A DNA stretch of 43,016 nt from assembly GCA_025060305.1 (NCBI GenBank), contig JANXCD010000002.1, forward strand, positions 1 to 43,016, given 5' to 3'. The position numbers were made by a program, and so were the translations under genes. Below the pieces are notes generated by a model that saw nothing but the letters and a program-made list of their open reading frames with translations, did not search any database and was not told where the DNA came from. This DNA is from Armatimonadota bacterium (GTDB taxonomy: Bacteria; Armatimonadota; Fervidibacteria; Fervidibacterales; Fervidibacteraceae). Shown here one piece after another: positions 1-43,016 of the stretch; position 1 is the first letter of the stretch, and every line of letters starts with the position of its first letter.

Positions 1-1
1 G

Positions 2-433
2 AGAGCCTTTGAGCAATTGAGTCACGACCCAGATGTTGCACTTTTTGATGCTCAAGGTCGTGCCCATCCCCGCCATTTCGGTTTGGCTTGTCACATGGGT
101 GTTTTGCTTGACTTGCCTTCAATTGGTTGCGCCAAAAGTAGGCTTTACGGTCAGGCTGATGAGGTTGCCGATGAAGATGGAGCGATGACGCCCCTTTACG
201 ACCCTGTTGACAGTCGCATCTTGGGCATGGTCCTTCGGACGAAGAAAGGAAGCCCACCAATTTATGTTTCCATCGGTCACAAATTTTCGCTTGAGACAGC
301 AGTTAATTTCGTGCTTCGTTGCACGAAACCCAATCAAAGGTTGCCTGAGCCTTTGAGGTTGGCTCACTTTCACGCTCGCCAAAGATTGACTGAGCCAACT
401 AAAACCTCAGAAATTCAAGAGACCCTGTTTTAG
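2..433 (+). CDS. nfi: Endonuclease V, C-terminal part (5' end outside window)
   Basis: Endonuclease V nicks DNA near deaminated bases (inosine, from adenine) to start repair. The frame is open to the left edge, so the TTG at 17 in the ORF track is only an artefact of truncation; 143 residues are visible. They contain the family signatures DAQGRAHPRHFGLACH (metal-binding Asp region), the IGCAKSRLYG loop, the VSIGHKFSLETA segment and the closing RLPEPLRLAH motif, all in the usual order for the C-terminal half. The gene ends 108 bases before the stop of moeA, which is convergent. The C-terminus runs about 20 residues past the RLPEP motif. Identification by motif is secure; the N-terminal catalytic residues cannot be judged. 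Confidence 0.93.
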   Translation, partial: RAFEQLSHDPDVALFDAQGRAHPRHFGLACHMGVLLDLPSIGCAKSRLYGQADEVADEDGAMTPLYDPVDSRILGMVLRTKKGSPPIYVSIGHKFSLETAVNFVLRCTKPNQRLPEPLRLAHFHARQRLTEPTKTSEIQETLF

Positions 434-541
434 GTTTTGCATCGGTTTTAGATTTCGCATTAATTGGGTTTTTGCATGGGTTTGAAAGCCATACCCCCAA
501 ACTTTGCAAACTTGCTCACTTGTTTTTCAAAAACCGATCGG

Positions 542-1771
542 TCAAATCAGTATCGCTGTCACTTTCGTGCCTGCAGGGAGATAGGTAACTTCTTCTGGGA
601 TAACGATGAAGCCATCTGCCTCAGACAGACTTGTGATTGTGCCTGACTCTTTGTAAGCGCTTTCGGCGACGAAGCCTTCGTCCTGTCTTCTGAGCCTCAC
701 TGTCAAAAATTGCCTTAAGCCTTCAGGCGAATGGACATCGTTTGTCAATGTTGCAGTAACGGTGTTTGGTTGCCATTGTGGCAACCTTGCCATTTTGCGC
801 CAAACTGGCACCAACAGCACCATCGCCATCATCAAGCAAGAGGTTGGAAACCCGGGCAAATTGACAACAATTTTTCCGTCCAAAATGGCAGTCAAAGTTG
901 GACGACCTGGACGGACAGCAAGACCATGAAAGAACACTTTGCCCCTTTCACTCAAAATCTTTGGCAACAAATCTCGCTCACCAACAGCACTACCAGCCGA
1001 AAAAACCACACAGTCAGCAATTGAAGTCGCTTCCTCCAAAGCACGCAACAAAGCCTCAGGCTCATCAGAGACAATTTCCCTCGGCAAAGGTTCACAGCCA
1101 TGTTGTTTTGCCAAAGAAGCGATAGTGTAAGTGTTGATGTCATAAATTTGACCGACCTGCAAGGATGTTCCAGGCTTAGCAATTTCATTTCCTGTTGGCA
1201 AAATCGCGATTTTGGGTTTGTCATAAACCTCAACCTTGTCAAGTCCTAACGCTGCCAACACCCCAATCTTAGCAGGTGTCAGGAAAGTCCCTTCATTCAA
1301 CACGATGCTGCCTTGCCTAATATCCGCACCTTTTTCAGTTATGTTGGAAAGGGCGGGAAGTGCTTTCAGCACTCGCACCGTTTCGCCATCTTGCTCAGTG
1401 TCTTCAAAGGGCACGACGCAATCTGCACCTTCTGGCACAGGCGCTCCTGTTGCGACCTTAACGCAAGTTCCTTTTGTCACTGCTGAAATTGGCAATTCGC
1501 CCGCATAAACCGAACCGACAAGTTTCAGGCTTACAGGATTTGACGATGACGCTTCTGAAATATCGCTTGCCCTCATTGCATAACCGTCCATTGCTGCTCG
1601 GTGGAAAGGTGGAACATCAAAAGGAGCAGTTACAGTTTCCGCCAAAACTCTGTTGACTGCTTGAGTCAAGGCTAACTTTTCTGTGCGTTTTACAGGCATC
1701 GCTTCACCCAGCAACTTTTCAAACGCTTCATCAAACTTCGTCAAAGGCTTTCCGCCATGATAGTGGCGCAT
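542..1771 (-). CDS. moeA: Molybdopterin molybdenumtransferase (MoeA family)
   Basis: MoeA inserts molybdate into adenylated molybdopterin to finish the molybdenum cofactor in the cytoplasm. The 409-residue length is normal. Visible are the N-terminal PPFHRAAMDGYA motif (about residues 54-65), the PTGNEI motif near 190, the central SAGSAVGERDLL loop and RPGRPT followed by NLPGFPTSCL. The last two differ from the usual bacterial SGG-S-G and LPGNPVS and look closer to archaeal-type MoeA proteins; this comparison is from memory. The ATG at 1771 has a GGTG-containing leader. It stands alone, with the HAD gene diverging 390 bases away, and no other cofactor biosynthesis genes are visible. The molybdenum hydroxylase operon at 39-42 kb is a plausible client. 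Confidence 0.93.
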   Translation of the reverse strand: MRHYHGGKPLTKFDEAFEKLLGEAMPVKRTEKLALTQAVNRVLAETVTAPFDVPPFHRAAMDGYAMRASDISEASSSNPVSLKLVGSVYAGELPISAVTKGTCVKVATGAPVPEGADCVVPFEDTEQDGETVRVLKALPALSNITEKGADIRQGSIVLNEGTFLTPAKIGVLAALGLDKVEVYDKPKIAILPTGNEIAKPGTSLQVGQIYDINTYTIASLAKQHGCEPLPREIVSDEPEALLRALEEATSIADCVVFSAGSAVGERDLLPKILSERGKVFFHGLAVRPGRPTLTAILDGKIVVNLPGFPTSCLMMAMVLLVPVWRKMARLPQWQPNTVTATLTNDVHSPEGLRQFLTVRLRRQDEGFVAESAYKESGTITSLSEADGFIVIPEEVTYLPAGTKVTAILI

Positions 1772-2161
1772 CCTTAATTCACCTACCTTATGCTCACAAA
1801 GAATTTGCGCTATTTACTCAAAGGCTCGCTGCCATTCGCTCACATAAACCCCAGAAATCGGTCAGTGTTTTGAAGCGAACCAAATAATTGCCAAAGTCAC
1901 TTTGTGAAAATTTTTCCACAAGCGATCATGCTGCATCGTTCTTTGCCCAAAGTTCTGTTAGAGCATCAGTGGCTTGGCTAATGCCTGATTGAAAAATCGG
2001 CTTTAATAAAGCACTTCGCATTAGAGAACGACGGATAGGTTGATTAGTGGGACTTGACCGAAAACTTGCAACTGGATTTTATCTGTCCCAAATTTTGTTA
2101 GCGATTGAAGACGAAAGTTTTCAATAAAACCAGAGAAGTTAGAGAGTGAGGTTTAAAAGCC
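1772..2161. other. Divergent intergenic region moeA / HAD hydrolase
   Basis: About 390 bases with no convincing gene. On the minus strand an open stretch of roughly 45 codons ends with TGA at 1926-1928 (it would read ...QATDALTELWAKNDAA), but it has no good start or ribosome site and I do not recognise it. It may be a gene remnant. Promoters for the two divergent genes must lie here, but I cannot place them with confidence. Confidence 0.4.
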
Positions 2162-2869
2162 GTGAAGATTCGGCTTATCCTTTTTGATGCTGGTGGAACG
2201 CTTACGAAGGTTTTGCCTGAGCGAGAAGAAAGATTGCGTAAGGCTTGCATTTATTTTGACCTTAAACCAGTCCCTGATGAAATAGTGGCTTTGCAAGGTT
2301 TACAAACTATTGAACGATTTTTTGTAGGTGCAATTCAAGAAGGGCGAATGATTGACCGAGAGACAATTCGTGAAGGAGTAATTTTGATGCTGTCAAGCAT
2401 GGGAGTAGCAGGTAGACTTGATGACCCTTCACTACTTTGGGATTTCGTTGAGACGCAATATGAGTTTGAAGTTCCGATGGAAGGCGCTTTGAAAACTCTT
2501 GAAGTTTTGAAAAGCCAAGGCTATTTGCTTGCTGTCGCATCAAATGCTACCCCTGCTTATGAGACTACACTTAGGCAATTAGGAATTTCTGAACGAGTTG
2601 ATGCTATTTTCCTTTCTGATGCTATTGGTTATGCAAAGCCAGACTATCGGTTCTTCAAATTTATCCTTGAAAAAATGAAGGTAGCACCTGAAGAGACGGT
2701 TCATGTGGGCAATTCTTATTGGCATGATGTTGTTGGAGCAAGAAGGGCAAACATTCTGCCAATTTATTTTGACCGACGGAATATTCTAACTGATACTGAC
2801 ATTGATTGCCCTCGCATTACTTGCTTACATGATTTGCCTAATCTTTTTGGGCAAATGGCTCATAGGTAA
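2162..2869 (+). CDS. HAD-superfamily hydrolase (subfamily IA-like)
   Basis: A 235-residue haloacid-dehalogenase-fold protein, probably a cytoplasmic phosphatase acting on a small phosphorylated metabolite. Motif I is FDAGGTL, with the nucleophile Asp but Gly where many family phosphatases have the second Asp. Motif II is AVASNAT, motif III the Lys of YAKPDYRFF, and motif IV VHVGNSYWHDVVGA, where the usual GD pair is GN and a single Asp remains in HDVVGA. A helical cap of about 100 residues lies between motifs I and II. The GTG start at 2162 has a weak GTGAGG leader. The substrate cannot be predicted from the sequence, and the altered motif IV may affect metal binding. Confidence 0.85.
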   Translation: MKIRLILFDAGGTLTKVLPEREERLRKACIYFDLKPVPDEIVALQGLQTIERFFVGAIQEGRMIDRETIREGVILMLSSMGVAGRLDDPSLLWDFVETQYEFEVPMEGALKTLEVLKSQGYLLAVASNATPAYETTLRQLGISERVDAIFLSDAIGYAKPDYRFFKFILEKMKVAPEETVHVGNSYWHDVVGARRANILPIYFDRRNILTDTDIDCPRITCLHDLPNLFGQMAHR

Positions 2870-2906
2870 ACTTTTCTGCCTTCAGGCGCCACCTTTTAAG
2901 CCTCTG

Positions 2907-3281
2907 CTACCCGCCATACTTTGCCTTCAAAACATCAATCCTGCTGACAATGCCTACTAACTTGCCTGCATCAACGACAGGAACACGCTTGATTTTCTTC
3001 TTGACAAGGATTTCAGCAACTTCGTCAACGGATGTTTCAGGTGAAACAGAAAGGACTCGCTTTTTCATAACTTCGCCAACTGTCTTTGCAGTCGGGGAAG
3101 CAGCAAGCAAATCCGCTTCGGTCAAGATTCCAACAACTTTCGTCTTATCCTTCTCATCAACGACAGGGACACCGCTGATTTTGCGGCGGACAAGCAAGCG
3201 GGCAGCATCTTCAATGGAGGTTGATGGTTTGACCGTCACGACCTTCGCCGTCATGATTTCCTTTACTGTCTTTGCGGACAT
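2907..3281 (-). CDS. Two-CBS-domain protein
   Basis: A 124-residue protein made of two CBS modules and nothing else: residues about 1-58 (VKEIMTAKVVTVKPSTSIEDAARLL then SGVPVVD) and 65-124 (VGEVMKKRVLSVSPETSVDEVAEIL then KRVPVVD). Such Bateman modules bind adenine nucleotides or similar ligands and usually regulate other proteins; alone they are soluble sensors of unknown partner. The ATG at 3281 follows an AGGAGGGATGAAAA site. It converges on the HAD gene and is followed on the same strand by nothing close. No catalytic domain is present, so the role is inferred only from the family. Confidence 0.92.
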   Translation of the reverse strand: MSAKTVKEIMTAKVVTVKPSTSIEDAARLLVRRKISGVPVVDEKDKTKVVGILTEADLLAASPTAKTVGEVMKKRVLSVSPETSVDEVAEILVKKKIKRVPVVDAGKLVGIVSRIDVLKAKYGG

Positions 3282-3419
3282 TTTTCATCCCTCCTCGTCG
3301 CTTGAAATTTTTTGCGACACAACCTCTCAACCGCAACTCAAAACTTATCACAAGAAAAATTGTTTGTCAAGACCTCAGTGAAGCATTAGCAAACTTTTGG
3401 GTAATAGCGTTGCCTGTTA

Positions 3420-4682
3420 TTAAGACAGCGCTTTCAGAAGGCTAATTGTTTCCTCCAAAATTTTTTCGCCTGTCCCTTTTTCAACGAAACTGTGGAAGCC
3501 CGTCCAGACTTGATAGCCTCCAAGCCTAAATCCTTCTTCATCGGGTATGTAGCCAATCCAATCGTTGGCAAGAGTGAAGATGTAGGTGTAGCGGAAAGGC
3601 GAACGGCGCTTGATTTCAACGCCTAAGGAAGTGAAAAGTTCGCCCGGAATTCCCACAATTGCGATGTCGTCAATGAGAATAACTTGCAACCATGTTTTTC
3701 GCTCTTCGCCTTGGTGTGGTGCAAGGGCTTGTCTCATCTTTCGGAAAACCTCAATGGTCGCTTCTGGGTTGTCTTTGATGCGCTTATGGCAGTAAAAGGC
3801 GACGGCTTTCTCTTCTGCATCTTCATCAAAGGTTCGCACTCGGTAGGCAAACTCTTTCTTGACAGCAATAAGCCTCTTTACTTCCCTTCTCTGAGCCTTT
3901 GTCAACCCTTCCTTGATGGCTTGTTTGATGCGAAAAACCATCTCGTCAGTTGAAAGGGTCAAGTTGTGGGTTGAGCCTGCTGCACCGAGAAAGAAAAGTG
4001 CTGTCCCGCCCAACTCCATCTCAAGTTCCTGCGCTGCCAAACCGTAAAAACTTGGCGAACGAACTTCACCCTTTCTTGTGCCGATGGTGTGGGTTGAGTG
4101 ATTGAACATCAAAGCGACCATTTGACCTTTAGGCTTTTTGAACGCCCAAACGGGCAATTCAGGGTCAAAAGGACCTGTCGGTCGGATAGCATCGTCCCTC
4201 GGTCCAACCCAATAAATCGTCCCGTCAGAAAGAAGCAAACGGCTGTTTTGACCGACGGTTGCTTCTTGGCTCAACCAAAAATGCAAATCAATCTCAGCAT
4301 CGTAAGCGATTTTTTCGTTGGCTTTAAGTGCAGCAGAAACGACGGCTTCTTTCAGTTGTGCGATAAACTTTTCGTCTCCGTCATAGCCGTGAACCCTCAC
4401 CGTTGATGGCGCATGATGAGTGTGGGTTGCGGAAATGAGGATGTTAGCAAAGGGTATGCCTGATTGCCTCTCAATGCTTCTTGCTGCCTCATCAAGAATG
4501 TCACGACCAATCATCAAGACATCACAGGAGATGAGGCAAAGTTTTGTTCCGTTTTGCTCAAGGACAAGTGCTGTCGCTCTCAGTTGACCTTCCTGACCTT
4601 GAGCATAGCGTGGATGAATTCCACCAGCGATTACCATGCTATCGTCTCCGATTAGTTCTACTGCCACTGCTGCTGCTCTCAT
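3420..4682 (-). CDS. Neutral/alkaline ceramidase-like protein
   Basis: This 420-residue protein resembles the N-terminal catalytic domain of neutral/alkaline ceramidases: an early GGIHPRYAQGQEG segment, ISCDVLMIG, then the metal-site-like ISATHTHHAPS near residue 100 and a second His motif, MFNHSTHTIGTRKG. It lacks the C-terminal domain of true ceramidases and has no signal peptide, so a ceramide substrate is unlikely to be its only role. Short proteins of this type are common in sugar- and glycan-degrading bacteria, where their substrate is unknown. The ATG at 4682 has a strong GGAGGGCAATAACT site. The upstream gene on the same strand (DtxR-like) is 230 bases away, so it is probably transcribed on its own. 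Confidence 0.8.
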   Translation of the reverse strand: MRAAAVAVELIGDDSMVIAGGIHPRYAQGQEGQLRATALVLEQNGTKLCLISCDVLMIGRDILDEAARSIERQSGIPFANILISATHTHHAPSTVRVHGYDGDEKFIAQLKEAVVSAALKANEKIAYDAEIDLHFWLSQEATVGQNSRLLLSDGTIYWVGPRDDAIRPTGPFDPELPVWAFKKPKGQMVALMFNHSTHTIGTRKGEVRSPSFYGLAAQELEMELGGTALFFLGAAGSTHNLTLSTDEMVFRIKQAIKEGLTKAQRREVKRLIAVKKEFAYRVRTFDEDAEEKAVAFYCHKRIKDNPEATIEVFRKMRQALAPHQGEERKTWLQVILIDDIAIVGIPGELFTSLGVEIKRRSPFRYTYIFTLANDWIGYIPDEEGFRLGGYQVWTGFHSFVEKGTGEKILEETISLLKALS

Positions 4683-4784
4683 AGTTATTGCCCTCCTTCA
4701 TTTGCTGATAATTGCAGTTCAACCATTGTAAAAAGATAGGAGATGTTTTGTTTAGAAGCAAGTCATTTGCCGAAAAATTTCAAA

Positions 4785-4818
4785 AGCAATTCTTTTGCCC
4801 TAGCAATTCTTTTGCCCT
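4785..4818. repeat. 17-bp tandem duplication
   Basis: AGCAATTCTTTTGCCCT occurs twice in perfect tandem in the gap between the ceramidase-like gene and the DtxR-like gene. It is too short to assign a role and most simply reflects replication slippage. Confidence 0.9.
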
Positions 4819-4844
4819 TGCTGGAACGGATTTCAGTTTTTGAA

Positions 4845-4903
4845 GGGATTACGCAGTTGAATGTGCAGACTGTCGTCAAAAGAGTGACAACTGCGTAAAT
4901 CCT
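4845..4903. repeat. Short inverted-repeat element (TTACGCAGTTG family, copy 1)
   Basis: A 59-bp element bounded by AGGGATTACGCAGTTGA and ACAACTGCGTAAATCCT, which are inverted repeats sharing the core TTACGCAGTTG. The interior carries GCAGACTGTCGTC, the reverse complement of a stretch inside the larger copy at 7385-7502. It ends 14 bases from the DtxR-like stop codon and could fold into a hairpin in that transcript. Confidence 0.8.
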
Positions 4904-4916
4904 GCTTTGGCTGGCT

Positions 4917-5579
4917 TTAGGCGAGGGTCGGTTCTGAAGTGAGACGAACATAGATGCAGTCGGCAACATCAGTGTCAACAGCATATTGGGTATAGTGAAC
5001 CTCAAAGACAAAAGAAGGGAAGCGTCGTATTAGCCTAAGAGGTTCGCCGGGCAATACTCCCATCGCCATCAGTTTTTGCATCACTGCTGTATCGGCAGCC
5101 TGAATGTAAGCGATATGTCCTTCCTCGTTAGGTTTCATCTCCGATAGCGGGACAATCAGTCTTATGCCTGCTTTCCTTGCTTCATCACAGCATTTGCCTG
5201 GCGGAATTTCGCCACCATGAGGGCAAAACCTCGGATGACCGAGCAAGGTGCAGATTGCTTCTTCAAGCCCTTCATAAAGGGCGTGTTCAATGCTGCAGGC
5301 AGCCTCGTCCAAGATATTATCGGCGGTTTTAAGCAAATCAACAAGCAATCTTTCTGCTAACCTTCTCCTTCTAAGAGCCAACTTTGCTAATTTTTCGCCT
5401 TCGTCGGTCAAATGCAACTCACCATTAACTTGTCGGATTAGCCCTGCCTCTTTAAGTTCTCGGATCGCTTCGTTAGTGAAAGATGCCTCAAGTTGAGGCA
5501 AATATGGTGGTTGACTTTTCTCTCTTTGGCGAATCCAAAGCAACTCCAAAACATGTTCAGCATCTCGGCTCAATATCAT
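4917..5579 (-). CDS. DtxR/MntR-family metal-dependent transcriptional regulator
   Basis: A 220-residue regulator with the three-part layout of the DtxR family: an N-terminal winged helix (residues about 1-70; FTNEAIRELKEAGLI then VNGELHLTDEGEKLA), a metal-binding dimerisation domain with EAACSIEHAL, GLEEAICTLLGHPRFCPHGGEIPPG (about 90-130), and a C-terminal FeoA/SH3-like domain (QAADTAVMQKLMAMGVLPGEPLRLIRR). Members bind Fe(II) or Mn(II) and repress uptake genes. The Cys, Glu and His ligands typical of the family are present. The ATG at 5579 has a GGAGG site 11 bases upstream. No metal transporter is adjacent, so the targets must lie elsewhere. It sits downstream of icd on the same strand with a 179-base gap. 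Confidence 0.92.
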   Translation of the reverse strand: MILSRDAEHVLELLWIRQREKSQPPYLPQLEASFTNEAIRELKEAGLIRQVNGELHLTDEGEKLAKLALRRRRLAERLLVDLLKTADNILDEAACSIEHALYEGLEEAICTLLGHPRFCPHGGEIPPGKCCDEARKAGIRLIVPLSEMKPNEEGHIAYIQAADTAVMQKLMAMGVLPGEPLRLIRRFPSFVFEVHYTQYAVDTDVADCIYVRLTSEPTLA

Positions 5580-5758
5580 ATTTCTCGTCGCCTCCGTTGC
5601 GTTCCTCTTTCTTTAGAAAAAGTTCCTGCCCTTCACTTTTTGCTGCGAATGTTTTTTGTTAGTCTTTTGCCATATTATTGGCTTCAATTCGTAATTGCTA
5701 ATGAATTCCCGATTGCCGACTTAGCCAAGCAAAGAATTTTCCTTGAGGATGTGGAGGT

Positions 5759-7018
5759 TCAAAGTTTCTTTGCGATTTCCCTCATGTTCTCGCAGACAGC
5801 CTGCCCAAACTCCGAGCACTTGATCGGCTCAACCCCAATTTGCCTTGCCAAGTCGTAGGTGACCCTCTTTTGCTTGATTGTCTCTGAGATGCCTTTCTCA
5901 ACCAAATCTACTGCTTCGTGCCAACCGATGTATCGGAGCATCATGACGCCTGACAAGATAACCGAACTTGGGTTGACAACATCTTTGCCAGCATATTTGG
6001 GAGCGGAGCCGTGAGTTGCTTCAAACAAAGCAACATAGTCGCCTATATTGGCGCTCGGTGCCATGCCCAATCCGCCAACCATTGCTGCTAAAGCGTCGGA
6101 GATGTAGTCGCCGTTGACATTCATCGTGGCAATGACATGGTATTCGTCAGGTCGGGTTTGAATTTGTTGGAACATGTTGTCGGCAATTCTGTCCTTGACG
6201 ACGATTTTGCCTTCAGGGGCTTTACCCCCATACTGCTCGGTGACTTCCTGCTCCGTCACCACATAGTCACGGAACTCGTTGAGAGCAACTTCATAACCCC
6301 ATTTCATGAAAGCGCCTTCAGTGAATTTCATGATGTTGCCTTTGTGCATAAAGGTGACTGTTGGGAGTTTGTTGTCAATGGCATATTGGATTGCCTTGCG
6401 GACGAGCCGTTTGGTAGCGAATTCACTGATTGGCTTAATACCGATGCCAGAATCCTCTCGCACTTTAACTCCCATTTCCTTCTTGAGCCACTCAATAACC
6501 TTTTGCGCTTCTGGAGTTCCCTTCTCCCATTCAATGCCAGCGTAAAGGTCTTCAGTGGCTTCTCGGAAGACGACCATGTTGACTTTTTCTGGACGGCGCA
6601 TGGGTGACGGGACTCCCTCATACCACTTTGCTGGTCTCACACAAGCATACAAATCCAAAACTTGCCTCAAAGTAACATTCAGCGACCTGAACCCTGTTCC
6701 AACTGGAGTTGTCAGTGGACCTTTAATTGCGACGATGTATTCGGCGATTACTTTGAAAGTGTCATCGGGCAAAAGTTCACCATAGACAGCCTGTGCTTTC
6801 TCACCGGCGTAGGCTTCAAACCAAACGATGCGTCTTTTACCACCATAAGCCAATTCCACAGCAGTGTTCAAGACTGGGTGCGCAGCGCGCCAAATGTCAG
6901 GACCTGTCCCATCACCTTCAATCCAAACGATGATGGGATTGTCGGGAACTTGAAGGCGTCCATCTTTGACCTCAATCTTTTCGCCTTCGGCGGGGGGCGT
7001 CAATTTTTTTAACTTCAC
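5759..7018 (-). CDS. icd: NADP-dependent isocitrate dehydrogenase
   Basis: This enzyme oxidatively decarboxylates isocitrate to 2-oxoglutarate in the TCA cycle. The protein aligns end to end with the Escherichia coli enzyme: [30 protein letters not shown] (substrate-binding Ser), [38 protein letters not shown] and [13 protein letters not shown]. Lys-Tyr in APKYAG and the Tyr and Arg of VTYDLAR are the NADP-selecting residues. I moved the start to the GTG at 7018, which has a near-perfect AAGGAGGTG site; the ORF-track ATG at 7084 would add 22 residues that the family lacks. The result is 419 residues. It is monocistronic or the first gene before the DtxR-like regulator. Confidence 0.97.
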
Positions 7019-7384
7019 GGTTTCCCACCTCCTTCCAAAGCGTTTTGCACTTAAAATTTTTGACAAACCTTCAATGAAGCGCAATAGCGGCGCCTGTCAG
7101 GTTAAACCCCGATAGGTACTTGAGTTCTTGGGCAATTTTTGTAAAATTAATGAACCGAAATTTCAAAGACTCCGATTTTTGCTGCAATTTTTCAGGCAGA
7201 CTGTCTTTTGCTCTCACAAAAAACTTAACTGCTTAAGTTTCAAGCAGGTTGTCAAAAGGCAAGTTAACAATCAAGCAATGATTAATATAGCATCGGCTTT
7301 CAAAAAATTCAAAAATTTAACTTCGGGCTAATCCCAAACTCTAAATTGCAAAGGTTCAAATTGTTAGGGCGTGATAACAGAGAC

Positions 7385-7502
7385 AGGACTTACGCAGTTG
7401 GCGTTGTTTTGTAGGGGCAGACGACAGTCTGCCCGAAGAAACTGTCGCAAAAATTCAACAAATCGGGCGGATTTCACCCTTACATCCAACTGCGTAACTC
7501 CT
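7385..7502. repeat. Inverted-repeat element (TTACGCAGTTG family, copy 2)
   Basis: A 118-bp element ending in AGGACTTACGCAGTTGG and CCAACTGCGTAACTCCT, inverted repeats matching at 16 of 17 positions. Inside is a perfect hairpin, GGGCAGACGACAGTCTGCCC (8-bp arms). It has no coding capacity and occupies the gap of about 560 bases upstream of the Gfo/Idh gene. The rest of that gap shows nothing clear. It looks like a non-autonomous miniature mobile element. Confidence 0.85.
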
Positions 7503-7575
7503 AACAGTAGTAAAGTTTCCTTTGGCTAAGATTCAATCCTTTGAACTTTGGATGACTTGTAAGGAGGTTGAAGCA

Positions 7576-8886
7576 ATGGCTAAGGATTTGACGAGACGAG
7601 AATTTTTGAAAGCGACAACTCTGGCTGGAGTATTGGCTTCTTCAGTGAGACAAAGTTTTGGGCAAGTTGTTGAACCAATTCATGTTGCGATAATCGGAAC
7701 TGGCGAGCAGGGGCGAACTTTGCTTGGTCATTTGCTCAAAATCCCTAATGCTGATGTCGGAATGTTGAAACTCTTTTTGGGATTGACAGAGCAAGAGGAA
7801 GAAACTTTTCAGTTGCCTAACTTTAAGATTGGAGCACTTTGCGACATTTACGAGCCACATTTGAAGCGTGCCCTTGACATGGTTGGTCAACCTGTTCCGA
7901 CCTATGATGATTATCGGCGGGTTTTGGAGGACAAGAGTGTCAACGCTGTCATCATCGCTACGCCACCTCATACTCACAAGCAAATTGTTTTAGACTCATT
8001 GCAGGCTGGAAAGCATGTTTGGTGTGAGCCACCCTTAGCACTTAACTTGGAAGATGCAAAATCAATTGCACAAGCAGGCATCCAAGCAAATACAGTTTTC
8101 CAAGTTGGATTGCAAAAGCGTTACAATTCAACATACTCACATTCTGTCAAGTTCATAAGGACAGGGGTTTTGGGGAAACTGATTTTGGTTCATGCCCAAT
8201 GGCACCAGAAGACGAGTTGGCGCAAACCTGTGCGAGACCAAGCCTTTGAGCGACAAGTCAATTGGAAACTTTACAGTGAAACTTCGGGCGGATTGTTAAC
8301 AGAAATCGCTTTGCACCAATTTGATGTCGCAAGGTGGTATTTAGGTGCTTTGCCTGTTTCTATATCTGCATGGGGCAGCACAATCTTGTGGCAGGATGGA
8401 CGAGAAGTTCCAGACACAATTCAATGCCTTCTTGATTTTCCAGAAGGCGTTCGGATGACCTACCACGCCACACTCACTAATTCTTTTCAGGCAACTTATG
8501 AATTTTTTGCAGGCGAATTTGGGACAATTTACTTATCTGGAGGGCTTGGAGTTTTGTTCAAAGAAGCCGATGCGCCAAGCCTCGGCTGGGAAGTTTATGC
8601 CCAAAGACATCGGTTGGGTCGTGACGAAGGCGTCATGCTCATTGCAAATGCGACCAAGTTGCTTGAGTTGGGTAAAGAGCCAAGCAAATTCGGATTCCGA
8701 GAAAGCCTTGAAAATAACGAGTTTGTTTTAGCCCTCATCCGGTTTGCAATGGCAATTCGTGAAGGCAAAAAAGTTGCAGCAGGAGCATTGCAAGGTTTAG
8801 AAGCAACAGCAATCGCAATTAAAGCGGTTGAGGCTTTGACAAAAGGGACAACTCAAAACATTAAAGCAAGTGACCTACAGTTGTGA
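7576..8886 (+). CDS. TAT-exported Gfo/Idh/MocA-family oxidoreductase
   Basis: A 436-residue NAD(P)-dependent oxidoreductase of the Gfo/Idh/MocA family, which mostly act on sugars and polyols. The start is taken at the ATG at 7576, with AAGGAGG 9 bases upstream; the ORF-track TTG adds 18 residues. The N-terminus carries a twin-arginine signal (DLTRREFLKATTLAGVLASS), so the folded enzyme should be exported. The Rossmann motif is IIGTGEQG (about residues 40-47). The conserved EKP motif is altered to CEPPLA, so the family's catalytic Lys is replaced by Pro. The C-terminal domain has the usual ALHQFDVARWYLG helix. It is monocistronic, convergent with the prepilin gene. The substrate is unknown and catalysis may be altered. 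Confidence 0.9.
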   Translation: MAKDLTRREFLKATTLAGVLASSVRQSFGQVVEPIHVAIIGTGEQGRTLLGHLLKIPNADVGMLKLFLGLTEQEEETFQLPNFKIGALCDIYEPHLKRALDMVGQPVPTYDDYRRVLEDKSVNAVIIATPPHTHKQIVLDSLQAGKHVWCEPPLALNLEDAKSIAQAGIQANTVFQVGLQKRYNSTYSHSVKFIRTGVLGKLILVHAQWHQKTSWRKPVRDQAFERQVNWKLYSETSGGLLTEIALHQFDVARWYLGALPVSISAWGSTILWQDGREVPDTIQCLLDFPEGVRMTYHATLTNSFQATYEFFAGEFGTIYLSGGLGVLFKEADAPSLGWEVYAQRHRLGRDEGVMLIANATKLLELGKEPSKFGFRESLENNEFVLALIRFAMAIREGKKVAAGALQGLEATAIAIKAVEALTKGTTQNIKASDLQL

Positions 8887-8913
8887 AAAAAACATTCAAC
8901 CTAAAAAATCGTA

Positions 8914-8933
8914 GGGGCGCAAAGTTGCGCCCC
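8914..8933 (-). terminator. Hairpin between convergent genes, probable terminator for the prepilin gene
   Basis: GGGGCGCAAAGTTGCGCCCC is a perfect inverted repeat with 9-bp arms. Read on the minus strand, the stem is followed after four bases by TTTTTT, as in an intrinsic terminator, about 50 bases after the prepilin stop. On the plus strand there is no T-run, but the stem lies just after the Gfo/Idh stop. Confidence 0.55.
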
Positions 8934-8983
8934 CATTCTTGCCTCAGCGTGGCTGCTCTGATTTTTTGTGACGAAGACAAAGT

Positions 8984-9931
8984 TCAGCGTGGTCGGTCAT
9001 CATCAATGGTAAAGCGGTGCATCACACACCTGACACCGCAAATGTTGGGATTTGTTTCTGACAGGAAGTTGAGAGTAACTGCTTTTGCGTGACCGTCAAC
9101 CCAAACGACATTCGTTAGCCTAAGGTGTCGCCCCAAAATCGCACCGTTGTTGCGTCGGTTGAGCAAAGCAGGAAACGGAAACGAATCCAAAGGATATGTT
9201 GGCTGAGGGTCATTAAGGTCACGGCGGTAAAAGTCAGCGCTCTGACCCATATTTTGGACTTCTGCGATCAAAACTGTATCCGCAGGCTCAATTATCCTTG
9301 CCAAATGTTGATTGTTTGGTGGAGTGCATGTGGACAATGTAGTCGCTATACCGCAGCCTCCGTAATACATGTTGTTGATAGCGTAACTTCCGAAGCGTCG
9401 CCCAACATTGGTTTGACCGTTCGGATCACCACAGTCAGGCTCTCTTCGGATGTTGCTGCCATCGGGAGTATAGGGCTGATAGACATAACGCTTGTTTTCG
9501 GCAAGGGTGTGAGCGGTAGTTCCATCCCACAATGTTCCATGAATTGGAGCGAAGGGGTCGCTAGGGCAATTGAACATTTCAGTGTTTTTGACATACGGTT
9601 GGATTACATCCATCCAACGAGGTGTAGAGCAGTTGGTGAAGTGAGGGCCTTCGGGGACACGAGGCGGGTCAGCGTATGCGTTTCGCACAATCATTTCATC
9701 AAAGTCTTGAGTGTAAATCTGGATGCCGAGCCCGATTTGCTTGACATTTGAAAGGCAAGAGGTCTGGCGAGCCTTTTCCCTAACTTGGCTGAACACGGGA
9801 AACAGGATAGCCGCCAGAATGGCGATTATCGCAATCACGACCAACAACTCAATTAAAGTGAAGCCGTGACTGCGTTCTCGCCCGGTTTTAGTCAGCAGAT
9901 TGTTGTCAAGCATCATCACGCCTTTTAACAT
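8984..9931 (-). CDS. Type IV prepilin-like protein, DUF1559 family
   Basis: A 315-residue secreted pseudopilin. The start is set at the ATG at 9931, which has an AAAGGGGTGAT site; the ORF-track start adds 15 residues with no ribosome site. The prepilin peptidase site is [10 protein letters not shown] (cleavage after Gly23, Glu at mature position 5), followed by a hydrophobic helix [17 protein letters not shown] and [18 protein letters not shown]. The C-terminal part carries [11 protein letters not shown], the short closing motif of DUF1559 proteins. Such proteins occur in large families in Armatimonadota and Planctomycetes, and this N-terminus is closest in style to the former. Whether it is a structural pilin or a cell-surface protein that uses the type IV or II export route is unknown. 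No pilus assembly genes are near. Confidence 0.93.
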
Positions 9932-10079
9932 CTTAATCACCCCTTTGAGACGAGGTTTTTTGCAAGGCGGTTTCAATTTTGAACTGAGAGGTTTAAGAGG
10001 GCGTTAAATTCAAATTAGAAGGCTGTTAATAATTAGCAGTTTGGTTCAAGTTGCATTAGCGTTCTTTCAATCACGAAAT

Positions 10080-10409
10080 TATAGTATTCAACATAACTTA
10101 TTGCAGAAAAAACTGGACGCTCTTTACTTCAAGGTGTGTTGGTAATATGCCGTTAGATTTTTCGGCAGAGCAGTAGCCCTGCCCTTTGAGAGATTTTTAG
10201 CCAATTCGGAGGGCACGCCTACTGGCGTGCCGATTTTTTCTGTCTTGATCTCTTCTGTTGGGCAGTAGTCCGACCTTGAGGTTACACCAACAAACTTTTG
10301 AGTAAAGATTGAAACTGGATATTCAGGCAGGGCACTTCCCTGTTTTTTCGGGCATATTTTAGGCATAGTTCACTTGCTCTTTCTGCAATTTGTCGTGCAG
10401 CATACTATA
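10080..10409 (-). mobile_element. 330-bp MITE-like element, copy 1
   Basis: A non-coding element nearly identical (about 8 differences by eye plus a 2-base indel) to the reverse complement of 30444-30775. Its ends form an imperfect inverted repeat of about 30 bp (23 of 30 matching): TATAGTATTCAACATAACTT... against TATAGTATGCTGCACGACAA..., both leading into ATTGCAGAAA. The outer TA could be the target duplication, as in IS630/mariner-type elements. Inside are perfect hairpins, including GGCACGCC-AGTA-GGCGTGCC. An 80-codon ORF (10124-10366, minus) is present here but is frame-shifted in the other copy, so I do not regard it as a gene. It fills the gap between the prepilin and tpx genes. Confidence 0.88.
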
Positions 10410-10444
10410 GTTCAATCCTACCCAAACCGTTATGCTAAAGGCGT

Positions 10445-10969
10445 TTATTGACTAACAATTTCCTTCAAGGCAGCCATTGTTGCTTCGTAATCTGGTTCAT
10501 TAGTGACTTCAGGCACAATTTGCTTGTAACGAATCACACCATCTTTATCCACAATCCAAACGGAGCGAGCCAAAAGTTTCAGTTCCTTGATAAGCACGCC
10601 GTATTTGATTCCGAAGTCACGCTCTTGATAGTCGCTAACCACTTTAATGCGGTCAATGTTGTTTATTCCGCACCAACGCTTTTGAGCGAATGGCAAGTCA
10701 ACGCTAATGTTGAGAACAACCACATCCTCGGAAAGGTTCGTAGCAAGTTCGTTGAATTTTTTACCTTGAGCATCGCAAACAGGAGTGTCAAGGGAAGGCG
10801 TTACGGAAATGAGCACTACCTTGCCTGCGAAATCTTTCAGGGTCACGGGTTTCAAGTCAGTATCTACAACTTGGAAGTCAGGTGCTTTTTCGCCGACTTG
10901 CAAATCTTGACCTAAAAGCGTCAACGGGTTGCCACGAAAAGTCACGACGCCTTGTCGCTCCTGAGCCAT
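10445..10969 (-). CDS. tpx: Thiol peroxidase, Tpx family
   Basis: An atypical two-Cys peroxiredoxin that reduces peroxides using thioredoxin. With the ATG at 10969 (AAGGAGG site 9 bases upstream) it has 174 residues, close to the family length; the ORF-track start adds 15 residues. The peroxidatic Cys is at position 65 in TPSLDTPVCDAQ and the resolving Cys at 100 in FAQKRWCG, the 35-residue spacing typical of Tpx rather than of AhpC or BCP. The N-terminal VTFRGNPLTLLG segment is also characteristic. It is divergent from nuoI and has the MITE copy immediately downstream. Confidence 0.96.
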   Translation of the reverse strand: MAQERQGVVTFRGNPLTLLGQDLQVGEKAPDFQVVDTDLKPVTLKDFAGKVVLISVTPSLDTPVCDAQGKKFNELATNLSEDVVVLNISVDLPFAQKRWCGINNIDRIKVVSDYQERDFGIKYGVLIKELKLLARSVWIVDKDGVIRYKQIVPEVTNEPDYEATMAALKEIVSQ

Positions 10970-11236
10970 CTTAGCCTTCCTCCTTCCGAAATTTTTTGAA
11001 GAGCACCGCCACAATTATAGCAAGTTTGCACCAGAAAATTTAACCGCTCATAAGGTTGTTGGACATTGCAAGCCCTTTTGTTATCGTTTCGCTGCTGAAC
11101 TTGATGTCACCTTTGTTGTGACTTTACTTTAACCTTAGTTCATCTTATTGCTTTGGAATGCGAAAATTGCTTGTCGTCAAAAAAGATTGTTTGTATTTGC
11201 GACATCATCAAGGAGACAGCAAAGGAGGCAAAGAAA

Positions 11237-11821
11237 ATGGTTCGTGACATATTGCGAAGTTTGAAAGTGACTTTTAGTCACCTGTTCGCACCTAAGGTAA
11301 CGGTTCAGTATCCTGATGAAATTGTCAAAGTTGCGCAAAGGTTTCGTGGTCGCCACATTTTGCGCCGTTGGGAAGATGGTAAGGAACGCTGTATTGGCTG
11401 CCATTTATGTTCTGCTGCTTGTCCTGCTGATGCAATAACTGTTATCGCAGAAGACAACCCTCAAGACAAGCCGATTTCTCGTGGCGAGCGATATGCAAAG
11501 GTTTACCAAATTGACCTGCTTCGTTGCATCTTTTGTGGCTACTGCGAAGATGCTTGCCCTGTTAACGCTATTGTTCTTGGTTCTGGATTTGAATTTTCAG
11601 GCTATCGTCGTGAAGACTTTATCGTGAATAAAGAGGATTTGCTTGAGCCGCATCCGAACAGTTTCGGCAAAGACTCCTTTTTTGATAGCACACTTTATGA
11701 TCGCCCTTATTTGTCTATCCCTAAAAATGTTGACCTTGAAGCGGTCATTGAGGGGCGGAAGAGAGAGATTGAGGAAACCTTAAAGACTGCTAAACCGCCT
11801 ATTGTCATCAGACCCCGTTGA
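11237..11821 (+). CDS. nuoI: NADH-quinone oxidoreductase subunit I-like 2x[4Fe-4S] ferredoxin
   Basis: NuoI carries clusters N6a and N6b that pass electrons through the peripheral arm of complex I. The start is the ATG at 11237 with an AAAGGAGG site; the ORF-track TTG adds 28 residues. The 194-residue protein has two full 4Fe-4S motifs: CIGCHLCSAACP (about residues 54-65) and CIFCGYCEDACP (about 99-110), each with the following Pro. The family-specific FRGRH start, the SRGERYAKVYQIDLLRC linker and GSGFEFSGYRREDFIVNKEDLL tail support NuoI rather than a generic ferredoxin. No other nuo gene is in the window, so the subunit is encoded apart from its complex or serves a different partner. Confidence 0.9.
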   Translation: MVRDILRSLKVTFSHLFAPKVTVQYPDEIVKVAQRFRGRHILRRWEDGKERCIGCHLCSAACPADAITVIAEDNPQDKPISRGERYAKVYQIDLLRCIFCGYCEDACPVNAIVLGSGFEFSGYRREDFIVNKEDLLEPHPNSFGKDSFFDSTLYDRPYLSIPKNVDLEAVIEGRKREIEETLKTAKPPIVIRPR

Positions 11822-11823
11822 AA

Positions 11824-12144
11824 TTAACTCATCAAACTTTCAAGTCGTTCGTCGTTTATGAGCGATTTCGGGTCATAGTCTTTTTGATCCAAGGCTTTCA
11901 AGCCCACCTGCAAATTTCGGGCAGGTTTTACTTGTTCCTGCCTTTCGTCCAAGATTTCAATTGCTTTTTTCAAGTTACCTTTTTGTCTTCATCTTGATGC
12001 TTCCAAAAGTCGCACCCAAGCCAATTTGATAGTCAAGATGCGACGCAGTTCCTTGACGGGTTCAGGATGGTTGTCAACACGAAAGTCAATGTATCTGTCA
12101 TCAAAGGGGCTTATGACTGAATTGGTAATGGTGAAAAGTCGGCG
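11824..12144 (-). pseudogene. DUF1028-family C-terminal remnant
   Basis: On the minus strand, a reading frame bounded by TAA codons at 12145 and 11824 reads PFDDRYIDFRVDNHPEPVKE, then LRRILTIKLAW, which matches the closing part of DUF1028 (Ntn-hydrolase-like) proteins. An in-frame TGA at 11989-11991 interrupts it, after which the same frame continues for 54 codons to DYDPKSLINDERLESLMS. The N-terminal catalytic half is absent and the palindromic repeat at 12141-12177 sits exactly at the broken edge. No start or ribosome site is present. I therefore call it a decayed gene, not a functional ORF. The DUF1028 assignment rests on memory of the RVDDHPDPVAEL motif. Confidence 0.7.
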
Positions 12145-12177
12145 TTAATGACTATGGGCTAAAGCCTATCCGTTAAC
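12141..12177. repeat. Palindromic repeat, GGCTTTAGCC family (partial copy)
   Basis: The stretch contains CTATGGGCTAAAGCCTATC, a palindromic core shared with three other gaps (27979-28110, 29211-29260, 32544-32644), flanked by GTTAA on both sides (GCGTTAATGA and CCGTTAAC). It abuts the truncated DUF1028 remnant. Confidence 0.65.
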
Positions 12178-12336
12178 TTAGAGGTCAAACCAATTGAATG
12201 CTAAGAGCGAGATTTCGGTTGCGAGATTTGTTTAGGGGGCAAGGCTTTACAAAGCCAGAAATTGCTCTTTACCCCTTTGCGTCAAAGAGGAATTTTTTTG
12301 AAATTGCGCTTGAATTTTTAAGCCTGTTTTTTAGTT

Positions 12337-12954
12337 TTAAGGTTCTCTTTCCACAACGGAAAAAGTTCCTTCACGAGAAGCGATTATTTTTTGACCTGCC
12401 TGCAAGGACACTTCATGACCATTTAATGTTTTGACGATGACTTGCCCGTGTTTCACTTGCAAGGTTGTAACTCCGTTGGGTTCAACTTTGACTTCGTAGG
12501 CAGTTCCTCTGACCGCTGCTGTGATTGCTGGAGTTTCAAGTTCAAGTTTTGAGCGTGCTGGTAGTCGGCGCTTCAAGTTGACGAAAACCGCACCCAAATT
12601 GAGCCTAAACAAAGCCTCAATGGCTTTTGTTGCCTTATTGAAGGACGAGCGTGTAACTTTCAACTCGCTTTCTGGTCCGATACGCATTTCAACTTCGTCA
12701 ACCCATTTTAGGGTGACGAAACTTTCCTTGCCTGTTTTTATGGTTGTTCCTGCTAAGACTAATGAGCCAACTTTTAAGGGTCGCTGGACATTTCGTTTGC
12801 GTCCTAACTTGGGCGGTATTAATGCTATCACCTCGCCATTCATTTCAGTTACTTTAGCGACGAGGGGCGCAATCCGCAAAGTCTCAATAGAGCCGAAAAT
12901 CAAAAGCGTCAATGCAATCAAACCTACCAGCAAAACTAAAGAACCAAGTCGCAT
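12337..12954 (-). CDS. FecR-domain protein, membrane-anchored
   Basis: A 205-residue protein with one N-terminal hydrophobic segment (about residues 5-27, LVLLVGLIALTLLIFGSI), which may be an uncleaved anchor, and an extracytoplasmic FecR domain: LVLAGTTIKTGKESFVTLKW, MRIGPESELKV, LGAVFVNLKR, then LETPAITAAVRGTAYEV and the closing LQAGQKI. FecR domains are best known as anti-sigma sensors, but free-standing versions such as this lack the cytoplasmic tail that touches a sigma factor. The ATG at 12954 has an AAGGAGGTGAAATAAAA site. It is divergent, 80 bases away, from a CHASE2 adenylate cyclase; this pairing recurs in several phyla (general knowledge), so a shared sensory role is inferred. Confidence 0.88.
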   Translation of the reverse strand: MRLGSLVLLVGLIALTLLIFGSIETLRIAPLVAKVTEMNGEVIALIPPKLGRKRNVQRPLKVGSLVLAGTTIKTGKESFVTLKWVDEVEMRIGPESELKVTRSSFNKATKAIEALFRLNLGAVFVNLKRRLPARSKLELETPAITAAVRGTAYEVKVEPNGVTTLQVKHGQVIVKTLNGHEVSLQAGQKIIASREGTFSVVEREP

Positions 12955-13034
12955 TTTTATTTCACCTCCTTTTCTTTTCTGGTTCTATTATGCCAGAAAA
13001 CTGTGCCTTTGCTAAACTAAAAATGGTGATAATC

Positions 13035-14903
13035 ATGCGGTGGGCAATTCATGCGCGCAAGTTCATCCTGATCAGTTTCTTGGTAGCAGTCTTAAATTTC
13101 ATTTGCTTTAACCTCACGCCTCTTTGTTGGATCAATGCTAAAGTAACAGACGACTTGCTGAAACACTTTCGCATCAAGCAGCACGAAAGTTTGGTGCTTG
13201 TGGTTATTGATGATGAAAGTTTGAACCGGCTTGGTCGCTTCCCTTTTGACCGAAAGGTTTACGCTAAATTGCTAGATAACTTAAGGGAAGCAGGCGCAAA
13301 AGTGGTAGTCTTTGACATTTTATTCGTTGAGCCAACTTCTTCTGACAAAATTTTCGCAGAAGCGATGAAGAGATTTGGCAAAGTTGTTTTGGGGATTAAC
13401 CTGTCTCAAAAGTCAAACCGAGAGCATAAAGACAAAAAAGAGAAGTTAAAGCGTTTCGCCATAGCCCTTGGCTTCCCTTTACCTCTTTCGGCTTTTGATG
13501 TGATACTGCCTCCTGAACCCTTACTTGACGCTTGCTTTAGCCTCGGCTTCGTCTATCCCTTCCCAGACATGGATGGTGTTTGCCGGATGATGCCTTTAGC
13601 AGTTGGGCTTGATAAACCTAACATCGCCCTGCCTTCACTGAGCCTTGCGGCAGTGATGGCTTTTTCTGGCAAACCCAAAATGTATCATAACTCTCTTCGT
13701 TGGAGCGATCGGAAATTAAGTTTAGGCGAAGATTGGGATGTTCCTGTCCTTCCACCCTTCTCAATAGGTCAAATCGGATTTAAATCCTTTTCTTTTGTCA
13801 AAGTTCTTGAAAGCGATTTTGAGAAAAATTTTCTCAAGGACAAGTTAGTTTTAGTTGGAATGGCTGCTTCTGGTTTGTCGGACAGGTTGCCGACTTCTAC
13901 TGACCCTTTGGCTTACGGCGTTGAAATTCATGCATCAGTGATCAATTCACTCCTGACAGGTCATTCTCCCATTTGCTTGCCCCTTTGGCTTCAGTTCATT
14001 ATCATCTTGGCTTTTAGCGTCCCTTTGGGCATGAGCGTTTTACTTCGCCAGTTTTCACATATTGCTATCGCCTTCCTTTCAGCAATCCTTCTCGCTTTTC
14101 TTTCGTCTTTGCTAATGTTGCGATTAGGTTTCGTGATGCCTATAGTGCCCATTTTGCTCTCACAAATCTTTGTTATCTTTGCTGCCATCGGATTGAAGGC
14201 TGAAATACAGTGGCGATTCCTTCAACCCTATATTGCTAAGCCAGTGGCTGAAATGTTGCAATCAGTTGAGCCAGAGCAAACTCGCGTTGTTGAAAGGCGT
14301 GAAATTACCGTTCTTTTTTCCGACATTAGAGACTTCACCACAATCTCCGCATCTTTGACACCTTACGAAGTTGTCACACTCCTTGAATCATACTTCAACC
14401 ACATGTCAGAGATTGTCCGAATTTTCGGCGGAGTGATTGACAAATTTTTAGGTGATGGGATGATGGTCTTGTTCGGAACTTCACCAGACCAAAAAGACCA
14501 TGCTCAAAGAGCAGTTTTGTGTGCCTTTCAAATGCTTGAAGAGTTGAGCGTTGTAAACTGGGAATGGGAACAAGTTGCAGGTTTACCTTTGAAAATAGGC
14601 ATTGGTGTTAACACAGGAATTGCTATCTTAGGCGAAATCGGTGCTGAGTGGCGTAAGGATTTCACTGCTTTCGGCTTAACAGTAAACTTGGCTCAAAGAT
14701 TGGAACAGTTGACGAAAGAACTCGGAGAAAATTTGCTTATAGGCGAAGGAACCTATCAACAGGTCTTTGATTTAGTCGTTGCTGAACCCATTGAAATCGC
14801 AACAGTCAAAGGTATTGAGCAGCCAATCATTGCTTACAAAGTCTTAGGTTTGACGGAAAAAGGCAAACAATTTAGGCATTTAATCTTGGCAGAAAGAGCA
14901 TGA
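13035..14903 (+). CDS. CHASE2-domain class III adenylate cyclase
   Basis: A membrane sensor that should make cAMP from ATP. The start chosen is the ATG at 13035 with GGTGAT just upstream; earlier in-frame ATGs at 12990 and 13023 lack a site. It has 622 residues: an N-terminal membrane helix (about 10-30), an extracytoplasmic CHASE2 domain (LVLVVIDDESLNRLGRFPFDR, VVVFDILFVEP, GFVYPFPDMDGVCR) to about residue 310, three membrane helices (about 325-400), and a C-terminal cyclase domain. Metal Asp residues lie in FSDIRDF and FLGDGMMV; Lys in DKFLGDG, Thr in FTAFG, and Asn and Arg in VNLAQR complete a class III adenylate-type site. An MFS gene follows after 19 bases. Confidence 0.95.
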   Translation: MRWAIHARKFILISFLVAVLNFICFNLTPLCWINAKVTDDLLKHFRIKQHESLVLVVIDDESLNRLGRFPFDRKVYAKLLDNLREAGAKVVVFDILFVEPTSSDKIFAEAMKRFGKVVLGINLSQKSNREHKDKKEKLKRFAIALGFPLPLSAFDVILPPEPLLDACFSLGFVYPFPDMDGVCRMMPLAVGLDKPNIALPSLSLAAVMAFSGKPKMYHNSLRWSDRKLSLGEDWDVPVLPPFSIGQIGFKSFSFVKVLESDFEKNFLKDKLVLVGMAASGLSDRLPTSTDPLAYGVEIHASVINSLLTGHSPICLPLWLQFIIILAFSVPLGMSVLLRQFSHIAIAFLSAILLAFLSSLLMLRLGFVMPIVPILLSQIFVIFAAIGLKAEIQWRFLQPYIAKPVAEMLQSVEPEQTRVVERREITVLFSDIRDFTTISASLTPYEVVTLLESYFNHMSEIVRIFGGVIDKFLGDGMMVLFGTSPDQKDHAQRAVLCAFQMLEELSVVNWEWEQVAGLPLKIGIGVNTGIAILGEIGAEWRKDFTAFGLTVNLAQRLEQLTKELGENLLIGEGTYQQVFDLVVAEPIEIATVKGIEQPIIAYKVLGLTEKGKQFRHLILAERA

Positions 14904-14922
14904 AATTAGGTGAAGGGTAAGA

Positions 14923-16197
14923 ATGGCTGACTTATGGACATTCATAAGATTGGGCATTTGGTGGTTACCTTTCAATTGCCTTTGGAGCGCTTTCCTGACA
15001 CAAGGTTTGCAAGTTAGAGTTGAGCATTTGGCATCACAAGAGGCGAAAGGTGGTGCGCTCGCCTTTCTGACTGCTAATGGTGCAATGCTTTCCTTGTTAA
15101 GCCAAGTTTTTGCAGGTCCGATAAGCGATAATTGCTCATCGCCTTTAGGTCGCAGGCGCCCTTTTCTTTTGTTTGGGACAATTTTGGCTTTGCCTTTTCT
15201 TTTTGCCTTTGCATGGCTTGACAATTTTCTGTCAGTAGTTTTGTCCTTCGCTCTGCTTCAATGGTTTCTCAACTTTGCAGCGGCTCCGACTCGTGCTTTA
15301 TTGCCTGACATCGTTCCGCCAGAAAGGCATGGGGTTGCTTCCGCTCAAATTGGGCTTTGGTCTCTTTTGGGTCAAGTTTTAGGCATAGTGGCAATTGGGG
15401 TTTTGCTCAGTCCTAAAAACTGGGAAAGTTTGGGTTTCAAAGTTGACAAAGTTACGGCTGAAACTTTGGGGTTGCGTTGTTTTGTCTTTTCACTTTCAGT
15501 CTTGTTCTTGTTCACTACCGCTTTGGTTGCTACCTTGCCTGACCATCCTATTCGGAAATCGCAAAGCCCATTTTTTCAAACCATCGCTAATGCTTATCGC
15601 TTATCTCTCAAAGAACACTCCGATTTCCTTTGGCTTTTGTCTTCTCGCTTCCTTCTCAACTTAGGCTTTTACACTGCTGTCGCTTTCATGCGTTGGTTTC
15701 TCGCTGACACCCTTCAAGTTAAAGACCCAGCGAAAGCGACTATGCAATTGGGTTTGCTCGTCACTTTTGTCAGTGTCCCAAGTGTTTTAATTGGCGGAAA
15801 ACTTGCCGACAGAATGGACAAACGCAAACTTTGTTTAGGTTCTGCCTTCGTCGGTGGAATTGGCGGTTTGCTTTTTGTGGTAGCGCAAAATTTTGAAACG
15901 CTTTTGTTACCAGCAACACTTTTCGGCATTGGCTCTGGTATCTTTGGAGTAGCAAATTGGGCTTGGGCTGTTAACTTGATGCCGAAAGGTGAAGGTGGAA
16001 AATTTTTCGCCATCTGGCAATTTGCTTTCACTTTGCCACAAGTCTTCGGTCCAGCAATTAGCGGCAAATTAGGAGATATTGTCAATATCGCATTTGGCAA
16101 AGGTCTTGGATGGCGCATAATCCTTTTGCTCTGTGTCATTGAAATGCTTGCAGGTGCACTACTGCTTTTGAAGGTCAAAGAAACAAAGGCTAAATGA
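14923..16197 (+). CDS. MFS transporter, SLC45/sugar-symporter-like
   Basis: A 424-residue inner-membrane transporter with about 12 hydrophobic segments. The loop between segments 2 and 3 reads GPISDNCSSPLGRRRPFLLFG; the GRRRPF motif is typical of the SLC45/GPH-type sugar:proton symporters. The corresponding second-half loop is GGKLADRMDKRKL. A sugar substrate is therefore likely but not proven. The ATG at 14923 has a GGTGAAGGGTAAG leader and lies 19 bases after the cyclase stop, so the two are probably one transcript. Whether the cyclase responds to the transported sugar is speculation. Confidence 0.85.
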   Translation: MADLWTFIRLGIWWLPFNCLWSAFLTQGLQVRVEHLASQEAKGGALAFLTANGAMLSLLSQVFAGPISDNCSSPLGRRRPFLLFGTILALPFLFAFAWLDNFLSVVLSFALLQWFLNFAAAPTRALLPDIVPPERHGVASAQIGLWSLLGQVLGIVAIGVLLSPKNWESLGFKVDKVTAETLGLRCFVFSLSVLFLFTTALVATLPDHPIRKSQSPFFQTIANAYRLSLKEHSDFLWLLSSRFLLNLGFYTAVAFMRWFLADTLQVKDPAKATMQLGLLVTFVSVPSVLIGGKLADRMDKRKLCLGSAFVGGIGGLLFVVAQNFETLLLPATLFGIGSGIFGVANWAWAVNLMPKGEGGKFFAIWQFAFTLPQVFGPAISGKLGDIVNIAFGKGLGWRIILLLCVIEMLAGALLLLKVKETKAK

Positions 16198-16323
16198 ATC
16201 AAAATCCGAGTTTTGCATTGTGAAAATTAGGCTGACTTATCAGTTATGCTCAGGGAACTTTTTACTTGGCAAAAACCGTTGAATGCATTTGGAATGTGAA
16301 TTTTGTCTTAGGAGGTGCAAGGT

Positions 16324-17127
16324 ATGTCTCGCATCATTTGGATTTTGACCTTGGCATTTATGGGCAGTAACTTGCTTTTCGCTCAAACAAACCCAAAAAA
16401 GCAAAAGGAAATTCATGTTTTCGCTGGCGCTGCAAATACTCCACCTTTGACTGAAGCGGCGAAGTTGTATGAGAAGCGCTATGGTGTCAAAGTTAGGCTA
16501 ACCTTTGGTGGTTCAGGTGTCGTCCTTTCACAAATGAAACTTACCCGAAAAGGCGATGTTTATGTGCCAGGTAGCGACGATTATATGGAGTTAGCAGTAA
16601 AAGAAGGAATTGTTGACACTAAGTCAATCCGAATAATTTGCTGGCTCGTCCCAGTCATTAATGTCCCCAAGAACAACCCAAAAGGCATCAAATCCTTAGA
16701 TGACCTTGCAAAGCCTAAGACAAGAATAGCCATTGCCGTGCCTGGTTCGGTTTGTTTGGGCGATGTGGCTAAGGAGATTTTGGAAAACGCTGGTCTGTGG
16801 GAAAAAGTTCAACCGAACATTGTCATGCAGGCGAAAGATTGCGCTGACTTGGCTTCACAAATTAAATTGGGAACAGTTGATGCCATCATTGGTTGGGATG
16901 TCTTCGCCTACTGGTATCCTGACACGCCGATGGAAAACATTCCTGTCCCAGCCGAAATTTTGAGGGTCAGAAACATTCCCGCTGGTGTGACGGTTTTTGC
17001 CAGCGACAAGAAAGAGGCTCAAAGGTTCGTTGATTTTTTAGCCTCAGGTTTAGGGAAACTTTGTTATGCCAAATGCGGTTACTCAATCAAGCCTCCAGTC
17101 CTCACAAATGCCAAAAGCAACAAATGA
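16324..17127 (+). CDS. ModA-like substrate-binding protein (molybdate/tungstate type)
   Basis: A 267-residue exported protein with a signal peptide (RIIWILTLAFMGSNLLFAQ) and the fold signature of molybdate-binding proteins: IHVFAGAANTPPLTEAAKLYEKRYGVKVRLTFGGSG (about residues 25-60), then KGDVYVPGSDDYM, IAVPGSVCLGDVAKEIL and GTVDAIIGWD. The start at 16324 has a TAGGAGGTGCAAGGT leader; the ORF-track GTG lies inside that site. No permease or ATPase gene is adjacent, so the transport partner must be elsewhere. It may instead be a solute-binding protein for another small anion. Its relation to the moeA gene 15 kb away and the molybdenum hydroxylase operon at 39 kb is suggestive only. Confidence 0.85.
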   Translation: MSRIIWILTLAFMGSNLLFAQTNPKKQKEIHVFAGAANTPPLTEAAKLYEKRYGVKVRLTFGGSGVVLSQMKLTRKGDVYVPGSDDYMELAVKEGIVDTKSIRIICWLVPVINVPKNNPKGIKSLDDLAKPKTRIAIAVPGSVCLGDVAKEILENAGLWEKVQPNIVMQAKDCADLASQIKLGTVDAIIGWDVFAYWYPDTPMENIPVPAEILRVRNIPAGVTVFASDKKEAQRFVDFLASGLGKLCYAKCGYSIKPPVLTNAKSNK

Positions 17128-17405
17128 TGCTATGGGCAATTTACGACCAAGAAATTGCGAAAATTTTCCTTCAGTTTTTTGCACTCGCTGTTACCAACAA
17201 GTTGCACGATGATGATTTTTTGCGATGAAGCCACGAAAGGGTTGATGCCGCTCAAGCGAGAGTTAGCACCTTTGACGCTTACCTTGAATTGAAAAATGGC
17301 AAAGGAACTTTCACAATGGGACAGTTCAAAGTCTCTTTGATGGAAGAAGTCTTAGAGTTGGCTTCTGTCTTGTTGACACCAGAACGCTACCGATTGGGAG
17401 AGTGA
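17127..17405 (+). pseudogene. Interrupted small ORF, unrecognised
   Basis: One frame from the ATG at 17127 (overlapping the previous stop) runs 93 codons to TGA at 17403 with a single in-frame TGA at 17226. The first part reads MLWAIYDQEIAKIFLQFF; the second part, VDAAQARVSTFDAYLELKNG, then GTFTMGQFKVSLMEEVLELA, has the composition of a real protein. Its final TGA overlaps the GTG at 17402 that opens the URO-D-family ORF, as in translational coupling. I recognise no family. The simplest reading is a recently inactivated small gene. Confidence 0.5.
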
Positions 17406-18499
17406 ATCTGATGCGACCCAGTAAGGGTTATGGCGGCGATGTTGATGAAAGAGTTTGGAAGCGGATTGAAAAGTCAATGAACTTTGAAGAAGGAGACAGG
17501 GTTCCAATCTGGGACTTCATTGACAACCCGAAAGTCGTCTTTCATTTTCGTCAAGAAGGTGACGATTACGAAACTTCAATGGTTCGCACCTATCACGGAC
17601 TTAGCATTGATTTGTGCCGAGGTTATGGCAGTTCCTTTGAACTGTCACAAGAAGGCAAAGTCATCGGCGAAGGGAAAGGTCAAAGGAAAATCAGCGGTCA
17701 AACAGCATGGAAAGTTCAATACGAAATTGAAAACATTGAGGAGTTGAAAGAGTATGTTAGGAAAGCCGAGCCAGTCTCTTGGGACTGGATTCGCAAAAAT
17801 TGGGTCTCTTGGGTCAAAAGTCAACAACAAAAATTCGCACCTTTGACGATTTTTGTGCCAGGACATGGCTGTGGCTTTCATGACGCTTATGGATTGATGG
17901 GGCAAGAAAGATTTGCTTACGCTATTTACGATGCTCCAAAAGAAGTTAGGGCTTTGCTTGAAATTACGGGTGAAACCGCTTATAGGTTCGCAAAAGTAGC
18001 GGCTGAAGAGCAAATTTGTCCGCTTTACTTTATGGGCGATGACATCGCCTACAAAAATGGCTTACTATTTTCGCCATCGTTTCTAAGGGAAACTTTCTTG
18101 CCAATGCTCAAAAGGTGCATTGAACCTTTACACGATGCTGGAATTAAAGTCATCTTTCACAGCGATGGAAACTTATGGCAAATCCTTGATGATTTGCTGG
18201 ATGCTGGCATTGATGGATTAAACCCAATTGAACCTTTGGCGGGAATGGACTTAGGCGAACTGAAGCGGAGATATGGCAAGAGGTTAATTTTGGTTGGTGG
18301 GATTGATTGCTCGGTGCTTCTGCCACTTGGAACACCTGAACAAATACGAAAAGCAGTCAAGGAAGCAATCCGAATTGCAGCGCCGAAGGGTGGTTTTTTC
18401 ATCGGTTCGTCAAGCGAAATCAACCCAGCAATTCCTCTTGAAAATGTCCTCGCATTCTTTGAAGCCTGCCGAATTTATGGGCAATATCAAGTTGAGTAG
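17402..18499 (+). CDS. URO-D/MtaA-superfamily protein (uroporphyrinogen decarboxylase-like)
   Basis: A 365-residue TIM-barrel protein of the uroporphyrinogen decarboxylase/cobalamin methyltransferase superfamily. Visible are the [12 protein letters not shown] start, [13 protein letters not shown], the [19 protein letters not shown] segment, then [15 protein letters not shown] (the HxxG loop, with Asp where corrinoid methyltransferases have Cys) and [16 protein letters not shown]. The N-terminal RXXR motif of true HemE is not evident, so heme synthesis is unlikely. Such proteins are abundant near sugar genes in this kind of bacterium and their substrate is not known. The start is either the GTG at 17402 or the ATG at 17411; both use GGGAGAG. 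A DUF4038 gene follows after 43 bases. Confidence 0.88.
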
Positions 18500-18542
18500 C
18501 AAAGCGATTTACGGTTTCCCAACAAAAGGACAGGGAAGCAAG

Positions 18543-19970
18543 ATGGAAATGAAGCGGCGGGATTTTATTCTAAGTTTGATAGGGTTAGGTTTGTCGGTAT
18601 TGAGCAAAAAGGACGCACAAAGGAGGTTAAACGGCTTGAAAAGCGAAATTTCTCGCTTGAAAGTCCTTGACGACCCTAAACATCCGAACTACCGCCGTTA
18701 TTTGGTCACTGAGAAAGACCAACCTTTCTTTTATCTCGGAGATACCGCTTGGGAACTCTTCCACAGACTAACACGAGAAGAGGCAGAAATTTACCTTCGT
18801 GACAGAGCACAAAAAGGTTTCACTGTCATCCAAGCAGTTGTCCTTGCAGAATTTGACGGTCTTAACACTCCAAACGCCTATGGTCAAAAGCCACTTCACA
18901 ACAACGACCCTACACAACCAAATGAGTCTTACTTTGAGTTTGTTGACTTTGTTGTTGATAAAGCGAACGAGTTGGGGCTTTATGTTGGCATGTTGCCGAC
19001 ATGGGGTGACAAAGTGAACAAGAAGTGGGGAGTTGGACCAGAAATTTTCACGCCTGAGAATGCGAAAGTTTATGGCGAGTTTTTGGGACGAAGGTATCGC
19101 AACAAAGGCATCATTTGGATTTTGGGTGGTGACAGACCGATTGAAAATGAAACTCACTTGCAAATTTGGCGAGCGATGGCTGAAGGGTTGAGGATGGGCG
19201 ATGAAGGCGAGCATCTCATCACTTATCACCCGATGGGCGGACAATCTTCATCTCAATGGCTTCACAACGAACCTTGGCTGGATTTCAACATGCTACAATC
19301 TGGTCATCACGCAAGGCACATTCCCAACTACGAAATGATTGAGCGAGATTACAACTTAAAACCTATCAAGCCTTGTATGGATGGCGAACCGAGATACGAA
19401 GAGCATCCAATCAATTGGGAACCGAAGAACGGTTGGTTCAACGACTACGATGTCCGTCAAGCAGCCTATTGGGCTTTGCTTGCAGGCGCTCACGGACACA
19501 CCTATGGCTGCCACGAAATTTGGCAGTTTTACGACCCTGAAAGGCAAAAGCCAATTTCACATGCAAGGACGCCTTGGCAAAAGGCTTTGCATTTTCCTGG
19601 CGCATCTCAAATTAGGCATGCGAAAGATTTAATGCTTTCACGACCGATGCTCCTTCGCATTCCAGACCAAACTTTGCTTTCGTCAGAACCTAAGACAGGA
19701 GCAGAACATGTCAGAGCAGCAAGGGCAGTTGACGGAAGTTACGCCTTCGTTTACATTCCTGTTCCAAAGCCAATGAAAGTTCGCCTTGATAAGTTATCAG
19801 GCAGAGAGATTCGTGCATGGTGGTATGACCCAAGAATAGGCGAAGCAAAGTTGATTGGCGAATTTAGGCGAGAGAGTGAGAAAGAGTTCAAGCCTGAAGG
19901 TTCAGGCGAAACCGATTGGGTTTTGGTGCTGGATGATGCCAGCAAAGATTTTCCTTCGCCAAGCAAATGA
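18543..19970 (+). CDS. DUF4038 glycoside hydrolase-like protein (apiosidase-like)
   Basis: A 475-residue TIM-barrel protein of the DUF4038 family, related to GH140 apiosidases. The start is the ATG at 18543 (AGGGAAG leader); the ORF-track start lies far inside the URO-D gene. An N-terminal [17 protein letters not shown] looks like a twin-arginine or lipid-type export signal. Family stretches include [15 protein letters not shown] (about residues 60-75), [51 protein letters not shown] and [14 protein letters not shown], with the Asp/Glu residues expected to form the active site. The C-terminal 90 residues form a beta-sandwich-like tail ending in [12 protein letters not shown]. It probably trims side chains of plant glycans and is probably co-transcribed with the URO-D-family gene. 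Confidence 0.88.
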
Positions 19971-19981
19971 TAGATTTGCGA

Positions 19982-20045
19982 AGGCGGGCGGTCTTGTAAA
20001 AAGTTTTCGCTGAAGCAAAGAGCAAAAGTTTTTTGCCGCCCGCCT
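19982..20045. terminator. Large imperfect hairpin between convergent genes
   Basis: AGGCGGGCGG and CCGCCCGCCT are perfect 10-bp inverted arms about 44 bases apart; inside, AAAAGTTTT-type segments extend the pairing imperfectly. It fills the 91-base gap between the DUF4038 and Hsp20 stops, and may stop transcription from both sides, though neither side has a clean T-run. Confidence 0.5.
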
Positions 20046-20061
20046 GTTAGATGCGAGGCAT

Positions 20062-20538
20062 TTAGCCGACTTTGACTTCAATGCGTCGCTGAGATGGCTT
20101 AGGTGCTTCACGATAAGGAATTCGCAACTCTAATACGCCATCTTTGTAACTTGCTTCAATGTGCTCGGTGTCAACACCTTCAGGCAACTGAATGGAGCGC
20201 TCAAATGAGCCATAGTAGCGTTCGCAGCAAAGGACATCAACTTCGCTTTCTTCCCACTTTCGCTCGCCCTTAATCGTCAGGAAGCCATCATTATCAACGG
20301 TCACTTCAATGCTTTCTGGTGAGATGCCAGGAACATCCATTCGGATTACCAAATTCTCTCCCTTGCGGAATATGTCAGTTGAGGTAATCCAAGTCCTTTG
20401 GGTTGAACATTCGCCGTCTTCCCAAGTTGAAAGCCAAGAAGCCAAATCTCGGAGCATCATCTTTGTCAGTTCGTTGAAGGCTCTGTCAAATTCTCGCCAA
20501 GGTGAAAGTCGGTTTTCTCGCCTAACCAAAGTTGTCAT
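20062..20538 (-). CDS. Hsp20-family small heat shock protein
   Basis: A 158-residue ATP-independent holdase chaperone. The alpha-crystallin domain covers about residues 47-145: DIFRKGENLVIRMDVPGISPESIEVTVDNDGFLTIKGER, a variable loop, then YGSFERSIQLPEGVD and the GVLELRIPY motif, where A-x-x-x-GVL is the family hallmark. The tail ends RRIEVKVG, with an I-x-V anchor that caps oligomers. Two Cys are unusually placed in the DVLCCERYYG loop. The ATG at 20538 has an AAGGAGGGAAAAG site. A 7-9-7 inverted repeat lies 39 bases upstream of the start and could be a heat-shock operator. Confidence 0.95.
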   Translation of the reverse strand: MTTLVRRENRLSPWREFDRAFNELTKMMLRDLASWLSTWEDGECSTQRTWITSTDIFRKGENLVIRMDVPGISPESIEVTVDNDGFLTIKGERKWEESEVDVLCCERYYGSFERSIQLPEGVDTEHIEASYKDGVLELRIPYREAPKPSQRRIEVKVG

Positions 20539-20576
20539 CTTCTTTTCCCTCCTTTTGCCAATCTTTCATGTTTTTA

Positions 20577-20599
20577 GGGAGCGTCGTTTTTTCGCTCCC
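20577..20599 (-). promoter_or_regulatory. Inverted repeat in hsp20 leader, candidate operator
   Basis: GGGAGCG and CGCTCCC are perfect 7-bp arms separated by 9 bases, the same spacer length as the CIRCE element bound by HrcA, although the arm sequence is different. It lies 39-61 bases upstream of the hsp20 start. It could equally be an RNA hairpin controlling translation. Confidence 0.4.
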
Positions 20600-20729
20600 A
20601 TCGTCACTGATGCAAAAGGTTGCAAAAGGATGCGCAGAAAGAATTCGGACGATGGACAAGTGGCATGGGAAAGGCTTACTTTAGATTAGAGGGGGGTTAC
20701 ATAGCCTTTCTTGCCTTCACCATCCAATT

Positions 20730-20757
20730 TTGGAATAGAGTGCAAAAGTTATATACA
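20730..20757 (+). promoter_or_regulatory. Candidate sigma70-type promoter for ligA
   Basis: TTGGAA, a 16-base spacer and TATACA lie 42 bases before the ligA start. The match is moderate and no experimental support exists. Confidence 0.4.
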
Positions 20758-20792
20758 GCCTTAAAAAAACTCCACTGCTTACACAGAGGTGA

Positions 20793-22928
<2,136 letters not shown>

Positions 22929-23174
22929 GCGAACCAGTAAATATGACAGCAGTCGCTTTTGCTAAGTTGAAAAGTTACTTTGAGGCATCAGCCTGTAACC
23001 CAGCAACGGTTCTGGCATTGTTTTTCTCAAAGATTTGCCAGCATATGATTGTTTGTGCTGAGCGCATCCAAATTTGATAGCGCATTTGAGCAAGAAAAAG
23101 CAAAATTGAAAATAAGACTTTGAAAACAAAATTGGCGACGGAACGCTTAGGGTAATTCAAGGTCGGGATGAGGT

Positions 23175-24275
23175 ATGGCTTATTCCCAAAAGTTGGAGGC
23201 ATTAAAGGAAGCAATTTACTCTATTCGCAGAAACCAAATGAGCAATTTGATTCGTGCTCTTTCAAACTGGCTGGGAGCAGAGGGTGCTATTTTGTTCAGG
23301 GTTGAAGGCGAAAAATTTGAACCCGTTGCTGAGTTTGGTAAAACCTCAAAATTTTCGCCTTGTTCAACTTTTAGTGGAGAGCAAGGTTTCTTGACTTCAC
23401 AGGAAGGGCTAAATTTCTGTTGGGCAAAAGTTCCGCCTGAAAGTCAATTTCCAACTTACATTTTTGCAGCCTCCTTCGCTGAAGGTTATCAACCAGATGA
23501 AATTGCCCTGCAAGTCGTTTTAGAACTTCTGTCAGTCTTTTTAGGGAGCACTAAAAACGAACAAAATTGGGAACATGTTGCTCGCGCTTTTAGAGTGGCA
23601 ACTCTTGGTGAATTGGCGGCAGGAATTGCCCACGAAATTAACAATCCCCTACAAGCCATAATTGGAAATGCAGAACTTCTCCTTGATACTACTCAACTTG
23701 ACGAAGGGGCGAAACGCAAACTTGAAGACATCTTGTCTGCTGCCGAGAAAATCAAGGAAATCGCAAGAGCAATGACTCACTTAGCCGACGCACGCCGAAC
23801 TGAAGAGAAGGAACTTCTTGACTTTGGTAAAGTTGTTCAGGAGGCAGCCCAATTGGTCGCTTACGCTTTAGTTCGTGAAAGCGTTAAGGTCAAGATTGAA
23901 CTTTCACCTACACCTCAAGTTTGGGGAAGGCGAGGTGACCTTGAAGAAATCGTCGCCCAATTGGTTCAAAACGCTGGCGAGGCTATCGCCGAAAGCGGTA
24001 AAGGAAGTCAAGTGACTGTGAGAGTCAGAAGCGAAGGCGAAAAAGTGAGGTTAGAAGTTGAAGATGACGGACCTGGCGTGCCTTATGATTTGAGGGAGCG
24101 AATTTTTGACCCATTTGTGACTACGAAAGTGACAAGAGGAGGGACTGGTTTAGGGCTTGCAATTGTCCAAAACTTAGTGACTGCTCACGGCGGTATCATC
24201 TGGCTTGAAGATTCGCCCTCTGGTGGCGCTAAATTCGTCGTTGAATTGCCTATTTGGGCAGTAGCGAAACAATGA
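23175..24275 (+). CDS. Soluble sensor histidine kinase with N-terminal GAF-like region
   Basis: A 366-residue histidine kinase without membrane segments. Residues about 20-125 resemble a degenerate GAF sensor (LSNWLGAEGAILFRVEGEKFEPVAEFG). The phospho-acceptor box is ELAAGIAHEINNPLQ with His153, of the HEINNPLQ type found in NtrB-like kinases. The ATPase domain has the N box QLVQNAGEAI, G1 VEDDGPGVP, F box IFDPFVTTK and G2 GGTGLGLAIV. No response regulator is adjacent, so its partner is unknown. The start at 23175 has only a GGGATGAGGT leader very close to the ATG and is less certain. mtnP follows after 17 bases and is probably in the same transcript. Confidence 0.92.
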   Translation: MAYSQKLEALKEAIYSIRRNQMSNLIRALSNWLGAEGAILFRVEGEKFEPVAEFGKTSKFSPCSTFSGEQGFLTSQEGLNFCWAKVPPESQFPTYIFAASFAEGYQPDEIALQVVLELLSVFLGSTKNEQNWEHVARAFRVATLGELAAGIAHEINNPLQAIIGNAELLLDTTQLDEGAKRKLEDILSAAEKIKEIARAMTHLADARRTEEKELLDFGKVVQEAAQLVAYALVRESVKVKIELSPTPQVWGRRGDLEEIVAQLVQNAGEAIAESGKGSQVTVRVRSEGEKVRLEVEDDGPGVPYDLRERIFDPFVTTKVTRGGTGLGLAIVQNLVTAHGGIIWLEDSPSGGAKFVVELPIWAVAKQ

Positions 24276-24292
24276 AAAAGGGGTGATTGAGA

Positions 24293-25120
24293 ATGTTTCC
24301 AGAGGTCAAAGAGAGGAAGGCAGAAGTTGGTGTTTTCGGTGGCTCTGGACTTTACAACATTGAAGGCGCAAAGTCCCTTGAGGAAATCAAGGTGGAAACC
24401 CCCTTTGGGATGCCAAGTGACCTTATCACTATCGTTGAAATCGCTGGCAAAAGAGTGGCTTTTTTGCCCAGGCACGGACGAAAACATCAGTATCCGCCCC
24501 ACAAAATCCCTTACAAAGCCAACATTTGGGCAATGAAAGTTCTCGGCGTTGAAAGAGTCTTAGCCCCTAATGCCGTCGGCAGTTTGCAGCGTCACATCAA
24601 GCCTGGTGATTTCGTGATTTGCGACCAATTTGTTGACCGAACTCGCCATAGGGACGACACCTTTTTTGACGGTCCAATCACAACCCATGTCAGCACAGCC
24701 GACCCTTATTGCCCTCAACTTCGCAATATAGCAATTCAAGCCTGCAAGGATTTAGGCATTCCCCATCATGAGAGAGGAACTGTTGTCGTCATTGAAGGAC
24801 CGAGGTTTTCAACTAAAGCGGAAAGCCGATGGTTCACTCAGTTGGGATGGGAAGTCATCAACATGACCCAGTATCCTGAAGTGACACTGGCGAGAGAGGC
24901 TGAACTTTGCTATGTCAACATATCCATCGTTACTGACTATGACACTGGTTTGGTCGCTGAAGGTGAAGTTGAGCCTGTTTCCGCTGAAGAAGTCATGAAA
25001 AACTTCGCTGCCAGTTTGGAAAAGGCGAGGGCTTTACTTGTTGAGATGATCAAGCGCATTCCGACAGAACGAACTTGCAAATGTGGTGAAGCCCTTAAGC
25101 ACGCAAGAGTCACCGTTTAA
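24293..25120 (+). CDS. mtnP: S-methyl-5'-thioadenosine phosphorylase
   Basis: MTAP splits methylthioadenosine with phosphate to adenine and methylthioribose-1-phosphate, feeding methionine and purine salvage. The start is the ATG at 24293 with an AAGGGGTGAT site, giving 275 residues, the usual length. Signatures: GVFGGSGLYNIEG (phosphate loop), FLPRHGRKHQYPPHKIPYKANIW, CDQFVDRTRHRDDTFFDG, EGPRFSTKAES, NMTQYPEVTLAREAELCY and VTDYDTGL, where Asp in TDYD favours 6-aminopurine over 6-oxopurine substrates. No other methionine-salvage gene is visible. It is coupled to the upstream kinase gene by a 17-base gap. Confidence 0.96.
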   Translation: MFPEVKERKAEVGVFGGSGLYNIEGAKSLEEIKVETPFGMPSDLITIVEIAGKRVAFLPRHGRKHQYPPHKIPYKANIWAMKVLGVERVLAPNAVGSLQRHIKPGDFVICDQFVDRTRHRDDTFFDGPITTHVSTADPYCPQLRNIAIQACKDLGIPHHERGTVVVIEGPRFSTKAESRWFTQLGWEVINMTQYPEVTLAREAELCYVNISIVTDYDTGLVAEGEVEPVSAEEVMKNFAASLEKARALLVEMIKRIPTERTCKCGEALKHARVTV

Positions 25121-25190
25121 TCTTTGCGCTTTCAGTTTCGCTCCAAATCAAAAACTTGTTGGTTAAGAGCAGGACAGATGAATCCGCCTG

Positions 25191-25216
25191 AAAAAAGTTC
25201 AGGTAGACTTCACCTG
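25191..25216 (-). terminator. Weak intrinsic terminator for clpC
   Basis: On the minus strand CAGGTGAAGTCTACCTG (5-bp stem, 7-base loop) is followed by AACTTTTTT, starting 13 bases after the clpC stop. The stem is short, so the call is tentative. Confidence 0.4.
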
Positions 25217-25228
25217 CCCCTGACATAT

Positions 25229-27727
25229 TTAGTTTGCGCTTATTTCTTCCGAACTTCCTACTCCTGCCAACTCCATTTCTCCGACTTTGATTACAATTTC
25301 GCCAGTTGATGGGTCGCAATCAACGATGACAGTATCACCTTCACGAACTTCGCCAGCGAGAATCTTTTCTGACAAGGGGTCGGTAACGCGAGTCTGAATA
25401 ATTCGTCTTAACGGTCGTGCACCATAATATTTGTCGTAACCCAAGTCCACAAGCCTTTCCTTTGAAATGTTGGTAAGCATTATTTTGATGTTCTTTCGGG
25501 TGAGTTCTTCCTTGACAGGTCTCAACTCAATGTCAATTATTTGAAGCACATGTTCCCTTCTTAGTGGTTGGAATACGATAACTTCATCAACTCGGTTGCG
25601 AAACTCAGCGCTAAACCGCTCTTCATACAATTTGCGCATTCGCTTGTCCATCTCAACGAAAACTTTACGCTCCAAAGCCTCATCGGATTCTGGTTTGAAA
25701 CCAAGTCTTGACTCACTAAGTTCGTGTTGGAAACCTCGGTATCCGATGTTGCTGGTCATGATTAAGATGGCATTTCGGAAGTCAACTGTTCGCCCTTGAG
25801 CATCTGTCAAGCGACCTTCGTCCATGATTTGCAAAAGGATGTTGGTAACCTGTGGATGTGCTCGGTCAAATTCGTCAAGCAAAACCACGCAGAAGGGCCG
25901 GCGCCTAACTGCTTCCGTTAACTGTCCGCCTTCTTCATATCCGACATAACCTGGTGGCGCACCGACAAGGCGGGAAACGGTATGAGGTTCAGTGTATTCG
26001 CTCATGTCAATGCGAATGAGTGCATCTTCAGTTCCGAAGAGAAAATCAGCCAAGGCTCTCGCCAACAAAGTTTTACCAACGCCTGTAGGTCCAAGAAAGA
26101 CAAAGGTGCCAGTAGGTCTTCTTGGGTCTTTCAAGCCTGCACGGGCACGACGAATGGCACGAGAGATAACATTGATGGCTTCATCTTGACCGACAACTCT
26201 TTGTTTAAGAAACTCTTCCATGCGAAGCAACCTTCTGGTTTCGTCTTCTGTAAGTCGGGAAACGGGAACTCCTGTCCATTCGGAGACGACTTTTGCCACA
26301 TCCTCTTCAGTGACAGTCGGGACTTCTTCCTTTGAGCGTTCAAGCCATTCTCTTTGTAATTCTTCCACCTGCTCTTGCAATCTCTGAATTTTTTGCCTGA
26401 GTATGTTTGCCCGTTCGTAGTCGCCTTCACGGATAGCCTTGTCCCTTTCCGATTTCATGCGTTCTATTTCCTGTCCCAAAGTTTTAATTTCTCTTGGCGG
26501 AGACGAATGCCTCAACTTGACACGAGCACATGATTCGTCAATGACATCTATGGCTTTGTCAGGAAACCTTCTGTCGCTTATGTATCGTTGAGCAAGTCTG
26601 GAAGCAGCAATTATGGCTCGGTCGTCAATTTGGACATGGTGGAAAGTTTCATAAGTAGTCCTCAAACCGCGAAGGATCTCTATAGTTTGTTCCAAAGTTG
26701 GCTCAGAAACATAAACTGGCTGGAAGCGTCTTTCAAGAGCCGAGTGCTTCTCAATATAACGCCGATACTCTTCCAAAGTCGTTGCACCGATGCATCGTAA
26801 TTCGCCACGAGCGAGAGCGGGCTTGAGAATGTTAGATGCGTCAATTGCTCCTTCGGCAGCGCCAGCGCCAACGATTGTGTGCAACTCATCAATGAAAACG
26901 ATGATTTGACCTTGCGACTGACGAATTTCGTTCATGATGCGTTTCATTCGCTCTTCAAATTCGCCACGATATTTCGTTCCAGCAACAATGGCTGCCAAAT
27001 CCAAAGCCACGAGCCTTTTGTCCTGCAGAAGTTCAGGGACTTCCCTGTTAACAATCCTTTGAGCCAAGCCTTCAACAATTGCCGTCTTACCTACACCTGC
27101 ATCTCCGACTAAGACTGGATTGTTCTTAGTCCTTCGGCATAGGATTTGAACAACTCGTTCAATTTCTGTCTCCCTTCCAATGACTGGGTCTAACTTGCCT
27201 TCAATTGCCAACTGAGTTAGGTCTCGGCTGAAGGCATCAAGGGCTGGTGTATTGGTTCGCTTGCGGAAAGTAGGCGTGTCAACTACATCCGACTTTAAGT
27301 CATAAAGTCGCCTGCGAACATCTTCATAACGGGCATTGTATTTGGACAGGATTTTGGCAGCCAAACCTTGCTTTTCCTTAAGTAAGCCCAAAAGCAGGTG
27401 AGCAGTGTCTATGTGACTATCGTTCATTGACCTTGCTTCATCGGCAGCACGAATGAGAACTTGTTTTGCAGGTGAAGTTAAAGTGGGAGAGCCAATAGGT
27501 GGATGTGAAGGAGCCTGCGCTCTTAGTTGGCTTTCCAGTTCCGCTTTAAGCCTATGAATGTCAACGCCAAGCCTTTCCAGTATCTGGACAGCCAGTGTGT
27601 CTTCTTCTTCAAGCAAACCCAGCAAAATATGCTCCGAGGAAATGTAAGGCGACCTAAGTCTAATCGCCCAATCTTCGGCGTGCAGCATAACCTTGCGTGC
27701 TCGTTCAGTGTAGCGTTCCCATAACAT
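25229..27727 (-). CDS. clpC: ATP-dependent Clp protease ATP-binding subunit ClpC
   Basis: An AAA+ unfoldase that feeds substrates to ClpP and disaggregates proteins. The 832-residue protein has two N-terminal Clp repeats (about 1-145), the D1 ATPase with Walker A GDAGVGKT (about 208-216) and Walker B IVFIDELH, a middle domain with a UVR-like [25 protein letters not shown] coiled coil (about 420-460), the D2 ATPase with GPTGVGKT and [12 protein letters not shown], and the D2-small domain. The single short middle domain marks ClpC rather than ClpB. The ATG at 27727 has an AAAGGAGAGAACGAAG site. No ctsR, mcsA or mcsB gene is adjacent. A palindrome lies just upstream of the ribosome site. Confidence 0.95.
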
Positions 27728-27748
27728 CTTCGTTCTCTCCTTTGTTGA

Positions 27749-27766
27749 TGCTCAAAAATTTGAGCA
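27749..27766 (-). promoter_or_regulatory. Palindrome upstream of clpC, candidate operator
   Basis: TGCTCAAAAATTTGAGCA has perfect 8-bp arms around two central bases and lies about 22 bases before the clpC ATG, directly before its ribosome site. A second short palindrome, GGTTATGTTAACC, is next to it. It does not match the CtsR or CIRCE consensus as I know them. Confidence 0.4.
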
Positions 27767-27978
27767 ATTGGGTTATGTTAACCACGCTGCCTCCGCCTTA
27801 CGCTTAAAAGTTTGCCATATCTAACCGCATAACGAAAGTGCTTTTAATTCTAAAGCCTTAGATGCTTGGCAACGAAACAGGTTTCAATTATAGGCTCTGA
27901 AAGATTGTTGATGCCTGTTGATGGATGTGAGAGCAAACACTCTTTACTATTGCAAAGTTTGTTGTTGCTTTGTTATCC

Positions 27979-28110
27979 ATGTCACTGGCTTTAGCCAGTG
28001 GTTGATGACGAATTTACGAGCGCCGAATTCATTAGGCGAGAATTTCCCACGCCGTTTAAAGACGACGCTCAAAAAATTCGTCAGCGACTATAGGCTAAAG
28101 CCCATAGCAT
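27979..28110. repeat. Palindromic repeat, GGCTTTAGCC family (full copy A)
   Basis: This fills much of the 443-base gap between clpC and ilvE. It starts with a perfect hairpin (CACTGGCT-TT-AGCCAGTG), then TGACGAATTTACGAGCG and its inverted partner CGCTCAAAAAATTCGTCA about 44 bases later, and ends with TATAGGCTAAAGCCCATAG. Its reverse complement aligns over about 95 bases with the copy at 32544-32644 at roughly 80% identity by eye. It has no coding capacity. The rest of the gap shows nothing I can identify. Confidence 0.8.
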
Positions 28111-28170
28111 GATTGGGGAAAATGGTCACCAACTAAAGTAAAGAGCGTTTGCAAAAAAGAAGCAGCCAAG

Positions 28171-29052
28171 TCATTCTATTGGCACTCCAACCTGTTGAGT
28201 GTAAACTCTAAACCTTTGAATGAGTGACTTAGTAACTGTTCCTGGAAATCCATCACCGATAATTCGTCCATCAACTTTGACTACTGGGACGATTTCAGCA
28301 CCTGTCCCTGTCAAAAAACATTCATCGGCATTGTAAACATCGTGCAAAGTCAAAACTGTTTCGTTAGTAGGGTATCCCATCTCTTTCGCCAATTCTATCA
28401 CCACTTGTCTTGTGATGCCTTTAAGGATACCCATGTAGGCAGGTGGTGTGAAGAGTTCTTTTCGCTTGACGATGAAAATGTTTTCACCTGTTCCCTCCGC
28501 CACATAGCCGTCAAGAGTTAACATCAGACCTTCAGGTTTGCCGGCATTAGTGGCTTCAATCTTTGCAAGGATGTTGTTCAAGTAGTTTAGGGACTTTAGG
28601 TTTGGATTGAGAGACTGTGGTGAGTTTCGTCTAACAGAGACAGTCACTATTTCAATGCCACGCTCATAAAGTTCATCTGGAAAAAGTTCAATTTTGTCAG
28701 TAATGATGACAATATTGGGCTTTAGACATTTTCTTGGGTCAAGACCTAAATCGCCTTCACCACGACTAACGACCACTCGTATGTAAGCGTTCAAAAGTCC
28801 ATTGACTTTAAGAGTTTGCAAGATTGCTTTCTTCATCTGCTCCTTCTCAAGCGGTATGACTAAACAAATTGACTTTGCACTCTCGTAAAGGCGGTCAATG
28901 TGTTCATCAAGCATGAAAACCTTGCCGTTATAGGCTCTGATACCTTCAAAAACTCCGTCGCCATACAAAAACCCATGATCAAAAACCGAAACTTTCGCTT
29001 GCGATTTAGGAACCAATTCGCCATTTATCCAAACCAAAAGTTCCGATGACAT
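28171..29052 (-). CDS. ilvE: Branched-chain amino acid aminotransferase
   Basis: A class IV PLP aminotransferase for the last step of valine, leucine and isoleucine synthesis. I use the ATG at 29052, with a GAGGTGGAAATAGCA site, giving 293 residues; the ORF-track start adds four. Signatures: VFDHGFLYGDGVFEGIRAY (about 24-42), RVVVSRGEGDLGLDP, the PLP Lys153 in NLKSLNYLNN, and LTLDGYVAEGTGENIFIV with LKGITRQVVIELA and LTGTGAEIVPV. The pattern fits IlvE better than D-amino acid or aminodeoxychorismate enzymes. ilvD begins at the far end of the window; the two are not an operon. Confidence 0.94.
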   Translation of the reverse strand: MSSELLVWINGELVPKSQAKVSVFDHGFLYGDGVFEGIRAYNGKVFMLDEHIDRLYESAKSICLVIPLEKEQMKKAILQTLKVNGLLNAYIRVVVSRGEGDLGLDPRKCLKPNIVIITDKIELFPDELYERGIEIVTVSVRRNSPQSLNPNLKSLNYLNNILAKIEATNAGKPEGLMLTLDGYVAEGTGENIFIVKRKELFTPPAYMGILKGITRQVVIELAKEMGYPTNETVLTLHDVYNADECFLTGTGAEIVPVVKVDGRIIGDGFPGTVTKSLIQRFRVYTQQVGVPIE

Positions 29053-29210
29053 TGCTATTTCCACCTCGCACTTTCCTGAAAGTAAGGACAGAACCTAACA
29101 TCATACGAATCGCCAACGAATTTCCCGACCGAAAAATGCTTGAACATAATTTTGTCACTTCTCAATCAAAAGTCGCTCTTCACTTCAAAATTCGTTGGCA
29201 AGGTTTTTTC

Positions 29211-29260
29211 ACGACCATGCTATTGGCTTTAGCCCGTAGCCCCATCGGAAATTAACGCTT
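29211..29260. repeat. Palindromic repeat, GGCTTTAGCC family (partial copy C)
   Basis: CCATGCTATTGGCTTTAGCC followed by CGTAG matches the left end of the copy at 32544 and the core at 12141, and both this copy and the one at 12141 are followed by ATTAACGC or TTAACGC. It lies in the 271-base gap upstream of ilvE on the opposite side from the full copy A. Confidence 0.6.
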
Positions 29261-29323
29261 GGGTCTGAATTCGCAACTCAATTTTAAACCTTGCATTCAC
29301 AAACCGCTTGCACTCTCTAAATT

Positions 29324-30421
29324 TCATTCAAACTTTTTGAACCAAAGGGCTTCTTTTGCCAACTTGTTGGCATCTATTTGCCAACCGATACCAGGTCGCT
29401 TCGGCAGGTGAACATAGCCTTCGTCATCAATTCCCAGTTCCCCTTGTTCTTCTCTTTCAGTTTTTGGGTCATTGACTACCAAAATCTCGTAGTAGCGAGT
29501 GTTGGGAATTGCTCCGCAAAGATGCAAGTTGGGCAAACCACCACCGTGAACTTCAACATACATTCCGAACGCATCAGCAAGATGAGCAATTCGCATAGCA
29601 CCTGTGATGCCACCTTTGTAATGGGTGCTCGTTCGCAGCAAGTCACAAGCGCCATGCACGACAAAATCGGCAGCATTGTAGTGGCAACCGTCAGCAGTTT
29701 CTGGCACTAAGATGGGAATATCTAAGTCGTTGCACAGACGCTGATATTGCCAAATGTTGAACTCTCTCATTGGCTCTTCATACCAAAGGAAGTTTGCCTC
29801 TTCAAGTATGCGACCCAACTTTAAGGCTTCTTCGTATCGGAAACCAGCAGAGCCGTCATACATTAAAGCAATTTCGTCGCCCACATGCTTGCGCAAAATT
29901 TTTGCCAATTTGCCATCTTGTTCAACATCGCCCCAAGCGTGGATTTTGATGGCTTTATATCCCAAAGCCAAACATTCGTCGGCATAACGCAAATAGTCGT
30001 CAATTGTTTCCCAAGTCACTGTTGAAGCGTAAGCGAGAATTTTGTCTCTCGCTCCACCAAGAAGTTTGTAAAGGGGTAGGTTAGCAACTTTTGCAGTGAT
30101 GTCCCACAAGGCGATGTCAAGCAAGCCTAAGGCGTAAATGGGAAATTCTTCTATGCGGTCAAATTCCCAAACTTGATGCCACAAGTGCTCTTTGAGCAGA
30201 GGGTCTTGTCCGATAGCAATTTCTTTCAACCTTCGGCGAACCAAGTCGGCAACAATGTATCCGTGCGAACTAACTGCCCAACCGTCAATGCCTTCGTCTG
30301 TGACGACACGAAGCCAACAAATTTCCTGCTTTTGAGGTGAGCCTGGTAAACCCTTGCGCCAGCGATAATGACGCTTAACTTCATGCTCAAGGACATAGGC
30401 TTCCAAGCCTATTATTCGCAT
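29324..30421 (-). CDS. Mandelate racemase/muconate lactonizing enzyme family protein
   Basis: A 365-residue enolase-superfamily enzyme, probably an acid-sugar dehydratase or epimerase. The barrel shows the three metal carboxylates in MYDGSAGF (Asp), WYEEPM (Glu) and LVPETADG (Glu). The second-strand motif is YKAIKIHAW, that is Lys-x-His rather than the commoner Lys-x-Lys, and the far side has DLLRTSTHYKGG and EVHGGG (Asp-His pair). The N-terminal capping domain (about 1-125) includes WLRVVTDEGIDGWA. The ATG at 30421 has an AAGGTGGTGGAAACAG site. The gene stands alone; the MITE copy at 30444 begins 23 bases upstream and may have displaced its promoter. The substrate cannot be fixed from the sequence. 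Confidence 0.9.
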   Translation of the reverse strand: MRIIGLEAYVLEHEVKRHYRWRKGLPGSPQKQEICWLRVVTDEGIDGWAVSSHGYIVADLVRRRLKEIAIGQDPLLKEHLWHQVWEFDRIEEFPIYALGLLDIALWDITAKVANLPLYKLLGGARDKILAYASTVTWETIDDYLRYADECLALGYKAIKIHAWGDVEQDGKLAKILRKHVGDEIALMYDGSAGFRYEEALKLGRILEEANFLWYEEPMREFNIWQYQRLCNDLDIPILVPETADGCHYNAADFVVHGACDLLRTSTHYKGGITGAMRIAHLADAFGMYVEVHGGGLPNLHLCGAIPNTRYYEILVVNDPKTEREEQGELGIDDEGYVHLPKRPGIGWQIDANKLAKEALWFKKFE

Positions 30422-30443
30422 CTGTTTCCACCACCTTCGGGTT

Positions 30444-30775
30444 TATAGTATGCTGCACAACAAATTGCAGAAAGAGCGAGTGAACTATGCCTAAAATATG
30501 CCCGAAAAAACAGGGAAGTGCTCTGCCTGAATATCCAGTTTCAATCTTTACTCAAAAGTTTGTTGGTGTAACCTCAAGGTCAGACTACTGCTCAACAGAA
30601 GAAATCAAGACAGAAAAAAAATCGGCACGCCAGTAGGCGTGCCCTCAGAATTGGCTAAAAATCTCTCAAAGGGCAGGGCTACTGCCCTGCCGAAAAATCT
30701 AACGGCATATTACCAACACACCTTGAAGTAAAGAGCGTCCAGTTTTTTCTGCAATAAGTTATGTTGAATACTATA
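30444..30775 (+). mobile_element. 332-bp MITE-like element, copy 2
   Basis: This is the inverted, roughly 97% identical partner of 10080-10409. The ends TATAGTATGCTGCACAACAA and, on the other strand, TATAGTATTCAACATAACTT both continue into ATTGCAGAAA. Internal hairpins GGCACGCC-AGTA-GGCGTGCC and GGGCAG-GGCTA-CTGCCC are conserved. Two additional A residues in an A-run shift the frame of the 80-codon ORF seen in copy 1. It begins 23 bases upstream of the enolase-superfamily start and is followed by the sulfatase-maturase pseudogene. Confidence 0.88.
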
Positions 30776-30912
30776 TTTGCCAAAAGTCAGAGGGATTTAG
30801 GCTGAGGGTGTGGCTTCAGGACTTTTTAAGCCAGTTGCTAAGTCATAGTTTGAGACACCGAATGGACGCTGGACTGCATGAACTTTGGTTTGTCCACTTT
30901 GCAATAGAAAAA

Positions 30913-31475
30913 GACATTGCATCAGAACTTCCGCCCTCTTTCCATGTCATGCTTAAGCCGAGAGGTCCGATTTGATTGGCAAGGTGGCGAGCCGACTTTG
31001 ATATGGAAGCGTAACTGAATGGACAGTTCGTTCAGAACAGTGAGGCAAATTTTTGTGCTCGGTTTTTGACAAATGGTTCGCAGCGATGTTGGTAAAATTT
31101 TCGTCCAGCAGTTTGAAGTTGCACTTGAAGCGTGGCCCGGCTTTGAGCCGAGTTTGTGTGTCCATGCAAAAACTTGTGGAAACTGCTTGGCAATGGAGCA
31201 TAACGGCGATTTTGTTTTCATGCGACCATCGTGAATGCCCAGTTTTGTTTGCTTGCAACGGAGGTTGCCCAAAGGACAGGTTTATCAAAACCCCAGATGG
31301 AGAAAATGGCTTAAATTACCTTTGCGCAGGTTACAAACGCTTTTTCACCTATATTGACTCTTACATGCGTTTGATGGCAAACCTTCTTCGGCAAGGACAA
31401 CCCGCATGGCTTATTATGGAAACATTGCTTCAAAAAGAACGACCAAAGCAAAAACTTAGACCAAATGAACCCTGA
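30913..31475 (+). pseudogene. Anaerobic sulfatase-maturating enzyme (anSME) pseudogene
   Basis: Fragments of a radical SAM sulfatase maturase appear in order but in different frames: PPSFHVMLKPRGPI (its N-terminus), then WQGGEPTLIWK, then DVGKIFVQQFEVALEAWPGFEPSLCVHAKTCGNCLAMEHNGD, and finally CNGGCPKDRFIKTPDGENGLNYLCAGYKRFFTYIDSYM in the SPASM region. The radical SAM CxxxCxxC segment between the first two is deleted, there are internal stops and at least two frameshifts. Such enzymes convert Cys or Ser of sulfatases to formylglycine. The ORF-track entry 31053-31475 is only the last fragment preceded by out-of-frame sequence. The flanking 31476-31738 shows nothing else. Confidence 0.85.
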
Positions 31476-31738
31476 CCTTGCGTGAGCGGGCGAAAGTTCA
31501 AGAAATGCTGCATGGGCAAGTTGTGAAGGCAAAGTAGTGTGAAAAACATGCAATTTGAAACGATTGCTCTTCTTACTGCCAATTCCTTTATTGAGCATCA
31601 TCCATTTTCCTTTTAGCGTTGCAAAACTTTTGAGGGCGCTTATTTATTTTCTTTAGAAACCGTTGGTAGTATGATGCAAATCCCTAAAGCAAAAGATGAT
31701 AAATGATGTGATAGCACAATTTTGAAGGAGGTCAGAGC

Positions 31739-32509
31739 ATGAAAATTGCCGTTGTTACAGGCGCCGCTCGTGGCATTGGTAGATCAATAGCATTAAGGCT
31801 TGCAAAAGAAGGTTATGCTATTGCCGCAAGTGATGTATTGACAGAACAAGTAAATGAAACCGCCGAATTGGTTCGGCAAAGCGGTAACAAGGCTTTAGCG
31901 TTGACTGTTGATGTCAGTAAGGAAGAACAGGTCAAGAAAATGTTTGAACAAGTTGTCGCTGAGTTGGGAGGAGTTGATCTTCTTGTCAATAATGCAGGCG
32001 TCATCGCTCGCTCTCACATTGTTGATACAACTGCTGAAGATTTTGATTGGGTGATAGGTATCAATCTTAAGGGTGCATTCCTTTGCATCAAACACTCAGC
32101 ACCAATAATGCGTCAGAGAGGTGGCGGTGTGATTGTCAATATTTCTTCTCTTCACGCTTTCGCTACTTTGCCTAACCTTTCAATTTATGCTGCATCAAAA
32201 GCAGGTTTGGTCGGTTTGACAAGGGCAGCGGCTCTTGATCTGGGTGTGTGGAACATTCGTGTGGTGGCAGTTTGTCCCTCTGGTGTTGATACTCCGATGC
32301 TCAGAGACAAACCAACAGAGGAAGAAAACATTGCAACTCTTAATCGCTGGAAAAGGGCTTCTCCCATCGGATTGATTCTCCAACCTGAAGATGTAGCAAA
32401 CTTAGTCGCTTGGCTCGTTAGTGATCAGGCTCGTGGTTTGACAGGCGTGGCTATCGTCATTGATGCTGGTGTTTCGGCAGATTTACAAATTCGCAAAATC
32501 CCAACTTAG
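31739..32509 (+). CDS. Short-chain dehydrogenase/reductase (SDR family)
   Basis: A 256-residue classical SDR. The cofactor loop is TGAARGIGRS (residues 8-17), with Asp32 at the end of the second strand, which favours NAD over NADP. NNAG is at 84-87 and the catalytic set is Ser136/137 in NISS, Tyr150 and Lys154 in IYAASK. The C-terminal LVSDQARGLTGVAIVIDAGVSAD is typical of the 3-oxoacyl-ACP reductase/sugar-alcohol dehydrogenase group. The ATG at 31739 follows an excellent GAAGGAGGTCAGAGC site. It stands alone. A polyol or hydroxy-acid substrate is more likely than fatty-acid synthesis given the Asp32, but this is inference. Confidence 0.92.
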   Translation: MKIAVVTGAARGIGRSIALRLAKEGYAIAASDVLTEQVNETAELVRQSGNKALALTVDVSKEEQVKKMFEQVVAELGGVDLLVNNAGVIARSHIVDTTAEDFDWVIGINLKGAFLCIKHSAPIMRQRGGGVIVNISSLHAFATLPNLSIYAASKAGLVGLTRAAALDLGVWNIRVVAVCPSGVDTPMLRDKPTEEENIATLNRWKRASPIGLILQPEDVANLVAWLVSDQARGLTGVAIVIDAGVSADLQIRKIPT

Positions 32510-32543
32510 GCTCGCTCTTTATTTGTTGTTGGCAAACGCTTTT

Positions 32544-32644
32544 TGTCACCATGCCATTGGCTTTATCCCATAGTGGCTGACGAATTTCTGAGCGCCGTCT
32601 TTAGATGGCGTGGAAAATTTTCGCCAAACGAATTCAACGCTGAC
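32544..32644. repeat. Palindromic repeat, GGCTTTAGCC family (full copy B)
   Basis: Starting at CACCATGCCATTGGCTTTAT, it continues with GGCTGACGAATTTCTGAGCG, CCGTCTTTAGATGGCG and ends in CGCTGAC. It aligns with the reverse complement of 27979-28110 and shares its first 20 bases with the partial copy at 29211. It occupies the start of the 370-base gap between the SDR and UPF0182 genes. Confidence 0.8.
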
Positions 32645-32758
32645 TTTGTTTGTCACCAATCACTAATCACTGGCTAAAATGAATTTGCAATAGAGAGCAA
32701 ACGAGAATTTCGCTATCATGAGAGTGTAAGGCTTCTCCCAAACCAAAGGAGCGGCTCG

Positions 32759-32786
32759 TTGACAAGTTTTCCTTTGAAGATAGACT
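32759..32786 (+). promoter_or_regulatory. Candidate sigma70-type promoter for the UPF0182 gene
   Basis: TTGACA, a 16-base spacer and TAGACT lie about 94 bases upstream of the chosen ATG at 32880. It is one of the few intergenic perfect -35 boxes in the window. Confidence 0.45.
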
Positions 32787-32879
32787 CTTAGGCATTGTTG
32801 GTGTAAAATTTTATCTTGCAGGACATAGTGCCATTAGCAAAATTTATTGATGTCGGCTATTAAACGGAGGTTATCCCAA

Positions 32880-35810
32880 ATGCTTAGAACGAACCGCTTA
32901 CTTTGGCAACTTGTTATTGCCGTCACGCTTTTTTTCTTGATCGTCAAGATTTTAGGTATATGGGCTGAAGGTCTATGGTTTTCATCTGAAGGCTACACCT
33001 CTGTTTTCTTGAAAAGGCTTTTTTTGCAAGTAACGATGTTCATAATTGGCTTTAGCGCTTTCTTTTTGCTGGTTTACATCCCTTATCGGCTCGCTAAGAA
33101 AGCAGCAGAAAAAGTCCCTACGCCTTTGCGTGAGAGACTTTTCGGCGATTTGGACAAGTTGACTGTTGATGTGGCTTTAGACAAATGGGCTTTGGGAGTT
33201 TGCCTTTTTCTGGCAGCAGTCGCTGGTTTGATAGCGAGCAGTCGTTGGGTTTATTTGCTACACCTCCTTTATTCAACACCTTTTGGTCAAACAGACCCAA
33301 TTTTCGGACACGACATTGGATTTTATGTCTTCAAGTTACCTTTCATTCGTTTTTGGGTCACTTTCACTTTGTTCGGTTTGATATTTGGATTGATCGCAAT
33401 GGTTTTGAGACTTCGCTATGAGGAGTTGGTCAGGTTTGAAGAGAGCGGAATAGAAGCACCTGTTTTTGCAGCCCGTCCCCTTTTGGCAGTAACAGCAGCC
33501 TTCCTTTTTACTCTTGCCCTTGCTCAGTTTATCGGTCGTTACAGCATCTTATTTTCTGGTCGTGGCATTTTGTTTGGTGCAGGATTTGCTGATGTTTATG
33601 GGACACTACCTTCTTTTTGGGCTTTGATGATTGCTTGCCTTTTAGGCTCAATTTGGTGCTTGCTTGAAACCATAAAAGGCGACTTGAGACGATTGAGGAC
33701 GATTTTCGCCTCCCTTTTCGTCTTATGGTTAGTTGCTCGGCTTCTTTTCCCAACAGCAATTCAAGCCTTTGTCGTCAAACCTAATGAGCGTGAAAGGGAA
33801 CGACCTTTCTTGGCTCATAACATCAAATTCACACGATATGCTTACAACCTCAACGAGGTTCATATCCGTTCTCACCCTGGCGAACCGATACCGTCCATTA
33901 GTGACATAAAACTCCATGAAACGGCTTTAGCGAATATTCGCCTTTGGGATATTGACCAACTTTTGGATGCCTTTTCCCAACTACAATCCCTTCACATGCA
34001 ATATGGTTTTTCAACTGTTGACTATGACCGCTATTACATAGGCGGCAGACTTAGGCAAGTCGCAATAGCGCCAAGAGAGTTGTTTTTGCCCAAAGTGATT
34101 GATACATGGCTTAACCGTCATTTGCATTACACGCACGGCTATGGAATAGTCATGTCTTTGGTGACTGAGTTTACAGGTGAAGGTTCACCTCACCTTATCA
34201 TCAAAGACATACCTCCTCAAGTTGATAAAGATTTTCCTTACCAGATAAGGCGTCCAGAAATTTACTTTGGCGAATTTGTGCTTCCAGAAGAACGGCGTCG
34301 TCGTCAGCCTCTCGTTAGAGGCAGTCAAAAGCAAACAACAGAAACGACTACTCCCTCAAATTCAGGTCGTGGAAATCAAAATTCGGGAAATCAACCGCCT
34401 CTACCTACAACGGAAGGTCAGCAGCAACAGCAGCAAACACAAACTTTGCCTCAATACACGATAGCGGAATTTGTCCTCGTCCGCACTCGTGCACCTGAAT
34501 TTGACTATCCCTTAAGTGGCGAGAGAGGTGAATGGAAAGAAACTCGTTATGAGGCTAATTCTGGAGTCCCAATTGGCTCTTGGTGGCGACGCATCCTTTT
34601 CGCCGCTAGGTTTATGGATTTGAATTTGCTTCTTAATACGGACATCACCTCGGAAAGCAAGTTACTCATGTATCGCCGAATTTTGGAGCGAGTAAGTGCA
34701 GTCGCACCCTTCTTGCTCATTGACAGAGACCCCTACCCAGTTATAACAAGCGATGGGCGCATCGTTTGGATTGTTGACACCTTCACTGCTACTGTTAACT
34801 TTCCATACTCCCAACCGATTTCACCGCAAATTCGCATCAACTATTTGCGTAACTCCGTAAAGGTTACGATTGATGCATACACAGGCGAAACAAGGCTTTA
34901 TGCCTTTGACGAAAGTGATCCCTTGCTCAAAACTTACAAAAAGGCTTTCCCTAAACTTTTCAAGAACCGAGACGAGATGCCACCTGATATAAAGGCTCAT
35001 ATTCGCTACCCTCAATCTCTTTTTGCAATTCAATCTTCTATGCTTTGTCTTTACCACATGACTGACCCTGACCAGTTTTACTTGAAAGAGGATTCATGGG
35101 AGATTGCCGAAGAACAAAGCGGAGTTGAAGGCAAACCCGTTCCTATCCGCCCCTATTACACCATCATCCGTTCACCTGATGATAACAAAGATAGGTTTGT
35201 ATTGCTTATTCCTTTCACACCTGTTGGCAAGAAAAACATGATTGCTTGGATGGCTGCTCATTGTGACTACGACCGATATGGAGATTTGTTCATTTACCAA
35301 TTTCCCTCTGGTAAGCAAGTTGAAGGTCCGCAGCAGATTGAAGCGAGAATTAATGCTGATGCCCAAATTTCCCAATATTTCAGCCTTTGGAATCAACAAG
35401 GGTCAAGAGTTATTCGTGGCAGTTTGCTTATCTTGCCCATTAGCAATAGTCTCCTTTTTGTTGAGCCAATTTACCTTCAAGCAGAACAAACTCCTCTGCC
35501 AGAAATTAAGAGAGTTATTGTCTCGGCTGGAAAAAAAGTCGTAATGAGTGATAACCTTTGGAGCGCTCTATCAGAACTTTTCGGAGCGAAATGGAGTAAC
35601 GAAACGGCGAAACCCAATGAAAAGCCTTTGAACCGACAAAATTTGCAAACTCCAGATGGTAAATTTGACTTGACCCTTGAGTTGTTGACATACTTGAGAG
35701 AGGCAAAGAAAGCACGAGAGAAAGGAGATTGGTTGAAGTTTGGCGAGTCACTAAATAAAGCCTTTGAACGAGCAGAGAAATTGGAAAGTGCTTTAAACAG
35801 AAAACGCTAA
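32880..35810 (+). CDS. UPF0182 family integral membrane protein
   Basis: A 976-residue protein of the UPF0182 (COG1615) family, whose function is unknown. The start at 32880 is set by GGAGG 9 bases upstream; the ORF-track TTG lies 33 bases earlier without a site. The first 290 residues contain about seven membrane segments (starting LLWQLVIAVTLFFLIVKILGIW), with the conserved GYTSVFLKRLF and VDVALDKWALG regions. A large extracytoplasmic domain follows (PTAIQAFVVKPNERERE, NIRLWD, YTHGYGIVMS, DIPPQ, PEIYFGE, FAARFMD, RNSVKVTIDAYTG, MLCLYHMTDPDQFYLKED). A low-complexity Thr/Asn/Gln stretch near residues 490-530 (GQQQQQQTQ) interrupts it. No neighbour points to a function. Confidence 0.93.
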   Translation: MLRTNRLLWQLVIAVTLFFLIVKILGIWAEGLWFSSEGYTSVFLKRLFLQVTMFIIGFSAFFLLVYIPYRLAKKAAEKVPTPLRERLFGDLDKLTVDVALDKWALGVCLFLAAVAGLIASSRWVYLLHLLYSTPFGQTDPIFGHDIGFYVFKLPFIRFWVTFTLFGLIFGLIAMVLRLRYEELVRFEESGIEAPVFAARPLLAVTAAFLFTLALAQFIGRYSILFSGRGILFGAGFADVYGTLPSFWALMIACLLGSIWCLLETIKGDLRRLRTIFASLFVLWLVARLLFPTAIQAFVVKPNERERERPFLAHNIKFTRYAYNLNEVHIRSHPGEPIPSISDIKLHETALANIRLWDIDQLLDAFSQLQSLHMQYGFSTVDYDRYYIGGRLRQVAIAPRELFLPKVIDTWLNRHLHYTHGYGIVMSLVTEFTGEGSPHLIIKDIPPQVDKDFPYQIRRPEIYFGEFVLPEERRRRQPLVRGSQKQTTETTTPSNSGRGNQNSGNQPPLPTTEGQQQQQQTQTLPQYTIAEFVLVRTRAPEFDYPLSGERGEWKETRYEANSGVPIGSWWRRILFAARFMDLNLLLNTDITSESKLLMYRRILERVSAVAPFLLIDRDPYPVITSDGRIVWIVDTFTATVNFPYSQPISPQIRINYLRNSVKVTIDAYTGETRLYAFDESDPLLKTYKKAFPKLFKNRDEMPPDIKAHIRYPQSLFAIQSSMLCLYHMTDPDQFYLKEDSWEIAEEQSGVEGKPVPIRPYYTIIRSPDDNKDRFVLLIPFTPVGKKNMIAWMAAHCDYDRYGDLFIYQFPSGKQVEGPQQIEARINADAQISQYFSLWNQQGSRVIRGSLLILPISNSLLFVEPIYLQAEQTPLPEIKRVIVSAGKKVVMSDNLWSALSELFGAKWSNETAKPNEKPLNRQNLQTPDGKFDLTLELLTYLREAKKAREKGDWLKFGESLNKAFERAEKLESALNRKR

Positions 35811-35932
35811 GATTTCTCCAAACCGCTTTTTAATGCAAATTAGTAGTTAAACAGTTGGATGCAGGATAGGAAAGCAATTTTTGCCCACTACTTCTCGCCA
35901 ACAAATCCTTGAAACTTTTCAATTAATCGTAA

Positions 35933-37243
<1,311 letters not shown>

Positions 37244-37244
37244 C

Positions 37245-38147
37245 TTACTCACGAATTTGTAAGCGGCGCTGTTTGAGTAAATTCTCCAACTCATTCGCTT
37301 TGAATTCCGCACGAGGCTCTAACTTATGCCACTCAGTCATTTGTTTCATTATCGCATAGGCAGATTCATAGTCACCCATGTCTTGATAGATTTTTGCCAG
37401 CATATGCCTCGGAATAGTAGCGAATTTCTTATCTGGATGCCTGATAATGTTTTGAAGAATTTGTATGCCTTCATCATAGTAGCCATTTTGAGACATTGAT
37501 TCAACAACTGTGTATCGCTCCGATAAGGTTATAGTTGCCCCTCTTGCTACCGGGTTGTATGGAGCATCCAAACTTGACTCTTCCCAATGCTTCATTGCCA
37601 GTCGCATGTTTGGCATCCTTTCGTAATTGTGAGCCAACATGTTGCGAACCCAATCAATGTCTTTCGTGAACTTTCCTGGTGCATTCAGAGCATCTTCCAA
37701 GTAATAGGCTGCTAAAACTGTATCGCCAAGTTTGTCGTAAGCAGTCCACCCTAAACCAAAGAGCAGACTAAAACTGTTCGGCGAACGCTCTAATCCGTGT
37801 TCGTAAACTTGTATTCCCAGTTTGACCCATTGGACTCTTTTGCTCTCGTCCTTCTCTTCAGCCCTTAAATTGTAAGCAATATGCCAACCAGCAAAATCAA
37901 AAGCATCAGCGAAAGTTGGGTCTAAAAATGTGGTAATGCGAAGCAAAGGAAGCACCATCCACCAGCGACCAGTGTCTCGGAAGATTTCAGATTGTTGCCA
38001 TACAACTCTCGCTAATAACCTGCCCAATAAACGATAACTATTAACTTGCTCCGATGAAACGAGTGGAGTAAAACTAAACCTAATAATTGCTGAACTAATC
38101 AAAAAAAACAGAATTAGCGCAATTATTGGATAGTATCTTTTTATCAT
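37245..38147 (-). CDS. Membrane-anchored TPR-repeat protein, last gene of the molybdenum hydroxylase operon
   Basis: A 300-residue protein with a single N-terminal membrane segment (YYPIIALILFFLISSAIIRF) and a helical remainder resembling tetratricopeptide repeats, e.g. WHIAYNLRAEEKDESKR, GLGWTAYDKLGDTVLAAYYLEDALNAP, MLAKIYQDMGDYESAYAIMKQ. TPR arrays bind other proteins. I recognise no specific family. The ATG at 38147 uses GAGGTGAT, a site that overlaps the stop of the upstream membrane-protein gene (7 bases away), so the two are tightly linked. It could tether or assemble the membrane protein, but this is inferred from position only. Confidence 0.75.
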   Translation of the reverse strand: MIKRYYPIIALILFFLISSAIIRFSFTPLVSSEQVNSYRLLGRLLARVVWQQSEIFRDTGRWWMVLPLLRITTFLDPTFADAFDFAGWHIAYNLRAEEKDESKRVQWVKLGIQVYEHGLERSPNSFSLLFGLGWTAYDKLGDTVLAAYYLEDALNAPGKFTKDIDWVRNMLAHNYERMPNMRLAMKHWEESSLDAPYNPVARGATITLSERYTVVESMSQNGYYDEGIQILQNIIRHPDKKFATIPRHMLAKIYQDMGDYESAYAIMKQMTEWHKLEPRAEFKANELENLLKQRRLQIRE

Positions 38148-38153
38148 TTTATA

Positions 38154-38834
38154 TCACCTCACTTCCGGCAATTCCCATTTTGACTGAAATTGGCGAATAT
38201 AGAGACATATAGAAGCCACAACAAACCAATAAATTAATAAATGAATCGCTGACGCTAATGCGATTTCCAAACCTTGCCAACCTTCAAACAAAATAAATTG
38301 TCTTAATTGTTCAATTGACCTGTATGGCACTATTAAATTCCAAAAATCCAATAATGATTTAATTACCAAACTATCTACAAACATCTCTGCTTCTACAAGC
38401 AACTGAGAAAAAATAATCGTTCCAATGAAACCTATTATCCATAAAACACGATATTTACGAAAACTTATTTCCAAAAAATATATTAGACTCGTAAGAATAG
38501 ATACAATTAGAAAAGAAAATAAAAACTTAATATATATAGATAGATCCAATTCTTTAGATATAAACATACCCGTGACTATTAGGAATACGAAACTAAGAAA
38601 TGAGATAAAAAGAACAGATCTAAGAATGTTGAAGTAACCTAGGATGTGATGATTCGTGTACTTTTCTGTTTTGATCAGCATAAATATAGGGAAAATAATA
38701 TAAATGATAAGAAATAACCAAAACACAGAGTAGAATGTTGACGTTATATCGACTACAGTAACGTTGTATATAAATATTTGAAAAAGTGTAGTGATTAGAA
38801 TAAAATAGAGCAAGGCGAAAATTACATATTTCAT
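38154..38834 (-). CDS. Six-helix membrane protein, ABC-permease-like
   Basis: A 226-residue, very hydrophobic protein with about six membrane segments (starting YVIFALLYFILITTLFQIFIY; ending LLIYWFVVASICLYI). The DNA is much more AT-rich than its neighbours. It is unrecognised at family level; its position directly after an ABC-ATPase-derived gene, and its final helix arrangement, recall ABC-2-type permeases. The ATG at 38834 overlaps the ABC-like stop (ATGA) with GGAGGAATGAAGCA before it, indicating translational coupling. Function unknown. Confidence 0.75.
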   Translation of the reverse strand: MKYVIFALLYFILITTLFQIFIYNVTVVDITSTFYSVFWLFLIIYIIFPIFMLIKTEKYTNHHILGYFNILRSVLFISFLSFVFLIVTGMFISKELDLSIYIKFLFSFLIVSILTSLIYFLEISFRKYRVLWIIGFIGTIIFSQLLVEAEMFVDSLVIKSLLDFWNLIVPYRSIEQLRQFILFEGWQGLEIALASAIHLLIYWFVVASICLYIRQFQSKWELPEVR

Positions 38835-39241
38835 TGCTTCATTCCTCCTTCGGTAAATTCTGTTAATTTATAGTTTTTTTGAATAATTTTATTGAAAATT
38901 TCTATAATTTGGATGACAACACCTTTGGCAAGTTTGGTGTAGTTTGTTCTGGGGTTCACTATGATTAGAAAAGGTTGAAAGTCAGACGAACTTTGAACTT
39001 TCGGATGAATTATTGATCTCAAAAAGGCTTGACGGGGCGGTAGATTATATGCCCATATTTCACCACTACCTGGAAGTTCAAATCCACACAAAGTTCTTAG
39101 AATAGCTCCTTTTCCTTTACTATCGCTTAGAATGCTGATGTTTTCTCCTTCATTTATCATAAGATTTAAGTCACTAATTATCGGAAAGCCGTCAATCTTT
39201 ACACTTAAATGGTGAATCTCCATGGCAATCACAACTGTCAC
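38831..39241 (-). CDS. Degenerate, shortened ABC-transporter ATPase-like protein
   Basis: A 136-residue ORF clearly derived from an ABC ATPase but lacking every catalytic motif. The start EIHHLSVKIDGFPIISDLNLMINEGE is a normal ABC opening; the Walker A site (GxxGxGKS) is replaced by SDSKGKGA; LRTLCGFELPGSGEIWAY is retained. The helical domain and the LSGGQ signature are missing, and the Walker B DEP box appears as FLIIVNPRTN. The frame is nevertheless intact and its GTG start overlaps the stop of the molybdenum subunit by four bases (GTGA), while its stop overlaps the next start (ATGA). It may start at an internal GTG or at the ATG six codons in. It could be a structural pseudo-ATPase or a decaying gene. 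Confidence 0.7.
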   Translation of the reverse strand: MTVVIAMEIHHLSVKIDGFPIISDLNLMINEGENISILSDSKGKGAILRTLCGFELPGSGEIWAYNLPPRQAFLRSIIHPKVQSSSDFQPFLIIVNPRTNYTKLAKGVVIQIIEIFNKIIQKNYKLTEFTEGGMKQ

Positions 39242-41457
39242 ACTCCTGCTTTAGCGACGTTTAACTCCTGATAAAGAATTATGCGCTCAGGTGTAATTGG
39301 TGCTTCCAAAATCCAAAAACCAGTGGCATCAGCAACAGCGCTTGCCACAGCAGTTAGACCCAATGTAATTGGTGGTTCTCCAATTCCCTTAACTCCATAA
39401 GGTCCATGTTCCGAAGGAAATTCTAACAAGGTAGTCTTCACTTGTAAAGGGGCATCAGCCATTGTTAGGATTTGGTAGTCGGCAAGGTCTGGGTTTATGA
39501 TTCGCCCTTGTTCGTCATACTTCATTTCTTCCATGCTTGCCCAAGATATGGATTGAGCGATTCCTCCTTCAACTTGACCTTCACACATTGTTGAATTGAC
39601 AACCCTACCGACATCTAAAGCCTGATAGGATGCCAAGATTTTCATTTCTCCAGTTTCTGAATCTACTTTGACTTTAACCGTTTGTGCAAAGGTAGCGAGA
39701 TTTGATGGCTCTGCTCCAAATGTCCCTTTCCCGATGATTGCTCCTTTTAGCGATCGCATTGCGCTTCTAACAATTTCTGCGAAACTCAAAGAGCGTTCAG
39801 GATCAGACTTCACCCATATCCTCTTTTCGCCTACTTCCAAATCTTCAAGTTTAACCCCTAATTGTTCTGCTGCGATTTCAAGCATTTGGTTTAAAGCATC
39901 TTCTGCTGCACGCTTTGCTGCATTACCTACGCTGAAGGTTATAGTGCTTCCACCACTTGGTGGCGAGAAAGGTGCTGAGTCAGTATCGCCCCTCACAAAA
40001 GTTACATCTTCATAGTTGACTTTTAGAGTTTCAGCAACGATCTGCGACACAGCTGTTTCAGTTCCGTTAATGTCCATCATGCCACAGAAGATTTTTGCTG
40101 AGCCATCTTCGTCAATGAAGACAAAGGCTGATGCTGGTGAGGATGCATTTTGCCAATGTCCTAATGCTATTCCCCAACCTTCGTTCTTCTCTTTTTCCCT
40201 GTTAAACCACTGACATTTATCTACGACTGCCATGAGCGTCTCTTTGACGCCTGGTATGTCTTCTCTCAGGTTTTTCAATCTCATTTCAACGGGGTCAATT
40301 CCCAGTTCTTGGGCTATTTTGTTAATTTGTGTTTCACCAGCAAACAGAACTTGAGGGAAACCTGGTGCTCTATAAGCGCCTGTTGGAGGAGTGTTTGTTG
40401 CAATTTCGTAGGCATCCCATTTCACATTGGAAGTTTTGTAAAGCCGAGCGAATGCTCCTGTTGCCCAAGAGGCGCCGCCGCTAACACCGACATTCCATAG
40501 CGCATAAACATATCTGGCAAGTATTGTCCCATCGCTTTTGACGCCTGTTTTGATTTTTACATAAAGACCAGGTGCAGGCGTTGCGTCAAGAAATTCGTCT
40601 GTGCGAGTGTAAACGATTTTGGCTGGGCGCTTTGTGAAGAGAGTAAGGAGAACCGCATAAACATCCACTATGCCTCCAAATTTAGCACCGAACCCACCAC
40701 CTATTGTCATGCCAATGACATTGATGCGAGAAAGGGGTATGCCTAAAGACCTTGCTATGTTGCTTCTGACGGCAAAAATCCCTTGAGTTGATGTCCATAC
40801 GGTAATCTTTCCTTTTTCATCAATGGAAGCGATTGTGGCTTGAGGTTCAAGATAAGTTTGATGGACACGATGGACATAGAATTCGTCTTCAAAAACATAA
40901 TCGCTTTCAGCAAAACCTTTTTCCACATCGCCTTGCTCATAGTGATTTTCAGAAATGACATTGTAAAGCAATTCCCCATTTGGACCTTGAACTGGTTCTC
41001 TATCTTCCCAAACCAAAGGTGCGCCTTCCTTGACCGCTTCCCTCGGATCAACTACTGCTGGAAGTGGTTCATAATCCACTTCAACCAATGAAGCCGCTTC
41101 TTTTGCTGCTTCCAAAGTTTCTGCTCCTATCAGAGCAATTTTTTCGCCGTAATATCTGACTTTATCGCTGGCGAACAATCGTCTTATCCTTTGAGCAGCA
41201 TGAACCTCTTCTTCAACGACTAATGCAAAGTCTTTGCTTAATTGCTCTTGAGTAATAATTGCCAGAACACCAGGAACTTTCCATGCTTTTGTGGTGTCAA
41301 TTCGTTTAATTCGTGCATGAGCGTAAGTGCTGCGAACGAAAACGCCATATATCATGTTAGGCAGCACTAAATCTGCCGTGTAAAGTGCTCGCCCAGTAAC
41401 TTTGTCTATGGCATCAGTTTTTATAACGCCCTTTCCAAGCACCTTGAATTCTCCCAT
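39238..41457 (-). CDS. Xanthine dehydrogenase-family molybdopterin-binding subunit
   Basis: The large subunit of a molybdenum hydroxylase, 739 residues. Visible are GRALYTADLVLPNMIYGVFVRSTYAHARI (domain 1), RVHQTYLEPQA, the cofactor loop TIGGGFGAKFGG (about 255-266), TGAYRAPGFPQ with the Arg of the family's AYRGFG region, SGGSTITFSVGNA and the catalytic Glu in GVKGIGEPPITLG. Its substrate (purine, aldehyde, CO or other heterocycle) is not indicated; the CO dehydrogenase active-site loop with its Cys is not seen. The ATG at 41457 has an AGGGAGGTCGCAAA site, 14 bases after the FAD subunit stop. It overlaps the ABC-like gene. Needs cofactor from the MoeA pathway. Confidence 0.94.
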   Translation of the reverse strand: MGEFKVLGKGVIKTDAIDKVTGRALYTADLVLPNMIYGVFVRSTYAHARIKRIDTTKAWKVPGVLAIITQEQLSKDFALVVEEEVHAAQRIRRLFASDKVRYYGEKIALIGAETLEAAKEAASLVEVDYEPLPAVVDPREAVKEGAPLVWEDREPVQGPNGELLYNVISENHYEQGDVEKGFAESDYVFEDEFYVHRVHQTYLEPQATIASIDEKGKITVWTSTQGIFAVRSNIARSLGIPLSRINVIGMTIGGGFGAKFGGIVDVYAVLLTLFTKRPAKIVYTRTDEFLDATPAPGLYVKIKTGVKSDGTILARYVYALWNVGVSGGASWATGAFARLYKTSNVKWDAYEIATNTPPTGAYRAPGFPQVLFAGETQINKIAQELGIDPVEMRLKNLREDIPGVKETLMAVVDKCQWFNREKEKNEGWGIALGHWQNASSPASAFVFIDEDGSAKIFCGMMDINGTETAVSQIVAETLKVNYEDVTFVRGDTDSAPFSPPSGGSTITFSVGNAAKRAAEDALNQMLEIAAEQLGVKLEDLEVGEKRIWVKSDPERSLSFAEIVRSAMRSLKGAIIGKGTFGAEPSNLATFAQTVKVKVDSETGEMKILASYQALDVGRVVNSTMCEGQVEGGIAQSISWASMEEMKYDEQGRIINPDLADYQILTMADAPLQVKTTLLEFPSEHGPYGVKGIGEPPITLGLTAVASAVADATGFWILEAPITPERIILYQELNVAKAGV

Positions 41458-41471
41458 TTTGCGACCTCCCT

Positions 41472-42344
41472 TTAATTCTGAGCGACTGCTTTCTTATATG
41501 CATCCATGACGACACGCTTTGTTAGTCTATAAACCATGATGCGCCTATATTCGGCTGTGCCTCTTTGGTCAGTGATGGGACTGCTTGCGTTTTGCGCCAA
41601 ACTTGCTGCCTCATCTAAGACAGATTCATTCAGTGTTTTCCCAATCAAATTCTTTTCTGCCTCGTAGGCTCTAATCGGAGTTGGCGCTACAGAACCGAGA
41701 GAAATTTTAGCGTCAATTATGATGCCGTATTCATCAACTGCTATCGTGGCAGCAGCGTTTACAATGGCTATGTCCATGTATCGGCGGACTGAAAGTTTGT
41801 AAAAACTGCTCCCAATTCTCTCTTTTGGAATAGGGATAATGACTTCTGTAAGCAACTCGTCTGGCTGGCGAACAGTTTTGCCAGGACCGATAAAAAACTC
41901 TTGAAGTGGAATTATTCGCTCATTCCTTTTGCTAACGAGTTTGACTGAAGCATCTAAAACTAAAAGCGCTGGAAGGGTATCTCCAGCAGGAGAAGCGGTG
42001 CATATATTTCCACCGATTGTAGCCATGTTTCGGATTTGCAAAGAGCCAACAACTCTTGCTGAATCAGCAAGCACGGGCGCATGTTGGCAAATTAAAGGCG
42101 AAGTTTCCAATTCTCTCATTGTTGTTCGGCTGCCGATACGAATTTGACCGTCAATTATTTCTAAGCCGACAAAAGGGTAGCACAATGGGATTTCAACAAC
42201 GAGTTCCGGCTTTAGCCGACCTCTTTCCATGAACAAGATAAGGTCAGTTCCTCCTGCCAATGCACTCGCCCGTTCACCATATTCTGAAAATATGTTCAAG
42301 GCTTCATCCAAATTTTTCGGAGCGCAATAATCAAACCAATGCAC
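41472..42344 (-). CDS. Xanthine dehydrogenase-family FAD-binding subunit
   Basis: The medium subunit of the molybdenum hydroxylase, 290 residues, of the CoxM/XdhB type. The first FAD-binding motif is ALAGGTDLILFMERG (about 34-48) and the second ATIGGNICTASPAGDTLPALLVLDA (about 112-136), both standard. The C-terminal domain (SLGSVAPTPIRAYEAEKNLIG) matches the family. The start is a GTG at 42344 with AAGGAGGGGCAAATTT before it, downstream of a strong promoter. It passes electrons between the iron-sulfur subunit and the final acceptor. A [2Fe-2S] subunit gene, normally adjacent, is absent from the window. Confidence 0.94.
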   Translation of the reverse strand: MHWFDYCAPKNLDEALNIFSEYGERASALAGGTDLILFMERGRLKPELVVEIPLCYPFVGLEIIDGQIRIGSRTTMRELETSPLICQHAPVLADSARVVGSLQIRNMATIGGNICTASPAGDTLPALLVLDASVKLVSKRNERIIPLQEFFIGPGKTVRQPDELLTEVIIPIPKERIGSSFYKLSVRRYMDIAIVNAAATIAVDEYGIIIDAKISLGSVAPTPIRAYEAEKNLIGKTLNESVLDEAASLAQNASSPITDQRGTAEYRRIMVYRLTKRVVMDAYKKAVAQN

Positions 42345-42385
42345 AAATTTGCCCCTCCTTCAAAGTGACTTAATGCCGACGGAAA

Positions 42386-42414
42386 ATGTTAGCCTCAAGG
42401 ACTTTGCATGTCAA
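42386..42414 (-). promoter_or_regulatory. Promoter of the molybdenum hydroxylase operon
   Basis: On the minus strand TTGACA, exactly 17 bases, then TAACAT lies 42 bases upstream of the FAD-subunit GTG. It is the best sigma70-like promoter I could find here. The start of ilvD is divergent, and its own promoter in the same gap is not clear. Confidence 0.6.
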
Positions 42415-42580
42415 GCCTTTTCATGTTGAAAGAAAAATTTGAACAACAAAACCCTTGTCAAAATTCAGTCGCAAACGACGGTTCTTCGGAGAATGTTTTA
42501 TGATTTGAAGGGAAGTGCCGCATCGTTTGCAAAAGGACAGAATTTCAAAAAGCATCAATCCTTAAGGAGGGGAATATACA

Positions 42581-43016
42581 ATGCCTTTGAAAGAAAGAAG
42601 TAGGCTGCTAACGGAAGGCTTAGAGAGAGCGCCACATAGGGCAATGCTAAGGGCAATTGGGTTGACCGATGATGACTTGCAAAAACCCCTGATCGGAATA
42701 GCCAATACTTGGGCTGAAGTCAACACTTGCAACTATCACTTCCGTGAACTTGCCGAGTATGTCAAAAGAGGCATCAAAGACGCTGGTGGAACACCTTTAG
42801 AGTTCAACACCGTTGCCGTCAACGATGCGATGGGCATGGGACATGTCGGCATGAAAGCCTCTCTCATCAGCCGAGACCTAATTGCCGACTCCATTGAGTT
42901 GATGGCTACGGCTTATCAGTTTGATGCACTTGTTTTAATGGGCGGATGTGACAAGACGCAGCCAGGCTGCATTATCGCTATGGCGAGGCTGAATATTCCC
43001 AGCATTTACCTTTACG
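42581..43016 (+). CDS. ilvD: Dihydroxy-acid dehydratase, N-terminal part (3' end outside window)
   Basis: IlvD dehydrates dihydroxy acids in branched-chain amino acid synthesis. The ORF track missed it because it is open at the right edge. The ATG at 42581 follows AAGGAGGGGAATATACA, and 145 residues are visible. They contain the family's APHRAMLRAIGLTDDDL start, IGIANTWAEVNTCNYH (Cys cluster ligand), EFNTVAVNDAMGMGHVGMKASLISRDLIADSIELM and the MGGCDKTQPGC motif (second cluster Cys). It diverges from the molybdenum hydroxylase operon. The remainder of the iron-sulfur site lies outside. Confidence 0.97.
   Translation, partial: MPLKERSRLLTEGLERAPHRAMLRAIGLTDDDLQKPLIGIANTWAEVNTCNYHFRELAEYVKRGIKDAGGTPLEFNTVAVNDAMGMGHVGMKASLISRDLIADSIELMATAYQFDALVLMGGCDKTQPGCIIAMARLNIPSIYLY

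Follow-up and report, generated by a model that had tools for sequence, protein, structure and literature searches.

A reduced ABC-2/TPR cassette behind molybdenum hydroxylase genes in the family Fervidibacteraceae (Armatimonadota)

In NosDFY, an ATPase and an ABC-2 permease act on an extracytoplasmic partner. Together with XdhABC and HcrABC, among the molybdenum hydroxylases, this machine provides the closest described counterpart of the locus examined here. The window, i.e. the whole stretch of 43,016 nucleotides that was analysed, belongs to an Armatimonadota genome and carries five minus-strand open reading frames that run from 42344 down to 37245 with gaps of 14, -4, -4 and 6 bases (Table 1), an arrangement already described in the original prediction and confirmed by the coordinates of the open reading frames. 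The first two encode hydroxylase subunits, and the three that follow (hereafter the trio) encode an ABC-like protein, a membrane protein and a TPR protein. The TPR gene and serS are convergent, their stop codons lying 1 base apart (37243-37245 of the window).

The family comparison covers three usable genomes from two genera, all of them draft assemblies: that of the window itself (G000, 63% complete), G002 from the same genus (96%) and G003 from the same family (90%). In G001, which is only 61% complete, neither the Mo nor the membrane gene was found, possibly owing to incompleteness.

Table 1. Coordinates of the operon features in the window and of the separate iron-sulphur subunit gene
Feature	Position	Strand	Length and basis
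FAD-binding subunit, XdhB-like	41472..42344	-	290 aa; Pfam FAD_binding_5, CO_deh_flav_C
Mo-cofactor-binding large subunit	39238..41457	-	739 aa; Pfam MoCoBD_1/2, Ald_Xan_dh_C
Reduced ABC ATPase (ABC-like, mini-ATPase)	38831..39241	-	136 aa; hhalign, P-loop alignment, Foldseek
Membrane protein, putative degenerate ABC-2/NosY-type permease	38154..38834	-	226 aa; gene position, orthologues, Foldseek
Signal-anchored TPR protein (predicted)	37245..38147	-	300 aa; homologues in phylum, N-terminal sequence
Promoter-like site TTGACA-N17-TAACAT	42386..42414	-	10/12 consensus match; about 42 bases before the FAD start codon
[2Fe-2S] subunit gene beside glyS	L043:691-1197; relatives on L123, L124		

The hydroxylase and its subunit genes

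The domains of the products of the first two genes show that these proteins are the FAD and Mo subunits of a xanthine-dehydrogenase-type hydroxylase (xanthine oxidase family). The FAD subunit matches FAD_binding_5 (8.9e-48) and CO_deh_flav_C (3.9e-28), and its top NCBIfam model is XdhB (NF043083), which it matches with 217 bits, below the cut-off of 310 bits. The Mo subunit matches MoCoBD_1 (1.1e-67) and MoCoBD_2 (4.2e-65), with Ald_Xan_dh_C also confirmed, carries the GIGEPP active-site motif and displays no Tat signal; its nearest solved structure is the alpha subunit of 4-hydroxybenzoyl-CoA reductase (1rm6). Its scores stay below the cut-offs both for the best NCBIfam model, TIGR03194 (472 bits for a cut-off of 994.55), and for XdhA (NF043082; 449 bits for 780). 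As the curated cut-off is reached for none of the named NCBIfam equivalogs, including xanthine dehydrogenase and 4-hydroxybenzoyl-CoA reductase proper, no substrate can be assigned to the hydroxylase.

The original prediction also implied that the enzyme is devoid of a [2Fe-2S] subunit. This is contradicted by a single-copy gene located on another contig of the window's genome (C227), whose product matches PF01799 with 112.6 bits and which diverges from a gene that, from its translation, we take to be glyS. In all three family genomes, the iron-sulphur gene is divergent from the adjoining glyS and stands apart from the FAD and Mo genes, and with its orthologues in G002 and G003 it rules out the loss of this subunit; it most likely encodes the third subunit of the window's hydroxylase. 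In G004, G024 and G031, the corresponding gene is paired with a FAD gene, the best Mo match lying on another contig; scattered subunit genes are therefore ordinary in the phylum. No export signal is visible in the Mo or the Fe-S subunit.

Genes for XdhC_C proteins are present in G002, G003 and G004, and none was found in the incomplete genomes G000 and G001. A role of an XdhC chaperone was considered as an explanation of the locus and set aside, these genes lying on contigs other than those of the FAD, Mo and trio genes. A second Mo hydroxylase is encoded in both G002 and G003; its Fe-S subunit (L108:8173-8805 and L109:6995-7618) starts with a twin-arginine-like signal (RRDFL and RRSFL, respectively), which suggests that this second enzyme is exported.

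The original prediction further placed one strong promoter in front of the five genes. A TTGACA-N17-TAACAT site does occur there; however, promoter-like matches in the region around the operon are no commoner than in shuffled sequence (10 found for 13.8 expected) and the 250 bases preceding the FAD gene contain no similar site in G002 or G003. Because of this chance-level frequency and of the lack of a counterpart in the two relatives, the site is regarded here only as a consensus match.

An ABC-2/TPR cassette across the phylum

A homologue of the TPR protein is encoded, nearly always in single copy, by 192 of the 201 Armatimonadota genomes. Outside the window's family, the TPR gene is directly preceded by a gene encoding a six-TM ABC-2 permease in all 51 genomes inspected, which represent 24 families. 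The permease gene is itself preceded by a full-length ATPase gene (304-317 aa aligned) in all 33 genomes (27 + 6) with enough sequence; 16-17 of these loci served to build the ATPase and permease profiles, so that matches there exist by construction, the remaining loci being independent. In G004, which belongs to the same order as the window's genome, Pfam recognises ABC_tran, ABC2_membrane_2 and TPR in the three proteins. An apparent second loss of the ATPase, in a genome of family f20 (G108) that provides the only long region without detectable ATPase, was discarded, since the stretch includes runs of N and six relatives from f20 carry the full-length gene. Literature searches found no paper describing such an Armatimonadota cassette, which apparently has not been described so far, nor any paper on Armatimonadetes and xanthine dehydrogenase.

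None of the cassettes inspected outside the family has Mo, FAD or Fe-S genes in its vicinity and, reciprocally, no cassette genes are found near the other Mo loci examined. In G004, a more distant Mo-subunit gene (44% identity) stands without the three followers, and the intact ABC trio is located elsewhere, which is what the original prediction had named as evidence against a functional unit. The order of the five genes, which it proposed to look for in related genomes, is thus conserved within the family, whereas beyond it the trio occurs without Mo genes.

The five-gene block and its reduced transporter

The order FAD, Mo, ABC-like, membrane, TPR recurs in G002 and G003, and the Mo and ABC-like genes overlap by 4 bases in all three genomes. 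The lengths of the encoded proteins are also kept (136, 145 and 140 aa for the ABC-like protein, 226, 226 and 233 aa for the membrane protein, and 300, 301 and 301 aa for the TPR protein in the window, G002 and G003, respectively). The flanks differ among the three genomes on both sides of the block. In the window, they are ilvD and serS. For the two relatives, the translations suggest a response-regulator/HD gene with a glyoxalase-like gene (G002) and an AAA/DUF pair with a radical-SAM-like gene (G003). The linkage of the five genes has therefore outlasted the reshuffling of their surroundings, and the conserved order amid different flanks rules out both a recent decay and a chance neighbourhood.

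The ABC-like protein does not reach the Pfam cut-off for ABC_tran (E 0.036). However, its N-terminal ~78 aa align with the ATPases of the intact cassettes (hhalign probability 97.8, E 1.1e-12, 76 columns), its low-confidence model matches nucleotide-binding domains (Foldseek probability 1.00), and the mini-ATPases of the family show mutual homology along most of their sequence (E 1e-17 and 2e-17). Where the intact ATPases have the P-loop GPNGSGKTT, the three species read SDSKGKGA, APPDQLTL and GPLPLARI. In each of the three, this segment is one residue shorter and has lost the Walker lysine-threonine pair, so that the P-loop alignment retains no Walker A motif (GxxGxGK[ST]). This one-residue loss, common to the three species, is consistent with a single ancestral event. 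As the profile alignment ends after ~78 aa, the Q-loop, signature, Walker B and H-loop are missing or unrecognisable, and no counterpart of the C-terminal ~60 aa is detectable in the intact ATPases; a remnant of Walker B and H-loop in this half seems plausible by eye and is unsupported by the profile alignment. Globally, these comparisons show that the nucleotide-binding site and the greater part of the ATPase had disappeared in the ancestor of the family.

The membrane protein has no Pfam match, including to ABC2_membrane, and its comparison with the profile of the cassette permeases, tried as a means to establish homology, is not significant. Orthologues occupy the same place of the operon in G002 and G003. 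The low-confidence model of the protein (pLDDT 57, pTM 0.38) has as its top four PDB matches the ABC-2 permeases PmtCD and NosY, with a best E of 0.3 (Foldseek). From this weak structural match and from the position of its gene, the protein is likely, although not proven, to be a degenerate ABC-2 permease. The G+C content of its gene is 0.29, 0.36 and 0.39 in the three genomes, far below the 0.41-0.62 of the FAD, Mo and TPR genes. The last protein of the operon displays weak Pfam TPR matches and begins with K/R followed by a single hydrophobic segment; from this, it is predicted to be held by a signal anchor, its repeats being extracytoplasmic.

The constraint exerted on the trio is very uneven. 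Within the family, identity reaches 59-71% for the TPR protein and 70-80% for the Mo subunit, versus 32-35% for the permease and 31-36% for the mini-ATPase. In all 65 pairs from two control families, the identity of the permease is at least that of the TPR protein, within 0.02. The relation being reversed in the window's family, constraint has been relaxed on the transporter parts and not on the TPR protein, which is shown by these identities to be under by far the strongest constraint within the retained trio.

Such a divergence raises the question of a passive decay, in which the ATPase and permease genes would be mere leftovers, open only to carry translation to the TPR gene. The low identity of both proteins, about one third compared with the conserved TPR protein, and the loss of the catalytic motifs of the ATPase agree with this explanation. 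However, both frames are open in the three species in spite of their high divergence (after shuffling, 0-1.6% of trials gave an open frame), both protein lengths stay within narrow ranges (136-145 and 226-233 aa), the mini-ATPases are significantly similar over most of their length and the membrane protein retains a multi-helix pattern. Because of the open frames, the kept lengths and the mutual similarity of the mini-ATPases, the two genes are not plain pseudogenes, and passive decay is rather unlikely to account for them. The idea, put forward initially, that a decaying ABC cassette had been captured downstream of the hydroxylase genes is thus right as to ancestry, intact trios being present in the phylum, but not as to recency: three species of two genera have in common the reduced form and the entire five-gene order, the decay being ancient, common to them and stabilised.

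Origin and role of the trio

We favour, as the probable explanation, that the cassette no longer hydrolyses ATP and is kept as a membrane scaffold for the TPR protein, co-expressed with the Mo hydroxylase. In the ancestor of the family, the ATPase lost its nucleotide site and the trio came to follow the FAD and Mo genes immediately. The trio of this family would thus work without ATP hydrolysis by an ATPase of its own; the mini-ATPase and the membrane protein would remain as a passive scaffold holding the TPR protein in position on the outside of the membrane. The trio would be linked to the Mo enzyme by co-expression, through one transcript and a 4-base translational overlap, and not by a physical redox or transport complex. 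Indeed, since the TPR protein is predicted to lie outside and no export signal is visible in the Mo or Fe-S subunits, the two are unlikely to meet directly, and co-expression offers a simpler connection. A more elaborate version, in which a permanently disarmed ABC-2 machine, made of the mini-NBD and a remodelled permease, would carry the phylum-wide TPR protein as a static platform, its level being linked to the Mo hydroxylase because the TPR system senses or handles the product or the redox state of that enzyme, seems unlikely.

The trio might instead be a membrane module dedicated to the Mo hydroxylase, involved in its anchoring, in the passage of electrons or substrate, or in its maturation. 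The maintenance of the five-gene block in three species and two genera amid different flanks and the 4-base overlap of the Mo and ABC-like genes in all three genomes speak for such a module; nevertheless, the trio is found phylum-wide without neighbouring Mo genes and Mo genes occur elsewhere without the trio, the predicted locations of the TPR part and of the enzyme lie on opposite sides of the membrane, outside and inside, respectively, and no redox or cofactor motif is recognised in any of the three proteins, all of which makes this explanation improbable. Of the proposal that the trailing genes anchor or supply the enzyme, what stands is thus a linkage conserved in one family only; a tight and general functional unit with the Mo enzyme is not supported, nor is the undescribed redox or transport unit also envisaged, and a family-specific co-expression is possible.

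Searching the family for a full-length cassette-clade ATPase yielded none, a result that rests on G002 (96% complete) and G003 (90%), G000 being 63% complete. That another cellular ABC ATPase energises the membrane protein in trans, the cassette still transporting, is hardly probable: several further ABC-2-type ATPases exist in the family, as does one ATPase-permease pair related to the cassette (G002:C20), but this best replacement candidate has its own permease, is placed outside the cassette clade with 96/95 support and has no counterpart among the best matches in G000 and G003, and the segment of the permease expected to couple to an ATPase (KPVxRxxFLLGK in the intact permeases) is not conserved in the window's family.

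Beyond this operon, the near-universal ABC-2/TPR cassette of the phylum is the more useful result. The loss of the motor in one family that has kept the TPR protein suggests that the latter is the element that matters, and this natural loss of the ATPase offers a route to the function of the cassette. It also illustrates how a pseudo-ABC protein and XDH-type genes can come together in one operon that is not a new redox transporter.

Compared with XdhABC and HcrABC, the window's enzyme displays the same FAD and Mo subunits with the expected domains, the GIGEPP motif and a [2Fe-2S] subunit encoded in the genome, but its three subunit genes are split between two places and its scores are below the equivalog cut-offs. 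The intact cassette shares with NosDFY the order of an ATPase, a small six-TM permease and an exported partner, this partner being a TPR protein instead of NosD; by analogy, resting on general knowledge and a weak fold match, it probably works like a NosDFY-type machine with the TPR protein as its extracytoplasmic partner. Relative to both NosDFY and the intact cassette, the ATPase of the window's family is reduced to 136-145 aa, i.e. ~40% of the length, and is devoid of a nucleotide site. With the Armatimonadota cassette, the window's trio thus has in common the TPR orthologue, the gene order and the N-terminal homology of the ATPase, and it differs by this reduced ATPase, by a fast-evolving permease and by its position behind the FAD and Mo genes.
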